Positions 1 through 64,000 of a DNA stretch of 64,000 nucleotides are shown here, one piece after another. The stretch comes from Paludibacteraceae bacterium (lineage in GTDB: Bacteria; Bacteroidota; Bacteroidia; Bacteroidales; Paludibacteraceae). The translations under genes were made by a program, and so were the position numbers. The first letter of the stretch is position 1. Each line of letters opens with the position of its first letter. Where the stretch lies: the NCBI GenBank assembly GCA_016285885.1, contig JAEERP010000003.1, forward strand, positions 1-64,000. The letters are read 5' to 3'. The notes beneath the pieces were generated by a model, which made no database searches, was not told the origin of the DNA, and saw only the letters and a list, made by a program, of their open reading frames with translations.

Positions 1-42
1 CTTCCAGCGTCCTTCTATTCTTCTGTCCTCCCTACGGAAAAG

Positions 43-127
43 TACCGCAGGCGGGACTTGAACCCGCACGAACATTTCTGTTCAAAGGATTTTAAGTCCT
101 TCGTGTCTACCATTCCACCACTGCGGC
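43..127 (-). tRNA. tRNA-Leu (anticodon TAA)
   Basis: Read on the minus strand this folds as an 85-nt class II tRNA with a variable arm. The acceptor stem GCCGCAG pairs with CTGCGGT (one G-U pair), the anticodon loop reads TTAA around TAA in the context GGACTTAAAATCC, and the T-loop is GGTTCAAGTCC. The discriminator is A and no CCA is encoded. It lies 8 nt downstream of tRNA-Gly on the same strand and is probably co-transcribed with it. Confidence 0.95.
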
Positions 128-135
128 ATCCTTAG

Positions 136-438
<303 letters not shown>

Positions 439-485
439 CTATTTCAACACTTCCGAAAGGACTCTCCCTTTCCTTTTTTGCGTTG

Positions 486-516
486 CAAAGATAATAATAA
501 TTTTATTTCCCTCCAA
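486..516 (-). promoter_or_regulatory. Promoter for the tRNA unit
   Basis: The minus strand has TATCTTTG (486-493), a match to the Bacteroidota -7 element TAnnTTTG, with TTG (514-516) 20 nt upstream in the -33 position. It overlaps the 3' end of mutS and points at the tRNA-Gly repeats and both tRNAs. Confidence 0.6.
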
Positions 517-3112
517 CAATTTTTTTAATTTCATTCAATTTATTTAATGCTTCTATCGGTGTGAGGTTATTTATGTCCAAATGATTGATCTCGTCACGGA
601 CCGCCTCTAGGATAGGATCGTCCAATTGGAACAAGCTAAGTTGCACTGCCTCAGGCTTTTTCTTCGCTGGTTTAGAACCATCTGAGATAGGGCTCTTGGA
701 ATTGCCCACCTCCAACTGCTCCAGAATTTCATTGGCGCGGTTGACCACCTTATTCGGCAATCCGGCCAATTTCGCCACATGAATACCGAAACTATGCTCA
801 CTACTACCCCTCACCAGTTTACGCAGGAAAATCACTTTACCATCCACCTCCTTCACGGAGACGTTGTAGTTCTTGATCCTAGGGAAAAGTTTCTCCATCT
901 CGTTCAACTCATGGTAGTGCGTGGCGAAAAGGGTCTTCGCCTTCGCCTTCGGATGCTCATGGATATACTCCACGATGGACCAGGCGATGGAGATACCGTC
1001 GTAGGTGCTGGTTCCCCTACCCAACTCGTCGAAGAGCACCAAACTCTTCTGCGAGAGGTTGTTGATGATGCTCGCCGCCTCGTTCATCTCGACCATAAAG
1101 GTGGACTCACCCATGGAGATGTTGTCGGACGCCCCCACCCTCGTGAAGATCTTGTCCACCACACCAATCGACGCAGCATCCGCAGGCACGAAACAGCCTA
1201 TCTGCGCCATCAGCACGATCAAGGCGGTCTGCCTCAACAATGCGGACTTACCCGCCATGTTAGGACCCGTGATCATGATGATCTGCTGGGACTGCGAATC
1301 GAGCGTCAAATCATTCGCCACATACTGCTCCCCGATCGGGAGCTGCCGCTCGATGACAGGGTGACGACCCTGCTTGATATCTATCACATCACTATCATTA
1401 ACCGCCGGACGCACATAACGGTTCTCCTCCGACGTCTTCGCGAAGGACATCAGCACATCCAGCTTCGCCACAAGGTTCGAATTGACCTGAATGGCCGGTA
1501 TGTACTCCGTCAGTTCAAGCACCAACTCGTTGAATATCTGCGTCTCCAGAGACAATATCTTCTCCTCCGCACCTAAGATCTTCTCCTCGTACTCCTTCAG
1601 CTCCTGCGTGATGTAACGCTCCGCTGCCGTCAAAGTCTGCTTGCGGATCCAATCCTCCGGCACCTTGTCCTTGTGCGTGTTGCGCACCTCGATATAGTAG
1701 CCAAAGACATTATTGTAGCTCACCTTCAAGCTCGGGATACCCGTGCGTTCAGACTCACGCTGCTGCAACTGCAAGAGGTAATCCTTCCCCGAGTGGGAGA
1801 TGTTACGTAGATCATCCAGTTCGGCGGATACACCGTTCGCGATCACACCGCCACGGTTCAACATGTTCGGCGGATCCATCGTGATGGTACGCTCTATCTT
1901 CTCACGTATGTTCGGGCACGGGTTCAACTGCTCGCCGATACGCCGCAAACCATCGTTATCGCTCGCCAGGCAAGCCTCCTTAATCGGCAGGATAGCACCC
2001 AAGGCCACCTTCAGCTGCACCACCTCGCGAGGAGTGACGCGCCCCACCGCCACCTTGGAAATCACACGCTCCAAGTCGCCGATAACCGACATATTCATGT
2101 CGAGCGTCTCCTTCATGTCCGGGCTTCTGAAAAACTCGTCCACGATATTGAGGCGCTCCTCGATCGGCTTCACATCCTTCAACGGGAAGGCCACCCAACG
2201 CTTCAGCAGGCGGGCGCCCATCGGGGTGATGGTACGGTCGATGATGTTGACGAGTGTCTTACCGCCCTCATGCATCGTGCCATAAAGTTCCAGATTGCGG
2301 ATGGTGAACTGGTCCAACCACACGTACTTGTCCTCCTCGATACGGGACAAATGGGTGATATGGCTGATCTGCGTATGCTGGGTCATGTCCAGGTAGTGAA
2401 GGATAGCTCCGGAAGCCACGATACCCAGCTTCAAGTTCTCCACACCGAAGCCCTTCAGGTTCTTCGTCTCGAAATGTTTCAGGAGTCTATCGTGAGCAGC
2501 CTCGGAGGTGAAAATCCAGTCCTCCAGTTCATAGGTGAAGAAGCGGGAACCGAAGTTCTCCTCGAACTCCGCCCTTTTGGTCCGCTCGAAGAGGACCTCC
2601 TTCGGCATGATACCGTTCAGCAGTTTATCCACATATTCGCAGGTGCCCTGAGCCGTCAGGAACTCGCCCGTGGAGATATCCAGGAAGGCGACACCCGCCA
2701 TTTTCTTCTCGAAATGGACCGCCGCTAGGAAGTTGTTCTCCTTGTGGTCCAATATATTATCATTGACAGCGACACCCGGCGTCACCAGCTCCGTGATGCC
2801 ACGCTTCACCAGTTTCTTGGTCAGCTTAGGGTCCTCCAGTTGGTCGCAGATGGCCACACGTTTACCCGCGCGCACCAGTTTCGGCAAATAAGTATCCAAC
2901 GCATGATGAGGGAAACCAGCCAGTTCGACCGACTGGGCCGCACCGTTCGCACGCTTGGTCAGCGTGATTCCCAATATTTCGGAAGCCATCACCGCATCCT
3001 GCAAGAACGTCTCATAAAAATCGCCCACACGGAACAGCAGGATCGCATCAGGATGCATCGCCTTGAACTCCAGGTACTGCTTCATCAAAGGCGTTTCCAC
3101 TACATTTGCCAT
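503..3112 (-). CDS. mutS: DNA mismatch repair protein MutS
   Basis: 869 residues, close to the normal MutS length. MutS dimers recognise mispairs and small loops and then recruit MutL. The N-terminal mismatch-binding motif is present as VGDFYETF, with the Phe-x-Glu pair at residues 32 and 34. The C-terminal ABC-type ATPase has the Walker A GPNMAGKS near residue 620, the signature region [10 protein letters not shown], Walker [13 protein letters not shown] and the switch ATHYHEL. The start [13 protein letters not shown] matches the family. It lies 20 nt downstream of a response-regulator gene on the same strand and is probably co-transcribed with it. Its 3' end overlaps a promoter for the tRNA genes. 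Nothing in the sequence suggests inactivation. Confidence 0.97.
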
Positions 3113-3132
3113 TTCAGTATCAATTTATCAAA

Positions 3133-4296
3133 TCATAGGTAGGACTGAGAGGCATACATCCTCACGTCACCCACTGTAATTTCATTACCGCACAATATAA
3201 CCATACGCTCCACCGCATTCCGCAACTCACGTATATTACCACCCCAGCGATACTTCTTCATCTCCTCTTTCGCGTCAGCGGAGAAGATCTTTGTCGGAAT
3301 ACCCTGCTCGTCGCAGATCACGCTTAGGAAATAATCCACCAACTCTGGGATATCTTCCAAACGCTCACGCAGAGGCGGCACATGGATGAGGATGACGCCC
3401 AAACGATGGTACAGGTCCTCCCTAAAGTTTCCCTTTTGTATCTCTTCTAATAAATTCTTATTGGTTGCGGCAAAGACACGCACGTCCACCTTCAGGCTCT
3501 TATCGCTACCCACACGTGTGATCTCGTTCTCCTGCAAGGCGCGTAGCACCTTAGTCTGTGCGGATAGGCTCATGTCGCCGATCTCGTCCAGGAAGAGCGT
3601 ACCACCATTGGCCTGCTCAAACTTGCCGATACGTTGTTTCACGGCAGAGGTGAAGGAACCCTTCTCATGACCGAACAGCTCACTCTCGATCAACTCAGAA
3701 GGGATAGCGGCGCAGTTAACCTCCACGAAAGGATTGTTCGAGCGGGCGCTGGATTTGTATAGCATCTTCGCCACCACCTCCTTACCCGTTCCGTTCTCTC
3801 CCGTGATCAACACCTTAGCGTTAGAGGCCGCCACGCGCTCGATGACCGAGCGGAGATGTTCCATCGCGGGGGAGTGACCGATCATCGTCACGTCCTTGGA
3901 TATTTTCTTCTTCAGGGTCTTGGTCTCTTGCACCAAGCTCTTACGCTCCATACCGTTACGCACGCAGACCAATAGGCGATTCAAATCCAAAGGCTTCTCG
4001 ATAAAATCGAAAGCACCTATTTTCAGGGATTCAACCGCCGTATCGATGGTGCCGTGGCCGGAAATCATCACAACCGTCTGGTCGGGGTTCTCCTTCTTGA
4101 TATTACCCAGAACCTCTATACCATCCATCTTAGGCATCTTAACGTCGCAGAACACCAAGTCATAATGCTCGTTTTTCAGCTTGTCAAGTCCATGGATTCC
4201 ATCCTCCGCCACATCGACTGAGTATCCCTCGTTCTCCAAGATATCCTTCAGCGTGTTTCGTATGCTTCTTTCGTCATCAATAATTAGAATATCCAT
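3133..4296 (-). CDS. NtrC-like sigma-54 response regulator without HTH domain
   Basis: 387 residues. The N-terminal receiver domain (about 1-120) has the acidic pair DDE near residue 7, a phospho-acceptor Asp in FCDVKMPKMDG and the conserved Lys in FIEKPLD. A central AAA+ sigma-54 activation domain (about 140-370) follows, with Walker A GENGTGKE, Walker B GTLFLDEIGDM and the arginine-finger region FREDLYHRL. The sigma-54 contact loop reads GSFTSA instead of the usual GAFTGA. The protein stops at ASQSYL just after the AAA+ lid, so the usual C-terminal Fis-type helix-turn-helix is absent. It may activate transcription from solution or through a partner. No histidine kinase gene is adjacent. It sits 17 nt after the DUF3108 gene and 20 nt before mutS. 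Confidence 0.9.
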   Translation of the reverse strand: MDILIIDDERSIRNTLKDILENEGYSVDVAEDGIHGLDKLKNEHYDLVFCDVKMPKMDGIEVLGNIKKENPDQTVVMISGHGTIDTAVESLKIGAFDFIEKPLDLNRLLVCVRNGMERKSLVQETKTLKKKISKDVTMIGHSPAMEHLRSVIERVAASNAKVLITGENGTGKEVVAKMLYKSSARSNNPFVEVNCAAIPSELIESELFGHEKGSFTSAVKQRIGKFEQANGGTLFLDEIGDMSLSAQTKVLRALQENEITRVGSDKSLKVDVRVFAATNKNLLEEIQKGNFREDLYHRLGVILIHVPPLRERLEDIPELVDYFLSVICDEQGIPTKIFSADAKEEMKKYRWGGNIRELRNAVERMVILCGNEITVGDVRMYASQSYL

Positions 4297-4313
4297 AATA
4301 ACTTAAATAAAAA

Positions 4314-5141
4314 CTACTTGGAAACAACCGAGGACATAGGGTATTTCGTGTTACTTATGTCATTCAACATGACCTTCACGTAACCCACCTTGATCTTAGC
4401 CTCGATATACAATGGCACATGGTTCTCATCGTTCGAGACATAGATCGACATCGCGTCCTCCTCTTCGAAGATATCCCCAGTGACCAATTTAGGCGTAAAC
4501 TTAAGCGCCTTATATTTCTTCTTGTTCTTCAGCTTAATAGTCTCCTCTCCGCAATATTTCACAGTGAGGTCATATATCTCTTTATCCAACACCAAGCGGA
4601 AAGGGATCATCTGTCCCTTCTTCACCTTCTTCATGTCCACGCTACGGATATGGTAGCAGGAGGTGATCAAATCCAGAACACCCCTTTGGATCGGCAGGGA
4701 GTCGTACGACATCTTGCCACGCTTGTTGAAATCGAAATAGACCTTCGAACCCTTATCGTTCTCCTTCCAATCGAAGCGATAGCGTTTGTCGCTAAAATAA
4801 CTATCCTCATGCTTCACCTCCTTGTAATAGAGTGGCAGAAGGCCCTTCTGCTGGACCGTCACGGAGAAGGTGTCACGGATACAATAGAACCTATCGAAAG
4901 ATTTGATCGTGGATCCCGCCAGTTGCAAGTCAAAAAGGGGCACGTTCTTATCCACACGTTCCTTCACGGAGAAATTAACATTCCCCGCATGGAGCCAAAT
5001 CGGCCCCAAATTGAAATAGATGTGGTAGGTGGCCCTCTCCCCGCCCTTGAAGGCGATTTCGTCACTCATGAACTTGTCGGACGAAAACGCGGACGGCAGA
5101 ATGAACAGCAGCGATATAATGAATAACAATGTCTTCTTCAT
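4314..5141 (-). CDS. DUF3108 family secreted protein
   Basis: 275 residues from the Met of MKKTLLFIISLLF, which begins a clear signal peptide. An in-frame Met 24 nt upstream would place eight residues before the signal and is less likely. The mature part begins around FSSDKFMSDEIAFKGGERATYHIYFNLGPIW, the opening of DUF3108 proteins, where a beta-rich periplasmic or outer-membrane-associated fold is expected. The biochemical role of the family is unknown. It is in line with lepB upstream and the response regulator downstream. Confidence 0.8.
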   Translation of the reverse strand: MKKTLLFIISLLFILPSAFSSDKFMSDEIAFKGGERATYHIYFNLGPIWLHAGNVNFSVKERVDKNVPLFDLQLAGSTIKSFDRFYCIRDTFSVTVQQKGLLPLYYKEVKHEDSYFSDKRYRFDWKENDKGSKVYFDFNKRGKMSYDSLPIQRGVLDLITSCYHIRSVDMKKVKKGQMIPFRLVLDKEIYDLTVKYCGEETIKLKNKKKYKALKFTPKLVTGDIFEEEDAMSIYVSNDENHVPLYIEAKIKVGYVKVMLNDISNTKYPMSSVVSK

Positions 5142-5232
5142 AATCCAAAAATTTAAATTGTTCATTAGATTGGCTGATGAGGATCACCGAGTAACGCACA
5201 CACCCGGAACGTCTGCCGACGCGACCGTCCGA

Positions 5233-6657
5233 TTAATCCGCATGCACCCGGGTGAACATTCTGCTCCACCGGATGTTGAACGGGAAGGACTTATCCTCAT
5301 CAAGAGACAACCAGATGAAAATCGGTTTTCCGACGATATGGTCCTCTGGAACATAGCCCCAGAAGCGGGAGTCCGCCGAATTATGTCTGTTGTCACCCAT
5401 CATCCAATAATAATCCATCTTAAACGTATAGGAATCAGCCACCGCACCGTTGATGAAGATCTGTCCGTTCTCGACCTTCAGTTCATTCCGCTCGTAATTA
5501 CGGATCATCTGCTCATACAATGGCAAAGTAGCCAAGTCCAAGTGAATCTTATCACCCTTCTTAGGGATGTAGATAGGGCCGAAGTCATCCCTCGTCCAAT
5601 TTTTCTCCATGGTATATGGGAAGGTCGTACCGCCAAAGGAAGCCGGTTCCTCCTTGATGGAGACGACGCCTGAATACTTCCTCATCTCCGCCACAGACTT
5701 CTTCGTGAGCGGCAATCGGTAGAGGTAAGGCACCGCACCCGTCGAGTCACCATAGCCAAGGCTCCGCACGCTTATCGGATCGATCAATATCCTATCCTCT
5801 TTGCGCACCTCCAGTTTCTCGAAGAACTTAGGGGTGATGGTGGAAGTGCACTCCACCAGATAATTAGCCTGCAATCCAGGGATCTCCTTCTCCGGTTTGC
5901 CGTTCGTATAGACCACTCCTCCGATGATCTGCAAAGTGTCACCCGGCAGTCCGACGCAACGCTTCACATAGTTTTCGCGGCGGTCGACAGGTCTGGCGAC
6001 AATCTCACCGAACTCACGCTTGGAGTTCCACACCCTATCTCTTCCGTAGGACTGCACCAAAGAGTAATAGTCACAGTTCTGCCTATTCAGCGCCACGGTG
6101 TCACCGGCAGGGAAATTAAACACCACAATGTCACCCCTCTCGACTGACTCGAATCCCTTCAGACGTTTGTATTCCCACTGAGGATGCTCTATGTAGGACT
6201 TGATGTTCAGTATCGGCAACGTATGCTGCGCCAACGGGAAGGAGAGCGGTGTCATCGGGCAGCGCGGACCATAGTTCATCTTGCTGACGAAGAGGAAGTC
6301 GCCCACCCGCAACGTCTTCTCCAAGGAAGGAGAAGGAATTTTATAGTTCTGGAAGATATAAAGATTAACGATATAGACCGCGACGAGTGCGAAGATGATC
6401 GCATCCACCCACTCGGCGAGCCACTTCAGAACCGGGTTCTCAGAGTTTTTCCAACCACCCCAAGGCACATACTTGGTGATGTAGATATCCAGCGCAAAAG
6501 GGATGAGCAACAGCAGCCACCATGCGCCCGACCAAATCAGGAAAGCCAAGATCAGGAGGACCACAAGAGCGAACTTCACCCATTGTCTCGCACTTGCCGA
6601 GAGAATGCGTTCCAAAAATGTTTTTTTCTCTGACGATGTTTTCTTCTCTGATGACAT
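5233..6657 (-). CDS. lepB: Signal peptidase I
   Basis: 474 residues, the long form usual in Bacteroidota. It cleaves signal peptides of exported proteins at the outer face of the inner membrane. Two hydrophobic segments lie at about 27-60 and 84-102. The catalytic Ser follows in the motif IPSPSLEKTLRVGD (Ser111). The catalytic Lys lies in NYVKRCVGLPGD, and the late box MMGDNRHNSADSRFWGYVP is well conserved. The motif has Leu after the catalytic Ser instead of the more common Met. A long insert between the Lys box and the GDNR box is normal in this phylum. The gene starts 11 nt after dapB, so the two are probably co-transcribed. Confidence 0.95.
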   Translation of the reverse strand: MSSEKKTSSEKKTFLERILSASARQWVKFALVVLLILAFLIWSGAWWLLLLIPFALDIYITKYVPWGGWKNSENPVLKWLAEWVDAIIFALVAVYIVNLYIFQNYKIPSPSLEKTLRVGDFLFVSKMNYGPRCPMTPLSFPLAQHTLPILNIKSYIEHPQWEYKRLKGFESVERGDIVVFNFPAGDTVALNRQNCDYYSLVQSYGRDRVWNSKREFGEIVARPVDRRENYVKRCVGLPGDTLQIIGGVVYTNGKPEKEIPGLQANYLVECTSTITPKFFEKLEVRKEDRILIDPISVRSLGYGDSTGAVPYLYRLPLTKKSVAEMRKYSGVVSIKEEPASFGGTTFPYTMEKNWTRDDFGPIYIPKKGDKIHLDLATLPLYEQMIRNYERNELKVENGQIFINGAVADSYTFKMDYYWMMGDNRHNSADSRFWGYVPEDHIVGKPIFIWLSLDEDKSFPFNIRWSRMFTRVHAD

Positions 6658-6668
6658 AACTCTTTCCT

Positions 6669-7379
6669 TTAGAACTTAAACATGTCCGACATTCCGAAGA
6701 AGCCCTTCTTTCCAGCGGCGAATTCAGCGGCAACCACTGCGCCGAGGGCGAATCCTTCACGGCTCTTCGCATCATGTGTCATGGTGATGCTATCCACTTC
6801 AGATTCGTACCGGATGGTATGTATGCCTGGCACCTCACCTTCGCGGATGGACTTGATGGCGAGGTCCGTCGGCTTGCTCTCCACCTCCTTGGTCCATGCG
6901 TTTTTGCGGTCCAAGTTAGCGAGGATACCCTCCGCCAACGTGATGGCAGTGCCACTTGGAGCATCCAATTTGTGGATGTGGTGAACCTCTGTCATCTCCA
7001 CATTATAGTTAGGGAATTGGTTCATAATCTGGGCCAGTTTCTTGCTGATAGCATTGAAGACATAAACACCGATGCTATAGTTAGAAGACCAGAAGAGCGT
7101 CTTCCCGTTCTTCTCTACTTCGTCCTTCAGGGCGGCGGCGTTCCAACCCGTCGTGCCGCAAACCACCGGCACATTGGCGGCGAAACACCTCTTCACGTTC
7201 TCCAAGGCCGTCTCAGGTCTGGTAAATTCTATGGCGACGTCCGCACTCTTGAAAGCGGCGGATTCAAAATCCTCCAAGTTGTTAATGTCTATAGTGGAAA
7301 CGATCTCATGTCCTCTCTCCCGCGCGATACGTTCGATGATGTGTCCCATCTTACCGTAACCAATTAATGCAATCTTCAT
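6669..7379 (-). CDS. dapB: 4-hydroxy-tetrahydrodipicolinate reductase
   Basis: 236 residues, typical for Bacteroidota. It reduces the DapA product with NAD(P)H in lysine and diaminopimelate synthesis. The N-terminal Rossmann motif is GYGKMGHIIE. The family signature EVHHIHKLDAPSGTA carries the catalytic His and Lys and the substrate-binding loop. It is the first gene of a minus-strand run dapB-lepB-DUF3108-regulator-mutS, with a TAnnTTTG element 25 nt upstream of the start. Confidence 0.96.
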   Translation of the reverse strand: MKIALIGYGKMGHIIERIARERGHEIVSTIDINNLEDFESAAFKSADVAIEFTRPETALENVKRCFAANVPVVCGTTGWNAAALKDEVEKNGKTLFWSSNYSIGVYVFNAISKKLAQIMNQFPNYNVEMTEVHHIHKLDAPSGTAITLAEGILANLDRKNAWTKEVESKPTDLAIKSIREGEVPGIHTIRYESEVDSITMTHDAKSREGFALGAVVAAEFAAGKKGFFGMSDMFKF

Positions 7380-7403
7380 ATGTCAAAATATTATCGTTTT
7401 TGG

Positions 7404-7411
7404 CAAAGATA
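7404..7411 (-). promoter_or_regulatory. -7 element upstream of dapB
   Basis: TATCTTTG on the minus strand, 25 nt upstream of the dapB start, fits TAnnTTTG. A good -33 TTTG is not evident because a hairpin with a T-run lies immediately upstream. Confidence 0.45.
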
Positions 7412-7413
7412 CG

Positions 7414-7436
7414 AAAAAAGCGCATAGAGAATGCGC
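7414..7436 (-). terminator. Hairpin with T-run upstream of dapB
   Basis: On the minus strand GCGCAT and ATGCGC pair around a 5-nt loop and are followed by TTTTTT. It has intrinsic-terminator form and lies between the terminator of the MORN-like gene and the dapB promoter element, so it may be a second barrier to read-through. Confidence 0.5.
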
Positions 7437-7523
7437 CATGCGTCAAAATATACATTCGGGGAAAAACTTTTTCACCATTTTTAACCACAAGCGATCCGCC
7501 CTGACTCGACGTCCGATTGGCAC

Positions 7524-7553
7524 AAAAAAAGCGGTGAGACCGAAGTCACACCG
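7524..7553 (-). terminator. Terminator of the MORN-like repeat gene
   Basis: Minus-strand stem GCGGTG/CACCGC, one T-T mismatch, then GAC/GTC closing a UUCG tetraloop, followed by seven T. It lies 34 nt after the stop of the upstream gene. Confidence 0.85.
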
Positions 7554-7587
7554 CCCTATTCTTGTCCGACCCCGGGAGTGGGATCAG

Positions 7588-8361
7588 TTATTTACTAAGT
7601 TCCTCTTTGGACATTTGGTCAGGCTCAGGGATCTTCCCTTCATTCTTCTCGTACTCATCCGCTTCTTTGGCCTGCTCCTTGATCAGTTCCCTGCGATTCA
7701 GCAGCACACCCATGTCGTACTTCATCGTATCCTTCACATTGCCGGCATCGTCCTTCAGCAGCCAGTTGCCGTGTTTTTTCCCGCCAACATACAATCCCTC
7801 AATGACAGGGAAGTCATGGCCCTCATATAGTTTGTAAACACCATCCTCGACACCCATCTTGAAAGGAGACTCCGAATAGAGTTTGCCATCTTCCAGATAA
7901 CGGCTTTGGAGGCCATCCATCTTACCGTTCTTGTAAGGCGTCTTCTCGATCAGTTCACCCGTTTTGGCGAACGATTTCACGGTATCCACGAGGACACCCT
8001 TCGCATAGTGTTCGATCAGGGAAACCTTACCGTCCACGTAATAGATCCACTCGCCCTCTTTTTCCTTGCCGATATAAGCGCCTTGGGCAGCCTTCGTCAG
8101 ACCATCGTTCTCATAAATGACGATAGCGGATGTCTCATTCTCCCCATATTGTTGGATAGACTTCAACACCCCATTTTCATAATATCTCTTGAAAGTGCCG
8201 ACAGGTTGGCCGTCTTTGAACTCTCCCTCGTACATGAAATAACCATTGCCGTAAGGTTTCTTCCACACGCCCTGTTTACGCCCCTTCGAATCCACTTCGT
8301 TGATGGAGAAAACGGAGGAGGAGAGTAAGCTAACAACCAATAAAAAGAATATTCTTTTCAT
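7588..8361 (-). CDS. Secreted MORN-like (YwqK-type) repeat protein
   Basis: 257 residues from the Met of MKRIFFLLVVSLLSSSVFS, which starts a signal peptide. An upstream in-frame Met would add ten charged residues before it and is unlikely. The mature part is a series of about 20-residue units of the form GxWxxYYxNGxLxxxxxYxxG, for example EGEFKDGQPVGTFKRYYENG and KEGEWIYYVDGK. This is the pattern of MORN/YwqK-type repeats, which form extended beta sheets. The function is unknown. It has its own TATATTTG element upstream and a strong terminator, so it is probably monocistronic. Confidence 0.8.
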   Translation of the reverse strand: MKRIFFLLVVSLLSSSVFSINEVDSKGRKQGVWKKPYGNGYFMYEGEFKDGQPVGTFKRYYENGVLKSIQQYGENETSAIVIYENDGLTKAAQGAYIGKEKEGEWIYYVDGKVSLIEHYAKGVLVDTVKSFAKTGELIEKTPYKNGKMDGLQSRYLEDGKLYSESPFKMGVEDGVYKLYEGHDFPVIEGLYVGGKKHGNWLLKDDAGNVKDTMKYDMGVLLNRRELIKEQAKEADEYEKNEGKIPEPDQMSKEELSK

Positions 8362-8388
8362 AACTCTAATTAATCTAGATCGCACGCA

Positions 8389-8396
8389 CAAATATA
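8389..8396 (-). promoter_or_regulatory. -7 element of the MORN-like gene
   Basis: TATATTTG on the minus strand, 28 nt upstream of the start codon. It fits TAnnTTTG. Confidence 0.45.
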
Positions 8397-8430
8397 TAAA
8401 AAAACGGATTCAAATGATACGTTGAAAAAG

Positions 8431-8462
8431 AAAAAAACGGGGATGAAAGAATTCACCCCCGT
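8431..8462 (-). terminator. Terminator of rpsF-rpsR-rplI
   Basis: Minus-strand stem ACGGGG/CCCCGT, extended by GTGAA/TTCAT, followed by a run of seven T. It begins 23 nt after the rplI stop. Confidence 0.85.
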
Positions 8463-8484
8463 TAAATATCCAACGATCTATCGA

Positions 8485-8928
8485 TTATTCAGAAACGACC
8501 TCGAAGTTGATCTCGGCAGAAACCTCTTTGTGAAGTTTAACTGTCGCCTTGTAAGAGCCAAGCTCCTTAACATTGTCGTTGATATAGATAATCTTTCTGT
8601 CGATATCGAATCCTTGCTTAGCCAAAGCCTCAGCGATTTGGATGTTATTAACAGAACCGAAGATAGTGCCAGTAGCGCTGGTCTTCGCACCGATCTGCAA
8701 TGAAACACCGTTCAACTTAGCAGCCAAAGCCTCAGCGTCTGCCTTGATCTTAGCCAACTTGTGAGCGCGTTGCTTCAAGTTCTCTTCCAATTGTTTCTTG
8801 GCAGATGGAGTAGCCAAGATTGCCTTTCCCTGAGGAATGAGGTAGTTACGGCCATAACCGTTCTTTACCTTCACAACATCGTCCTTGTAACCCAAGTTCT
8901 GTACGTCTTGCAATAAAATGATTTCCAT
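8485..8928 (-). CDS. rplI: Ribosomal protein bL9
   Basis: 147 residues. The N-terminal domain has the bL9 signature [33 protein letters not shown] helical linker and the C-terminal rRNA-binding domain follow, ending in EINFEVVSE. It is the last gene of rpsF-rpsR-rplI, an order conserved across Bacteroidota, and is followed by a strong terminator. Confidence 0.97.
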
Positions 8929-8946
8929 TGTTCGTTCCTCCTTTTT

Positions 8947-9219
8947 TTATTTCATCAAATCGGTTACAAATGGAAGCAACGCCAAGTGGCGAGCTCTTTT
9001 CACTGCTTGAGCGACCTTCCTTTGGTACTTCAAAGAGGTTCCGGTGAGACGGCGAGGCAAAATCTTACCTTGCTCGTTCAAGAACTTCTTCAAGAACTCA
9101 GGGTCCTTGTAGTCAATATACTTGATACCGCTCTTCTTGAAACGGCAATACTTCTTCTTCTTAACATCCACCGTCGGAGGAGTTAGATATCTGATTTCTG
9201 ATGAATTTTGTGCTGCCAT
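8947..9219 (-). CDS. rpsR: Ribosomal protein bS18
   Basis: 90 residues, of normal size. The core [26 protein letters not shown] and the C-terminal [25 protein letters not shown] are diagnostic of bS18, which binds 16S rRNA together with bS6. It starts 2 nt after rpsF and ends 18 nt before rplI. Confidence 0.97.
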
Positions 9220-9221
9220 TT

Positions 9222-9572
9222 TTAAGCCTCCTTTTCTTTGTTAGATTTTAAACTTCTTCTTTTTGCCGCATACTCAACAGCATATTTGTCGAGCTTAGTG
9301 GTAAGGAAGCGAATCACTTTCTCGTCACGACGATACTGGGTCTCCAACATATCGATCGTAGCAGGCTCTGCCTTGAACTCTATCAAGCAATAGAATCCAG
9401 TGGTCTTTCCTTCAATAGGGTATGCCAAATGGCGAAGGCCCCATTGCTCCTCGCTGATAATCTCAGCACCGGCGTCCGTCAAAACGCCTTTGAATTTTTC
9501 CGCCGTTTCCTTCATCTGATTGTCAGATAAAACGGGAGTCAAGATGAAAACGGTCTCGTACTGATTTAACAT
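9222..9572 (-). CDS. rpsF: Ribosomal protein bS6
   Basis: 116 residues. It opens with [19 protein letters not shown] and contains [26 protein letters not shown], typical of bS6, the partner of bS18 in the 30S platform. A basic tail [15 protein letters not shown] ends the protein. It is the first gene of the three-gene ribosomal operon, with a TATTTTTG element about 80 nt upstream. Confidence 0.97.
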
Positions 9573-9651
9573 AAAACTAAATATTAATTAATTACTAATC
9601 CCAAAAGGGAACGCGAATATAGATATTATTTTCCATACTCGCAAAAATATT

Positions 9652-9659
9652 GCCATTAA
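9652..9659 (-). promoter_or_regulatory. -7 element of the rpsF operon
   Basis: TATTTTTG on the minus strand, 80 nt upstream of rpsF. It fits TAnnTTTG, but no convincing -33 element is seen at the usual spacing. Confidence 0.35.
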
Positions 9660-9728
9660 CTTTTTTCACAAGCACTCAACGGGTTACGTCCGGCCCCCGC
9701 CGGCTACCCGGCAGGGCACCGGGGAAAA

Positions 9729-10619
9729 TCAAGGCTCAGCCTCAACCTCAACAGCAGGAGCGTCAACGCTGACATTCTCCTCCGCCGCCCAATTCTTTTG
9801 GGACATCTGGAACTTCATGGCCGCGGAGACGCCGAACTTCACCGCCTCCTTTATCACTGTGGCATTGACCTTGGAGAGTTTTTTGCCTACAGGAGATTTA
9901 TAGAAATTCACCAATGTGCTGAAGTCCTCTTCCGTCATCGTCGGATAGCCAGCCTCCATCATAAGCGTACCCATGTTGTCGGTCAGATATTTCGTCGAGG
10001 CTTTCACGTACTCACGATCATCCTTATCTTGGGAGGCGGACAATGAGACGACTTGCTTTATCATCATATTTATAGATTCGCCCAAACCCGAGATTTTACT
10101 ATACTCCTGGAACATCTTCTGATAGCTCTTAGGCAAGGTGGATTTAACATCCTCAGCCTTCTGTCCCATTGCGATTTTCAGGATATTAGGGTATAATTTC
10201 TGCTGCAGCACGGCCTGTGACTCTTCGCTGTCATAAATAGCGGAATGTTCCAACGCTGATTTTCCCGCACCTTCAGAATAGAATGCTATCACCTCCTTCA
10301 TATCCTGTTCCGTAAACACCGGCTTATAGATATCCAGCAACCAATCTATGTAATCCTTGGTGAGCACTTCGTCAAAATACTTGGCAGTTCTCTGAGCGGC
10401 CAAATCCTCAGGGCAACCCATGCCAACGAGGATCGGGGAAAAACTCTTCACCACTTTATCCTTTTTCTGCATGAAAGAGTTTGTGCTGCACTTTTTAGTG
10501 AGCTCCTGCAATGTCTGCAAATAAGAATCCTCAGCATCCTCCGCGAAACAGGAGGCCAAACTTCCCCCCATCAATATCGATATCAAGGAAACAATTCTGA
10601 TTAAAAAAAATCTTTTCAT
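9729..10619 (-). CDS. Exported DUF2059-like protein, paralogue 1
   Basis: 296 residues from the Met of MKRFFLIRIVSLISILMGGSLASC. The signal has LASC in lipobox position, so it may be a lipoprotein. The rest is helical. It contains two copies of a pattern seen in DUF2059 proteins: an acidic turn, then F(Y)xSxxGKK or AFYSEGAGKSAL, as in FTEQDMKEVIAFYSEGAGK and MTEEDFSTLVNFYKSPVGKKL. The function of DUF2059 is unknown. The next gene upstream (10662-11558) has the same layout, including LPKxYQKxF, so the pair is a tandem duplication. A GC-rich hairpin follows near 9690-9720 but without a T-run. Confidence 0.7.
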   Translation of the reverse strand: MKRFFLIRIVSLISILMGGSLASCFAEDAEDSYLQTLQELTKKCSTNSFMQKKDKVVKSFSPILVGMGCPEDLAAQRTAKYFDEVLTKDYIDWLLDIYKPVFTEQDMKEVIAFYSEGAGKSALEHSAIYDSEESQAVLQQKLYPNILKIAMGQKAEDVKSTLPKSYQKMFQEYSKISGLGESINMMIKQVVSLSASQDKDDREYVKASTKYLTDNMGTLMMEAGYPTMTEEDFSTLVNFYKSPVGKKLSKVNATVIKEAVKFGVSAAMKFQMSQKNWAAEENVSVDAPAVEVEAEP

Positions 10620-10661
10620 ACTACAATTCACTTATTATTATACAATTAAACATTATCATTT

Positions 10662-11558
10662 TCACACGGGGTTGTTGTCCTCCACCGGTTCATCTTCCGG
10701 CGTCGCCTCCATCACCTTCGGAGGATGTTTCCCATATTCCTCTTCCAAAAAGATATCCACTCTTTCTCCCAGCGTCAAGTAATAGTCGTCAATGTTCGAG
10801 AATGCCTTTTGGCCTATCCGACAGAACTTCCCGCCCAACTTGGACGAGTTGAAGTCGTGCATGAAGCGAAGATCCTCCAGCGTCACTTTCGGATATGCGA
10901 GTTGCATCAACACCACGATAACATTACTGGACATATATTCCAAGAAGAGTTTCTCGAAACCTCCATTCGCCCTATCTCCCATGAAATAGAGGGATTCGGA
11001 CGCTAAAGCGGATTCATCGTGAATAGAAGAACGGATAAAGGAGCGGAACAACTTCTGATACTCCTTGGGCAAATCACATTTTTTCTTGGTCACCTTCCTT
11101 TCGACAATTATTTCCGCTATATCGACGCAGAGGCGGTCCTCAAATTTCTTTCTGAATTCTTCCGACTCAAGATAATCCAAGTCCTCCTTGGCTCGCACAC
11201 CTTGATCTGACTCGAAGAGAGACAAGGCGGTTCGCATATCCTCGGCCGACACTTCCTCGACAAAATATTGCTCGACGTATCCGAGGAAAAAATCATAGTA
11301 AAACTCTTCAAAAAAACGGTTCATAAGTTTTTGGGCCTCCAGTTCCGAATAGTCCAAATCCAACGCCTTATGCTTATAGGAGGAGCGCAATCCCTGAGAA
11401 TCGTCAAATCCCTCAAAATTAACAATATGGCTGTTAATGCACTCTTTCATCAAATTCGTATAAGTGGAATCTTCCGCCGCCCATACGCATCCAAACGAAC
11501 AGAACATCACAACAAACAGCGTCCAACAGTATTTCGTATATCTATCCAGTCTTGTCAT
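10662..11558 (-). CDS. Exported DUF2059-like protein, paralogue 2
   Basis: 298 residues from the Met of MTRLDRYTKYCWTLFVVMFCSFGCVWA, which begins a signal peptide. In-frame Mets further upstream cross the TATATTTG element and are unlikely. The layout follows the neighbouring paralogue: VSAEDMRTALSLFESDQGVRAKEDL is the counterpart of its AFYSEGAGK region, LPKEYQKLFRSF matches LPKSYQKMFQEY, and VTLEDLRFMHDFNSSKLGGKF matches its second DUF2059-like unit. The tail is acidic (EATPEDEPVEDNNPV). The two genes are 42 nt apart and probably form an operon. Function unknown. Confidence 0.65.
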   Translation of the reverse strand: MTRLDRYTKYCWTLFVVMFCSFGCVWAAEDSTYTNLMKECINSHIVNFEGFDDSQGLRSSYKHKALDLDYSELEAQKLMNRFFEEFYYDFFLGYVEQYFVEEVSAEDMRTALSLFESDQGVRAKEDLDYLESEEFRKKFEDRLCVDIAEIIVERKVTKKKCDLPKEYQKLFRSFIRSSIHDESALASESLYFMGDRANGGFEKLFLEYMSSNVIVVLMQLAYPKVTLEDLRFMHDFNSSKLGGKFCRIGQKAFSNIDDYYLTLGERVDIFLEEEYGKHPPKVMEATPEDEPVEDNNPV

Positions 11559-11577
11559 ATGCGATTGATTATACAAA

Positions 11578-11585
11578 CAAATATA
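11578..11585 (-). promoter_or_regulatory. -7 element of the DUF2059-like pair
   Basis: TATATTTG on the minus strand, 20 nt upstream of the chosen start of the first gene. It supports that start over longer alternatives. Confidence 0.45.
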
Positions 11586-11751
11586 AGAATTTTTGCACAT
11601 ATCTACGGGTCTCATAAAAAAAATTTGGGCGACCCTCACGGGCAACCCAAACATAACACTGTATTACTTTTAAAATACTACCATTGAAAAACACAATATC
11701 TAAACGAAGCAACTTAAAAAATATTGCATCGTACTTCTCATATTTTTTTAA

Positions 11752-12606
11752 TCAGTAGGTCAATATCTCCAGTCCGTTCTCCGTCATCACAAAGGTGTGC
11801 TCCCACTGTGCGGAAGGCAATCCGTCGCGCGTGGTCACCGTCCAACCGTCTATGCGGCTGAAATTGACCGGATATTTACCCATATTGATCATCGGCTCGA
11901 TGGTGAAGACCATACCTGGCACCAAGAGCATACCCGTACCTGGCTTACCGTAATGGTCCACCTGCGGTTCTTCGTGGAATGCGAGTCCCACGCCATGTCC
12001 CGAGAGATCACGGACAACAGAATAACCATTCTTCTTCGCATGCTGTTCGATGGCGAAGCCTATATCCCCCACAAAACCGTAAGGCTTGGCAGCCTCCATG
12101 CCTATTTTCAGGCATTCGCGGGTAACCTCCACCAACCGCTTCTTCTCCGGGGAGACCTCACCGATGCAGAACATACGGGAGGCATCGCTATAATAGCCAT
12201 TCAGGATCGTGGAGACGTCCACATTGATGATGTCGCCCTCCTTCAGAATCGTTCGCGGATTAGGAATACCATGGCAGACCACCTCGTTGATGGAGGTGCA
12301 GACGCTCTTCGGAAATCCTTCGTAGTTGAGCGGCGCAGGAATGGCACCATGAGAGGTCGTATAGTCATATACAAGCTTGTCGATGTCTTCGGTGGACATT
12401 CCCGCACGGATTTCACGTTCCACGAGGTCCAGCACACCCGTATTGACCACACCGCTTTGGCGTATACCCTCAATCTGTTCAGGCGTTTTTATCAGTTTAC
12501 GAGGCGGCACTAAGAACCCGCGACTCTCGTAAAACATCACTTTTTTCTCCATTTCAGTGGCTTCCCGGTCTTTCGGGACGAACCACAATCTACGACCTTT
12601 CCCCAT
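11752..12606 (-). CDS. map: Methionine aminopeptidase, type I
   Basis: 284 residues from the Met of MGKGRRLWFVPKD. It removes the N-terminal Met from new proteins. The five metal ligands of the pita-bread fold are visible: Asp in IINVDVS, Asp in YYSDASR, His in LSGHGVGLAFHEEP, Glu in VFTIEPM and Glu in QWEHTF. About 40 residues precede the catalytic core (KTPEQIEGIRQSG), slightly longer than E. coli Map. That extension lacks the Cys motif of eukaryote-like forms. A TAATTTTG element lies upstream, and the gene appears monocistronic. Confidence 0.95.
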   Translation of the reverse strand: MGKGRRLWFVPKDREATEMEKKVMFYESRGFLVPPRKLIKTPEQIEGIRQSGVVNTGVLDLVEREIRAGMSTEDIDKLVYDYTTSHGAIPAPLNYEGFPKSVCTSINEVVCHGIPNPRTILKEGDIINVDVSTILNGYYSDASRMFCIGEVSPEKKRLVEVTRECLKIGMEAAKPYGFVGDIGFAIEQHAKKNGYSVVRDLSGHGVGLAFHEEPQVDHYGKPGTGMLLVPGMVFTIEPMINMGKYPVNFSRIDGWTVTTRDGLPSAQWEHTFVMTENGLEILTY

Positions 12607-12646
12607 AGAACAAACACTTTCCGTGCGCAAACAGAACGCACATCCG

Positions 12647-12654
12647 CAAAATTA
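12647..12654 (-). promoter_or_regulatory. -7 element of map
   Basis: TAATTTTG on the minus strand, about 40 nt upstream of the map start. It fits TAnnTTTG. Confidence 0.4.
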
Positions 12655-12712
12655 CACATAAAAAAGTGATTCTGCGAACGTGCGACCTAAAATTTTTCCA
12701 CAAACGGGCGGA

Positions 12713-13774
12713 TTAACCCTCCATGATCTTCATCTGTTGACGGACAGACTCCGCATGGATGGCCTCGAAGACCACCTTCATGAACTCGTCGTCCATCTCC
12801 ATGGCGGAACCAGCCTCCACACGCTTGTTGATGATCTCGTCGTAACGTTGGGTTTGGAGGATGGCCATCTCATGCTCCTTCTTGTAGATACCGATTTCCC
12901 TCGCCACACGCATACGTTTCGCCAACATCTCCGTCAAATCCATGTCGATCTCGTCGATTTGCTTACGCAGCTCCGCGAGGTTCTCCGTCGTCTGGTTGGT
13001 CTCCCTGATCACGAGGTTGTTGAGGATGAGGGAAAGGACATCCGGTGTGAGTTGCTGGGAAGCGTCGCTCCATGCGTGGTCAGGATCGCAGTGAGACTCG
13101 ATGATGAGACCGTCGAACTGGAGGTCCATCGCCTGCTGGCAAAGTGGGGAGATGAGGTCACGTCGACCGGAGATATGGCTTGGGTCGCAGATGATCGGCA
13201 ACTCAGGGATGCGGCGGTGCAACTCGATTGGAATGTGCCACTGCGGAAGGTTTCTATAGAGTTTCTTGTCGTAGGTGCTGAAACCTCTGTGGATAGCGCC
13301 CAAACGCTTGATGCCCGCGTTGTTGATACGCTGCAAAGCACCGATCCACAATTCGAGGTCAGGGTTGACAGGGTTCTTCACGAGGATAGGCACGTCCACA
13401 CCCTTCAAAGTGTCGGCGATCTCCTGCACAGCGAATGGGTCAGCCGTGGTACGCGCACCGATCCAGAGCAGATCCACGCCATACTTCAGAGCCTCCTCGA
13501 CGTGCTTAGCGGTAGCCACCTCGGTAGCGACGAGCATGCCCGTCTCCTTCTTCACCTGCTGCAACCATGGCAAAGCCGTCACACCGTTACCCTCGAAGCC
13601 CCCCGGCTTGGTACGTGGTTTCCACACACCTGCGCGGAACACCTTGATACCGTTCTTAGCCAACTGCTTAGCAGTATCCATCACTTGTTCTTCCGTCTCC
13701 GCGCTACATGGTCCCGCGATCACCAAAGGACGTTTGTCTTCAACACCCTTCAAATTCAATTTCTCTAATTCCAT
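12713..13774 (-). CDS. Bifunctional DAHP synthase / chorismate mutase (AroQ type)
   Basis: 353 residues. The N-terminal part (about 1-260) is a type I-beta 3-deoxy-7-phosphoheptulonate synthase, the first step of the shikimate pathway. It shows VIAGPCSAET, KPRTKPGGFEGNG, IGARTT, LVKNPVNPD, GAIHRGFSTYD and ICDPSHISGRRD. The C-terminal 90 residues (TENLAELRKQIDEIDMDLTEMLAKRM and following) are an AroQ chorismate mutase helix bundle. Fusion of the two lets prephenate-level signals control pathway entry. It lies 42 nt downstream of pheA in the same transcript and is therefore under the two leader attenuators. No tyrA or aminotransferase gene follows, unlike in many Bacteroides operons. Confidence 0.95.
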   Translation of the reverse strand: MELEKLNLKGVEDKRPLVIAGPCSAETEEQVMDTAKQLAKNGIKVFRAGVWKPRTKPGGFEGNGVTALPWLQQVKKETGMLVATEVATAKHVEEALKYGVDLLWIGARTTADPFAVQEIADTLKGVDVPILVKNPVNPDLELWIGALQRINNAGIKRLGAIHRGFSTYDKKLYRNLPQWHIPIELHRRIPELPIICDPSHISGRRDLISPLCQQAMDLQFDGLIIESHCDPDHAWSDASQQLTPDVLSLILNNLVIRETNQTTENLAELRKQIDEIDMDLTEMLAKRMRVAREIGIYKKEHEMAILQTQRYDEIINKRVEAGSAMEMDDEFMKVVFEAIHAESVRQQMKIMEG

Positions 13775-13816
13775 AATCTTTGTATTAAACTTATTATTAA
13801 TTATTTATGTTATTTC

Positions 13817-14662
13817 TCAAATCGTTTGTCTACCTACCTCGTATTCACCCAACACACGCATCTCGTTGGTCAATGGCCTGACGGCGGCGAGCGCCTCCTG
13901 GTAGCGTTGGTACTTCTCGAATTGCAGGTCGATATAGAACTGGTACTCCCACTCCCTACCGATGATAGGGGTAGATTGGATTCTTGTCAGGTTCATCTTG
14001 TAGAAGGACAAGATGGAGAGGATTTGGGCGAGACTACCCTCCTCATGGGAGAGCACCAGCAGGAGAGAGGCCTTGTTCGGGAACTTCCCCTTGTTCATCT
14101 CCTCCACCTTCGCTTCGTCGGCGACGACTAGGAAGCGGGTGAAGTTACGTTTGTTGGTCTCGATGCCCTTGGCAAGGATCTGCAGTCCATAGATCTCAGC
14201 CGCCAGTTCGCCGCAGATAGCCGCCTTGCCCATCAGTTTCTGCTCGGCCACCATCCGTGCGCTCGATGCGGTATCGTCGTACTCCACAGCCTTGAGGTGA
14301 CGGTTCTCTTTGAGGAAGTTCTGGCACTGCATCAGGGCGATGGGGTGCGAGTAGACCTCCTGGATATCGGCGAGGTCCTGATCAGGAAGGGCAACCAAGT
14401 TGTGCTTGATGCGCAGTTTCTGTTCCCCGGCGATGCGCAACCCGCTGTCCGCCAACAATGTATGGTTCTGCAACAGGCTACCCGCGATGGTGTTCTCGAT
14501 AGCGACGATGCCTATCATGTCCTTATCGGCGCAGACCGTCTCAAAGAGTTTGTCGAAGTGATCACATGGTACGATATCGACCTCTTCACCCCTGAAATAC
14601 TCTCTTGCGGCAATGTCATGGAAACATCCTGCAATACCTTGAATGGCAACTCTCTTCTTCAT
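13817..14662 (-). CDS. pheA: Prephenate dehydratase
   Basis: 281 residues from the Met of MKKRVAIQGIAGCFHDIAA. A longer start at 14680 would begin 1 nt after the T-run of the second attenuator and is less likely. The enzyme converts prephenate to phenylpyruvate in phenylalanine synthesis. The catalytic domain contains VAIENTIAGSLLQNHTLL and the region YDDTASSARMVAEQ. The Thr of the catalytic TRF motif lies in NKRNFTRFLVV. The C-terminal ACT domain (NKASLLLVLSHEEGSLAQILSIL, then NLTRIQSTPI) is the usual Phe-sensing regulatory module. Expression is probably controlled by two tandem leader-peptide attenuators upstream. Confidence 0.95.
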   Translation of the reverse strand: MKKRVAIQGIAGCFHDIAAREYFRGEEVDIVPCDHFDKLFETVCADKDMIGIVAIENTIAGSLLQNHTLLADSGLRIAGEQKLRIKHNLVALPDQDLADIQEVYSHPIALMQCQNFLKENRHLKAVEYDDTASSARMVAEQKLMGKAAICGELAAEIYGLQILAKGIETNKRNFTRFLVVADEAKVEEMNKGKFPNKASLLLVLSHEEGSLAQILSILSFYKMNLTRIQSTPIIGREWEYQFYIDLQFEKYQRYQEALAAVRPLTNEMRVLGEYEVGRQTI

Positions 14663-14681
14663 ATTCCTAACTCTATTCATT

Positions 14682-14714
14682 AAAAAGTCCCACCTCGTTT
14701 ACCAAGGTGGGACT
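14682..14714 (-). terminator. Attenuator 2 terminator, upstream of pheA
   Basis: Minus-strand hairpin AGTCCCACCT/AGGTGGGACT followed by five T, ending 19 nt before the pheA start. The 3' end of leader peptide 2 contains AAGGTG (14744-14739), which can pair with CACCTT in the left arm and so form a competing antiterminator when ribosomes stall on the Phe/Tyr codons. Confidence 0.88.
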
Positions 14715-14737
14715 CAAAATTTCAACAATAACGAACC

Positions 14738-14800
14738 TCACCTTATGAACCTCATAAAGTAAAAAAAGTAGTAATAATAAAAACACCAATTGTTCGTCAT
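14738..14800 (-). CDS. Leader peptide 2 (Phe/Tyr-rich attenuator peptide)
   Basis: 20-codon reading frame MTNNWCFYYYYFFYFMRFIR followed by TGA. It contains five Phe, five Tyr and one Trp, with ten of eleven consecutive codons from residues 5 to 15 aromatic. It lies between terminator 1 and terminator 2, and its last codons overlap the arm that would compete with terminator 2. This is the arrangement of a classic attenuator: charged tRNA-Phe and tRNA-Tyr let the ribosome reach the stop and the terminator form, while starvation stalls it and favours read-through. Translation has not been shown. Confidence 0.85.
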   Translation of the reverse strand: MTNNWCFYYYYFFYFMRFIR

Positions 14801-14826
14801 CGCTTTATTCTTTTAATCTCTGTAAC

Positions 14827-14852
14827 AAAAAAGTCCCGCATTTCTGCGGGAC
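14827..14852 (-). terminator. Attenuator 1 terminator
   Basis: Minus-strand hairpin GTCCCGCA/TGCGGGAC with a GAAA loop, followed by six T. The same GCGGGAC sequence occurs at 14898-14892 just after leader peptide 1. It can pair with the left arm (GTCCCGC) as an antiterminator. Confidence 0.92.
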
Positions 14853-14900
14853 CTTATTTCGATTGATTGATTACTCATTAATAAAATAGAAGTCCCGCTC

Positions 14901-14951
14901 TTACCTCACAAAGTAAAAGTAGTAAAAATAATATGAGAAAAAATTCTTCAT
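14901..14951 (-). CDS. Leader peptide 1 (Phe/Tyr-rich attenuator peptide)
   Basis: 16-codon reading frame MKNFFSYYFYYFYFVR followed by TAA, with five Phe and five Tyr. Nine of the eleven codons from residue 4 to 14 are aromatic. The predicted transcript starts only about 15 nt upstream. The stop codon is followed within 3 nt by GCGGGAC, the antiterminator arm of terminator 1. Content and position match leader peptides of amino-acid operons, here sensing Phe and Tyr for the pheA operon. Confidence 0.88.
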   Translation of the reverse strand: MKNFFSYYFYYFYFVR

Positions 14952-14971
14952 TGTTCTTCTATTTTGATGTG

Positions 14972-15000
14972 CAAATTTACAAAATTTTCCGGAACACAAA
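14972..15000 (-). promoter_or_regulatory. Promoter of the pheA leader
   Basis: TAAATTTG (14972-14979) on the minus strand matches TAnnTTTG, with TTTG (14997-15000) upstream at a 17-nt spacing, slightly short. It would start transcription just before leader peptide 1. Confidence 0.5.
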
Positions 15001-15191
15001 ACGATTTGTCACATTTTTTTCAAAATATTTCACAGCATGTCACGAGGAGGGGTCTGGCAAACGGCTGTTGGGATTTGCTGATTTTACTATTTGACGATTT
15101 ACGATTTACAAATAGGGACGCCAAACACATGACGGGGCCATTAGTTTTTAAGGGCGGTATACATACCGCAGAACTGAGGGAACTTTAGGTG

Positions 15192-15216
15192 GAGACGCAA
15201 GATTTTGCGTCTCTAC
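15192..15216. repeat. GAGACG palindrome (copy 1)
   Basis: GAGACGCAA and TTGCGTCTC are separated by a short AT core and followed by TAC. The same arms occur at 15355, 59308 and 59395, and a GAGACG/CGTCTC form occurs at 58576. Confidence 0.75.
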
Positions 15217-15354
15217 GAGGGGAACCGACCGCTATACAATATGCGTGTTCATGGGAAAGGGAGCGCATGAAATAGGGACGCAAAAATTGACGACACCATT
15301 GGCCTTTAACGGCGAGGGATATGTATAATCGCAGAAACGAGGCTACGTTAGGTG

Positions 15355-15379
15355 GAGACGCAAGATTTTGCGTCTCTAC
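15355..15379. repeat. GAGACG palindrome (copy 2)
   Basis: Identical core to the copy at 15192, inside the second unit of the 160-bp repeat. Confidence 0.75.
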
Positions 15380-15521
15380 GAGGGGAAACCGACCGCTATA
15401 CAATATGTGCGTTCATGGGGAAGGGAATGCGCATGAAAAAGGGACGCCAAACAAATGACGTCCCCACAATTCTTAATTGACTTCGTCGAACTGACGTTTC
15501 TTAATTCAAAATTCAAAATTC

Positions 15522-16988
15522 TCAGATGCTCCACTCGAAGCCATCCTTAGTATCCTTCACGTTGAAGCCCAAGGCAGCCAATTCGTTGCGGATCTTATCG
15601 CTGGTCGCCCAATCCTTGTTCGCCTTCGCCTGCTTGCGGATTTCGAGCAAGAGGTCGACAGCGCCCTTGTAGGCGTCGCTATGGCTATCGGCCGCAGCGG
15701 AGAGTCTCAGTCCGAGGATATCGACAAGATAGAGTTGGAACAATGATTTCAGCTCCTCCAAGTCGGCGGCGGAGATGGTACCCTTGCCATCGGTCACCGT
15801 ATTGATCGCCTTGGCCACCTCGAAGAAATAGGAGATGACGATAGGCGTGTTCAGGTCGTCGTTCATCGCCTCCTCGCACTTCTCACGCAAGCCAGCCACA
15901 TCCACGGTCGTTGTGGCGGCCGGAGTGATCTTTTGCAGACGTGCGTAGGCGTCGGTAAGACGTTCCAGACCCTTCTCGGAAGCTTGCAAAGCCTCGTTGC
16001 TGAAGTCCACCGTGCTACGGTAGTGCGCCTGAAGGATGAAGAAGCGGATGGTCATCGGCGAGTAAGCCTGCGTGAGCAAAGAGTGGCTACCCGTGAAGAA
16101 CTCGTCCAAAGTGATGAAGTTACCCAACGACTTACCCATCTTCTTACCGTTGATGGTGATCATGTTGTTGTGCATCCAGTAGTGGACCGTCTCCTTGCCA
16201 AGCGCGGCGGTCGACTGGGCGATCTCACATTCATGGTGCGGGAAGACCAAGTCCATTCCACCACCGTGGATATCGAACTCCTCGCCGAGGTATTTCGTGC
16301 CCATGGCGGAGCACTCCATGTGCCAACCAGGGAAGCCGTCGCTCCAAGGGGAAGGCCAGCGCATGATATGTTCAGGTTGCGCCTTCTTCCACAGAGCGAA
16401 GTCTAAAGCGCAATGCTTCTCGTCCTGTCCATCCAGCTCACGGGTCGTCTCCAAGAGGTCATCGATGTTCCTTCCGGAGAGTTTACCGTAGTGGTGGTCC
16501 TTGTTATATTTCTTCACGTCGAAGTAGACGGAGCCCTCGCTCTCGTAGGCGTAGCCAGCGTCCAGGATCTTCTTCACGAACTCGATCTGTTCAATAATAT
16601 GGCCGGAAGCGTGAGGCTCGATGCTAGGAGGCAAGACATTGAGGGCCTCCATCGCCTTATGGTAGCGGTTCGTGTAGTACTGAGCCACCTCCATCGGTTC
16701 CTTCTGCTCCAAGCGGGCCTTCTTGGCGATCTTATCCTCGCCCTCGTCGGCGTCATGCTCCAAGTGGCCCACGTCCGTGATGTTACGCACGTAGCGCACC
16801 TTATAGCCCAATTGGGTCAGGTAACGGAATAGCACATCGAAAGTGATAGCTGGGCGGGCATGGCCCAAATGGCCGTCGCCATATACGGTCGGACCGCAAA
16901 CATACATGCCCACGTGGGGCGCATTCATCGGCACAAACAGCTGTTTCGTTCTTGTCAGCGTATTGTATATCCTTAATTTATGTTCCAT
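15522..16988 (-). CDS. cysS: Cysteinyl-tRNA synthetase
   Basis: 488 residues, standard length. It charges tRNA-Cys. The zinc and HIGH region reads [18 protein letters not shown] (HLGH form). Further zinc ligands lie in WHMECSAM and in HHECEIAQ. The KMSKS loop is KKMGKSLGN. The C-terminal anticodon-binding domain ends in [20 protein letters not shown] element lies 21 nt upstream of the start. The gene stands alone between the repeats at 15.1-15.5 kb and a small lipoprotein gene. Confidence 0.97.
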
Positions 16989-17008
16989 ACAATTTCTCTA
17001 ATTTTCCA

Positions 17009-17016
17009 CAAAGATA
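17009..17016 (-). promoter_or_regulatory. -7 element of cysS
   Basis: TATCTTTG on the minus strand, 20 nt upstream of the cysS start. Next to it lie TTAAGAGTTAAGAATTAAG simple repeats (17029-17060). Confidence 0.45.
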
Positions 17017-17152
17017 CGATTTATTAGTTAAGAGTTAAGAATTAAGTGCTAAGAATTATTAGGCGTTGAAGAATCTATTTAACGAGCATAGTCCGCCCCA
17101 TAACAAGGCGACACAATGACGGTTAAAGAACGCTTTTCACCCCTTCACCATC

Positions 17153-17743
17153 TCACTCCAACATCTTTTCGGATTCAATCAAACCATAATAATAGAGGGA
17201 ACAAGGGTTTCCCTTTTCGTCCGTGCCCTCCCACGTTATTTCATATATGTTATCCTTCTTCTTCACCTGCACGGCGGAGGTGTGAAGGTCAGTCATCTTA
17301 TCGTAAGAGAGAGCCCTCGTGGTGGAAGACCCGCCCTTGGTCACGATGTAATCACCGCTCCAATCGTCCGTGTTGGAATAGACATTGATATACGTGCCGG
17401 TCATCAAGCGAGAGGCCTCATGCTGTCCCTTGTCGAAGGCAGGGATCTCCACGTATGCGCCCTCCCTCTTGAAAGATTTGTTCTCCGAGCAAGTGCCATC
17501 ACCATTCATTTGATAGTAGCCGAACGTAAAGAAATGCAGCAAATGGGTCACACCCCCATCCGACAGCGTGTAACCATCCAAGCACTCGCCGATAGGCATA
17601 GAGATCGAACCGACAGTGAATTGGTTGTTCTTTTTTCTTGTCAAATTCTCCACATCACTCACATCAGGCGAATCGGAGCAGGATGCCAGGAGAGAGAACA
17701 CGAGCGGCAACAGCCACCCTAACAAATACGCTTGCTTCTTCAT
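17153..17743 (-). CDS. Small hypothetical lipoprotein
   Basis: 196 residues from the Met of MKKQAYLLGWLLPLVFSLLASC. LASC is a good lipobox, so export and lipidation are likely. The mature part is soluble and beta-rich, with no motif I recognise. Aromatic and Gly-rich strands such as LHFFTFGYYQMNGDG and IYEITWEGTDEKGNP suggest a small lipocalin-like or Ig-like fold, but this is a guess. A TAATTTTG element lies upstream. It ends before cysS with no clear terminator. Confidence 0.65.
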   Translation of the reverse strand: MKKQAYLLGWLLPLVFSLLASCSDSPDVSDVENLTRKKNNQFTVGSISMPIGECLDGYTLSDGGVTHLLHFFTFGYYQMNGDGTCSENKSFKREGAYVEIPAFDKGQHEASRLMTGTYINVYSNTDDWSGDYIVTKGGSSTTRALSYDKMTDLHTSAVQVKKKDNIYEITWEGTDEKGNPCSLYYYGLIESEKMLE

Positions 17744-17788
17744 ATTCATGGTCATATACATGTTAATCAAACAAATTCGCTTTCCCTA

Positions 17789-17796
17789 CAAAATTA
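17789..17796 (-). promoter_or_regulatory. -7 element of the small lipoprotein gene
   Basis: TAATTTTG on the minus strand, 45 nt upstream of the start codon. Confidence 0.35.
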
Positions 17797-17866
17797 AAAA
17801 TAAATGGGTGAAAAACAATATCGGGAATCGTCACAAAATTATATAATTATCATCGTGTCGCACATC

Positions 17867-17885
17867 CCCAGGGTGTCGCCCTGGG
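17867..17885. repeat. CCCAGGG/CCCTGGG hairpin, possible interspersed element
   Basis: A stem of CCCAGGG and CCCTGGG around TGTCG, followed by GGCTAGGTAATGGGGTGG and a GC-rich stretch up to about 17950. It does not belong to any gene here. Its base composition differs from the AT-rich spacer around it, which suggests the remnant of a dispersed repeat. Confidence 0.4.
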
Positions 17886-17998
17886 CTAGGTAATGGGGTG
17901 GTCTTACAGGCCGTGGATTAGGTACGGCGCATAGTGATACGCATCCCCAAAAATTAATTCTTAATTGACTACGTCGAACTAACGTTTCAAAATTCTTA

Positions 17999-18033
17999 TA
18001 AAAAAGGGGGGTCGCCATCATTTGACGCCCCCC
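17999..18033 (-). terminator. Terminator of the giant repeat-protein gene
   Basis: Minus-strand stem with GGGGGG pairing CCCCCC and a short loop, followed by six T, 32 nt after the stop codon. Confidence 0.75.
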
Positions 18034-18064
18034 AATTCATAATTCAAAATTCTTAATTCCTAAT

Positions 18065-21000
18065 TCACTTCACCAGTACCTTTCTGAACTGGTTGTTGAT
18101 TCTCACGATATAAGCGCCACGGTAGCGAACCGGTATAGAGAAGCTCTCCGCATTGGACTTGCCGATGAAGAGTGTCACACCGTCGAAGTCCATCACTTGG
18201 ATATCCATACCCTCCGCGCGAAGGACGACGATCTCGCCCACCTCCGTGTAGACATCCACCGTAGGAGTCTCGACGAGGTCAACACCCACTGGGCTATCCG
18301 AGAAGACAGCTCTCAGGTTCAGGTCTTTCTCAGGCATCAAGCCATCCGCAGGCATGCCATCCCAACGGATGAAGTAGAGACCCTCCTTGGTTGGCTCCTC
18401 AGGCAATGGGATCACATCGCCGTACCTCATGCTATTGTTCTTAGCATATTGAACATCGTCGACGTAGAAGGTGACTGTGAAGTTAAAGTAGATCCAGCTA
18501 GCCACCAAGTCGATGTTACCAGAGTAGTCACGCGGATTGATTCTGTTAACCGTTCTTCTTCCATCGTACCAACCCTTAAACATCTTACCAGGGCCTTCGA
18601 TCGTAGGCAATGCGATAGACTCGTCGAAGGTGGTATAGTAGATGGTATCCAGCGCCACACCCTCGTTTCTCAGAACGATAGAGTAAGTAGCCACCTTATA
18701 GGTTGCGGAGACGGTGACATCGTGCGCCGGCATCGAAGCAGGTAGGCCATCCCACTTATCGAACTCATAGCCTGAACGGGCAGGAGCCTTAGAAGGTGAG
18801 ATCGCCGCACCATACAGATAGTGCGTTGTCTTGAAGACCTCTCCGTCGATGGTATAGATCAAGTTATAACCACCCAATTCAAACCTACCCGTGATTGTGA
18901 GATCTTGAGCCGGCATGATATCAGGCGTTGCGCTCCAACCACTGAAGGCGTAACCATCTTCCGTGGTCTCAGGGTCAGGGATCTTAACCAAAGGAGCACC
19001 CGCTTGGATAGTATCCCTTGCATATTCGATACCATCCACGACGTAGATGATCTCGAACGACTTAACACCCCAAGAAGCGGTCAACTCGAAGTCCTCCGCA
19101 GAGCTACCCGGCTTGATCTCCAAGTAAGTGTTGACACCATCCGTCCAGCCGAGGAATACCTGGCCATCCCTACCCTCATAAGTAGGAAGGACGATACGAT
19201 CCTCTATGGTGTAACTGATTCGTTCAACCTCCTCACCGTTCTCATCCCTCAACGTGATAGAGTAAGTGACAGGCTTCCAAATCGCATTGACAACCAAGTT
19301 CTTTCGAGGCATCGTCTCAGGGATAACCATATCCCATCCGTTGAACATATAGCCTCTCTTATTCGCAGGGTCTTGAACGGAAGCGGCATAAGCCTCGGTG
19401 CTCTCACCCGCATTGATCACGAAGTTCTGGTAAGTCACGCCATCCACCTTGTAGACGAGATTGAACTCGTTCGACACCGTCGTCCATTTAGCGGTGAGGG
19501 AAACAGTGCCCGCCACGATCTTAGGGAAGAAGACGTACTTGTCTTCATTCTTGTCATAATCGAGCAATTCACCGTTCAACATCCATCCATCGAACCGCAT
19601 ACCCTCACGGTCTTCCATCTTATCGATATAGAAGTAATCATCCTCCACAGTGTATTCATAAACGCCTACGACTTTGCCGTCATCCTCCAGCGTGATTTGG
19701 TAGGTGATGAGTCCCCATTGAGCGGTAACCGTCAAACCGCCCTCAGGCATGGTCGCAGGGATCTCCGGGCTCCATCCATTGAAGGTATAACCCGTCCTCG
19801 TAGGATCCGCGATTGCAGGGATTGGGTCTGCATAAACGACAGGAACCGTCTTCAATGTCTTACCATTAGAGATATACGTTATGTTGTACGTAGCGATGTG
19901 CCAAGTAGCAGTGAGTTCAACAGAACCTGCATCGTCCGTGCTGATGGAAGTCACGATCTCGCCGTTCTGATCCCTCCAGCCCATGAAGTCATAGCCTTCG
20001 TAGTAAGGGATATGATCATTCAAGTCGATGACCTTATGATCCTCCACCGTATAGGTGATGGTCTCGAAGGTATCGAGTTGGATCTCATATGTGACGAGAT
20101 CCCATTGAGCGGTAACCGTCAACGTATCCAAAGGCAACAACTCCGGCAATTCAGCATTCCAGCCGATGAAGTCATAACCCTTCCTTACAGGATCATCCAA
20201 CTTCACGTATGGTTCATCAGCGAATCCAGAGGTTGTATCGGACTTCACGTCATATCCATAGTTGTACACGATAGCGGTAGGACGCTTCGTGATGGACAAT
20301 GTGCCATAAGTCGTTTCGATAACATAGTTGATGGCTTTCGTGTTCTCATTCAACTCATATGTGAACTCATTCGCCACAGAGCCGAAGTTAGTGATCGTAC
20401 CGCTCACATTGAACGTTGCGCCCTCACCTTCCGCAAATCCGTTACCGCCGATCGTCACCATGTTGTTGGTCAACGGTGTTCTATCGTATACCTTCGTATC
20501 CGTAGCACTGGTTAGGGTAACCGAACGCCTCAAGATGCTCAACAGACCAATCCTTGGCTCGTCGAACGTATAGTTCTTGGTGACATCATTCTCGCCACGA
20601 ACCACCTTATAGCCCGTCACCTTATTGGCGGTCGAACCGAAGTCTGTAATGGATCCCTCGACATCCACAATCAGCTCATCGCCTTCAGCCAACACATCCG
20701 GCGTGAAGGTAAAGCCATTGTCGGTCAGAGGAGTTCCGTTGTACATCCTATCATTGCTATTCGCAGTGATGACGATAGGAGTCTCGATCTTAGTGACGGT
20801 CAACGTACCCATGATCACCTCGATATCGTAGTTGCCAGCATCCGTATTGCTTTGGAGCGTATATGTGAACGTGTTATCAACCGTACCAATCTCGGTGATG
20901 GTACCCGTCACAGTGAATTTAGCACCCTCGCCACGTACGAAGCCTCTACCCGTAGCGGTAGGTGTAACCTCAACCGTGTTATTCGTCAAAGGAGTACCGT

Positions 21001-24000
21001 CGTAGACCTTCTCGTCCGTAGCGGAGGTGAAGGTCACCGGACGTTTCGTCACGGTCAGCTTACCATCGACAGGTGTAGCGAAGGTGTAGTTCTCCGTCAC
21101 ATCCACACCGTCACGAAGTACTCTATAACCCGTCACGACATTCGGTACAGAACCCACATTGATGATGGAACCCTCCACATCGGCGAACAACTCATCACCC
21201 TCGACCAAGATGCCTCTGGTGTACTTGAAGTTATCATCATACAACTCACCTCCGTCATAAACCATCGTGCCAGAGTATGCGGTGATGGTGATGGTGTCAA
21301 GGATTGGAGTGATAGTCAACCAACCATCGCTGACGAGGTTGAAGCTTACGGTGAAGTTCTCGTTCACATTCGTGAACTGACCTACCTCCAGACCCATCGG
21401 GTAAGTACCGATGGTCGTACCCGCTGCGACGCTGTCGTTCACATGGATGAAGTCGTCTTTCGTGTACAACGGAGTGTTCGCATTCCAATCATAGTCATAC
21501 ACATACTGAGTCAAACCATTGTAGGTGAGCGTATCTACATGACCGGTGATGTCCACAATCACGTCAAGGCGATTGATGGTCAACCAGCCGTCCGTCACGT
21601 CGAACGTCACACTGAAGTTGTTGTTCGTGTTCATGAACTGATCATTCTTCAAGCCCATCATGTAAGTACCGACGGTCGTACCCTTAGCGACGCTGTCGCC
21701 CGCATAGGTGAAGTAGTCCGCAGTGTTGTACAAACTGTCTGACGCAATCCACTCATAACCAGGGATGGCCTGCTCTGAGCCGTTGTAGATTACGGTATCC
21801 ACATGACCGGTGATGTTCACGAGGACGTCGAGAGGCTTGATCGTCAACCAACCGTCCGTCACACTGAACTCAACATCGAAGTTGTTGTTCGTGTTCTTGA
21901 ATTGGTCTTTCTTCAGGCCCATCATATACGTGTTAACGTCCGTACCCGTCGCCACGCTGTCACCTTCGTAAGAGAAGTAGTCCGCAGTGTTGTACAAACT
22001 ATCTGACGCATTCCACTCATAACCATAAACGGAATGAGCCAAGGCGTCGTAGGTCACAGTGTCCACATGACCAGTAATGTCTACGAGGACGTGGAGAGGA
22101 TTGATCGTCAACCAACCGTCAGACTTCACTTCGAACGTCACGTTGAAGTTGTCGTTCGTATTCTCGAATTGGCCTTCGCTCAAATTCATGTAGTAGGTGT
22201 CAATGGTCGTACCCGCAGCCACGCTATCGCCTTGATGGATGAAGTAGTCCGCTGTGTTGTACAACTCCTCTGTCGCTTTCCACTCATAACCGTAGATGGC
22301 CTGCTCTGAACCGTTGTAGATCACTGTATCCTTGTGTCCGGTGATTTCCACGAGAACATCCAGAGGTGTAATCGTCAACCAACCGTCAGACTTCACTTCG
22401 AACGTCACGGTGAAGTTGTCGTTCGTATTCTCGAATTGGCCTTCGCTCAAATGCATGTAGTAGGTGTCAACGGTCGTACCCGCTGCCACGCTATCTCCTT
22501 GATGAGTGAAGTAGTCCGCTGTGTTGTACAACTCTTCTGTCGCTTTCCACTCATAACCGTAGATGGCCTGCTCTGAACCGTTGTAGATCACTGTATCCTT
22601 ATGTCCGGTGATTTCCACGAGGACATCCAGAGGTGTAATCGTCAACCAACCATCAGACTTCACTTCGAACGTCACGTTGAAGTTGTCGTTCGTGTTCTCG
22701 AATTGGCCTTCGCTCAAATTCATGTAGTAAGTGTCAACGGTCGTACCCGCAGCCACGCTATCACCTGCATAAGTGAAGTAGTCCGCAGTGTTGTACAACT
22801 CCTCTGTCGCTTTCCAATCATAACCGTAGATGGCCTGCTCTGAACCATTGTAGATCACTGTATCCTTATGTCCGGTGATTTCCACGAGGACATCCAGAGG
22901 ATTGATCGTCAACCAACCATCAGACTTCACTTCGAACGTTACGTTGAAGTTGTCGTTCGTGTTCTCGAATTGGCCTTCGCTCAAATGCATGTAGTAGGTG
23001 TCAACGGTCGTACCCGCAGCCACGCTATCGCCTTGATGAGTGAAGTAATCCGCAGTGTTGTACAACTCTTCTGTCGCTTTCCACTCATAACCGTAGATGG
23101 CCTGCTCTGAACCATTGTAGATCACTGTATCCTTATGTCCGGTGATTTCCACGAGGACATCCAGAGGATTGATCGTCAACCAACCGTCAGACTTCACTTC
23201 GAACGTTACGGTGAAGTTGTCGTTCGTGTTCTCGAATTGGCCTTCGCTCAAATGCATGTAGTAGGTGTCAACGGTCGTACCCGCAGCCACACTATCGCCC
23301 TGATGGATGAAGTAGTCCGCTGTGTTGTACAACTCCTCTGACGCTTCCCAATCATAACCGTAGAGGGTCTGCTCTGAACCGTTATAGATCACTGTATCCT
23401 TATGTCCGGTGATTTCCACGAGAACATCCAGAGGCTTGATGACCAAGCTGTCATTGCTGTTGACCTCGAACTTCACATCCTTGAAGTTATCGTTGATGTT
23501 CTCGAAGAAGGTCTCGTCGAACGTCATGCCATAGCTACCGACGTTGGTACCCTTGGCGATTGAGTCAGATTCCGCACCCGTGAAGTTCATGTATGATTCG
23601 ATGTACAACGGATCGTTGCTGTCGAAGTCGTAGCCGCTCACCATATGTTCCTCGCCGTCGTAAGTGATGGTGTCAGAGTGCTTGGTGATGGTGATGACGA
23701 CGTTCTCACGAGGGGTGATCACCATCGTGTCTGGTACTACCACGAACTTCACATCCTTGAAGTTAGCGTTGTCGTTCTCGAAGTCCGTCTCCTCAACTGG
23801 CATCGAGTAGCTACCAGCATCCGTACCCGTGATGGTCGAGTCGCCACTGAAGGTGAAGTCAGACTCCTTATACAAACCATTGTTGATTGCAACCTCGTAA
23901 CCGCTCACCGTATGTGCCTCGCCGTCATAGACGAACGTGTCCGCATGTTCGGTGATCGTCACCACAACACCCTCCAGAGGCTTGATGACCAAGCTGTCGT

Positions 24001-27000
24001 CGCTGTTGACCTCGAACTTCACATCCTTGAAGTTAGCGTTGATGTTCTCGAAGTAGGTATCGTCGAAGCTCATGCCGTAGCTGCCGACATTGGTGCCCTT
24101 GGCAATCGAGTCAGATGCTTCTCCGTTGAACCTCATATAGCTTTCGATGTACAATGGATCGTTGCTGTCGAAGTCGTAACCTGTCACTGTATGCTCTTCT
24201 CCATTGTAAGTGATGACATCGGAGTGCTTGGTGATGGTGACGATGACGTCCTCACGTGCCTCGATGTCCAGAGAGCCGTCCGTCACCTCGAACGTCACGC
24301 CCGTGAAGTTAGGGTCATCGTAGCTGAACTGCTCGGACTTCAAGCCCATTGCGTAGTGGCCGACGTTCGTGCCGCTGGCTACTGCCGTGCCCGTGAACTG
24401 AACCTTGCTCGCGTCGTAAAGGGTGGATGCGCAACTCAGGTCGTAGCCCGTCACGCTCTGCTCTTCCCCGGTGTATGTCTCCGTGCCGCTGTGGCCCGTT
24501 ACCGTGATCGTCAACGTAGCAGCCTCGATGTCCAGAGAGCCGTCCGTCACCTCGAACGTCACATCAATATTATCATCCCCATAACTGAACATGCTCTCCA
24601 ACAGACCCATGTAATAGGTGTTCACGTTGGTTCCTTTAGCCACAGCTGGATTTGAGCACGTGATCTTTGATTGGGAGAACAATGCCTTAGCAGCATCCGT
24701 TCCTTCTAAAGAAGTAACAGTCCAACCTGTAACGGACTGTTCGTTTCCGTTGTATGACTTGGTGTCGGTATTACCTGCTATGTTGATCGTCAACGGCTGC
24801 TTCGTGATCTCCAACACCCCACTCACCATCGCCGTGTCATAGTAGCAGGTGACATCCTGGGTGCCACGCATGATCTTGAATGAAGTCACCTTGTTGGCTA
24901 CTGTTCCTACATTGGTTATGGTTCCACTAACCACTACATCTTTGATTTCATCACCTGACTCTAGGGCACCTGTAGTGGTGTAACCAGCATTGGTCAGTGG
25001 AGTACCATCGTATGTCTTGCTATCACTCTTAGCCTTAACGGTTATCTTTTGCGTCAACTGTGCGATAGCGGTATTCTGGGTATTCTGGCATCCATTCGCA
25101 TCAGCTACTGTAACAGCATAGGAACCGTCTGGCAAACCCTCAATCTTAAAGCTTGACGCATTCGCCTGAGATACACCTGCAGCACCTGACCAACTTACGC
25201 TGTAAGGCGCTTGACCCCCTTCAATCGTTCCCTCTATCACACCATCAGGGGTATTCTGACAGCGGGACTCGACAGAAGTGATGGAAGCTTTCAACGTATT
25301 CGCTGGCACAACCACTTTCACCTCCTTGGTAGCCTCTGAACCACAGGCATCTTTCACTGTAACAGTGACAGAAATTTCTTGAGCAACATTTGTCTGCTCA
25401 TAAGACGTTCCCGCTTCATAACTTTGGCTCACAAACGACACATCACCGCCACATTCACTGGTAGTTTTACCCAACACAATGGAAGAGAGGTCTGGCATCG
25501 TATAGGTACATCCACCCGCTGGGGTAGCCGTCACATCATCAATGTCATCAATCGTTGGTGCGGCAGCTTCTGTCCATGTGTATGACACAACCATAGGGTC
25601 CGCCTCATTCCCGGCAGCATCTTTATAGTTTGCCGTCCATGTTTTCGTAATCTGACAACCATTACTACTTTGAGAAGAAGTGACGTCTGCCTCTGGCACA
25701 TTCCCCTCTCCGTCGCAATTGTCAGAGAACGTGAATTGTGGTGCCACAACGGTCGGGTTACAACCCCAGTCGTATCCATTAGGTTTGCTCTCTGTGTTCA
25801 ACGCTATCACCGGCTTCGTCCCATCCTCCACCCTAACTGTCTGCGTGCAGGTGGAGAAGACGGATCCGCTGTTCCGTGCCTGCCATACGATCGTGTCGCC
25901 GTCGGAGAAGCTGGAAGTAACGCCTTCCGTGAATTCCGCAAACTCTCCATCGTTTATCTTATAGAAACAAGACATGCCTTCGCCTAATACATTTGACGCA
26001 ACCAACGTATACGCCGCCGTGCAGTCGGTGGCATCGTCGGCGGTCTGCAGCGTGATTTCCTCACAGGAGAGGTTCACCTTCAGGGTACCTAACGTCTCCG
26101 TGATGACATAATTGCTTCGCTTAGCGGTTGCTCCTTCAGCACCATCCTCACCCTCAAAGGCAATGGTGTAGGTGTTATCGCTCTCGCCCACCTCGGTCTG
26201 ACTACCCGTAATCTTGACAGTGGCAGTCTCACCATTCACATATCCTGAGATTATGACATCGTTATTGGTCAACGCACTTCCGTCATACACCTTCTCATCA
26301 CTTCCCGTCTGAATGGTCAACTCAATAGGATTAATCTTCAATGTGCCATAGATAACGGTATCGATCACATATTTATTCGATTTGTCTTTCGTGTTCTTCA
26401 ACACATAACCGGTGATCTCATTCGTGTACTCGCCAGCATCCGTTCCCGTAACCGAAGCATTCACACCGGTAAACTCGATACCCGTCACCTCCGTATTATC
26501 CTTCAAATAAGCCTTATAGCCCGAGATTGTATGCGTCTCACCATCATAGTCTATCGTATCGCTGTTAGCAACCAACGTGACGCCTTTGTAACTGCACACA
26601 TGAAGTGTCGCCCTATAGTTCGCATGGTAGGCTTTTGTCCAATTGGCCACCTCCCAATCCGTCTCCGTATCTAACCATCCTAGAGGATTCGTGTACCAAC
26701 TTTCGTCCTCATGCATTCGATTTTCAACACGAATTTTTTCATATGTAACCGTGAAATATGGCTCGTAATAAGCATCCGTCGGAGCCGTGGCCCGATATAC
26801 ATATTCCACCGTATCATTTTGCGTACCAGCAATACGAAGTTTCAAATTGCTGAAATCATACGCCTGCTCATCTGGAGTGCAGGTATAATGCCATGTATTC
26901 TTATTGACATCACCGACATTCAACAATGAAGCCAAAGGCCCGTAGATATGTGTCCTGTTCAGACGGTAATACGTCGAACGATTTCCTATTTGAAGGAAAT

Positions 27001-30000
27001 TATACAGGATTTGATCCTGGTATATGTTATGTAAAATTATAGTATAATCACGGTGGAACCCTGACGTGGTATTCGGGTCATCGTATCTTTGCTCCTCAGA
27101 GACGAGCCATCTAGGCGTATTTCCATTCATTCCACCGATCTTATTCTTCACAACCGCGATCAGCGGATTCGCTTCAACCGTGTAATAAAGTATCGGGGCA
27201 CTCTCATCAGGCACATAATCGATCGGCTTATACACATACGTGTTTCCTCCGACAGTAATCTCAGGCAAGGAAGTTTCAAAATCATACTCATCCGCCTCGT
27301 ACAGGTCTTTCGCTCCAAATTTATATTGGCTGCCCGCCGTGGTTATGTTTAGACTATCCAAGTACTGTTGGGACGACTTCATCGGCAGGATGGTCGTCTT
27401 CGCCAAACGATAGTAAGTATTGTCGATTTTTGCGATATTATACAATGGTTCCGTACCATCCTTGATAGTGAGCGTACCTGGCTCATAAGTGATGCGATAG
27501 TTACCCACCTGCTCAGCGCCCATAGGGGTGATAGCATAGGTACCCACATCTTCGCCCTCTTCGCGGGTGAAATTATAGGCGAGTCCGAGCTGTTCCATTG
27601 TTTCGCCCGCCACAAAACCCGTCACCGTCGCCGTCCATTCCGGATCTGACGCCCCGATATAGTTCGTTTTCTCCTTGTCGTCCGCCTTGACCGTCAGCTC
27701 AGCCGGGCAGATACGCAACTCACCGTCTCTCGGATAGAGCGTCACATCATAATTCATATCGACAGGAAGGCTGAACATCTCCGCCGTGATTGGCAGGATG
27801 TAGGTATAGTCTTTTTCCGAAGGACCGGCATCTGTCTTTGTCAGTGTAATGCTTTCTGCTTGTGCACGCAGATCATCTCCATATTGCTCATCATACAAAT
27901 CATCGGAAATGTTGATTTGAGAGCCATGATCACGGAATCCAATCGTTCTTTCTACACCATCATAGCATGGTCCATTCGTCCAACGATCCGCATCCATATT
28001 GATGGTCACCGTCCTCTGATCAATCTTCAACGTTCCCGACACATACTCGATGTTGTAATAATCGTCGTCACACAAACCATCGATGACGGCATTCTTCGGA
28101 GTCGTGAACACGACATTCTCCGACACGTTGGTCACCTCACCATCATAGCTGATGGAAGAAAGGGTATGTCCCTCCATCAGACCTGACACCGACACGTCCG
28201 ACACGCCATTGCTGCTAAGCGGATTGCCATCATAGGTCTTATTTTTAGAGCTAGCGGTGAGGGTAAGGTCTTTTTGGAATATCGCTTTGATCTCCAAAGA
28301 GGTAGGACCATCAGGTGCTACCCAGTAGACCAGTTTACCACCTGTCCCTTCATATTCCGTCGTGTTGTTTCCATCCCATATGAGAGCCTTCTTGTAGGTA
28401 TAACCTGTCAAGCTTGTATTGAACTCATAATCCATGTTGGGTTGGATGGCCACCCTAATCGGAGCCACGTTCGGAATCGGCACCTCACAAACATCCACAC
28501 AACTGATGTTGAACATCACGCTCTCATAGTCGAGGTAGTAGATTGTGAAGACGTTCGATTCTCCGTCCTGACCCAATTGGAAAGACTTCGAAGCCTCTTC
28601 CGGATAGTAATCCTTCACCAACAAATCGCCCGTTGCGCCATGACCCTCCATCCACGTCTTATCCACATTCTCCGCCATGACGGTCACACTCGTCGTGTTA
28701 CCAGGCACTTCCACCCAATTACTCTCCTCATGCACTTCCACCTCAGGATGGTCCTTCAGGCAGTAACGCACTTTATATTTGTTATTCTCGGGCTTCGTCA
28801 CATAATAGAAGGTGATCATGTTGCCCTCGTAATCAAGCGTTACATTCTTTTCCGCTTGGTCTGGCAAATAACCTGCAATGGTCATCGCCTGTTCCGTAAT
28901 CACCTGTCCGTAGGCTAATGCCGCACTCGTCACCGCCTTCTCCGTGAAGAGCGGAGTGTCAGTACCATCCTCCAAATACCTCACCGTATAGCTCAACGGA
29001 ATGAGTCGCCAATGCGCATAGAGGGTCTCATTCCCTGTCACCTGCGTACCAACCGTATAACGTGTGCCTCCGACAGGATCGGTGTACCAACCATTAAACT
29101 CATAGTGAGCACGGATTGGCTGTTGCAGATCCTCCACAGACTTGTACTTCTCCACCGTCTGCGTGTTGTATGGTTCGGAAGCACCCTCGTAGTTGTAGTT
29201 AAATGTGACCGTATATTGTGGAGCTTGCCAGCAAGCATACAATGCCAGATCGTTGCCTGGCATCACATCGAACACATAGTCGTTCTGTAGCTTGGAATCC
29301 GCCTTCCAACCACACCAAGTATAGTCTTCCTTGCCGACAGGAGTGCTTGGGGTGTAATTGTAGGTGGAGGTGTTGATGTTGGCACCGAATTTCACATCTG
29401 GAATAGACTGAAGGACCTCTCCATTATAGATATAATTGATGTCGTATGTGTTTCTATTATAATAGAAATTATAGGTGGTTGCTTGCGTACCAGAATTCCC
29501 GTGATCATAGACGTATCCAGGAATGTCCTTTGCAGACAACGTCGTTTGTGCTGGAGTCTTGAAGGTTTGACTGTATTTATCCGACTTCACATACTCATTA
29601 TCATCAGCATTTTGGAACCAATAGTTCACCGTAATTGTATTTCCCCCATTTATCCATTGCGCCGTATAGGTAATCGTAGTGCCAGTAGTAGGCAACATGT
29701 CCAAATCTACCATCAAACGCTTGGTTGAATATATCGTAGAGCTTCCCTCAGGCAGCCAACCACGAAAATTCACATCTGTCCTTTGGTTCCCATTCCTCCT
29801 ATAATATCCCGTCACCTCCATCGGCCAAGAAGTAGAAATATCCTGACCCAATTTCACCGTCATGGTATAAGACAATTGGTTTTGTTGATTGGTCACATTA
29901 TGGCCAACCAAGGTGGCAGAAACATTATAAGTTTGACTAAACCATCCACCTGTCTCATACGTTCCAGCATTAAATCGGAACGTATACTCTTTCAATTTAT

Positions 30001-31309
30001 AATAAACATAGAGTACGGCAGATCCATCCGCCTTCACCTCGATACTTGAAGAGGCATTCCGTTCATTATCCTTTTCCCAGCCAGTACGAGTCTTGTTAGG
30101 GATGCTTGCGTCCGTCGCCGTGACGGTTGTTCCTACAACCGCTTGACGGGTCTCCGAATTATCATAGACGAAAGAGGTCGCTGTGCCCTCTGCATTATAT
30201 TTCTCGAACAGATAGATAATAGTATAGTCCACCGTCACACCCGACCACTTCGCATGGAGCGTTTGGTCCGCCTCGAGCAAAACGCTCGAACCAGCCGCTT
30301 GAGTGCAAGCCTCGTCAAGGTACCACCCCTCGAAGTTGTAACCAGTGCGAGTCGGGTGTTGGATACTGGAGATAGAGACCGATGTGCCATACGGCTCTTG
30401 AATCGCATTGACAGGTGTCCCACCCGTAGTGTTGAAAGTGAGCAAGAACTTCTTACGGGTATACAAGACATCTATCTCCTGTCCCGCGGCCTGCGTGATC
30501 ACGGTTGGCGTAGTGCTCTCAAAATCAGCGAACGGGAAAGACTTCACATCCGCCGTGACGGTAGAATTCAAGACGCCATGCACGTCATCCACCCTTGAGC
30601 CAGCTATTTCCGTATAACCACTTCCCGTCAGATCCTTCAGTTTATAGACATACGAATAGGTGGCTGTATAAGGGACATACTTCACACGTTTCAACAACTC
30701 GCGGTTCTGATTCGCCGATGCGAGATCACTTGGCGTGATGGATATCGACAGCTGCTCCGGATAGAAAATATTACCATCAGAGGCATTGGGTGTACAACCC
30801 ACCACCTCACTTGGCACCGCCGTTTGTGCGGGAGAGACGATCGTGAACGGATGTTCCGCAGTCACCTTCGTGCCATCAATAATATAGTCGGCGCGATCAA
30901 ACACAGAGTCCTTGCCTTGGACGCAATCATCATACCAATACTCTACCTTAACCGTATAAAGATTAATGCTCTCGAAAACGGCATGTATCTTCATATCACC
31001 ATTCACCGTTGTAGTAGTGGAGACCATTCTGTCAGACTCGTCCGCCCATCCCAGGAAGTTCTTTCCCGAGCAGAAAGGATCTTGAGGTAAGAACATGAAA
31101 GTACTACCGGTTTGACGGGTCATCAACGCATGTTCTTGTTCCCCTTGGCCACAATCATAGACGAAGCGCACCGTGTGGGCGGCAGCCTGAGCAGGAGCCA
31201 AGGCGGTAACGAGAGAGATGGCGAAGAAGATTGAGAGCAAACATCTCGTCATCCAGCCCCTTCGTTTCCGATTCAACACTGAAGACATAAGATTATATAT
31301 AGTTTCCAT
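18065..31309 (-). CDS. Giant T9SS-type repeat surface protein (4414 aa)
   Basis: 4414 residues in one uninterrupted frame. The signal peptide ends near APAQAAAHT (about residue 44). Residues ~45-1000 hold InlB-type (Listeria-Bacteroides) repeats with the motif TRTGYNFEGWYLD, plus MucBP-like segments. MBG-like modules (KTYDGNPLSSNG) begin near 1016. HYR/Ig-like regions lie at ~1826-1996 and an SprB-like repeat (SRCQNTPDGVIEGTIEGG) at ~2000-2080. From ~2170 to ~3340 comes a run of about 13 MBG-like units, five of them nearly identical (89 aa each). More MBG units follow, then a second set of InlB-type repeats to ~4335. The last ~75 residues (GAYIVRINNQFRKVLVK) resemble a T9SS type A sorting tail. 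There is no catalytic domain. An adhesin or surface fibre role is likely; binding to cellulose or plant surfaces is only inferred from the neighbouring cellulases. Confidence 0.85.
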   Translation of the reverse strand: METIYNLMSSVLNRKRRGWMTRCLLSIFFAISLVTALAPAQAAAHTVRFVYDCGQGEQEHALMTRQTGSTFMFLPQDPFCSGKNFLGWADESDRMVSTTTTVNGDMKIHAVFESINLYTVKVEYWYDDCVQGKDSVFDRADYIIDGTKVTAEHPFTIVSPAQTAVPSEVVGCTPNASDGNIFYPEQLSISITPSDLASANQNRELLKRVKYVPYTATYSYVYKLKDLTGSGYTEIAGSRVDDVHGVLNSTVTADVKSFPFADFESTTPTVITQAAGQEIDVLYTRKKFLLTFNTTGGTPVNAIQEPYGTSVSISSIQHPTRTGYNFEGWYLDEACTQAAGSSVLLEADQTLHAKWSGVTVDYTIIYLFEKYNAEGTATSFVYDNSETRQAVVGTTVTATDASIPNKTRTGWEKDNERNASSSIEVKADGSAVLYVYYKLKEYTFRFNAGTYETGGWFSQTYNVSATLVGHNVTNQQNQLSYTMTVKLGQDISTSWPMEVTGYYRRNGNQRTDVNFRGWLPEGSSTIYSTKRLMVDLDMLPTTGTTITYTAQWINGGNTITVNYWFQNADDNEYVKSDKYSQTFKTPAQTTLSAKDIPGYVYDHGNSGTQATTYNFYYNRNTYDINYIYNGEVLQSIPDVKFGANINTSTYNYTPSTPVGKEDYTWCGWKADSKLQNDYVFDVMPGNDLALYACWQAPQYTVTFNYNYEGASEPYNTQTVEKYKSVEDLQQPIRAHYEFNGWYTDPVGGTRYTVGTQVTGNETLYAHWRLIPLSYTVRYLEDGTDTPLFTEKAVTSAALAYGQVITEQAMTIAGYLPDQAEKNVTLDYEGNMITFYYVTKPENNKYKVRYCLKDHPEVEVHEESNWVEVPGNTTSVTVMAENVDKTWMEGHGATGDLLVKDYYPEEASKSFQLGQDGESNVFTIYYLDYESVMFNISCVDVCEVPIPNVAPIRVAIQPNMDYEFNTSLTGYTYKKALIWDGNNTTEYEGTGGKLVYWVAPDGPTSLEIKAIFQKDLTLTASSKNKTYDGNPLSSNGVSDVSVSGLMEGHTLSSISYDGEVTNVSENVVFTTPKNAVIDGLCDDDYYNIEYVSGTLKIDQRTVTINMDADRWTNGPCYDGVERTIGFRDHGSQINISDDLYDEQYGDDLRAQAESITLTKTDAGPSEKDYTYILPITAEMFSLPVDMNYDVTLYPRDGELRICPAELTVKADDKEKTNYIGASDPEWTATVTGFVAGETMEQLGLAYNFTREEGEDVGTYAITPMGAEQVGNYRITYEPGTLTIKDGTEPLYNIAKIDNTYYRLAKTTILPMKSSQQYLDSLNITTAGSQYKFGAKDLYEADEYDFETSLPEITVGGNTYVYKPIDYVPDESAPILYYTVEANPLIAVVKNKIGGMNGNTPRWLVSEEQRYDDPNTTSGFHRDYTIILHNIYQDQILYNFLQIGNRSTYYRLNRTHIYGPLASLLNVGDVNKNTWHYTCTPDEQAYDFSNLKLRIAGTQNDTVEYVYRATAPTDAYYEPYFTVTYEKIRVENRMHEDESWYTNPLGWLDTETDWEVANWTKAYHANYRATLHVCSYKGVTLVANSDTIDYDGETHTISGYKAYLKDNTEVTGIEFTGVNASVTGTDAGEYTNEITGYVLKNTKDKSNKYVIDTVIYGTLKINPIELTIQTGSDEKVYDGSALTNNDVIISGYVNGETATVKITGSQTEVGESDNTYTIAFEGEDGAEGATAKRSNYVITETLGTLKVNLSCEEITLQTADDATDCTAAYTLVASNVLGEGMSCFYKINDGEFAEFTEGVTSSFSDGDTIVWQARNSGSVFSTCTQTVRVEDGTKPVIALNTESKPNGYDWGCNPTVVAPQFTFSDNCDGEGNVPEADVTSSQSSNGCQITKTWTANYKDAAGNEADPMVVSYTWTEAAAPTIDDIDDVTATPAGGCTYTMPDLSSIVLGKTTSECGGDVSFVSQSYEAGTSYEQTNVAQEISVTVTVKDACGSEATKEVKVVVPANTLKASITSVESRCQNTPDGVIEGTIEGGQAPYSVSWSGAAGVSQANASSFKIEGLPDGSYAVTVADANGCQNTQNTAIAQLTQKITVKAKSDSKTYDGTPLTNAGYTTTGALESGDEIKDVVVSGTITNVGTVANKVTSFKIMRGTQDVTCYYDTAMVSGVLEITKQPLTINIAGNTDTKSYNGNEQSVTGWTVTSLEGTDAAKALFSQSKITCSNPAVAKGTNVNTYYMGLLESMFSYGDDNIDVTFEVTDGSLDIEAATLTITVTGHSGTETYTGEEQSVTGYDLSCASTLYDASKVQFTGTAVASGTNVGHYAMGLKSEQFSYDDPNFTGVTFEVTDGSLDIEAREDVIVTITKHSDVITYNGEEHTVTGYDFDSNDPLYIESYMRFNGEASDSIAKGTNVGSYGMSFDDTYFENINANFKDVKFEVNSDDSLVIKPLEGVVVTITEHADTFVYDGEAHTVSGYEVAINNGLYKESDFTFSGDSTITGTDAGSYSMPVEETDFENDNANFKDVKFVVVPDTMVITPRENVVITITKHSDTITYDGEEHMVSGYDFDSNDPLYIESYMNFTGAESDSIAKGTNVGSYGMTFDETFFENINDNFKDVKFEVNSNDSLVIKPLDVLVEITGHKDTVIYNGSEQTLYGYDWEASEELYNTADYFIHQGDSVAAGTTVDTYYMHLSEGQFENTNDNFTVTFEVKSDGWLTINPLDVLVEITGHKDTVIYNGSEQAIYGYEWKATEELYNTADYFTHQGDSVAAGTTVDTYYMHLSEGQFENTNDNFNVTFEVKSDGWLTINPLDVLVEITGHKDTVIYNGSEQAIYGYDWKATEELYNTADYFTYAGDSVAAGTTVDTYYMNLSEGQFENTNDNFNVTFEVKSDGWLTITPLDVLVEITGHKDTVIYNGSEQAIYGYEWKATEELYNTADYFTHQGDSVAAGTTVDTYYMHLSEGQFENTNDNFTVTFEVKSDGWLTITPLDVLVEITGHKDTVIYNGSEQAIYGYEWKATEELYNTADYFIHQGDSVAAGTTIDTYYMNLSEGQFENTNDNFNVTFEVKSDGWLTINPLHVLVDITGHVDTVTYDALAHSVYGYEWNASDSLYNTADYFSYEGDSVATGTDVNTYMMGLKKDQFKNTNNNFDVEFSVTDGWLTIKPLDVLVNITGHVDTVIYNGSEQAIPGYEWIASDSLYNTADYFTYAGDSVAKGTTVGTYMMGLKNDQFMNTNNNFSVTFDVTDGWLTINRLDVIVDITGHVDTLTYNGLTQYVYDYDWNANTPLYTKDDFIHVNDSVAAGTTIGTYPMGLEVGQFTNVNENFTVSFNLVSDGWLTITPILDTITITAYSGTMVYDGGELYDDNFKYTRGILVEGDELFADVEGSIINVGSVPNVVTGYRVLRDGVDVTENYTFATPVDGKLTVTKRPVTFTSATDEKVYDGTPLTNNTVEVTPTATGRGFVRGEGAKFTVTGTITEIGTVDNTFTYTLQSNTDAGNYDIEVIMGTLTVTKIETPIVITANSNDRMYNGTPLTDNGFTFTPDVLAEGDELIVDVEGSITDFGSTANKVTGYKVVRGENDVTKNYTFDEPRIGLLSILRRSVTLTSATDTKVYDRTPLTNNMVTIGGNGFAEGEGATFNVSGTITNFGSVANEFTYELNENTKAINYVIETTYGTLSITKRPTAIVYNYGYDVKSDTTSGFADEPYVKLDDPVRKGYDFIGWNAELPELLPLDTLTVTAQWDLVTYEIQLDTFETITYTVEDHKVIDLNDHIPYYEGYDFMGWRDQNGEIVTSISTDDAGSVELTATWHIATYNITYISNGKTLKTVPVVYADPIPAIADPTRTGYTFNGWSPEIPATMPEGGLTVTAQWGLITYQITLEDDGKVVGVYEYTVEDDYFYIDKMEDREGMRFDGWMLNGELLDYDKNEDKYVFFPKIVAGTVSLTAKWTTVSNEFNLVYKVDGVTYQNFVINAGESTEAYAASVQDPANKRGYMFNGWDMVIPETMPRKNLVVNAIWKPVTYSITLRDENGEEVERISYTIEDRIVLPTYEGRDGQVFLGWTDGVNTYLEIKPGSSAEDFELTASWGVKSFEIIYVVDGIEYARDTIQAGAPLVKIPDPETTEDGYAFSGWSATPDIMPAQDLTITGRFELGGYNLIYTIDGEVFKTTHYLYGAAISPSKAPARSGYEFDKWDGLPASMPAHDVTVSATYKVATYSIVLRNEGVALDTIYYTTFDESIALPTIEGPGKMFKGWYDGRRTVNRINPRDYSGNIDLVASWIYFNFTVTFYVDDVQYAKNNSMRYGDVIPLPEEPTKEGLYFIRWDGMPADGLMPEKDLNLRAVFSDSPVGVDLVETPTVDVYTEVGEIVVLRAEGMDIQVMDFDGVTLFIGKSNAESFSIPVRYRGAYIVRINNQFRKVLVK
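21308..23434 (-). repeat. In-frame 264-267 bp tandem repeat array
   Basis: Five nearly identical 267-bp units (about 22100-23434) each encode 89 residues beginning LDVLVEITGHKDTVIYNGSEQ and ending SDGWLTINP. Three more diverged 264-267 bp units (LHVLVDITGHVDTV, LDVLVNITGHVDTV, LDVIVDITGHVDTL) continue to about 21308. The units keep the reading frame and differ mostly at scattered positions (YGYEW/YGYDW, YFTHQ/YFTYA, MHL/MNL). This suggests recent expansion by unequal crossing-over or gene conversion. Array length could differ between strains or be collapsed in assembly. Confidence 0.9.
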
Positions 31310-31470
31310 AACGGTAAATATTTACGTACAACAAAATAAGAGAACAGAACACCCCGCAAAGGTGGCATACTACAGGGAAAAGATACCTTTTATTTGTGCT
31401 CATACACCCTATCTATCTATAATACAATACTTTGCGTCATAAGTCTAGTTCTCCGAGATAATACTCGTTG

Positions 31471-31478
31471 CAAAGTTA
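31471..31478 (-). promoter_or_regulatory. -7 element of the giant gene
   Basis: TAACTTTG on the minus strand, about 160 nt upstream of the start, giving a long 5' leader. The 429-bp spacer between 31310 and 31738 otherwise shows only this element and the terminator of the following GH5 gene. Confidence 0.4.
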
Positions 31479-31675
31479 AATATTTTCAGGCAGAAAGAAT
31501 GGAGGAATGTCAAAAAAATCACATATTTTAACAAATGATAAACAATAAGAAGATTTACGTCGTATCGCAACATCCGATGCGTGTCGGCGGTACAGACTTT
31601 TATTCTGATAAGGGGAAAGTATTAAGAAAAAGCAAAACAGGGCGTGTAGACTCGGAAGATGGGGGTGGCGGACCA

Positions 31676-31712
31676 TAAAAAATCGGGGATGAGTATGGTA
31701 CCCACCCCCGAT
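31676..31712 (-). terminator. Terminator of the GH5-CBM gene
   Basis: Minus-strand stem ATCGGGG/CCCCGAT with a loop of about 17 nt, followed by a run of six T, 27 nt after the stop. Confidence 0.8.
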
Positions 31713-31738
31713 ATAATTATTCCTTTACGGAAATTTGA

Positions 31739-33856
31739 TTACTTTACAATAATCTTAGCGAACTTAGAGCCTTCAGCAGAAGCAACCTCTACGTTGTAAA
31801 CACCAGCTGCCAAGTTGATGGCGAGTTTAGATGTACCCTCGATAGAAGCGCTATAAACCTCAGCGCCGACCAAGCTGAAGATCTTCACGTCAGCCTTGCC
31901 CTCAGCTGCTACATTGATGATACCATCAGCAACTACTGAAGGGTAAACGATAGCCTCAGTGTTGTTCAAGATCTTATCTACAGAAGTGATAACCTCCTCT
32001 GGATATCCATCGCCTGTCCAAGGCTTCTCAAATTGGAAGCTAAGACCACCGATACCTGCATGACCGAATGGGAACGCCATTCTTACGACAAACTTTCCAG
32101 CCTCCTTGAAGAGGATACCGTCGAATGTCTCTGTGTCACCGAATTCAGGATCTCCAGTAGTACACCAAACCTTATCGTTAGCATCTTTTGGCTTGCTGCC
32201 ATATACAGGAGCATCTACATATGGAGCGAATTGCTCTGCCTCCATGGCAACTTCCTGTGTATTAGTGGACTTCTTGTAATCTACCATGAACGGTTGAGAA
32301 GCGTGGTCTTTCAAAGTAAGAGTGAAACCACCTGCACCGGTGTATGTACACTCACCCTTTGCGTTACAAGAAACCTCACCCATACCAGCAGTCTTGTCAG
32401 GGTGAACAGCCATGTGCATGCTATAGTAACCAGGATCCTTCACGTCGAATGTGTAAAGCAACCACTCACCTGCGCAAACCCAGCCCAAGTTGTAGAGACC
32501 GCTACTCCAAGAACCTTCAACACAAGCACCCGTTACGTCCACACACTCATCGAAACGGAAATCACACCACTCACGACCAGCGTAGCACTTCAACACATCT
32601 CTCTCCTCACCAGTGTTCGCATATGCGGAAGAAATAAGTTCCTTCTCATTGTAAGTAGTTGCGGTTGCTTCCGTATAACCCTCTTCGTCGGTGTTGTTAG
32701 CGTCATAATAAGTAATACCTGAACAACTTGCCAAGTCACCATCTACCTTCTCCGGATTATCATCATAGTAACCAAGGTTCAAGATAGCATCATCGTGCTT
32801 GCTCTCAGCAGAAAGTTTGAAGCAGCTACCACCGTAACATGCGGTAACAACTGGCTTCAACTCACCACCCAACATCTCCTGGATGAATTTTCCTGAAGGT
32901 GAAAGGTTTGAACCGCAAGTACCCTCAAATGTAGAAGCACCCTCTCTCTTGTTACCATATGACCAGTTCATCCAGCTGACGATCTGACCGCAACCATCCA
33001 ATCCTGCACAGTGAGTCAAGAATGTTTTTGCGAAAGCAGTGTTAACATCGTCATAAGAAGCTCTCTTCTCTGGTTGAGCGGAACTCAAACCCCACTCAGA
33101 CACGAAGATAGGAATTCTTGTAGATGCAGGGAGGAACTCAGAGCTCTCCAAACCTACGTGAGCAGGCTCATTGGCATACAAGTGGAATGCATACATCACA
33201 TACGCATCATTCGTATTGATCAGGTTACCTGTGCTGGCTACCTGAGAGTAGATGTACTGGTCCCAGTTTGGCGTACCAACAATAATGATAGGCTTGCTCT
33301 TGTCGATGCTAGTGATAGTTTTAATCACATCCTCAGCATAGCTCTTGATAGTACCCCATTGAACACCAGAAGGCTCGTTACAAACCTCATAGATAATGTG
33401 ATTGTACTTCTTGTCAGCTACCTCTTGCGCTACCATACGGAAGAAGTTCTTCGCTTCGTTAGCGTAATTAGCAGGGTTACCTTTCCCATTGGCTGCCTCC
33501 AATATGTGCCAGTCGATAACACAGTACATACCCTTCTCAGCAGTCCAGCTCATCCAGTTCTTGATACCACTATCATCAATTGAACCGAAATCAGTAAGAT
33601 AACGTGCGATACGAACACAGTTGGCACCCGCACCCTTCATAGCCTCCAAATCATTCGCTGTACGCAAACAGTTCTCGCTATAGAATCCGAACGAACTCCA
33701 ACCTTTCAATTGAACTGGCTCGCCCTTCTCGCTGGAAAGCTGAATGCCCACCAATTTCAATTTACCCCACTTGTCAATGTAATTGACACTTGCGTCAACC
33801 GCACCCGCCTGAAGCCAAGCGAAAGCAGCGACTAAAAGGAATAAAACTTTCTTCAT
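31739..33856 (-). CDS. T9SS-secreted GH5 cellulase with CBM-like module
   Basis: 705 residues from MKKVLFLLVAAFAWLQAGAVDA, a signal peptide. The GH5 domain (about 25-335) has RIARY, IDWHILE, the acid/base Glu161 in YEVCNEPSG, His in MYAFHLY and the nucleophile Glu254 in FVSEWG. This pattern fits endo-1,4-glucanases, GH5_2-like. Residues ~345-600 form a Cys-rich region containing GEWLLYTFDVKDPGYYSMHMAV, typical of CBM6/CBM35-like beta sandwiches. The last ~75 residues, ending GVYNVEVASAEGSKFAKIIVK, are a T9SS type A sorting domain. It should therefore be secreted and bound at the cell surface. The same GH5-CBM-tail design recurs in the truncated gene at the right edge. Substrate specificity is inferred. 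Confidence 0.92.
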   Translation of the reverse strand: MKKVLFLLVAAFAWLQAGAVDASVNYIDKWGKLKLVGIQLSSEKGEPVQLKGWSSFGFYSENCLRTANDLEAMKGAGANCVRIARYLTDFGSIDDSGIKNWMSWTAEKGMYCVIDWHILEAANGKGNPANYANEAKNFFRMVAQEVADKKYNHIIYEVCNEPSGVQWGTIKSYAEDVIKTITSIDKSKPIIIVGTPNWDQYIYSQVASTGNLINTNDAYVMYAFHLYANEPAHVGLESSEFLPASTRIPIFVSEWGLSSAQPEKRASYDDVNTAFAKTFLTHCAGLDGCGQIVSWMNWSYGNKREGASTFEGTCGSNLSPSGKFIQEMLGGELKPVVTACYGGSCFKLSAESKHDDAILNLGYYDDNPEKVDGDLASCSGITYYDANNTDEEGYTEATATTYNEKELISSAYANTGEERDVLKCYAGREWCDFRFDECVDVTGACVEGSWSSGLYNLGWVCAGEWLLYTFDVKDPGYYSMHMAVHPDKTAGMGEVSCNAKGECTYTGAGGFTLTLKDHASQPFMVDYKKSTNTQEVAMEAEQFAPYVDAPVYGSKPKDANDKVWCTTGDPEFGDTETFDGILFKEAGKFVVRMAFPFGHAGIGGLSFQFEKPWTGDGYPEEVITSVDKILNNTEAIVYPSVVADGIINVAAEGKADVKIFSLVGAEVYSASIEGTSKLAINLAAGVYNVEVASAEGSKFAKIIVK

Positions 33857-33908
33857 TTTTTTATACAATTAATTAAACATAAAATAATCTGCGTCTAAAC
33901 TCAGCGCA

Positions 33909-33916
33909 CAAATTTA
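33909..33916 (-). promoter_or_regulatory. -7 element of the GH5-CBM gene
   Basis: TAAATTTG on the minus strand, 52 nt upstream of the start. It fits TAnnTTTG. The remaining spacer (to 34188) holds a GGGGACATG/CATGTCCCC hairpin at 34101-34126 without a T-run. Confidence 0.4.
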
Positions 33917-34100
33917 GTAAAAGAATCTGAATGGCGAAATGAAAAGTGTTAAAAAAGAATTCATGGGAGCTCCTCCACTACCCCTAATGTCAAGCAGATG
34001 GAGAATTTTTGATTAGTAGACATCATGGAAATCCACCCGACCTGAGGAACGGGACTTCACATCCAGCGGATGCGCTCAACTCATTCTTACAGAAGCAATA

Positions 34101-34126
34101 GGGGACATGACCAACGCCATGTCCCC
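34101..34126 (-). terminator. Hairpin downstream of the GPH transporter gene
   Basis: Perfect 9-bp stem GGGGACATG/CATGTCCCC with an 8-nt loop, about 60 nt after the transporter stop. No T-run follows on either strand, so it may act as an mRNA 3' end or a rho-assisted terminator. A weaker GAGAGG/CCTCTTTT stem lies between it and the gene (34145-34180). Confidence 0.35.
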
Positions 34127-34188
34127 ACTTTACCTATCTATAAAAGAGGCGGGGAAAACTCCCTTTCTATCCTCTCTTTTAGCACTTT

Positions 34189-35907
34189 TTATTCTTCCTT
34201 CTCTGGAGCAGCCGCTCTTTGTTTCTCAAGAATCTCCGAGTTGCGCTTGATCATATCCTCGTCGATCTTGTAGAAGAACAAGGCAATGATGGCGATTATA
34301 GAGCCAACCAACGGCAACAGTGAATATATGTTCTTGATCGAAGATATTATGTCAGCGGCGAGTTGTGTGTTGGCCACGAATCCAATGGTAGCCAACGCAA
34401 ACGCAGGGATAGCGTTCGCCAATGCCGTACCCAACTTCTGAGCCATTGTGGCAGACGAATAAATCAAACCTGTCGCACGACGGCCTGTCTCCACCTCCGC
34501 ATTGTCCGCAACGTCCGCATACATACTCCACATGATGTAACCACATGGACCGATGGACAAAGTGAACAACAAATTCAGAAGCAAGATCAACGAAACATTC
34601 TCCTTAGGAACGAACATAAAGCTCAAGGAAAGAACCGACGCCAAGATGAAACATCCGATCCATGTAGGCTTCTTGCCAAACTTGCGCACAACAATTTGAA
34701 TCAACAATGTACCTATAATGGTGAGGATTGAGCCCAATCCCAAAAGGATCGTGGACACCAACTCCCAGTTCAACTTGATGCCGAAGATAGAGCCGTTCAC
34801 CTCGAACGTGAAGTAGGAAATTCTATCACCTACCATAGGAGTGGCCTTTTCGTCCTCCGTTCCCCTTATGACATCAATACTTGCATACTCACCTTTCTCA
34901 TTTTTTGTCTGGAACATTCTTTCCGTACCGAACATAACTGCCTTCCCATCCTTGACGACTGGCTTTCCATCCTCCATCAAAGGGAACTTTATACCATTCG
35001 AAATCGTGTCTATGACACCATTCTCCAACACATATGCGAAAGGCACCATCTTTCCGGCCTCGTTCGGTTGCTCGATGATCTGCGTGATATGCTGTTCGTC
35101 ATGGATCTTAGTGTCCGCCACGTAGTACTTAGCATAATATGGCACCAAACCATTGTGGACGAAAACGAAGAACAAGAACGCAATACCTGCGACAGTCAAA
35201 GATATCCATGGCACATTATGACCCAAATCCTTCATGTCCTCCGACAAGTTGGAGGTCTCCTTCTTCACTGGCTCAACACGTTCCCTCGTGAAGAAGAATG
35301 TACAGAACAACAATATCGCAGCGGCCACAGCATATATCAACGCAGTAGTTGCAAATGCCTCCTGACCTGATTGCTGATACTTCTGACTGATGGTGCGGAC
35401 AATCGTGAACACGAATCCATAACTCAACAGACAACCCACTTGCGCCAATACGTTCCTATAAGATGATACAACATCTCTTTCCTTCGGCTCCGCTGAGATG
35501 ACACCCATCAACGCACCATATGGCACATTGACTACGGAATACATCAGACGAAACGCGAGGAACGTCAAATAGGCATAAATGATCTTGCCTGAATCACTGA
35601 AGGCTGGTGTACGGAATGTCATATATCCGATCACACAGAACGGTATCAAACCGAACAATATCCACGGACGGAATCGACCCCAACGGGAATTCTTTCTGTC
35701 GGCGATAGCGCCAATCACAACGTCGAAAGCGATATCAATACATGAAATGATTAATATCATCGTTCCCGCCACCTTCGCATCAATGCCGAAATAGTCCGTA
35801 TAGAACACGGTGGCAACACATATCAATCCCCAGAAGAGGTTGCATGCCAAATCTCCTACACCATAGGAGAGTTTCTCTACGATAGAGAGTTTTTGATTGT
35901 TTTCCAT
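34189..35907 (-). CDS. GPH-family sugar:cation symporter with large loop insertion
   Basis: 572 residues from MENNQKLSIVEKLSYGVGDLACN, the typical start of glycoside-pentoside-hexuronide symporters. About 12 membrane segments are visible, with the family loop GAIADRKNSRWGRFRPWILFG after the second. Most members have about 460 residues. The excess is a hydrophilic insert of ~110 residues (about 265-378, 34774-35115) between membrane segments VPYYAKYY and LNWELVSTILLG, containing EDGKPVVKDGKAVMFGTERM. Such an insert is unusual and probably lies outside the membrane. The gene follows the GH3 gene by 27 nt, so import of cello-oligosaccharides or their products is the likely job. Confidence 0.88.
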   Translation of the reverse strand: MENNQKLSIVEKLSYGVGDLACNLFWGLICVATVFYTDYFGIDAKVAGTMILIISCIDIAFDVVIGAIADRKNSRWGRFRPWILFGLIPFCVIGYMTFRTPAFSDSGKIIYAYLTFLAFRLMYSVVNVPYGALMGVISAEPKERDVVSSYRNVLAQVGCLLSYGFVFTIVRTISQKYQQSGQEAFATTALIYAVAAAILLFCTFFFTRERVEPVKKETSNLSEDMKDLGHNVPWISLTVAGIAFLFFVFVHNGLVPYYAKYYVADTKIHDEQHITQIIEQPNEAGKMVPFAYVLENGVIDTISNGIKFPLMEDGKPVVKDGKAVMFGTERMFQTKNEKGEYASIDVIRGTEDEKATPMVGDRISYFTFEVNGSIFGIKLNWELVSTILLGLGSILTIIGTLLIQIVVRKFGKKPTWIGCFILASVLSLSFMFVPKENVSLILLLNLLFTLSIGPCGYIMWSMYADVADNAEVETGRRATGLIYSSATMAQKLGTALANAIPAFALATIGFVANTQLAADIISSIKNIYSLLPLVGSIIAIIALFFYKIDEDMIKRNSEILEKQRAAAPEKEE

Positions 35908-35934
35908 TGTATTAAAGTTTTTATTGATTTTCAA

Positions 35935-37710
35935 TTATTTAAGTGCGTCAGGATTCAACTTCACCGGCGATTGCGCCGTGAATGGTATCTCGCCGCACAG
36001 GGCTCTAACCACCGCCGTTTGCGTGAAAGGATCGATGCTGTAGGCATTGACCTTCAATGGCGCAACTCCCTCGTAACAATCGTTCAGGTACGGATTGCTG
36101 TAAGAGATGGCGATACGTTTCTTCGGATCCGTCATGTTGACAGTCCACACGCCGAACGACTCCTTGTCCTTGAAGAACGGTGTGCCCAATGGCGAGAAGT
36201 AACGGTTCTCGAAGCAGACGATGATCTTATCGTAGTAATCCAACGAATCGATGCGATAGCCCCAATCGTAGAAATGTGGGTTAACCATCACCGTCACATC
36301 GAAGCCACGCTTCTCGAACTCCTGTTTCGTGACGCTGAACTTGCCCTCGTCCAAGCAATAGCCTACCGGCACGATCAGCAGTTTTTTCGTGATGTCCGCC
36401 TTCAAAGGGATGTCTCCGTTGCGATCCTCCTCCAAAGTGACAGCGGCCTCAGCCAACTTGGTGCCGGTCTCCTTCACGAAGGTCTTCGTCTCCTCGCTCA
36501 TCGGAGTGCAGAGGGAGTCCGGAGAAATCTTTTCCAACAGACCAAAACGCTCGCGCAACGCCCACACGCGGCTGACAGCGTCATCCAAGCGGGACATCGG
36601 GATCTCTCCCCTATTGATCCTCGCCTCGATGGTGTCCATGTACGCCAAGGAAGGCCAAAGGACGATATCCGCACCCGCTATGAAACATTGTACGGAAACC
36701 TCCAACTCATTTTTGTAGTAGCCTGCGCAACCACCCATATTGAGCGCATCGGTGATCACCACGCCATTGTATTTCATCTTGTTCTTCAACAGGTCCACCA
36801 TCAACTCCTTGGAGAGGGTTGCAGGCGGCAATTGACCGTTGATCTTTTCCTTCTGGTAGAAAGGCAATCGGATATGTCCCACCATGATAGAGGCCGCCCC
36901 GTCATCGATCATCTCGCCGAAGAGCTTGCCGAAGGTCGCCTTCCACTCCTCCTCAGAGAGGGTGTTGGCGGTCGTCACGATATGTTGGTTACGCATGGTG
37001 ACACCATCGCCAGGGAAGTGCTTTATGGTAGAGATGACGTTCTGCTCGTGGATACCTTCCATCTGTTTCTTGAGAATAGGAATCGCCTTCTCCACGTCGT
37101 CAGAGACGGAACGTTCGATGACCAACTCCTGCAGAGGGTTCATGTTCAGGTCACACACCGGGTGCAGTAACCAGTTGAAGCCCATCTCCTTCGCCTCGGA
37201 AGCGATCGCTTTGCCGAAGTCGTAGGCTAAGGATGGATCATTGGCGGCGCCGAGCGACATCTCGGCTGGCATATGCGTATACTTCGGATAGGTCTCGCCC
37301 AAGCCACGCTCGAAGTCCTCGCTGAAGAACAACGGATACTTGGCCGCCGCAGCGTAGTCCTTCATCGCACTTGCGATCAAGTTCTCCGAAGGGATGTTGT
37401 ATTGTTTCTGGTAATTGTCGAAATACCAGCGGGCGATGAAGAAACCGCCAATCGGGTATTTCTCCATGAAGGCCTTCATGTCCCCGCCACCGATCTTTTT
37501 CTGATCATAGTATTGAGAGACCACCATCATGGTCTGTCCGATCTTCTCACGGACGGAAAGATTTTTCCAAGAGGTATCAATCGCGGCGAACTTGTAGCCT
37601 ACGTTCTCTTGAACTACTTTGTTAGATTTCTCATTCGGGGATCCGCATTGAACAAACGTCAATGCGCCCAAAGCCATCACAAATAAGCTTTTTACCATTC
37701 CGTTTCTCAT
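35935..37710 (-). CDS. GH3 family glycoside hydrolase lipoprotein
   Basis: 591 residues. The N-terminus MVKSLFVMALGALTFVQCGSP has a lipobox-like FVQC. A start at 37698 is possible. The core is a GH3 N-terminal TIM barrel with EKIGQTMMVV, the substrate loop KHFPGDGVTM and a nucleophile Asp in GVVITDALNM. This resembles the NagZ/N-acetylhexosaminidase branch more than classical beta-glucosidases. The NagZ-type catalytic Asp-His pair (DSH) reads NQH here, in TMRNQHIVTT. A C-terminal domain (~390-590) of the GH3_C type follows. It is 27 nt upstream of the sugar symporter, pointing to trimming of oligosaccharides before import. The substrate could be cello-oligosaccharide or GlcNAc-containing glycans. 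Confidence 0.85.
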   Translation of the reverse strand: MRNGMVKSLFVMALGALTFVQCGSPNEKSNKVVQENVGYKFAAIDTSWKNLSVREKIGQTMMVVSQYYDQKKIGGGDMKAFMEKYPIGGFFIARWYFDNYQKQYNIPSENLIASAMKDYAAAAKYPLFFSEDFERGLGETYPKYTHMPAEMSLGAANDPSLAYDFGKAIASEAKEMGFNWLLHPVCDLNMNPLQELVIERSVSDDVEKAIPILKKQMEGIHEQNVISTIKHFPGDGVTMRNQHIVTTANTLSEEEWKATFGKLFGEMIDDGAASIMVGHIRLPFYQKEKINGQLPPATLSKELMVDLLKNKMKYNGVVITDALNMGGCAGYYKNELEVSVQCFIAGADIVLWPSLAYMDTIEARINRGEIPMSRLDDAVSRVWALRERFGLLEKISPDSLCTPMSEETKTFVKETGTKLAEAAVTLEEDRNGDIPLKADITKKLLIVPVGYCLDEGKFSVTKQEFEKRGFDVTVMVNPHFYDWGYRIDSLDYYDKIIVCFENRYFSPLGTPFFKDKESFGVWTVNMTDPKKRIAISYSNPYLNDCYEGVAPLKVNAYSIDPFTQTAVVRALCGEIPFTAQSPVKLNPDALK

Positions 37711-37732
37711 ACCTCTTGCAAAACCTTTTAAA

Positions 37733-37770
37733 TAAAAAAAGGAAGCACCCCCGCAAAGAGGGTGCGTTCC
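37733..37770 (-). terminator. Terminator of the lipoprotein GH5 gene
   Basis: Minus-strand stem with GGAA/TTCC, then GCACCC/GGGTGC and a TCTTTGCGG loop, followed by a T-rich run. It separates the GH5 lipoprotein gene from GH3-GPH, and read-through into those genes is possible. Confidence 0.75.
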
Positions 37771-37773
37771 ATG

Positions 37774-39003
37774 TTACTTCGTATACAAATTAGACTGCTT
37801 CAAAACAGTGGTATCAACTCCGCCCTTGTTTACGACAGAGAGAATTCGCTTGATGTAGTCACCCGAAGGAGTGACGTCGTTCCAATCCTCTTTGGCGCAA
37901 GCCCCTGGATTGAGGGCCGACGAGGAACGCTCGTTGTCAGAAAAACTCCAGTTACAGAAACTTACTACTTGTTTCCCCGCATTGTTGCCGCTCAACAGCA
38001 ACAACCATTTGTCGGTACGGTCAAAGTCCAACTCGCCGTTACCGTTCGCCTCACAGAGACCGAACTCGGAGCAGAAGACAGGCAATTTACCCAACACATC
38101 ATACATATAGGCGTACATGTTGTAATAATCAGGCTTTCCGTCTTTCTCGAAGCCCTCGTTATGCTCTTTCGCATAGAAGTGGAAGGCATACATGACGTTG
38201 TCATGCTTCAGACGAGCGTCGCGGGCAGGCAACGAGTCGCAAAGGTCTTTGCCATTGCCCTGGAACATACCCTCCTTCAGACATGCATCCACCAGCTGGT
38301 CCCACTGTGGAGTGCCCACGATGACGATAGGATGGGAAACCTTAAGCGAATCGTAATTCGCTTGGATGGCAGGAATGATCTCGTCGGCATAGTCGGCGAT
38401 CATGTCCCAAGTGACATTGGTCTCCTTGGTGCAAACCCAAGGATGGATCGGGTCACCTTTCTCCAAGCAGTTATTAGGCTCATTGCATATCTCATAGATC
38501 AGATGCTCCTTGTTCGCATATTTCTGCGATATGAAGCTGAAAAATTCTTTGGCGCCGCCATACTTGGAATCCAACGGATTGCCCGGTGTCAAGATATGCC
38601 AATCGACGATACAATAGATTCCGAGTTCACCGCAAATATCGATCATCTCGCACATTCTCTGTTTAAAACCGATAGGGTTCGTGTTGTAACCACCCTCCTC
38701 GACGTACATCGCCAGACGAAGCACATTGATGCCCCACTCCTCGACCATCGTCTTGATGGACTCCTTGGTGTAGCAGTCACCGCACCATTGCCACCCCATT
38801 GTACTCATACCAGCCAATTGGACAGGATTACCATCTTTATCGCAAAGTTGTAAATCCTTGACCTGCAGTCTTCCATGCTTAGCCACCGGAGAATTCACAG
38901 GATAAGGGGAAACATTCTTCTTATGTTTGGCGTTATTGTCCCCTCCGCCACACGAAACCAGCATGGCGAGAGCCATCAGCGCACCAAAAAACAATCTCTT
39001 CAT
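37774..39003 (-). CDS. GH5 endoglucanase-like lipoprotein
   Basis: 409 residues. The signal MKRLFFGALMALAMLVSC has a lipobox with Cys18, and the mature N-terminus is Gly/Asp/Asn-rich. The GH5 domain (about 45-390) shows VQLAGMSTMGWQW, VLRLAMYVEEGG, VDWHIL, the acid/base in YEICNEPNN, AFHFY and the nucleophile in VFCSEFGL. There is no T9SS tail, unlike the other GH5 proteins here, so anchoring is by the lipid. It lies between the GH94 gene and GH3-GPH, flanked by hairpins on both sides. An outer-membrane or periplasmic cellodextrinase/endoglucanase role is likely; specificity is inferred. Confidence 0.9.
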   Translation of the reverse strand: MKRLFFGALMALAMLVSCGGGDNNAKHKKNVSPYPVNSPVAKHGRLQVKDLQLCDKDGNPVQLAGMSTMGWQWCGDCYTKESIKTMVEEWGINVLRLAMYVEEGGYNTNPIGFKQRMCEMIDICGELGIYCIVDWHILTPGNPLDSKYGGAKEFFSFISQKYANKEHLIYEICNEPNNCLEKGDPIHPWVCTKETNVTWDMIADYADEIIPAIQANYDSLKVSHPIVIVGTPQWDQLVDACLKEGMFQGNGKDLCDSLPARDARLKHDNVMYAFHFYAKEHNEGFEKDGKPDYYNMYAYMYDVLGKLPVFCSEFGLCEANGNGELDFDRTDKWLLLLSGNNAGKQVVSFCNWSFSDNERSSSALNPGACAKEDWNDVTPSGDYIKRILSVVNKGGVDTTVLKQSNLYTK

Positions 39004-39021
39004 TTATCGAAAAATTTATGT

Positions 39022-39064
39022 TAAAAAGAAAATAGGGAAGCCACCCCCTTAGAGTGGCTTTCCT
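39022..39064 (-). terminator. Hairpin downstream of the GH94 gene
   Basis: Minus-strand stem with GGAAAGCCAC/GTGGCTTCC, 14 nt after the GH94 stop, followed by CTATTTTCTTTTT. The T-run is not contiguous, so termination may be partial, allowing some read-through into the GH5 gene. Confidence 0.6.
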
Positions 39065-39078
39065 TTCAAACATCTGTG

Positions 39079-41568
39079 TTATCCCATAATAACCTCAACC
39101 ACGTTCTTGCTACCCTTAGGTTGCATAGGAACGATGTTGCCGGCGATTTCTTTTCCGTTCACGATCAACTTCTTGACGCCCTTCTGAACGCCAGTGTTGG
39201 TCACCTTGATGCTATAATCAGCGTCGCGGAACTTACGATTTACGGAATATCCCTTGATATCAGCAGGGAGGCATGGGTTGATCTCCAAACCTGTGTACGC
39301 AGGCTTGATACCCAACAAATATTGGCTAACCGTCAACCACATCCATGCGGCCGTACCTGTCAACCATGAGTTCTTACCCTCACCTGGCTTAGCGGCGTCC
39401 TTACCGGCCACCATCTGACAGTTCACGTATGGCTCAACCTTATGGAGCGCCTGATCCTTCAAGTACATAGGAGCGATCTTGCGGAACAAATCCCAAGCGT
39501 CGTTACCACGTCCGGCAACCGTCTCACCGATGATCACCCAAGGGTTGTTGTGGCAGAAGATACCAGCGTTCTCCTTGTATCCTGCAGGATAAGAACTGAT
39601 CTCACCCATCTCGACATGATATTTCGTGTAAGCAGGGTTATTAAGAACCATACCGTGCTCACAATCAAGATATTTCTTACAAGAGTCGATGGCCTTGTCA
39701 ACCATACCCTCTTCCAAACCGATACCTGCCATCGTACAGAAGCCCTGGCTCTCGATGAAGATCTTACCCTCCTCACACTCGTGAGAACCGATCTTGTTTC
39801 CGTCGAAGTCGTATGCGCGGAGATACCACTCACCGTCCCATCCATGCTTCTTGACAGCCTCGATCATTGAATCAATGCACTTCTGAGCACGCTCAGCCTC
39901 AGCGTTCTCGCCGATCTGCTTACAGAGCTCAACGTAATCCTTTCCTGTCACAACGAAGAGACCTGCGATCATCAAAGACTCTGCCTTGCTACCCTCTGTT
40001 TTGTTCTCTGTCGTCTGGAAGGACTCGTTCGGATCCCAAGAGAAGCAGTTCAAGTTCAAGCAGTCATTCCAGTCAGCACGGCCGATCAATGGCAACATGT
40101 GAGGACCGAGGTTGTTGACAACGTGGTTGAAGGAAATCTTAAGGTGCTCGAAGAGAGACACTTCCGTGCCTGGTTTGTTGTCGAACGGAACTGGCTCTTT
40201 CAAGATGGAGAAGTCGCCCGACTCCTTCACGTAAGCAACCGTACCGAAGATCAACCAACATGGGTCATCGTTGAATCCACCACCGATGTCATTGTTACCA
40301 CGCTTCGTCAATGGCTGGTACTGGTGGTAGCAACCACCGTCAGGGAATTGCGTGGAGGCGATGTCTATGATACGTTGACGGGCACGGGAAGGGATCTGGT
40401 GTACGAAACCGACCAAGTCTTGGTTGGAGTCGCGGAATCCCATACCACGGCCGATACCGCTCTCGAAGAAGGATGCCGAACGGGAGAAGTTGAAGGTGAT
40501 CATACACTGGTATTGGCTCCAGATGTTGACCATACGGTTCAACTTGTCGTCGTCAGACTTCACCACATATTTATCGAGAAGCTCATCCCACATAGCTGCC
40601 AACTCGGCGAAAGCGGCATCCACAGCCTCAACAGTCGCGAAACGGTTGATGGTGGCAAGAGCCTTCTTTTTGTTCACCAAAGTAACATCGGAATCCTGAG
40701 AGGAGATGAGTGTTCCGTTCTTCTTACGGGCGATATCCTCCTGAGAGAATTTCTCCTCACGCGCATTCTCCACATAACCGAGGACGAAGATGAAATCCTT
40801 GCTCTCTCCTGGTTGCAACTCAACCTCAACGTAGTGGGAAGCGATCGGAGACCATCCGTGTGCGAGCGAGTTGCCTGGCTTGCCAGCCATTACGCACTGA
40901 GGATCAGCAAATTCGTTATAGAGTCCGATGAATGACTCACGGTCAGTGTCGTAACCATCGATCTTCGCATTGGTCAATGCGTAGTATGCGTAGTGGTCGC
41001 GACGCTCCTTGTATTCTGTTTTGTGATAGATCACACTGCCATCGATCTCCACCTCACCGGTAGACCAGTTACGTTGGAAGTTCTCCATATCGGTGGCGGC
41101 GTTCCAAAGACACCACTCAGCGAAAGAAAAGAGTTTGATCTTCTTGGCATAGGTTGTCGTATTTCTCAAGGTAACCTTCTGTACCTCAGCCCAAGTCTTC
41201 AACGGAACGAAGAAGAGCACTGAAGCCTCAATACCGTTCTTGGCGCCCGTGATGCGGGTGTAGTTCAAACCGTGACGGCACTCGTATGCGTCGAGCGGAG
41301 TCTTGCATGGTTTCCATCCCGGATTCCATACGGTTCCATTATCGTTGATATAGAAGTAACGTCCGCCATTGTCCATTGGCACACCGTTGTAACGGTAACG
41401 TGTAATACGACGGAACTTAGCGTCCTTATAGAAACTATAACCTCCCGCAGTATTAGAAATCAAACCGAAAAAATCTTCATTTCCGAGGTAGTTGATCCAA
41501 GGGAATGGGGTTGCGGGATTGGTGATGACAAACTCACGGTTCGCATCGTCAAAATGTCCAAAATTCAT
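39079..41568 (-). CDS. GH94 cellobiose phosphorylase
   Basis: 829 residues with no signal peptide, so cytoplasmic. GH94 enzymes split cellobiose with phosphate into glucose and glucose 1-phosphate, saving ATP. The N-terminus [30 protein letters not shown] is typical of cellobiose phosphorylases. The barrel contains [40 protein letters not shown] and the catalytic Asp in [13 protein letters not shown] (near residue 499). Length fits the family (about 800-830). It is first in a minus-strand series with the GH5 lipoprotein, GH3 and GPH symporter genes. Cellodextrin phosphorylase is an alternative, but the N-terminus favours cellobiose. Confidence 0.93.
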
Positions 41569-41625
41569 ATTCTTTTCTTTTATTTAAATTTTATTTTCTC
41601 AAAAGACGTATCTACATACATCGTA

Positions 41626-41633
41626 CAAATATA
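41626..41633 (-). promoter_or_regulatory. -7 element of the GH94 gene
   Basis: TATATTTG on the minus strand, 57 nt upstream of the start, with TTG further upstream at about 22 nt. It fits TAnnTTTG. Confidence 0.5.
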
Positions 41634-41691
41634 CTACAATATTTGGTTTGCGCAACATTTTTTAGGAAAGGTTTTCACAAAAATGATTGTC

Positions 41692-41724
41692 AAAAAAGGG
41701 AGGAGACTGTATGGCCTCCTCCCC
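41692..41724 (-). terminator. Terminator of the outer-membrane barrel gene
   Basis: Minus-strand stem GGGGAGGAG/CTCCTCCC with a loop of about 10 nt, followed by six T, roughly 67 nt after the stop codon. Confidence 0.85.
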
Positions 41725-41791
41725 ATCTTTCCCTGTCATGGATATGTCGCTCGAAGTGGGACATGTCTCCCACCCGACATCTTCCCAAGAA

Positions 41792-42655
41792 TTATTTTTT
41801 TGACTCGTTCGCTACACCCTCTTCCGTCTCTTCCTCCTCTTCGTCGTCACCGTTTCCGAACGTGAAGTCAAACCCGAATTTCAGCCCAACGTATACATCG
41901 TGGTAATCACACTTCGTCAAACCGCACATCTTGCGATACTCCTCATCCTTGTCCTTGCAGCCGAAGCGGTTAAGCACCACCGCCACGGAGAAGTTCTTGT
42001 ACTGCACACCTGCCTCCAACTCGAGGAAGAGTCCGTTGTTGTCCGTGCTGATACCAGGGTCATTTCCTGCGACCCTGAGGTTGTAGTCCGTCAGACCCAC
42101 CGCATAACCCAATCTTCCGTCCACAAACGGAGTGAGCTTTTTAGGTGTGAACTTCCACCGCCCCATGATATAAATCGGAAGCATGTAGGCTTTGTCCTCA
42201 TACTCATCCCTCAACGTAGGATTCCACGACATCAACTCGTCAAAATTTTCCATCTGCAGACTGCACATGTAGAAAGAGACACCCCAACCAATGGACAAGT
42301 TGGTATTCAACTGATAGGCCAGGTTCACACCAACAGAGACATCGTAGTTCGGTCCCTTGTCCACCCTGTTGCTATACATCATCTTTGCACCGCCCAACTC
42401 AGGACGGAAGAAAAGTCCCTCACTAAAAGGAACATACGGTTCGGTCGTGTCCGCGGCGACAGAATCGGCAAGCGCCTCTTCCTCATCGACCAAGTTTACG
42501 GCAACAGAGTCAACCTTCTTGGCCACAGAATCTAATACAGCTTCCGACTCGCTCACTACCATTATCTCATCCACTACTCTTATCTCTTCGTCCTGTGCAT
42601 AAGAAACTGATGCAATCGCCATCAGCGTCAACAACGAAATAATTTGCTTCTTCAT
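41792..42655 (-). CDS. Outer-membrane beta-barrel protein
   Basis: 287 residues. The signal peptide MKKQIISLLTLMAIASVSYAQ is followed by an acidic, low-complexity linker (about 25-70, rich in VDSVA and EEEALADSVAA). An 8-strand type barrel comes next (about 75-265), with alternating aromatic strands such as PELGGAKMMYSN, VSVGVNLAYQL, PFVDGRLGYAVGL and VYVGLKFGFDFTF. A highly acidic tail (GNGDDEEEEETEEG) ends the protein. This is the form of small porin-family or OmpA-barrel-like proteins of Bacteroidota. The role is unknown, and its place between cellulase genes may be coincidence. Confidence 0.75.
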   Translation of the reverse strand: MKKQIISLLTLMAIASVSYAQDEEIRVVDEIMVVSESEAVLDSVAKKVDSVAVNLVDEEEALADSVAADTTEPYVPFSEGLFFRPELGGAKMMYSNRVDKGPNYDVSVGVNLAYQLNTNLSIGWGVSFYMCSLQMENFDELMSWNPTLRDEYEDKAYMLPIYIMGRWKFTPKKLTPFVDGRLGYAVGLTDYNLRVAGNDPGISTDNNGLFLELEAGVQYKNFSVAVVLNRFGCKDKDEEYRKMCGLTKCDYHDVYVGLKFGFDFTFGNGDDEEEEETEEGVANESKK

Positions 42656-42716
42656 CTATTTTTTACAATTTAAATTAGGCTAAATGTGTTTCCATGGATT
42701 TCTTGGAGCTATCCGA

Positions 42717-43178
42717 TCAAGGCTCCACGCCCTGTCCCCTGTAGAGTTTCAGCATCCAACGGTCTTTCTTCGTGGCGTTGCGGAAATTCTTGTAGTATGC
42801 GGGATAACCGGTCACGATCACTTCGATCTCCGTCTCAGAGGCGTGCACTTCATAACGTACACCAATCATGACGTCGGCCTTGTATTCTTTTTCCGCATGG
42901 GCTAACGCTATATCCTTGTATCTCTGAATCTTCTCCTTCGCATCTCCATCCATGTTGACACTGAAGGTCTCCTTGTAGGTCACCTTCTCGTTCCCGATCA
43001 TCTCGAGGTCGGCGATGAGGGGATTCATGATGATGCCATTGGCTGGCTCCATCGTATTCGAGTTACTACTCTCCTCATAGGAAAATGGAACCTCCTTCTT
43101 TTTACAATCGGCGGTGGAAACGCAACATATCACCAACGCTGAAACGCACAAAAGTTGTTTAAAAATTCTACAATTCAT
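42717..43178 (-). CDS. Hypothetical exported protein
   Basis: 153 residues from MNCRIFKQLLCVSALVICC, which forms a signal with CC and ADC sites that could be lipidated. The mature part has a conserved-looking core ADLEMIGNEKVTYKETFSVN, a helical stretch with AHAEKEYKADVMIGVRYEVH, and ATKKDRWMLKLYRGQGVEP at the end. The layout of a strand, then a helix, then VMIGVRYEV is reminiscent of small lipoproteins whose core repeats ADLxV and GxxYE, but I cannot name a family. It lies 61 nt upstream of the barrel gene. A TATTTTTG element is at 43202-43209. Confidence 0.55.
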   Translation of the reverse strand: MNCRIFKQLLCVSALVICCVSTADCKKKEVPFSYEESSNSNTMEPANGIIMNPLIADLEMIGNEKVTYKETFSVNMDGDAKEKIQRYKDIALAHAEKEYKADVMIGVRYEVHASETEIEVIVTGYPAYYKNFRNATKKDRWMLKLYRGQGVEP

Positions 43179-43201
43179 AAGTGTCAAAATGAAATATCGC
43201 A

Positions 43202-43209
43202 CAAAAATA
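43202..43209 (-). promoter_or_regulatory. -7 element of the hypothetical exported protein gene
   Basis: TATTTTTG on the minus strand, 23 nt upstream of the chosen start. It supports that start over a longer one at 43202. Confidence 0.4.
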
Positions 43210-43255
43210 ATTTTTTTTTCAAATAAACAAAAATGATTGTGAGCAAGAAGCGCTT

Positions 43256-43297
43256 AAAAAACGGCGGACCTACCCGCTAAGGAATAGGTCCGCCGCC
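43256..43297 (-). terminator. Terminator of the single-domain GH5 gene
   Basis: Strong minus-strand stem GGCGGACCTA/TAGGTCCGCC around a 12-nt loop, followed by G and six T, 20 nt after the stop. Confidence 0.92.
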
Positions 43298-43313
43298 TAA
43301 TATACATTATCCA

Positions 43314-44672
43314 TCACTCTTTTACGATCTCATCCACGATCAATCCCTCCGTGAAGAAGATCTTCACGCAGTAGATTCCCTGCGATAGGCTAGAGATGTC
43401 CACCACCTCTTCCTCGGATTCAAGCAGGAAGCGTCCGGTGAGGTCGAAGAGTTGTACCTTCGACAAGCGCATTCCCCCTGGCACAGAGACGTTGAACTCG
43501 TCCTTCGTAGGGTTCGGATAGAGGATAATAGGCTGTTTTTCAAGAAGATTATCCTCCACGCCATTGATGCCGTCACAAGGTTCGAATTCCTTTGGTTGGC
43601 TCAACTTCTGCTTGATGTATTGTCCGGACTCGGAGACCAGGTTCCAATTTTTGCTTCTGGAAGCGCCTGGCTGCAAGGCGGCGGAGGATTCATTCTTATC
43701 GGCGAAGCTCCAGTTCACCCAACTGATCTTGCGTTCGTTCATCCACGCCATCCATCTATCACACTCGTCAAGGAAGACACCTCCGTTTCCGGAAGCCTTC
43801 GTCGTGCCGAACTCCGTCACAAAGATCGCCGCACCATTGTTGAGCGCCGTTTGTGCCTTATCGCGCAAACTTTGGGTATGGTCTCCGGAGTAGAAATGGA
43901 GCGTGTACATCACATTGTTGTACGACAACGGATCCTGAGACGCGTAGTCCACATCCTGGCTCCACATCGGGGTGCCGCAGATGATGATCTTATCCGGGTC
44001 ATTCGCGCGGATCACAGGGATCACCTGATCCGCATATTCCTTCACGTGGGACCACCTCACCATGAATCCGTTCGGCTCGTTGCATATCTCGTACAAGACA
44101 TGCTTGTCGTCCTTGTGCTTTGCGGACATATAGTCCCAGAAAGGTAGCGCGTCATTCAACGTGTTTTTCGGGTTCCCGCTTCCTTCATTCAACACATGCC
44201 AGTCGATGATGCAATAGATGCCCAGCTTGCCGCAGATATCCACCAAACTATCGATGTATACGTTATAATCTTCCTTGCTCTTCCACTGTGTGGTGTCCGT
44301 CTTGCAGTACCCTCCGTTCTCATGCGTGTAGACGGCCAAGCGGAATATGTCTATGTGCCACTCGTTCACCAATACGGTCAGCGATTCCTCCGTGTAACAT
44401 TGGGGGAACCAAGCCAAACCATGGGAGCTCATACCTTTCAGCTGTACGGGCTTCCCGCACTCGTTCACCATCTGGGTGCCTTGTACGGAGAGTTTGCCAT
44501 TGATATAAACCGGGGAACCTGCCGGATAGGTGCGGACCGACTCCGGCGCAGAGAATACTTGATTCTTCATCTCTTTTCCATTTTGATTATGCCCTCCCGC
44601 ATAAACAGACGTGCCGGCAAAGAAAACCATTGCCGTAAGCATAATCACTCTAGTAAACATTCTTGCTTTCAT
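43314..44672 (-). CDS. T9SS-secreted GH5 endoglucanase (single domain)
   Basis: 452 residues. The signal peptide ends near SVYAGG (about 26). The GH5_2-like domain (about 55-365) has LSVQGTQMVNECGKPVQLKGMSSHG, the conserved His in IDWHVLNEG, acid/base Glu199 in YEICNEPNG, His in LHFYSG and nucleophile Glu287 in FVTEFGTT, so all key residues are present. After a short linker the last ~75 residues (ILYPNPTKDEFNVSV and LFDLTGRFLLESE) are a T9SS type A sorting domain. It is closely related to domain 1 and the tail of the neighbouring double-GH5 gene at 44915-47266. Endo-beta-1,4-glucanase is the best guess. Confidence 0.93.
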   Translation of the reverse strand: MKARMFTRVIMLTAMVFFAGTSVYAGGHNQNGKEMKNQVFSAPESVRTYPAGSPVYINGKLSVQGTQMVNECGKPVQLKGMSSHGLAWFPQCYTEESLTVLVNEWHIDIFRLAVYTHENGGYCKTDTTQWKSKEDYNVYIDSLVDICGKLGIYCIIDWHVLNEGSGNPKNTLNDALPFWDYMSAKHKDDKHVLYEICNEPNGFMVRWSHVKEYADQVIPVIRANDPDKIIICGTPMWSQDVDYASQDPLSYNNVMYTLHFYSGDHTQSLRDKAQTALNNGAAIFVTEFGTTKASGNGGVFLDECDRWMAWMNERKISWVNWSFADKNESSAALQPGASRSKNWNLVSESGQYIKQKLSQPKEFEPCDGINGVEDNLLEKQPIILYPNPTKDEFNVSVPGGMRLSKVQLFDLTGRFLLESEEEVVDISSLSQGIYCVKIFFTEGLIVDEIVKE

Positions 44673-44769
44673 AACACTTACACTTTAAATTCATTAATAC
44701 AAATACATTAACAACATAATAGTGCTCAAGTCGGCGCTTAAAGCATACCCGACATGCGGTCTTCGGGCG

Positions 44770-44777
44770 CAAATATA
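44770..44777 (-). promoter_or_regulatory. -7 element of the single-domain GH5 gene
   Basis: TATATTTG on the minus strand, 97 nt upstream of the start, with TTTG about 15 nt further upstream. Confidence 0.45.
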
Positions 44778-44838
44778 TAAAAGTTTTTTACACAAAAAAA
44801 ATCCATGACTTAACGTCTGGACACACACCGCCAGATAC

Positions 44839-44881
44839 CACAAAAAAGAAGATTGTTGCAAGACTAGCCTCGCAACAATCT
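44839..44881 (-). terminator. Terminator of the double-GH5 gene
   Basis: Minus-strand 12-bp stem GAAGATTGTTGC/GCAACAATCTTC with a 12-nt loop, followed by six T, 33 nt after the stop. Confidence 0.9.
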
Positions 44882-44914
44882 TCTATGAACTTATCGGTTT
44901 TTATATCACACGTA

Positions 44915-47266
44915 TTATTCCTTCACGATCTGCGTCACAGCCACCCCATCGGATAGGAAGACTTTCACGCAGTAGACCCCTTGCGAAAGGCTGGAGATGT
45001 TCACCACCTCCTTCTCGGACTCAAGCAGGAAGCGTCCAGTGAGGTCGAAGAGTTGCACCTTCGCCAGTTTCATTCCTTCTGGTATAGAGACGCTGAACTC
45101 CTCCTTTGTAGGGTTCGGATAGAGAACCACCAATTGCTTGTCGAGCAGGATATCCTCTACACCATCCACGCACGAGTGGAAATTATTAGGTTCCGACAAC
45201 TTATCCTTGATGTAATCTCCCGCGGCGGATGTCGCATTCCAACTCTTCGTGCTACAAGAGCCGTAGAGCAATGCCGAGTTTACGTCCGAACCGTCTGCAT
45301 AGCTAGCGTACGCCCAGCTGAGGCCTTGCATCTTCATCCATTCGATCCAAGTTGTTCCATCCGACGTGTTGATGGAACCACCGTTTGCCGAAGAGAGGCT
45401 GAATTCGGTGACGAACAGCGGCAAGCCCTTGGAGATGGCCGTGTTGGCTTTTTCACGCAAGGCCTGGCCATCCGAGCCGGCGGAGAAGTGCATCGTGTAC
45501 ATGATGTTGTTTCCCACCAAAGGATTCGCCGCCACGGCCTCCCATTCACGGTCAGACGAAGGGGTTCCGCAGATGATGATCTTCTCGTTGTCGAACTGGC
45601 GGATGAGGGTGATGATGGAATCGGCGTAGCTCTTTATCGAGCTCCAATCCACACCATTGGTGTTGTCGCATATCTCGAAGAGCACATGATTGTAGTTCTT
45701 GTAGCGTTGCGCCATGTGACGCCAGAAGATAGTAGCCTCCTTCATGTTGACGTTCGGGTCGCCCTTTTCGGTCAGATGCCAGTCAATCACGCAGTAGAGA
45801 CCTTTGTTTCCGCAGTGACGAACCAGTTCGTCCACCTTGTCATTATAGTTGTACATGGATAGTCCCTGGTCGGACCCGTTTACGCAGTATCCACCTTCGC
45901 CGTTCGTGTGGACGGAGATGCGGAACAGGCTGGCGTTCCAGTCGTTGAGCAGGGCATTGAGGGAGCTCGTCGTGTAACACTTCGTGAAGGTGGACGGGTT
46001 GTTCGAGCTTAAGCCTCGAAGCTGGACATCGAAGTCACACTCGTTGGTCAGACGTCCGTTCTGCACGTGAAGTTTGCCGTTATGGTAAACTGGGGAGCCC
46101 TTCGGATATTTTATGGCAGCCAATGGGCTCACGTTCTCCACATATTCGGGCGTGGTGATCGAGTCGCCGTTGCATGGCTCGAAGTTCTTCGGTTGGCTCA
46201 ACAACCGTTTGATGTATTGTCCAGACTCGGAGACCATGTTCCAGTCGCCGCTGTTGGATGCGCCCGGCTTCAATGCGGCGGAAGATTCCGACTTGTCCGC
46301 GAAACTCCAGTTCACCCAGCTGATCATATGCGAGTCCATCCAGTTCATCCACGTGTTGCACTCGTCGAGGTAGACGCCACCGTCACCGCTCGCCCGGGTC
46401 GTACCAAACTCCGTCACGAAAATCGCCAAACCCTTATTGATCGCTCTATCCGCCTTGTCCCGCAAATATTGGGTATGGTCTCCTGAGTAGAAGTGAAGCG
46501 TGTACATCACATTGTCATACAACAGAGGATCCTGCGCCGCAATGTCCACATCCTGGCTCCAGGTAGGCGAACCGCATATGATGATCTTGTCGGGGTCGTT
46601 TTCACGAATCACGGGGATAACCTCTTCCGCATAATCCTTGACATCGGACCATGCCACGTTGAATCCGTTCGGTTCGTTGCAGATTTCATACAAGACATGC
46701 TTGTCGTCCTTGTGCTTCGCGGACATATACGCCCAAAAAGGGATAGCGTCATCCAGCGTGTTGTTCGGGTCGCCGCTGCCCTCATTCAGAATGTGCCAGT
46801 CGATGATACAATAGATGCCCAGTTTGCCGCAGATATCCACCATATTGTCGATATACGCGTTGTAATCGTCCTTGCTCTTCCACTGGTTCGTGGTATAGCC
46901 GCCCCACTCGTGCGTGTAGATGGCCAAGCGGAATATATCTATGTGCCAATCGTTCACCAATGCGGTCAGCGACTCCTCCGTATAACATTTAGGGAACCAT
47001 GCCAGACCGTGGGAACTCATGCCCCTCAGTTGGACCGGCTTGCCGCACTCGTTCACCATTTGGGTGCCTTGCACGGATAATTTACCGTTGTAATAGACCG
47101 GAGAACCCTCCGGGTAGGTGTATCCCGCATTAGGCGCAGGAGATACTCGTTGCTCCATCTCTTCTTCGTTTAAGTCGTACCCGCCAGCATACGCCGACGC
47201 ACCGGCAAAGAAAAACGATGCCGTAAGCACAACCATTTTAAAAATCATTCTTGCATTCATAACCAT
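44915..47266 (-). CDS. T9SS-secreted double-GH5 protein; second GH5 lacks its acid/base
   Basis: 783 residues; a start at 47260 is equally possible. A signal peptide is followed by GH5 domain 1 (about 60-370), with IDWHILNEGSG, YEICNEPNG, LHFYSG and VTEFGTT intact. GH5 domain 2 (about 390-690) starts from GKLHVQNGRLTNECDFDVQLRG. It keeps IDWHL and the nucleophile Glu in FVTEFSLS. Where NEP should carry the acid/base Glu it reads FEICDNTNG, so Glu is replaced by Asn. Domain 2 is thus probably inactive or very slow and may serve in binding. A T9SS type A tail (VLYPNPTKEEFSVSI, LFDLTGRFLLESE) ends the protein, nearly identical to that of the 43314 gene. Confidence 0.92.
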   Translation of the reverse strand: MVMNARMIFKMVVLTASFFFAGASAYAGGYDLNEEEMEQRVSPAPNAGYTYPEGSPVYYNGKLSVQGTQMVNECGKPVQLRGMSSHGLAWFPKCYTEESLTALVNDWHIDIFRLAIYTHEWGGYTTNQWKSKDDYNAYIDNMVDICGKLGIYCIIDWHILNEGSGDPNNTLDDAIPFWAYMSAKHKDDKHVLYEICNEPNGFNVAWSDVKDYAEEVIPVIRENDPDKIIICGSPTWSQDVDIAAQDPLLYDNVMYTLHFYSGDHTQYLRDKADRAINKGLAIFVTEFGTTRASGDGGVYLDECNTWMNWMDSHMISWVNWSFADKSESSAALKPGASNSGDWNMVSESGQYIKRLLSQPKNFEPCNGDSITTPEYVENVSPLAAIKYPKGSPVYHNGKLHVQNGRLTNECDFDVQLRGLSSNNPSTFTKCYTTSSLNALLNDWNASLFRISVHTNGEGGYCVNGSDQGLSMYNYNDKVDELVRHCGNKGLYCVIDWHLTEKGDPNVNMKEATIFWRHMAQRYKNYNHVLFEICDNTNGVDWSSIKSYADSIITLIRQFDNEKIIICGTPSSDREWEAVAANPLVGNNIMYTMHFSAGSDGQALREKANTAISKGLPLFVTEFSLSSANGGSINTSDGTTWIEWMKMQGLSWAYASYADGSDVNSALLYGSCSTKSWNATSAAGDYIKDKLSEPNNFHSCVDGVEDILLDKQLVVLYPNPTKEEFSVSIPEGMKLAKVQLFDLTGRFLLESEKEVVNISSLSQGVYCVKVFLSDGVAVTQIVKE

Positions 47267-47363
47267 AACATTTATACTTTACAATAATACATAGGTGAAT
47301 CGATAAAATTAGAAAACTCAAACCTGGCGACGGCGCACAAAACGCATCGAAGCCATCCATCCG

Positions 47364-47371
47364 CAAAAATA
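47364..47371 (-). promoter_or_regulatory. -7 element of the double-GH5 gene
   Basis: TATTTTTG on the minus strand, about 97 nt upstream of the start. A second match, TATCTTTG, lies at 47474-47481. The 367-bp divergent spacer (47267-47633) also holds a G7 run at 47400 and TTAACTCTTAATTC-type simple repeats (47416-47453). Confidence 0.35.
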
Positions 47372-47481
47372 AGAGGTTTTTTTCTAATAAAAAAATACCG
47401 GGGGGGTTAGCGGAACCCCTAACTCTTAACTCTTAATTCATAACTCTTAATTCCCACGAGTGTTTTTTTTGCCCAAAGATA

Positions 47482-47512
47482 TTGGGACAAATGAAAAATT
47501 AAGATAGTTTTG
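47482..47512 (+). promoter_or_regulatory. Promoter of the CHU_C-tail protein gene
   Basis: TTG (47482-47484) and TAGTTTTG (47505-47512) are separated by 20 nt, a good fit to the Bacteroidota -33/-7 arrangement. The start codon is about 120 nt downstream. Confidence 0.5.
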
Positions 47513-47633
47513 CAAAATCATTTAGACGAATAGTATGGTACACTCGCATCGAAGCGGAAAGGTTTTCTATGGGAGATTTGAAATTACTATGGATTTGAAA
47601 CAGAATGAAAAACATATTAATAACGAATAAATA

Positions 47634-50600
47634 ATGGGGTATAACACAAAACATATAATGAGACGGTTACTGATCGGAATGGTTCTGCTTTTCGCGAACG
47701 GCATGACCGCTTTGAACGCCCAATGCGTGGTGGCTAGCACTAATTTTGACACGAACAAGGAACTCTGCTGTCCAACAATGACTTCTGACGAAGATGGTTG
47801 GTATGACGAAGATCTTGATTGGGACAAGCTGTGCAAGACGGACATGTTTATCGGCCCTGAATATGCTAAACAAGAGGGTATCGGTGGCGTCTTCTCCAGT
47901 GAATCCAACAATGACATGAAGAAAATTAATGATATCTTTCAGCAAAATAATGCCACGCAAACTGGAGGAAAACAGTATGGCTACTCTATCGTCACCGCAC
48001 AGCCGAAACTTATTCATTCGTTTTGTAAGGCGAACGAAGCGCCAAACAATATGTATGTCAACATCGGTTCGTGTGAGAATTGTCCAGTTCTCTCCTATAC
48101 TGTGTTTGGATTAACTCCAGGCTCTATGGTTGAGTTGTCTTTTACTGTGTATAACTTGTTGGATCCCACCTATTTCGACCACCTCGTAAATGTTCAGCAG
48201 GTTACTTCGTTGAGTAACTATATTACAAAATATAATTATTCTAACGCGGGTGAAATCAAGGGTAACGAATTGATTTTTGGTATAGTGTCGAGTGCAGAGG
48301 ATCTTAAATACAATACAGGATATAATAATTCTTTTGAGCCGAGTAGTCTGACCAAAGCCACCACTAAAACAGTCGACTATGGCAAATCAGCCACGATGAC
48401 CCACACGACAAAAGTCCCTGAAACAGGAAATATCACATTCTATTTTTACCGCACAAATGATTGCTTCCAAATTCCTGTCGGCATCGACGATATAAAGGTG
48501 ACCGGCTCGATAAAACCGATGATTTCAACAACGGGCAATCCTTGTCCGGAACAACCTTTGCGTATCACCGCCAAACAAAGTTACCCAGAGGGCACCAAAT
48601 TTTTATGGAAGGAATCGAGAACGGGCCAAACCTCTACTGATTTTAGCTTCAACTTCGTGCCAGATTCAGCAGAAACAGACTATAATATTACCCTTCAGGT
48701 TACTATGCCTGGTTGTTCTCCCGCCACGTCGGATCCACTGTTAGTTCATTCGAATACTTGCTGTACGAGTGATGATGGTGCACCTATGGCAATGACCAAT
48801 TTGTTCTATGATGATTTTGGCAATTTCGTATCAGATGATACATACGAATGGACGGACAGATATGGTATAACACATACGGAAAAGATTCCTTCAGGACAAG
48901 TTCACACGGCGCAGTCTCATACCGGAGATCTTAAAATTCCATACGTAAAGGCATATAACATTGAGTCAAGTGGCGCTAAATTGTCTGTGCCACTAATAGG
49001 TACTGTCCCCAATAAAACTGAATTGTATGACTGGGGTGTATATGTCGTTTCTATGTATGGTGGTTATCCAGGTGGCGTTCCATACGATAATTCTGGAACT
49101 CATACGGGTGGTATGCTTCAATTCGACCTCTTGGATGACGGAACGCAGGATGATTTCTTCGAAATTGACATCGACCATATCTGCACTGGCAAGGAGGTCT
49201 ATTTTGGGGCAGACTTTGCGTCCATCGGTCCACATCCAGGATCCATTGAAGTTCGTTTGGAATATAAAGGCAGTGTTTTGGAAAGTGAGTTCAAATACTT
49301 TGAAAATGGAGATGATGGTTGGAAACATGCTGGTAAGCCTTTCAAAATCATGGCAAATGAGGTAGGTGACACAGACACATCGGAAGTTACCATAAAAATG
49401 AAGGTGAGACACTATGGCTATAAAGAGGATGGAACTCCAATCTATGGTCAAACACGTGACTATGGAATCGATAACATCATATTCCAGGTTTGTACGCCTC
49501 CGGATGTGAACATGGAATCTTCGGTAAGCACGGGCAAGGATATCCTCGACCTATGTACGGAGGATGTGTTGACCCTTACTTCTGTAACTTCTGATGCAGT
49601 AAAACGATTCTACTTATATACTGGGAATCAAATCGATCCAAACAAGAAAGTGGGTTATGTTTATCAGTATACGTTCCAGGATCCTTCTACTGAAAGTGAT
49701 ACTAATCCTATCGAATGGAAAACACTTCATCAAGAAGATGTTGTGGAGACAGATCATTTTGATGTACCGGTAGAAGATTATTGGGATAATATTTTCTCTC
49801 AATTGGAAAATGATCCCAAACACGAGAAACGCATCTATTTCCGTGTGGTCGTAGGTGAATATTCTGATTTGTTGTCAGACAAATCATGGGAGAAAACTTC
49901 AGCGTTCACTCCTTGCCGTAAGATATCTATTTCCACCATCCCCGTTATCGCTGGCCTGAACTGTGCCGCATGCGAAAAGGTGAAAGAGGCCGCAATCATT
50001 TCGGCAGATCCCGCCACCGTGGTGACAACTAACGCGACGGTGAAGGAGGTGCAACTCTGTCCGGGCGAGATCGCTAAACTGACCACTAAGAAATTCGCTC
50101 CGACGGATCCTTCCGTCATGGGTATTACGGTCGGTCCGGACGACGAGCCGCGCAAGTATGTGGCCTCTTGGCACAAGGGATCCAAAACAGCCGCGGGTAC
50201 TCCTGGCGCCAACTATACGGCAGGTGACGAGACCTCTTCCCTCAACGTGACGTGGGAGGATGCGGATTGGTACTACCTGCTGGTGAAGGACATCGAATTC
50301 CCTGGCGACGACGGAAAGAGTTGCTGGGTGTGGGATAGTATCCATGTCATCGCGAACGCCAAGCCTGACGAGACACTGACCGACCCGGACCCATTCTGCG
50401 AAGGGGAGCTCAACACGGAGCCTACGAAGGCTATAGCCGACCATGACATCATTTGGTACACCGCCAACGACACCTTGCAAAAAACCTCTGAACCTGCAGT
50501 GTCCGCTGTGTTGGCAGGAGACTCCCCGAAGACCTTCTACTATGTCGTGAAGGATAAGACAACGGGGTGCCGCTCGGATGTGAACGAATATACCGTCACG

Positions 50601-53600
50601 GTGAGCAGAATCCCTTCCGTCGATCTGGACGGAACAGTGGCTGATTTCTGCGCATCGGTGGCCGATCCATCCAAGCAATCGCCGGAAGCGACCGCAATCC
50701 CTTCATTGCCGAAGCCTGCGGACGCAAGCCTAACCATCGATTGGTACACGGATAAGAATATGCAATCCGCAGCACAGACGGACCTCTCCTCCTTGGCGGG
50801 TAGTCTCACCCCTTACACCTACTACTACAAAGTGACAGGGGGAGGATGTTCGGACACTTCCCACATCACCTTCAACGCCAAGCCTACAGCGATGGTTACC
50901 CCTGCCGCAGACCCTGTCTGCGACAAGACGACCTTGAGCGTGACGACCGACCCGGCATCGGCATCGGTGAAATGGAGCAACGGACAAACCGTGACGACAT
51001 ACGACATCACAACGGCGGCGGAAGCTGGTGCCCTTACGGTAACGGCTGAGGCCACGGGCTATTGCGCCAGCGCCGCGGGAAGCATAACGGCTGACTTCTA
51101 CGAGAGCCCCGCCAAGCTGACTACTACCACCGTGCAATACCTGAAGACGGAACCTATCACGGACATCCTGACACGAAAGTCTGATGCCGTGACGGGTAAA
51201 ACGGCTGACGGCACGATCATGTGGCTGGGCCAGTTCAATGACGAGACGGAGCCTTCCTCCACCTCTGGGGCATCATCGACTACCCCTACCCCTACGGCAA
51301 AAAATCTGGCTTCCACTGAAGATGAGACTTACTATTATTGGGTATTCCAACAAACCACCAACCCGGACGGCACGACTTGCCAAAGCGGCCTGACGAAGCT
51401 GACGGTGATGATCTTGGGCGCACCCGCTCCTCTCGTGTCGGATACGGTTTACTGCCTGAACGACACCCCGGCGGACTTGACGAAGAACGCCAAGATCAAT
51501 CAGATGGATCCTAACAAAACATACGAACTGCTCTGGTACGACGCACAGACGGGAGGAACAGGCTCCACCACACCACCTGCCGTTTCGACAGCCACCGAAG
51601 GTGAAACAACCTACTACGTGTCGCAACGTGACGCAAGCACCGCCAGCAACGAGAGCTCGCGCATGCCTATCAAGGTGACCGTTTACAAGGTGCCAGCGCC
51701 TAACATCGATCCTATCGCGGATTATTGCGTGGGAGACATCGCCTCTCCTTTGCCGACCGATTTGACAAAAGACGAAGCCAAATTCCTAATGGCGGATAGA
51801 ATGGTATGGTCCGACGGCTCAACCACGGGCACCACCTTCACGCCAAGCACGACGGTCAGCGCCACAACCACATACACCTATTCGGCTAAGCAATACTACA
51901 AACTGTCGAGCGGAACGGAGTGCGAAAGCGAGGAAACCACTATAACCGTGAAGGTCAACTTCACCCCTGTCCCTGGCAATGCCACGGTTTCATACATCGC
52001 GGCGGAAGTGGGAAGCGATAACAAGACATTCCCTGCCATCACCACGAAGAACTGGGTGGAGGAAACAGGATACACTTACTACTACGCTTTGGAAGGGACG
52101 ACAAACTTCCAGAAGGGGGCGCCTAAGCCTGAGTTCGATGTCAGCAGCCTGAACGGTGGCACGAAGAAGATCCAGTATAGCGTATACCGCGTGGATGATG
52201 CGACAGGCTGCAAGAGCGAGACTTCAACCATCACGGTGACCATCAGCGACGCATTCCCTCCGATCGTGGAGGATGTGCTTTACTGCGAAGGCGAGGCATT
52301 GGCAGACCTGACGGCGAAGAGAAACCCACAGGGCAATAAGACGGAGGCGGATTACACGCTGATCTGGTACGGAACGACCCAACCGAGCTCGACGACCGAC
52401 CCAGGCACGGAAGCGGACACCTACCCATTGCAAGGAAATGCCACAACTTCTCCTGCGGGAGAGGTGACGACCACGACATACTATGTGGCACAGAGAGACG
52501 ATAACACCGGAGCGGTCAGCCCTGCGCAAGAGATCAAGGTGATTGTCTACCCGACGCCGGTATTGTCCATAACCACCCCTGATGCGGTCTGTGAGGCGAA
52601 CGTGAACCTGGCGACCGCAGTCACATTGACGAACGAGGTGCCAAGCATGATTTACAACAAAGATTATTTCACGGATGCGAACGGAAGCACTCCTTTGACA
52701 AGCTCTTTGGTATCGGAGTCAGGAAGCTACGGTGTCCAGTATGCGTACGACGCAAAAGTGAATTCAGGAGAGTTATGTAAATCTAAGATCGAGGCAATCA
52801 ATGTCACGGTCGACACCCTACACGTCTTGGCGGATAATGTGACCACATGCCCGGACACGTCCGCAATGTTCACCTCAGAGGTGCAGACAAACGCATCGAC
52901 TGTCACATACGAATGGGTAGGCGATGGCGGAGACAGGGGCAGTGCGGCTGACTTCGAGACCATGAAATTCATTGGAGGCAACTACGGAGACCACTATCCA
53001 TACACGCTAACCGTGACGGCAGGGACATGTAGCGAGACCTTGTCATTGGAGGTGGTATTAGGCCAGGGCCCTGTCGTCGGAACATTGACAATCGCAGACC
53101 CTACCAATACGGAGGTGCCGATAAAGACATACACCAATTCGCTGACATCGGAGGAGTACTTCTTCTGCGGTGGCGATGTGACGGTCACACCAGCATACAA
53201 CGGAGATGGTGATTATGTGTTGACGACTCCTTCGGGATCCGCCCTTTCCACCAGTCCGTTCACCGTATCGGAAGCAGGTGTTTACACCTTGTCCTACACG
53301 AACGGATGTCCTACCAGTGTAACCTTCAAGCTGACCGATGCGCAAATCGCCCTGACGAACACGACACCTTCGTTGGGATTGTGCGAGGGAGATAAATTCA
53401 CCTCCTCCTTGACCGTCACGCCTGCGAGTGGTCCTGACTACACCCTCACATGGAAGAAAGACGATGTAGCCATCGACGGGGAGACCTCTTCGACCTACAC
53501 GATCAACGGAGCGGTGGCAGAGAATAGCGGGTTCTACACGGCAGAGGCGAACCGCAAAGGATGCGTCTCCACCACGGAGATAGGCGATCTGAAGGTGACA

Positions 53601-54590
53601 GCGGCCATCAGCGTCACTTTGCCTGACGAGCCTACGATCTGCGAGGGAGAAGAGACGGAATTGGTCATCACCGACATCCAACCGGACGGCACAACCCTCG
53701 AGTGGCAGGCGGATCCGACAATCCTGACCGCGACCAACAGTGAGCGTGTGACCGTTCAACCGACCTTCAGGGAAGACGACGGACATCAGTCCACCTACAC
53801 ATACACCGTGACCGCAAGCAACTCAGGCTGCGCACGGACCTATCAGGTGAGTGTCAAGGTGGATGAGGCGTTGGAGGGCGACCTGACCGGTGTGACAACA
53901 ATCTGCGAAGGAAATAAAACCACCCTATCGGCGGAGTCGTACGAGGCCACCACATACGCATGGTCTCTAGGGAACGAACCTGTCGCTTCCAACGCCGCCA
54001 CGACCGTGGTCCCGGAGTCCACCTCCACCTATAAGGTCGATATGACACGTGGCGCATGTACCGCTACCGATGAAATAAGGGTTGTGGTGACCACCCATCC
54101 AATCATCCTAAGCATGGATTCCGCAGGCATCCGAGACCGTCAGATCGTGATGGAGCCTAACAGAGGCTCAGGGGTATTCACCTATTGGATTGATGACGAT
54201 GTCGCCCACAAAACGACCAATACAATGATTACGGACCTGACCTTCGCGACACATGTCATCCATGTGGTGGACGAGAACGGATGCGGCTCAACCTACCAAT
54301 TCACGTTGGATCCGCCAGCAATTTTCATCCCTTCCTATTTCACCCCTAACGGAGACGGAATCCATGACCGCTGGATCATCGGAAACCTAGCTGAGACCTA
54401 TCCGAATTCCGTAGTCAACATATTCGACCGCTATGGTAAATTGCTGGCACAGTACCTCGGCGCCAAATCGGATGGATGGGACGGAACGTATCAAGGGAAA
54501 GTTTTACCATCCACAGACTATTGGTATATCATTGAGATTGAGGAGATCAGCAAACAATTTACAGGTCACTTCACATTGATAAGGAGATAA
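47634..54590 (+). CDS. Giant Ig-like surface protein with T9SS type B tail
   Basis: 2318 residues; the Met at 47658 (MRRLLIGMVLLFANGMTALNAQ) is an equally good start. After the signal, residues ~25-760 are Cys-rich and beta-rich adhesin-like, with CC pairs and PCPEQPLRI. From ~760 to ~2200 there are many Ig-like units of the CHU_C-associated type, with the pattern YCxGE...DLT...LLWY...TTYYVSQRD, as in VYCLNDTPADLTK and LYCEGEALADLTA. The last ~90 residues (FIPSYFTPNGDGIHDRW, VNIFDRYGKLLAQY, GWDGTYQGKVLPSTDYWY) are the gliding-motility-associated C-terminal domain, a T9SS type B signal. A secreted, surface-attached adhesin is likely. It is on the opposite strand to the cellulase genes. The first ~2.2 kb is richer in A/T at third codon positions than the rest. 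Confidence 0.88.
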   Translation: MGYNTKHIMRRLLIGMVLLFANGMTALNAQCVVASTNFDTNKELCCPTMTSDEDGWYDEDLDWDKLCKTDMFIGPEYAKQEGIGGVFSSESNNDMKKINDIFQQNNATQTGGKQYGYSIVTAQPKLIHSFCKANEAPNNMYVNIGSCENCPVLSYTVFGLTPGSMVELSFTVYNLLDPTYFDHLVNVQQVTSLSNYITKYNYSNAGEIKGNELIFGIVSSAEDLKYNTGYNNSFEPSSLTKATTKTVDYGKSATMTHTTKVPETGNITFYFYRTNDCFQIPVGIDDIKVTGSIKPMISTTGNPCPEQPLRITAKQSYPEGTKFLWKESRTGQTSTDFSFNFVPDSAETDYNITLQVTMPGCSPATSDPLLVHSNTCCTSDDGAPMAMTNLFYDDFGNFVSDDTYEWTDRYGITHTEKIPSGQVHTAQSHTGDLKIPYVKAYNIESSGAKLSVPLIGTVPNKTELYDWGVYVVSMYGGYPGGVPYDNSGTHTGGMLQFDLLDDGTQDDFFEIDIDHICTGKEVYFGADFASIGPHPGSIEVRLEYKGSVLESEFKYFENGDDGWKHAGKPFKIMANEVGDTDTSEVTIKMKVRHYGYKEDGTPIYGQTRDYGIDNIIFQVCTPPDVNMESSVSTGKDILDLCTEDVLTLTSVTSDAVKRFYLYTGNQIDPNKKVGYVYQYTFQDPSTESDTNPIEWKTLHQEDVVETDHFDVPVEDYWDNIFSQLENDPKHEKRIYFRVVVGEYSDLLSDKSWEKTSAFTPCRKISISTIPVIAGLNCAACEKVKEAAIISADPATVVTTNATVKEVQLCPGEIAKLTTKKFAPTDPSVMGITVGPDDEPRKYVASWHKGSKTAAGTPGANYTAGDETSSLNVTWEDADWYYLLVKDIEFPGDDGKSCWVWDSIHVIANAKPDETLTDPDPFCEGELNTEPTKAIADHDIIWYTANDTLQKTSEPAVSAVLAGDSPKTFYYVVKDKTTGCRSDVNEYTVTVSRIPSVDLDGTVADFCASVADPSKQSPEATAIPSLPKPADASLTIDWYTDKNMQSAAQTDLSSLAGSLTPYTYYYKVTGGGCSDTSHITFNAKPTAMVTPAADPVCDKTTLSVTTDPASASVKWSNGQTVTTYDITTAAEAGALTVTAEATGYCASAAGSITADFYESPAKLTTTTVQYLKTEPITDILTRKSDAVTGKTADGTIMWLGQFNDETEPSSTSGASSTTPTPTAKNLASTEDETYYYWVFQQTTNPDGTTCQSGLTKLTVMILGAPAPLVSDTVYCLNDTPADLTKNAKINQMDPNKTYELLWYDAQTGGTGSTTPPAVSTATEGETTYYVSQRDASTASNESSRMPIKVTVYKVPAPNIDPIADYCVGDIASPLPTDLTKDEAKFLMADRMVWSDGSTTGTTFTPSTTVSATTTYTYSAKQYYKLSSGTECESEETTITVKVNFTPVPGNATVSYIAAEVGSDNKTFPAITTKNWVEETGYTYYYALEGTTNFQKGAPKPEFDVSSLNGGTKKIQYSVYRVDDATGCKSETSTITVTISDAFPPIVEDVLYCEGEALADLTAKRNPQGNKTEADYTLIWYGTTQPSSTTDPGTEADTYPLQGNATTSPAGEVTTTTYYVAQRDDNTGAVSPAQEIKVIVYPTPVLSITTPDAVCEANVNLATAVTLTNEVPSMIYNKDYFTDANGSTPLTSSLVSESGSYGVQYAYDAKVNSGELCKSKIEAINVTVDTLHVLADNVTTCPDTSAMFTSEVQTNASTVTYEWVGDGGDRGSAADFETMKFIGGNYGDHYPYTLTVTAGTCSETLSLEVVLGQGPVVGTLTIADPTNTEVPIKTYTNSLTSEEYFFCGGDVTVTPAYNGDGDYVLTTPSGSALSTSPFTVSEAGVYTLSYTNGCPTSVTFKLTDAQIALTNTTPSLGLCEGDKFTSSLTVTPASGPDYTLTWKKDDVAIDGETSSTYTINGAVAENSGFYTAEANRKGCVSTTEIGDLKVTAAISVTLPDEPTICEGEETELVITDIQPDGTTLEWQADPTILTATNSERVTVQPTFREDDGHQSTYTYTVTASNSGCARTYQVSVKVDEALEGDLTGVTTICEGNKTTLSAESYEATTYAWSLGNEPVASNAATTVVPESTSTYKVDMTRGACTATDEIRVVVTTHPIILSMDSAGIRDRQIVMEPNRGSGVFTYWIDDDVAHKTTNTMITDLTFATHVIHVVDENGCGSTYQFTLDPPAIFIPSYFTPNGDGIHDRWIIGNLAETYPNSVVNIFDRYGKLLAQYLGAKSDGWDGTYQGKVLPSTDYWYIIEIEEISKQFTGHFTLIRR

Positions 54591-54613
54591 GAGTCCTATT
54601 GTTCAAAAACTAT

Positions 54614-54660
54614 GGGGTGTTGTGCGGTTCATGGATCCACAACACCCCAAAATATTTTTA
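54614..54660 (+). terminator. Terminator after the CHU_C-tail gene
   Basis: Perfect 11-bp stem GGGGTGTTGTG/CACAACACCCC with a 13-nt loop, then AAAATATTTTT, 23 nt after the stop. mutY ends 50 nt further on the opposite strand, so the hairpin may serve both genes. Confidence 0.75.
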
Positions 54661-54697
54661 TTCGTCATAATATTCGTACTCTTTTATTACGCTAGCA

Positions 54698-55738
54698 TTA
54701 TTCCGACAAAAGGAACTTCTCCATCAGCCTGGAAACCGCATACTCTCCCAGCCGATTCTTTTCCACCTCGATGTAGGCAGAATCCTTCCTGCGCAAGAAA
54801 CGTCCCTCCGCATGGAAAAAGGTGGCATGGATGTTTTGGTGGGTCAACACGTGCTTCTTCATCACGGGTCCGCCAATGACATGCAAGTCCGAGAAATCCT
54901 GCTCCAAAGGCTTCATCCAGTCATTATCCACATTTTCGGACAGAGGTGCGGGAAGTTCCACCATCGGGTATTCGTACAACCCGTTCCATATATCCTTTCC
55001 CTCCCTGCGGCGCAGGTAAGTCTTCGTGCCATCCTCCACCGCCAAGTAGACAAAATAACGGTCACGCGAGGTGATCTTCTTCCCCTTCTTCGGGTACTCC
55101 ACCGCTTCGGGCATGCCCCCCAAGGCGCACCCCTTCCTCAGCGGACAGGCTTCACAATTCGGGGAAGCGGGCAGGCAGATCGTCGCCCCAATATCCATCA
55201 CGGCTTGGTTGTACAACGCAGGACGTCCCTTATCCATCACCTCCAACGACAGCTGCGTGAAGAGGCGCTTGCCTTGCGACGTGTCGATGGGCTCCTCCAC
55301 ACGGAAGAAGCGTGACAGCAAGCGGTAGGCGTTGCCATCCACCGCAGGGTAAGGCAGGTCATAGGCGAACGAACAAATCGCGGCGGCCGTGTAGTCGCCA
55401 ACACCCTTCAACGAACGCACCTCTTCGTATTCTTTCGGGAAAACACCTCCGAACCGTTCCACCACCTGACGGGCGGCCTCCCGCATATTACGGGCTCGGC
55501 TGTAATATCCCAAGCCCTGCCACATCTTCAGCACCTCATCCTCCGAGGCGGAAGCCAAGGAAGCCACGTCCGGGAAGCGTTCCATGAACCGCAGGTAATA
55601 GGCCATGCCCTGCACCACACGGGTCTGCTGCAGTATGATCTCGGAGACCCAAATAGCGTAGGGGTCACGGGTCTGCCGCCAAGGCAAATCGCGACCATTC
55701 CATTGGTACCAGCTTATCAGTTCATGGGAGAAGTCCAT
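54698..55738 (-). CDS. mutY: A/G-specific adenine glycosylase
   Basis: 346 residues, normal for MutY. It removes adenine mispaired with 8-oxoguanine. The catalytic Glu lies in VSEIILQQTRV. The helix-hairpin-helix LKGVGDYTAAAI is followed by the catalytic Asp in PAVDGNAYRLL. The four iron-sulphur Cys are in ATICLPASPNCEACPLRKGC. A C-terminal NUDIX-like domain (about 230-340) for 8-oxoG recognition follows. It is the last gene of a tight minus-strand group (exonuclease, trmN6, mutY), with only 1 nt between trmN6 and mutY. Confidence 0.95.
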   Translation of the reverse strand: MDFSHELISWYQWNGRDLPWRQTRDPYAIWVSEIILQQTRVVQGMAYYLRFMERFPDVASLASASEDEVLKMWQGLGYYSRARNMREAARQVVERFGGVFPKEYEEVRSLKGVGDYTAAAICSFAYDLPYPAVDGNAYRLLSRFFRVEEPIDTSQGKRLFTQLSLEVMDKGRPALYNQAVMDIGATICLPASPNCEACPLRKGCALGGMPEAVEYPKKGKKITSRDRYFVYLAVEDGTKTYLRRREGKDIWNGLYEYPMVELPAPLSENVDNDWMKPLEQDFSDLHVIGGPVMKKHVLTHQNIHATFFHAEGRFLRRKDSAYIEVEKNRLGEYAVSRLMEKFLLSE

Positions 55739-55739
55739 A

Positions 55740-56453
55740 TCACATATTCAAGTAAAAATCAGAGGTGAGCGCCTTGTAGGCTTCGGAGTAGTGTAGCGGA
55801 CCGCCATCCTCGATCACCAGTTCATCGCAGGCGCACTTCCCCTCCGTGAGCGAGAACTCCGCCATGACACGCTTCGAGGACGAAGTGGGGGTCGAATAGA
55901 CATCCGTGCGGCGCACGCAGTAGAGGCCCTTTGCCTGCGCCAAGCCCTCCAAGCGGGGGAAGTCCAGCGTGGGGATGATCACCGAGAAACGTCCCTCCGG
56001 CGTCATCAACGAGACCACCGAGGAGACCAATTCATCATACGGCAACACATCCGCATGACGGGCCATTGAACGTCCCGCCACGGGCGATTTCTGCGAGTCC
56101 ACAAAGTAAGGCGGATTGCTCACCACCCGATCGAAACGACGGCCCGACGAGGAGGCATACGCCTGGATAGCGGAGCATACGATGGAGACCCTATCCTTCC
56201 ACGGAGAGCGCTCCACGTTCTCCACCGCCTGCGCGGCAGCCTCGGCATCCAGTTCAACGCCCACGACCTCGGCGGACGAGCGTTGCGCCACCATCAAGGA
56301 GACCAAACCCGTACCCGTACCGATGTCCAGCACGGAGGCGGCGCCCTCCAATCCGCACCATGCGCCCAGCAGCACACCATCGGTGCCCACCTTCATCGCA
56401 CAGCGGTCTTGGAATACCGTGAACTGTTTGAACCGGAAATAGGGATTCGACAT
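55740..56453 (-). CDS. trmN6: tRNA1(Val) adenine-37 N6-methyltransferase
   Basis: 237 residues. The class I methyltransferase fold shows the SAM loop VLDIGTGTGLVSLMVAQR, the acidic residue in VVGVELDAEAA and the catalytic NPPY in VVSNPPYFVDS. The start region YFRFKQFTVFQDRCAMKVGTDGVLLG is characteristic of TrmN6 (YfiC), which modifies A37 of tRNA-Val. It sits between the exonuclease gene (3 nt upstream) and mutY (1 nt downstream), clearly co-transcribed. Confidence 0.92.
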   Translation of the reverse strand: MSNPYFRFKQFTVFQDRCAMKVGTDGVLLGAWCGLEGAASVLDIGTGTGLVSLMVAQRSSAEVVGVELDAEAAAQAVENVERSPWKDRVSIVCSAIQAYASSSGRRFDRVVSNPPYFVDSQKSPVAGRSMARHADVLPYDELVSSVVSLMTPEGRFSVIIPTLDFPRLEGLAQAKGLYCVRRTDVYSTPTSSSKRVMAEFSLTEGKCACDELVIEDGGPLHYSEAYKALTSDFYLNM

Positions 56454-56456
56454 CAG

Positions 56457-57242
56457 TTAGCGGATTCCGTATTTCAACTTCAGGTTAGTCAGGACACGCT
56501 TCGTATCCAGTGTGAAATCCCCCTGCATCATCCACGAGTAATAGCCAGGATCTGTCAGCAAGACCTCCGCCACCTTCCTACCCTTGTATTTGCCGAAGTT
56601 GATGATTTCCTCCATCTTCTCATTGTAGATGAAACGGCCGGCAAAATCCACATTACTATTGTGGGCGGAGTATTCAGACAAGAAATCGATATCGTTCTGC
56701 AAGTCAGGATAACGGTCGAGTTGCGCCTTGAGCACCTCATAAGTGGCGGTGATGTCCGCCTCGGCGCCATGGGCCCCCTCCAATTCCTTGTCACAGTAGA
56801 AGCGATAAGCGGCGGTCAGTGTGCGTTGCTCCTTCTTGTTGAAGATGACCTGCGCATCCACGAACTTGCTCTTACGCAAGTCAATGTCCACGTCAGCGCG
56901 AAGGAACTCCTCCGCCAAGAGCGGCACATCGAAGCGGTTAGAGTTATATCCACCCAAGTCGCAACCCTTCAGCCACTCCGCCAAGGACTTTGCGATCTGC
57001 TTGAAAGTAGGCTTGTCGGCCAAGTCGGCATCCTGAATATGGGTAAGATCCGACACCTCCTTCGGCAAGGGAATTTGGTTGCCAGCGTCGTCCACAGGCT
57101 TCAGCCGACGGGTCTTGACCTCTTGGTCACCATTAGGCATTATCTTGATAGCGGAGATTTCTATAATCCTATCCCTAGCGATATTCAGGCCCGTAGTCTC
57201 CAGGTCAAAAAAAACGATTGGTCTTTTCAGATTCAGTTCCAT
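56457..57242 (-). CDS. DEDDh 3'-5' exonuclease (DnaQ-like)
   Basis: 261 residues. The four catalytic acidic residues and the His of the DEDDh family are visible: FFDLETTG near the start, NRFDVPLL around 110, and HGAEADITATYEVL around 150. It is DNA polymerase III epsilon-like, but here it is a separate small protein with a C-terminal segment (about 190-261, INFGKYKGRKVAEVLLTDPGYYSWMM) of the type found after DnaQ-like domains in Bacteroidota. That segment may help DNA or clamp contact. Its position just downstream of dnaN, with only a terminator between, fits a replication or repair role. Whether it is the replicative proofreader cannot be told. Confidence 0.88.
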   Translation of the reverse strand: MELNLKRPIVFFDLETTGLNIARDRIIEISAIKIMPNGDQEVKTRRLKPVDDAGNQIPLPKEVSDLTHIQDADLADKPTFKQIAKSLAEWLKGCDLGGYNSNRFDVPLLAEEFLRADVDIDLRKSKFVDAQVIFNKKEQRTLTAAYRFYCDKELEGAHGAEADITATYEVLKAQLDRYPDLQNDIDFLSEYSAHNSNVDFAGRFIYNEKMEEIINFGKYKGRKVAEVLLTDPGYYSWMMQGDFTLDTKRVLTNLKLKYGIR

Positions 57243-57263
57243 ACAAAAAACTCATGAAAAAAT

Positions 57264-57299
57264 GAAAAAGAGAGATGCGCCACAAGAAGGGCGCATCTC
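57264..57299 (-). terminator. Terminator of dnaN
   Basis: Minus-strand stem GAGATGCGCC/GGCGCATCTC around an 8-nt loop, followed by TCTTTTTC, 29 nt after the dnaN stop. It separates dnaN from the exonuclease gene. Confidence 0.8.
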
Positions 57300-57327
57300 C
57301 ACCTATAACAAATGTGCACACGCACGA

Positions 57328-58452
57328 TTAATCATTCAACATCAGCGGCATGATGAGCATGCGCACCTCCTCGTTCTCCTCCTGCTCCAAAGGCACAACC
57401 AAGCCAGCCCTTGAAGGGTCAGCCAATTCGATGACCACCTCACCGCAAGAGAGGTTGGAAAGAATCTCGATCAGCAAGGTAGACTTAAAGCCAATACGCA
57501 TCGGCTCACCGTCATAACTACATACGAGGTCTTCCGTCGCGGAGATGGAGAAGTCGATGTCCTGAGCCGAGATAGTCATCTTGTTCGGGAAGAGCTCCAC
57601 CTTGACGAGGTTCAACGCCTGGTTGGAGAAGATGGAGATACGACGCAAGGTGTTCATCAACGAAACACGGTCCACCGTCACCTTATAAGGGTTATTCTGT
57701 GGAATCACAGAGTTATAGTTCGGATATTTGCCCTCTTGGAGACGACAAACCATCACATAGTTATCAAAGCTGAAAACAGCGTTCTTGCTATCGAACTTAA
57801 TCTCCAGATTGCCAGCCGTTTTTGCGAGAACGGCACGCAGGAGGTTCGTCGGCTTCTTCGGCAAGATGAAACTGCAGTCACTTTCGCCACGGGCAGAGAT
57901 CGTGCGCAAGCAAGAGAGCTTTTGAGCATCCGAGCCTACAAAAGTCACATCATTCATTGTGATATCGATGTAGATACCATTCATAGCAGGACGGTTCTCG
58001 TCGTCCGCAGTGGCGAACACAGTTCGGTTCAAGCCAGTGTTCATGACCTCCGTAGGAATCGTGAGCGAATTCGCCTCATCCGCAAGCGTACGCATCTTAG
58101 GGTATTCGGCGCCATCCTCCGCCACTAGATTATAAACACCCGTCTCCGACTTGAAGGTAGTGGCAAGTGTACCATCCTCCACATTGAAGACCAAAGGCAT
58201 ATCACCAAACTCCTTCAATGTGTCCAAGAGAAGTTTAGAACCCAATGCGACAGAGCCAGAGCCTTCCGCATCCTCCAAGTCGATGAACGTCTGCATCATG
58301 GAATCCATATCTGCAGCAGTCAGCGTAAGTCTCTTCCCTTCCAATGTAAAAAGGAATTTATCCAAAATAGGTAGTGGACTTTTAGGGTTGATGACACGGC
58401 TAATCGTCTGAAGATGAGTCGACAAAGTTGAACTTGAAATAGTAAATTTCAT
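57328..58452 (-). CDS. dnaN: DNA polymerase III beta sliding clamp
   Basis: 374 residues, normal for a clamp subunit with three similar domains. The N-terminus MKFTISSSTLSTHLQTISRVINPKSPLPILDKFLF is typical for Bacteroidota DnaN. The end EENEEVRMLIMPLMLND has the conserved MPxxL-type C-terminus that lines the client-binding pocket. A TATCTTTG element lies 36 nt upstream, amid TTAAGAGTTA simple repeats. The gene is not next to dnaA here, which is common in this phylum. Confidence 0.97.
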   Translation of the reverse strand: MKFTISSSTLSTHLQTISRVINPKSPLPILDKFLFTLEGKRLTLTAADMDSMMQTFIDLEDAEGSGSVALGSKLLLDTLKEFGDMPLVFNVEDGTLATTFKSETGVYNLVAEDGAEYPKMRTLADEANSLTIPTEVMNTGLNRTVFATADDENRPAMNGIYIDITMNDVTFVGSDAQKLSCLRTISARGESDCSFILPKKPTNLLRAVLAKTAGNLEIKFDSKNAVFSFDNYVMVCRLQEGKYPNYNSVIPQNNPYKVTVDRVSLMNTLRRISIFSNQALNLVKVELFPNKMTISAQDIDFSISATEDLVCSYDGEPMRIGFKSTLLIEILSNLSCGEVVIELADPSRAGLVVPLEQEENEEVRMLIMPLMLND

Positions 58453-58488
58453 ATTAATATGTATTTTGTTAAATCAATTTATTATTCG

Positions 58489-58496
58489 CAAAGATA
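58489..58496 (-). promoter_or_regulatory. -7 element of dnaN
   Basis: TATCTTTG on the minus strand, 36 nt upstream of the start codon. It fits TAnnTTTG. Confidence 0.45.
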
Positions 58497-58575
58497 TAAA
58501 TTAAGAGTTAAGAGTTAAAAATTAAGAGTTAAAAATTTCTACATGAAAGCACGTCAGCAGAGACGATGTGCATTT

Positions 58576-58597
58576 GAGACGATGTGCACATCGTCTC
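58576..58597. repeat. GAGACG palindrome (58.6 kb)
   Basis: A 22-bp perfect palindrome GAGACGATGTG/CACATCGTCTC, preceded by a partial direct copy (AGACGATGTGCATTT) and followed by TAC. It lies in the dnaN-ssb spacer and shares its arms with copies at 15.2 and 59.3 kb. Confidence 0.7.
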
Positions 58598-58705
58598 TAC
58601 CGACGGAATAATAGATTCAAGAAATATTCATTATGTTCAATATATTTTCGTATATATTTTGTGTAATTTTCATGCAAATATATTTTTTTATATGAAAAAA
58701 AAGTT

Positions 58706-58713
58706 TACATTTG
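58706..58713 (+). promoter_or_regulatory. -7 element of ssb
   Basis: TACATTTG, 54 nt upstream of the ssb start. It fits TAnnTTTG. Confidence 0.45.
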
Positions 58714-58766
58714 CATTCGATTGTATAAACAATAAGTTTAACGAAGAATTAAAAAATTTTAAATCT

Positions 58767-59213
58767 ATGTCTGTTAACAAAGTAATTTTGATTGGAAATG
58801 TAGGGAAAGACCCTGAAGTGCGCTACGTGGACAAAGACGTGGCAGTAGCCAATTTCACCTTGGCGACCACAGAGCGAGGCTATACGACGGCCTCGGGTCA
58901 AGTGATTCCAGAGAGGACGGAGTGGCACAACATCGTCGCATGGCGAGGGCTGGCCAAACTTGCGGAGAATTATATCAGAAAAGGCACCTCCATCTACGTG
59001 GAAGGCAAGATCAGGACCCGCTCATGGGTGGACGAGAAGAACGGAAGCGTAACCCGTTACACTACTGAGATATACGCTGACGAAATGCAATTGTTAGGCA
59101 AAAAACCAGAGGGCGGCGTCGCACCATTGTCCACCACTCCTTCCGCCGCCAACAATGCGGTGGAGACACCTCCGCCACCTGTGGAAAATTCGAAGGACGA
59201 TTTCCCTTTCTAG
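58767..59213 (+). CDS. ssb: Single-stranded DNA-binding protein
   Basis: 148 residues from MSVNKVILIGNVGKDPEVRY. In-frame Mets up to 58584 precede the promoter element and are rejected. The OB-fold core contains VANFTLATTERG, RTEWHNIVAWRGLAKLAENYIRKG and YVEGKIRTRSW. A Pro/Ala-rich linker leads to the acidic tip DDFPF, which recruits partner proteins. It is divergent from dnaN. Confidence 0.95.
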   Translation: MSVNKVILIGNVGKDPEVRYVDKDVAVANFTLATTERGYTTASGQVIPERTEWHNIVAWRGLAKLAENYIRKGTSIYVEGKIRTRSWVDEKNGSVTRYTTEIYADEMQLLGKKPEGGVAPLSTTPSAANNAVETPPPPVENSKDDFPF

Positions 59214-59229
59214 AGGGATAGGCCAACGG

Positions 59230-59258
59230 TTTGTTACGGATTTTTTCTCCGTAACAAA
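59230..59258 (+). terminator. Hairpin downstream of ssb
   Basis: An 11-bp stem TTTGTTACGGA/TCCGTAACAAA with a TTTTTTC loop, 16 nt after the ssb stop. No T-run follows the right arm, so termination efficiency is uncertain. Confidence 0.5.
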
Positions 59259-59307
59259 TTGGGGAACAAATAGGTATTAATCATTATTTGGAAGACAATC
59301 CACGATT

Positions 59308-59337
59308 TGTAGAGACGCACGGCCGTGCGTCTCTACA
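59308..59337. repeat. 30-bp perfect GTAGAGACG palindrome
   Basis: Arms TGTAGAGACGCACGG and CCGTGCGTCTCTACA are directly adjacent, with no loop. It lies in the ssb-fba spacer. The 559-bp spacer (59214-59772) holds this element, the copy at 59395, a C8 run at 59593 and AT-rich repeats, with no gene visible. Confidence 0.85.
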
Positions 59338-59394
59338 TTTTTTTGATCCGTTCCCAACCCATGACATCCTGCCGTTCGCCAATCGGGTACCACC

Positions 59395-59422
59395 GTAGAG
59401 ACGCAAAATCTTGCGTCTCTAC
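59395..59422. repeat. GTAGAGACG palindrome (59.4 kb)
   Basis: Arms GTAGAGACGCAA and TTGCGTCTCTAC around AATC. These are the same arms as the copies at 15192 and 15355, in the opposite orientation of the core. Confidence 0.8.
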
Positions 59423-59725
59423 AATCACAACGCAACGCATTATGGAACCGGAGAGGCAACGCATTGTGCATACGAAGACCTATTTTTAACCGTTCCACCC
59501 TACGATACCCTTAACCGTTCAATCATGCACCACCATAGAGACGCATTGCAGAAACAAAGACGGAAACAAAATCCCACGAAACAATTTAACAGCCCCCCCC
59601 AAAATCGTAAATAGCTAAATTGTCAAATAGTAAATAAATGGCGCATTCAGGATAACAAATGACACCACCACGCCCCCTCCGCAATAATTCTTAACTCTTC
59701 ATTCTTCATTCTTAATTCTTTTTTT

Positions 59726-59733
59726 TATCTTTG
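59726..59733 (+). promoter_or_regulatory. -7 element of fba
   Basis: TATCTTTG, 39 nt upstream of the fba start, preceded by a T-run and TTCTTAATTC repeats. Confidence 0.5.
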
Positions 59734-59772
59734 CGCTCGCGAAAAATTTTTAATTTTCTAAATATAAATAGA

Positions 59773-60774
59773 ATGGTTAATTACAAAGATCTTGGCTTGG
59801 TGAACACGAAGGATATGTTTGCCAAAGCAGTAAAGGGAGGTTATGCAGTTCCAGCATTCAACTTCAACAACATGGAGCAATTGCAAGCCATCATCATGGC
59901 AGCAGCAGAGACTAAGTCTCCAGTAATCCTCCAAGTATCCAAAGGCGCACGTAACTACGCAAACCAAACTTTGCTCCGTTACATGGCAGAGGGTGCTGTA
60001 GAGTACGCTAAGGAGTTGGGTTGGGCTAAGCCTCAAATTTGCCTCCACTTGGATCACGGTGACTCTTTCGAGCTTTGCAAGAGCTGCGTGGACATGGGCT
60101 TCTCTTCAGTCATGATCGACGGTTCTTCTCTTCCATACGACGAGAACGTAGCCTTGACGAAGAAGGTATGTGAGTACGCTCACCAACACGATGTTACCGT
60201 AGAGGGCGAGTTGGGAGTCTTGGCAGGTGTTGAGGACGAGGTTCAAGCTGAGGAGTCTCACTACACCAAACCAGAAGAGGTGATCGACTTCACTTCTAAG
60301 ACTGGCGTTGATTCATTGGCTATCTCAATCGGTACTTCCCACGGTGCTTACAAGTTCAAACCAGAGCAGTGCACCCGCGACCCTAAGACTGGCAAGCTGG
60401 TTCCTCCTCCGTTGGCATTCGACGTATTGGCAGAGATCGAGAAGAAACTCCCTGGATTCCCTATCGTACTCCACGGTTCTTCTTCCGTACCACAAGACGA
60501 GGTTGACACGATCAACAAGTTCGGTGGTAAGTTGCCAGACGCTGTAGGTATCCCTGAGGAGCAATTGCGTAAAGCTGCTAAGTCAGCCGTTTGCAAGATC
60601 AACATCGACTCTGACTCTCGTTTGGCTATGACGGCTGCTATCCGTCAAACCTTCGCTGAGAAGCCAGGTGAGTTCGACCCTCGTAAGTACCTCGGTCCTG
60701 CTCGTGACAACATGAAGAAGATGTACATGCACAAGATCATCAACGTGCTTGGATCTAACGGAAAGGCTGAATAA
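59773..60774 (+). CDS. fba: Fructose-bisphosphate aldolase, class II
   Basis: 333 residues from MVNYKDLGLVNTKDMFAKAV. It cleaves fructose 1,6-bisphosphate in glycolysis. The zinc and substrate residues are visible in CLHLDHGDSFELC, VMIDGSSLPYDEN, VEGELGVLAG and AISIGTSHGAYKF, and the phosphate loop in VLHGSSSVP. Codon use is strongly biased (many CTC, CGT, GGT and GCT codons), as expected of a highly expressed gene and unlike most neighbours. It has its own promoter and terminator. Confidence 0.97.
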   Translation: MVNYKDLGLVNTKDMFAKAVKGGYAVPAFNFNNMEQLQAIIMAAAETKSPVILQVSKGARNYANQTLLRYMAEGAVEYAKELGWAKPQICLHLDHGDSFELCKSCVDMGFSSVMIDGSSLPYDENVALTKKVCEYAHQHDVTVEGELGVLAGVEDEVQAEESHYTKPEEVIDFTSKTGVDSLAISIGTSHGAYKFKPEQCTRDPKTGKLVPPPLAFDVLAEIEKKLPGFPIVLHGSSSVPQDEVDTINKFGGKLPDAVGIPEEQLRKAAKSAVCKINIDSDSRLAMTAAIRQTFAEKPGEFDPRKYLGPARDNMKKMYMHKIINVLGSNGKAE

Positions 60775-60795
60775 TCATAGCTTCCATATTTCATC

Positions 60796-60826
60796 AAAAG
60801 GCTGTCCTGATGGGCAGCCTTTTTTA
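60796..60826 (+). terminator. Terminator of fba
   Basis: Stem AAGGCTG/CAGCCTT with a 10-nt loop, followed by six T, 25 nt after the stop. The remaining spacer to 61088 holds only AT-rich sequence and the promoter element at 61003. Confidence 0.88.
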
Positions 60827-61002
60827 TTGATATCCACTACACGGGGTTTTATTTGCCATGTCATACATTTACAATTAATTACGATTTAATTATTTACAAT
60901 TTACTATTTCATAGACGCAGAAATACAAATCGCATCTCGACTGTCTTAATGGAAATTATGCACATCCGTAGTTTTTTCCTTTTAAATATCAGGGGAAATC
61001 AT

Positions 61003-61010
61003 TATATTTG
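61003..61010 (+). promoter_or_regulatory. -7 element of the right-edge GH5 gene
   Basis: TATATTTG, an exact TAnnTTTG match, 79 nt upstream of the chosen start. Confidence 0.5.
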
Positions 61011-61088
61011 TTAGATTTTTGTTCCAAATAGATTGATGAACCGTCCACCGAACAAACTTCAAACAACGGAACCACACAAATTATGCTT

Positions 61089-64000
61089 ATGGATATAAAG
61101 AAATTACTCATTTTAGTCTCTTTGGTTTGCGCTTGTTTTCATGTACAAGCAGACAATGAAGTAAATTACATCGAACAATTTGGTCGACCGAAATTAGTGG
61201 GCAACCAACTCTCCGACGAGAACGGGGATCCTATCCAACTGAAAGGATTCACCGCCTACAGCCCCGATTACGACAACTGCCTGAAGTCCAAAGAGGACCT
61301 CGTCAATCTGCGGGAAATGGGCGTGAACTGCGTACGTATCGCCCGCCAAATCTCCGGAGAGGAGATAATCAGCGACGAGCAGGTTAAGCAATGGATGGAA
61401 TGGACCTACGAGGCGGGCATGTACTGCATCATCGACTGGAACTTCATGGATAAGTTCAACAAGAAAAAGGGCGGCAGCGGCGAACCGAACGACTACATCG
61501 AAGAAGCCACTGAATTCTTCCAAATGGTGGCGCAGGAAGTGGCTGACAAGCAATACAAACACGTCATCTACGAGATATGCAACGAGCCTTCCCAAGTGAG
61601 CTGGACAACCATCAAAAAATATGCGGAAGCGATCATCGGCACCATCACTGGCATAGACACGAAAAAACCAATCATCATCGTAGGTACCCCGAACTGGTGC
61701 CAGAACATCTACTCTCAAGTGGCTACAAGCGATAACAAGATCACCACGAACAAGGCGGGCATTATGTACGCATTCCATTTCTACGCTGGAGAGAATAACC
61801 ACATCAGTCTTGAATCCGCGGAATTCCTCCTTGCGACGAGGTATCTACCCATATTCGCAACCGAATGGAGTCTCGGCAGAGTACCTGAACTTGCCACTGC
61901 GGCAAACAATACTATCAACACCCAAAGCGGTGCTAAATTCATGAACCACTGCTTAGGGGCGGATGGCAGCAACCAAATCGTCAGCTGGATATACAACTCC
62001 TACGGTAGCGGAGGAAACGGAGCCGCTATGTTCAAAGAGGAGTGTGGCGGGGATTTGACAGAGGCCGGAGAATATATCGACAAGTCATTTAGGGGAACCT
62101 GCTGCTCTGAACAATACTACGTGAAGAAATGGGGCCGCCTGCAACTGGTGGGCAACCAGCTCTCCGACGAGAATGGCAACCCAATCCAATTGAAGGGTTT
62201 CAGCGCCTTCAGCCCCGATTACGACAACTGCCTGAAGTCCAAAGAGGACCTCGACCAAATGAGAGCCTGGGGAATGAACTGCGTGCGCATCTCCAAGGTA
62301 CTCACGGAAAACGGCATCAGCAATGAAGAGGTCAAGAAATGGATGAGCCTGACCCGAGAGGCGGGCATGTACTGCATCATCGACTGGCACATCCTCGAAG
62401 AGGTCAACGGCAGCGGCAACCCGAACGACTACATCGAAGAGGCCTCCGCGTTCTTCCGCATGGTGGCCCAGGAGGTCGCCGAAAAGGAGTACAAGCACAT
62501 CATCTACGAACTGTGTAACGAGCCTTCTGGAGTGGCTTGGGCAACCATCAAGAGCTATGAGGAGGCCATCATCGACCTCATCACCGGCATCGACACCCTC
62601 AAGCCTGTCATCATCGCAGGTGTGCCGAACTGGAACCAATACATCAACACCCAAGTGGCATCTTCCAACAACCTAATTGAGACTGACAAGGCACATGTGA
62701 TGTACGCCTTCCACCTATTTGCGAACGAGCCTGCCCACGTTGGGATAGAGAGCTCCGAGTTCCTTCCTGCGACCAACAGGATCCCCGTATTCGTCTCCGA
62801 ATGGAATCTCGGCAGAGTCCAAAAAAAAGAAAATGACGACTATCCTATCAACCTCAGTTTCGGAAGCACATTCCTCACCCACTGCGCCGGACTGGACGGA
62901 TGCGGTCAGCTCGTCAGCTGGATCTACAACGCTTACGGTAGCGGAGGAAACGGTGCTGGTGTCTTCACGGACGAATGCGGAACACTGTCGGCAAGTGGAC
63001 AGAGGGCTATCGAATGGGTCGCTCCAAACTGCTGCGGGCCATTAGTTACCTTCACACTCGACAACGAATCGGAAAATGAAGTCTTAAACATGGGCTACTA
63101 CGATGAAAATCCGAACAAGCAAGACGGTGAATTAGCGAGTGGCTCCGGCATCACTTACTATGATGTCAACAATACCCCTGACGAGCAACAGGATGGGGCC
63201 AACCCATCCAATTACGACGAGAAGGCAACCGTAATGTCAGTCAACCAAAGCACAGGCGAGGAACGTGAAGCCCTAGTATGTTATGCTGGACGTGAGTACT
63301 GCGACTTCCGCTCCGACGAGTGTGTGGATATCTTTACCACAAGGATTGAAGGCTCATGGTCAACAGGTCTTTATAGCCTCGATTGGATAGAACCAGGAGA
63401 ATGGTTACTCTACACCGTCAAAGTGAATAGTCCAGGATACTACAGCTTGCAGATGGCTGTGAACCCGGAAAAAGTGAAAACGATCGAATCCGCCGGATTC
63501 GATCTGTCCCTACCTCTCGAAGATTACGAGACGTTTATGGTGGATATCGACAAGTCCACCGAGACACAGGAAGTGGGTCTGGCTTGTCACAACAAAGGCG
63601 GATTCATTCCATACCTGGAAGAATTAGAGAAAGAGGCCGAAGATGAATACGACAAGGTCTGGTGCAACACGGGAGATAACTGCTCTTCTACCCACGAAAA
63701 GAAGAACTACGGTATTCTTTTCAAAAAGAAGGGAACATACATCATGCGTTTATCCTTCCCATACGGACACGCAGGTTTAGGTGGCTTACGGTTCACCTAT
63801 GCGAAGGCATGGAGAACCTCCGAGGCCAATTCCGTCAACACGAACCTGGCCTCCTCCGCCAACATCTATCCAACCATCGTGGAGAAAGGTCGTTTCACCG
63901 TCTCCGTACCGGACAAAGCGAACGTATCGATTTATAACGTGACTGGAGCCTTGGTACAAGCCGAAGAGATAGACGGCACATCCGAGATCTCCACGCAACT
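61089..64000 (+). CDS. Tandem GH5-GH5 T9SS cellulase, 3' end cut by window edge
   Basis: At least 970 residues; a start at 61083 is also possible. A signal peptide (MDIKKLLILVSLVCACFHVQA) is followed by two GH5 domains (about 25-340 and 345-655). Domain 1 has YEICNEPSQ and FATEWSLG, but the conserved DWH is DWN (IIDWNFMD). Domain 2 has a full set: IIDWHILEE, YELCNEPSG, FVSEWNLG. A Cys-rich CBM-like region follows (about 660-925) with GEWLLYTVKVNSPGYYSLQM and LGGLRFTY, like the gene at 31739. The start of a T9SS type A sorting domain (ANIYPTIVEKGRFTVSVP, ASIYN-like strand) runs off the edge. Only about 30 residues are expected to be missing. The two GH5 halves are highly similar in DNA, so the duplication is recent. 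Confidence 0.9.
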   Translation, partial: MDIKKLLILVSLVCACFHVQADNEVNYIEQFGRPKLVGNQLSDENGDPIQLKGFTAYSPDYDNCLKSKEDLVNLREMGVNCVRIARQISGEEIISDEQVKQWMEWTYEAGMYCIIDWNFMDKFNKKKGGSGEPNDYIEEATEFFQMVAQEVADKQYKHVIYEICNEPSQVSWTTIKKYAEAIIGTITGIDTKKPIIIVGTPNWCQNIYSQVATSDNKITTNKAGIMYAFHFYAGENNHISLESAEFLLATRYLPIFATEWSLGRVPELATAANNTINTQSGAKFMNHCLGADGSNQIVSWIYNSYGSGGNGAAMFKEECGGDLTEAGEYIDKSFRGTCCSEQYYVKKWGRLQLVGNQLSDENGNPIQLKGFSAFSPDYDNCLKSKEDLDQMRAWGMNCVRISKVLTENGISNEEVKKWMSLTREAGMYCIIDWHILEEVNGSGNPNDYIEEASAFFRMVAQEVAEKEYKHIIYELCNEPSGVAWATIKSYEEAIIDLITGIDTLKPVIIAGVPNWNQYINTQVASSNNLIETDKAHVMYAFHLFANEPAHVGIESSEFLPATNRIPVFVSEWNLGRVQKKENDDYPINLSFGSTFLTHCAGLDGCGQLVSWIYNAYGSGGNGAGVFTDECGTLSASGQRAIEWVAPNCCGPLVTFTLDNESENEVLNMGYYDENPNKQDGELASGSGITYYDVNNTPDEQQDGANPSNYDEKATVMSVNQSTGEEREALVCYAGREYCDFRSDECVDIFTTRIEGSWSTGLYSLDWIEPGEWLLYTVKVNSPGYYSLQMAVNPEKVKTIESAGFDLSLPLEDYETFMVDIDKSTETQEVGLACHNKGGFIPYLEELEKEAEDEYDKVWCNTGDNCSSTHEKKNYGILFKKKGTYIMRLSFPYGHAGLGGLRFTYAKAWRTSEANSVNTNLASSANIYPTIVEKGRFTVSVPDKANVSIYNVTGALVQAEEIDGTSEISTQ

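Follow-up and report, generated by a model that had tools for sequence, protein, structure and literature searches.

Two putative serial Phe/Tyr leader-peptide attenuators upstream of pheA in a Paludibacteraceae genome, and their counterparts in Bacteroidales

Layout of the pheA leader region

The stretch of DNA analysed here, the window, is 64,000 nucleotides long and comes from a Paludibacteraceae bacterium. On its minus strand, a single promoter-like site is followed by a leader and its terminator, a second leader and its terminator, then pheA and a gene for a DAHP synthase fused to chorismate mutase. This is the order proposed by an initial annotation, made from the letters alone, and all its elements were found in place, together with the five Phe and five Tyr codons that it had counted in each leader. 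The features are the following.

14972..14979, minus strand: Bacteroidota-type -7 promoter element TAAATTTG, 5' of leader 1 (TAnnTTTG consensus)
14956..14965, minus strand: segment A, AAAATAGAAG, close to the presumed 5' end of the transcript and complementary to segment B
14901..14951, minus strand: putative leader ORF 1, MKNFFSYYFYYFYFVR, from ATG at 14951 to TAA at 14901, with 5 Phe and 5 Tyr
14913..14919, minus strand: segment 1 of the 1:2 hairpin (CTTTTAC), inside the Phe/Tyr codons (paired in 94.2% of cells across 67 homologues)
14898..14904, minus strand: segment 2a (GTAAGAG), in the stop-codon region, pairing with segment 1
14892..14898, minus strand: antiterminator arm 1, GCGGGAC, whose homologous columns covary with the 5' arm of the terminator
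14883..14892, minus strand: segment B, CTTCTATTTT, complementary to segment A
14825..14855, minus strand: terminator 1, stem AAGGTCCCGCA/TGCGGGACTTT (14855-14830) and U-run
14792..14803, minus strand: segment A2, GCGATGACGAAC, overlying the start of leader 2 and pairing with B2
14738..14800, minus strand: putative leader ORF 2, MTNNWCFYYYYFFYFMRFIR, from ATG at 14800 to TGA at 14738, with 5 Phe and 5 Tyr
14736..14744, minus strand: antiterminator arm of unit 2, AAGGTGAGG, with one internal mismatch, including the stop codon
14723..14737, minus strand: segment B2, GGTTCGTTATTGTTG
14681..14715, minus strand: terminator 2, stem GAGTCCCACCTTG/CGAGGTGGGACTT (14715-14685) and U-run
13817..14680, minus strand: pheA, prephenate dehydratase (HMM match), alternative start at 14662
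12713..13774, minus strand: DAHP synthase fused to chorismate mutase (HMM match)

The HMM matches for prephenate dehydratase and for the fused DAHP synthase-chorismate mutase both fall under the NCBIfam curated cut-offs, and it is at this level that the fusion already annotated in the operon is borne out. The pheA ATG at 14680 directly adjoins the U-run of terminator 2. Most matches outside the genus start at residue 9 of pheA, so that the true start may be the ATG at 14662 (MKKRVAIQG). A competing arm had been expected near the end of each leader. Both exist, but that of unit 2 is mismatched once and contains the stop codon. Compared with shuffled sequences, the unit-2 stretch (121 nt) folds at a z of -8.3 and the unit-1 stretch (147 nt) at -4.9. 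When the 64-kb window was scanned for leaders with a terminator and a competing arm in 12 residue classes, the aromatic class yielded these two sets only; in the other classes the same scan gave five sets, all judged unremarkable.

In the clade of the window, a helix joins the presumed RNA 5' end to the segment past arm 1 (AAAATAGAAG:CTTCTATTTT), with counterparts AAAATCGAAG:CTTCGATTTT in L090 and CATCAAAATC:GATTTTGATG in L101, and a similar helix (A2:B2) lies over the start codon of unit 2 in the window. This A:B pairing beats shuffles at six of 16 near-clade loci and at one of 63 others. At most it characterizes the clade, and a protector helix as a general element was rejected outside the near clade on the latter count. 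Pairing of segment B with the promoter stretch TTTGCA was also dropped, since by the usual spacing this stretch should be upstream of the transcript start. Where it forms, A:B pairing would close the start of the leader once a first ribosome has gone through, a late shut-off of initiation.

Several other features of the window deserve mention in their own right. Between cysS and the pheA promoter (15100-15470, minus strand) there are repeated stretches of the GGCGTCCCTATTT type, one of which forms a terminator-like hairpin (15465-15440). Unit 2 (14684-14834, minus strand) has a weak match, likely due to chance, to the Rfam family BTnc231, a Bacteroides sRNA (23 bits for a gathering threshold of 80.4, E 0.014). 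An ORF of 4414 aa (18065-31309, minus strand), with repeated sections such as DVLVEITGHKDTVIYNGSEQ, codes for a very large repetitive, presumed surface protein, and two adjoining tRNA genes lie at the start of the window (43-208, minus strand).

Structure, spacing and covariation of the attenuators

Structural conservation was followed in an alignment, A1, of 67 non-redundant unit-1 or single leaders taken from 86 candidate stretches; the 19 left aside are two of unit-2 type (L007, L008) and 17 near-duplicates or stretches with atypical or long leaders, a choice that favours the helices somewhat. The antiterminator helix has 89.8% of its cells paired, with changes on both sides in seven of nine pairs (58 such cells), a result matched in 0 of 500 shuffles; slid out of register, it falls to 30-49%, and its outermost pair is unpaired in 26 of 65 cases. 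The terminator helix is paired in 98.1% of cells, eight of its ten pairs having changed on both sides. A further helix joins the CTTTTAC codons to GTAAGAG at the stop codon, with 94.2% of cells paired and both-side changes in two of seven pairs. Taken jointly with the terminator, this 1:2 hairpin had its covariation score equalled in 0 of 500 shuffles; the shuffle control used for the A1 helices takes no account of kinship between sequences. The hairpin was first found post hoc, when pairing of the leader ORF with the post-stop region, meant as a control, gave a median z of -2.08; RNAalifold, unprompted, picked both this hairpin and the terminator helix.

The three A1 helices, as predicted structures, correspond to the 1:2, 2:3 and 3:4 pairings of an attenuator of the trp type. 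The short leader ORF is rich in codons for amino acids of the pathway, its composition mostly in line with operon content except in one genus, and an intrinsic terminator sits between leader and structural gene. In unit-1 and single leaders the antiterminator is exclusive and covaries, and the 1:2 hairpin overlaps the leader codons. Aligning the upstream regions of pheA in relatives, as proposed at the outset, brought out homologous Phe/Tyr leaders with covarying arms (A1, 0 of 500 shuffles), which supports the initial claim of two serial Phe/Tyr leader-peptide attenuators. The resulting structural model (R1) could help annotate pheA leaders that no Rfam family matches at cut-off.

Pairing energies point the same way. 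Between the post-stop region and the 5' arm of the terminator they beat shuffles with a median z of -3.57, 71 of 94 cases being below -2. Own partners pair at a mean of -12.3 kcal/mol versus -9.4 for swapped ones; only 31 of 94 own pairs beat 90% of the swapped partners, because the arms have a common core. Covariation was counted on unit-1 and single leaders; for the antiterminator of unit 2, of which few independent sequences exist, the support comes from pairing energies. The two units appear to be independent, as illustrated by L090 and L091, whose pheA are 96.8% identical: all three unit-1 arms differ together (GGG/CCC/GGG versus GAG/CTC/GAG), while the unit-2 arms are of CCC type in both. 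In the window, arm 3 of unit 1 could also pair across with arm 2 of unit 2; this was discarded, as the unit-1 arms of L091 are of TCTC type and its unit 2, examined by eye, is not.

The distance between codons and arm is nearly constant. In A1, the end of the last aromatic codon is exactly 11 nt from arm 1 in 51 of 67 leaders, the same distance as measured by hand in both units of the window, and the stop codon is 2 nt from the arm in 52 of 67, while seven of the 67 extend beyond the arm start. Among the 630 run codons counted, 557 have T or C at the third position and 534 code for Phe or Tyr. This near-fixed spacing suggests that a stalled ribosome would leave the arm free and that a ribosome at the stop codon would cover it, if usual ribosome footprints apply here. 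As a separate observation, TATGTAAA or TATGCAAA recurs shortly after arm 1 in many Bacteroidales leaders, often as an ATG followed immediately by a stop codon.

Distribution and history of single and tandem units

A strict scan, asking for an aromatic-rich leader, a competing arm and a terminator, was applied upstream of 155 pheA loci, two genomes being counted twice (L139/L195, L158/L211) and one locus (L087) being cut 69 nt upstream of pheA. It returned units at 131 loci, versus 0 in 465 dinucleotide shuffles, with one unit at 112 loci, two at 19 and none at 24; these counts are lower bounds, as the scan misses L097-L100, L197 and unit 2 of L200, L204 and L242, plain by eye.

Within the genus, pheA is present in 15 of 16 genomes. 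Eleven of the 15 have the tandem (G000, G001, G003, G004, G005, G006, G008, G009, G013, G014, G015), with L096 used for G008 because L087, the other contig of that genome, is the one that ends 69 nt upstream of pheA. Ten of these tandems pass the strict scan, into which L096 was not entered. The architecture is kept at 68% pheA identity to the window, with clearly different leaders (MKNLVYSYYFFFYFYFKQ and MIIISIHNGYFFYFFYHFIS). The remaining four genomes (G002, G007, G011, G012) have one unit, so that two units are not essential; L088 and L089 (G011, G012) have unit 2 alone, and L094 and L095 have one unit.

Wider sampling places the tandem within a much larger population of single units. In the family, 150 genomes were sampled, 102 of which have pheA. 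Of the latter, 89 belong to genera other than that of the window, and upstream DNA was examined in 77 of these. In 76 of the 77, a terminator accompanies a leader of Phe/Tyr or Phe type, as a single unit in 74 cases; the two tandems (L101, L112) both belong to genus code g6. The one pheA among these 77 upstream regions where no Phe/Tyr leader was found (L159) has a promoter-like element near its start codon. The order sample consists of 157 genomes, 69 with pheA, giving 63 readable loci outside the family. A leader precedes pheA at 57 of them; six were judged leaderless (L207, L210, L217, L254, L255, L257), L257 having a weak one with 2 Phe and 2 Tyr. At L207 and L210, other genes appear to precede pheA, and L217 is from a 1.2-Mb genome. 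Eleven of the 63 loci, from nine family codes, look tandem (L200, L204, L206, L209, L234, L235, L240, L242, L248, L250, L253), a call made by reading the sequences and weak for L240 and L248, each with one weak or bulged terminator. Five further tandems (L178, L179, L180, L186, L188) were chosen through model hits and do not form a frequency sample.

Eighty named loci, from Paludibacter, Proteiniphilum, Bacteroides, Parabacteroides, Alistipes and others, overlap the genome samples and were kept out of the above counts. They mostly have a single leader, and the six tandems among them (L001, L002, L003, L004, L006, L065) are all near kin of the window; extra units at L060 and L069 were judged false. 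With stricter filters, the structural model has a match in 90 of 294 genomes of the order and 18 of 198 of the phylum. The 11 best phylum matches besides the window all lie before pheA, ten of them with a recognizable Phe/Tyr leader. In Bacteroidales, pheA is generally preceded by a single predicted Phe/Tyr attenuator, which also occurs in other Bacteroidota. On this evidence, aromatic amino acid synthesis would generally be under leader-peptide attenuation in this phylum, a major one of gut and rumen that differs from E. coli in its transcription signals.

In a tree of 57 pheA proteins, out of 74 available, the tandem/single label needs at least eight changes, four of them forced by well-supported branches (14.9 on average with shuffled labels); long branches make the deep placements unsure, and f13, f58, f99, f66 and f87, tandem families known from upstream DNA only, are outside this tree. 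Unit 2 of the window's own family (f1) has TTTACTTTATG..ATAAGGTGGGA, or close variants, in common with f57 and f83. An HMM built on it scores unit 2 of f83 and f57 at 49.2, 42.8 and 32.5 bits, the last, one f57 unit 2, with a narrow margin over the best non-unit-2 leader (at most 31.1). Because these units rank first, unit 2 seems older than the genus, which weakens its derivation from unit 1 by a duplication specific to the genus. Unit 2 of f64 scores 20.4 bits, and other tandem families may be independent in origin. The series now available in nature, with no unit, unit 1 only, unit 2 only or both, could show what is gained from a second serial attenuator.

Signals, serial logic and known systems

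What the leaders sense can be approached through operons of different content. A pheA was considered lone when no aminotransferase, aroF or tyrA follows it. Lone pheA genes preceded by a leader occur in four lineages, never with more than one Tyr in the run: MTRFFTHFFFFFTQQ in G167 (F7 Y0), MRRNSFRFFFFFAFFFCNGRNGVSYLY in G177, with no Tyr in its run and a close version in G367, MYFDFVFGFLFCFPKS in G243 (F6 Y1), and MITINNSFFFFFFRSDPEKGL in G187 (F6 Y0), where pheA is followed by a gene that by its sequence is ilvD-like. L207 and L210 are lone pheA without a leader; L205 is not lone, as an aminotransferase follows its pheA. Conversely, six leaders of aminotransferase-aroF or tyrA operons devoid of pheA have three to six Tyr each: MNNTFGYYAFYYYFFYNN (tyrA-aroF, G167), MIKNISVFAYFYYYFYFSKK (aminotransferase-aroF, G177), MATQLFVYSYYFYFSWTS (G252), MSTFAYFYYYFYFNIK (G283) and the less Tyr-rich leaders of G433 (F7 Y4) and G187 (tyrA, F5 Y3). 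When pheA is followed by an aminotransferase or aroF, a Phe-only leader is found in two of 71 named-locus operons (L020, L022), from one kind of organism; this leader (MKHFFFTSFCFFFFFFFME..., F11 Y0), placed before pheA-aminotransferase-aroF, rules out that mixed operons always have mixed leaders. L219 has an F10 Y2 leader before pheA-aroF, and the leader of L051 starts with GTG. Leader composition mostly follows operon content, a suggestive trend that comes from four lineages, and split operons with Phe-only leaders make a natural experiment on sensing.

Of the 19 strict-scan tandem loci, 16 have a TAnnTTTG element no more than 60 nt ahead of leader 1 and none has one between the units, a test of this consensus that leaves room for other promoter types. 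The gap between U-run and leader 2 is 12-46 nt in 17 of the 19 (61 and 150 in the other two). With no such promoter between them and short gaps, the units are most simply seen as serial gates on one transcript. We put at roughly four in five the probability that two complete trp-type ribosome-mediated attenuators stand there in series, behind one promoter and before pheA and the DAHP synthase-chorismate mutase gene.

From this anatomy we infer leader translation, stalling, termination in vivo and a multiplicative action of the two gates. A ribosome running through the Phe/Tyr codons would reach the stop codon and cover the adjacent arm, letting the terminator form. If either charged tRNA were scarce, the ribosome would stall at any Phe or Tyr codon and leave the arm free to pair with the terminator's 5' strand, and polymerase would read through. 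If the leader were not translated, the hairpin between leader codons and stop region would occupy the arm region, with termination by default. Since polymerase would have two gates to pass, leakages would multiply to a lower basal value and the induction curve would be steeper than with one. An AND-type sensor had been proposed: polymerase must indeed pass both terminators, but both leaders carry one and the same Phe plus Tyr signal. With the same kind of codons in both, the pair would be expected to multiply leakage and steepen the curve rather than to test for two signals.

Other readings account for part of these data. A single unit might be the working switch, its companion being a decaying relic or a terminator that just lowers basal transcription. 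The genus lineages with unit 2 alone (L088, L089) or with one unit (L094, L095) fit this view, as do the 74 single units among the 76 loci with a leader in the rest of the family. We consider it unlikely: leader, arm and terminator remain complete in both units of the genus tandems down to 68% pheA identity, and unit 2 is recognizable in two further families. The leaders could also sense different signals, leader 2 adding Trp or one leader being devoted to Phe and the other to Tyr, in a logic gate like that of mgtCBR in Salmonella, a two-signal precedent (PMC3641672). Leader 2 does contain a Trp codon in the window's close relatives, as does the leader run of L101. Yet both leaders are mixed in all 11 genus tandems, and the initial suggestion of Trp sensing by leader 2 fails on a single codon, kept in close relatives and absent from L088-L093 of the same genus, which makes divergent signals quite improbable.

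The least credible reading takes the hairpins as constitutive terminators or as sites for RNA-binding proteins, the leader ORFs being left unread. It agrees with the putative nature of leader translation and with the lack of an Rfam family at cut-off here, but not with Phe/Tyr frames that are kept while their codons vary, with the near-fixed spacing from last aromatic codon to arm, or with a leader composition that mostly tracks operon content. Beyond the serial attenuators preferred here, we advance only tentatively, at somewhat less than even odds, a broader proposal. Ribosome-mediated attenuators placed in series for the same amino acids would be a recurrent Bacteroidales architecture, repeatedly gained and lost (at least eight changes), with an old unit 2 common to several families; they would multiply repression and sharpen the Phe/Tyr response, and, as the helix between the 5' end and the post-arm stretch would block the leader start once a first ribosome has passed, each decision would fall to one pioneer ribosome.

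A close classical counterpart is the enterobacterial Phe leader (pheA/pheST; Rfam RF01859), where a Phe-rich peptide and a terminator/antiterminator switch precede a Phe gene. The window has likewise a Phe-bearing leader peptide and such a switch before a Phe gene but, unlike this leader, it mixes Phe with Tyr and has two serial units; against RF01859, unit 1 scores 24.3 bits and unit 2 17.5, below the gathering threshold of 55. Lopatovskaya et al., in 2010, are said to have treated attenuation in bacteria, and may have dealt with single leaders in Bacteroidota. RF01692, the Bacteroid-trp motif, presumably a trp leader from its name, has no match at cut-off in the window or in 11 related loci. 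It is a predicted Bacteroidetes cis-regulatory RNA (PMC2864571).

The initial annotation regarded such systems as little described in the phylum. This holds for the serial form, which we did not find in print, and does not for the single pheA attenuator, which is the rule in Bacteroidales and of which hints exist. The available sections of a report on Flavobacterium psychrophilum give clues of leader-peptide attenuation before amino-acid operons and a conserved 5' element before pheA, with no Rfam match (PMC9723704); both cases belong to Bacteroidota, but those sections contain no leader sequence, structure or tandem. Short ORFs recalling attenuation leaders are evoked in general terms for Bacteroides thetaiotaomicron (PMC7366714), and a survey of Actinobacteria reports no conserved phenylalanine-linked RNA element in that group (PMC1262725). 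In the open-access literature, which mostly leaves out subscription journals, we found neither a description of Bacteroidales pheA leaders nor serial leader-peptide attenuators for the same signal in an amino-acid biosynthesis leader. Leader attenuation was already hinted at in Bacteroidota; its serial biosynthetic form, for the same amino acids, appears to be new.

A comparable tandem is that of Salmonella mgtCBR, with attenuators for ATP and proline, which its authors call a singular example (PMC3641672). As described there, two short ORFs in one leader each have their own attenuator, as in the window; unlike mgtCBR, the window has the same amino acids twice and two intrinsic terminators, in an operon for amino-acid biosynthesis. 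A different signal for each ORF, the hallmark of mgtCBR, is not what the codons of the two leaders suggest, their Phe plus Tyr content being the same. Serial gates in one leader are otherwise familiar from the pyr operon of B. subtilis and from tandem T-boxes. The mgtCBR article mentions tandem riboswitches of metE (PMC3641672). In all these systems the gates are also in series, but the sensor is a protein, a tRNA or a metabolite, whereas here it would be the translating ribosome.
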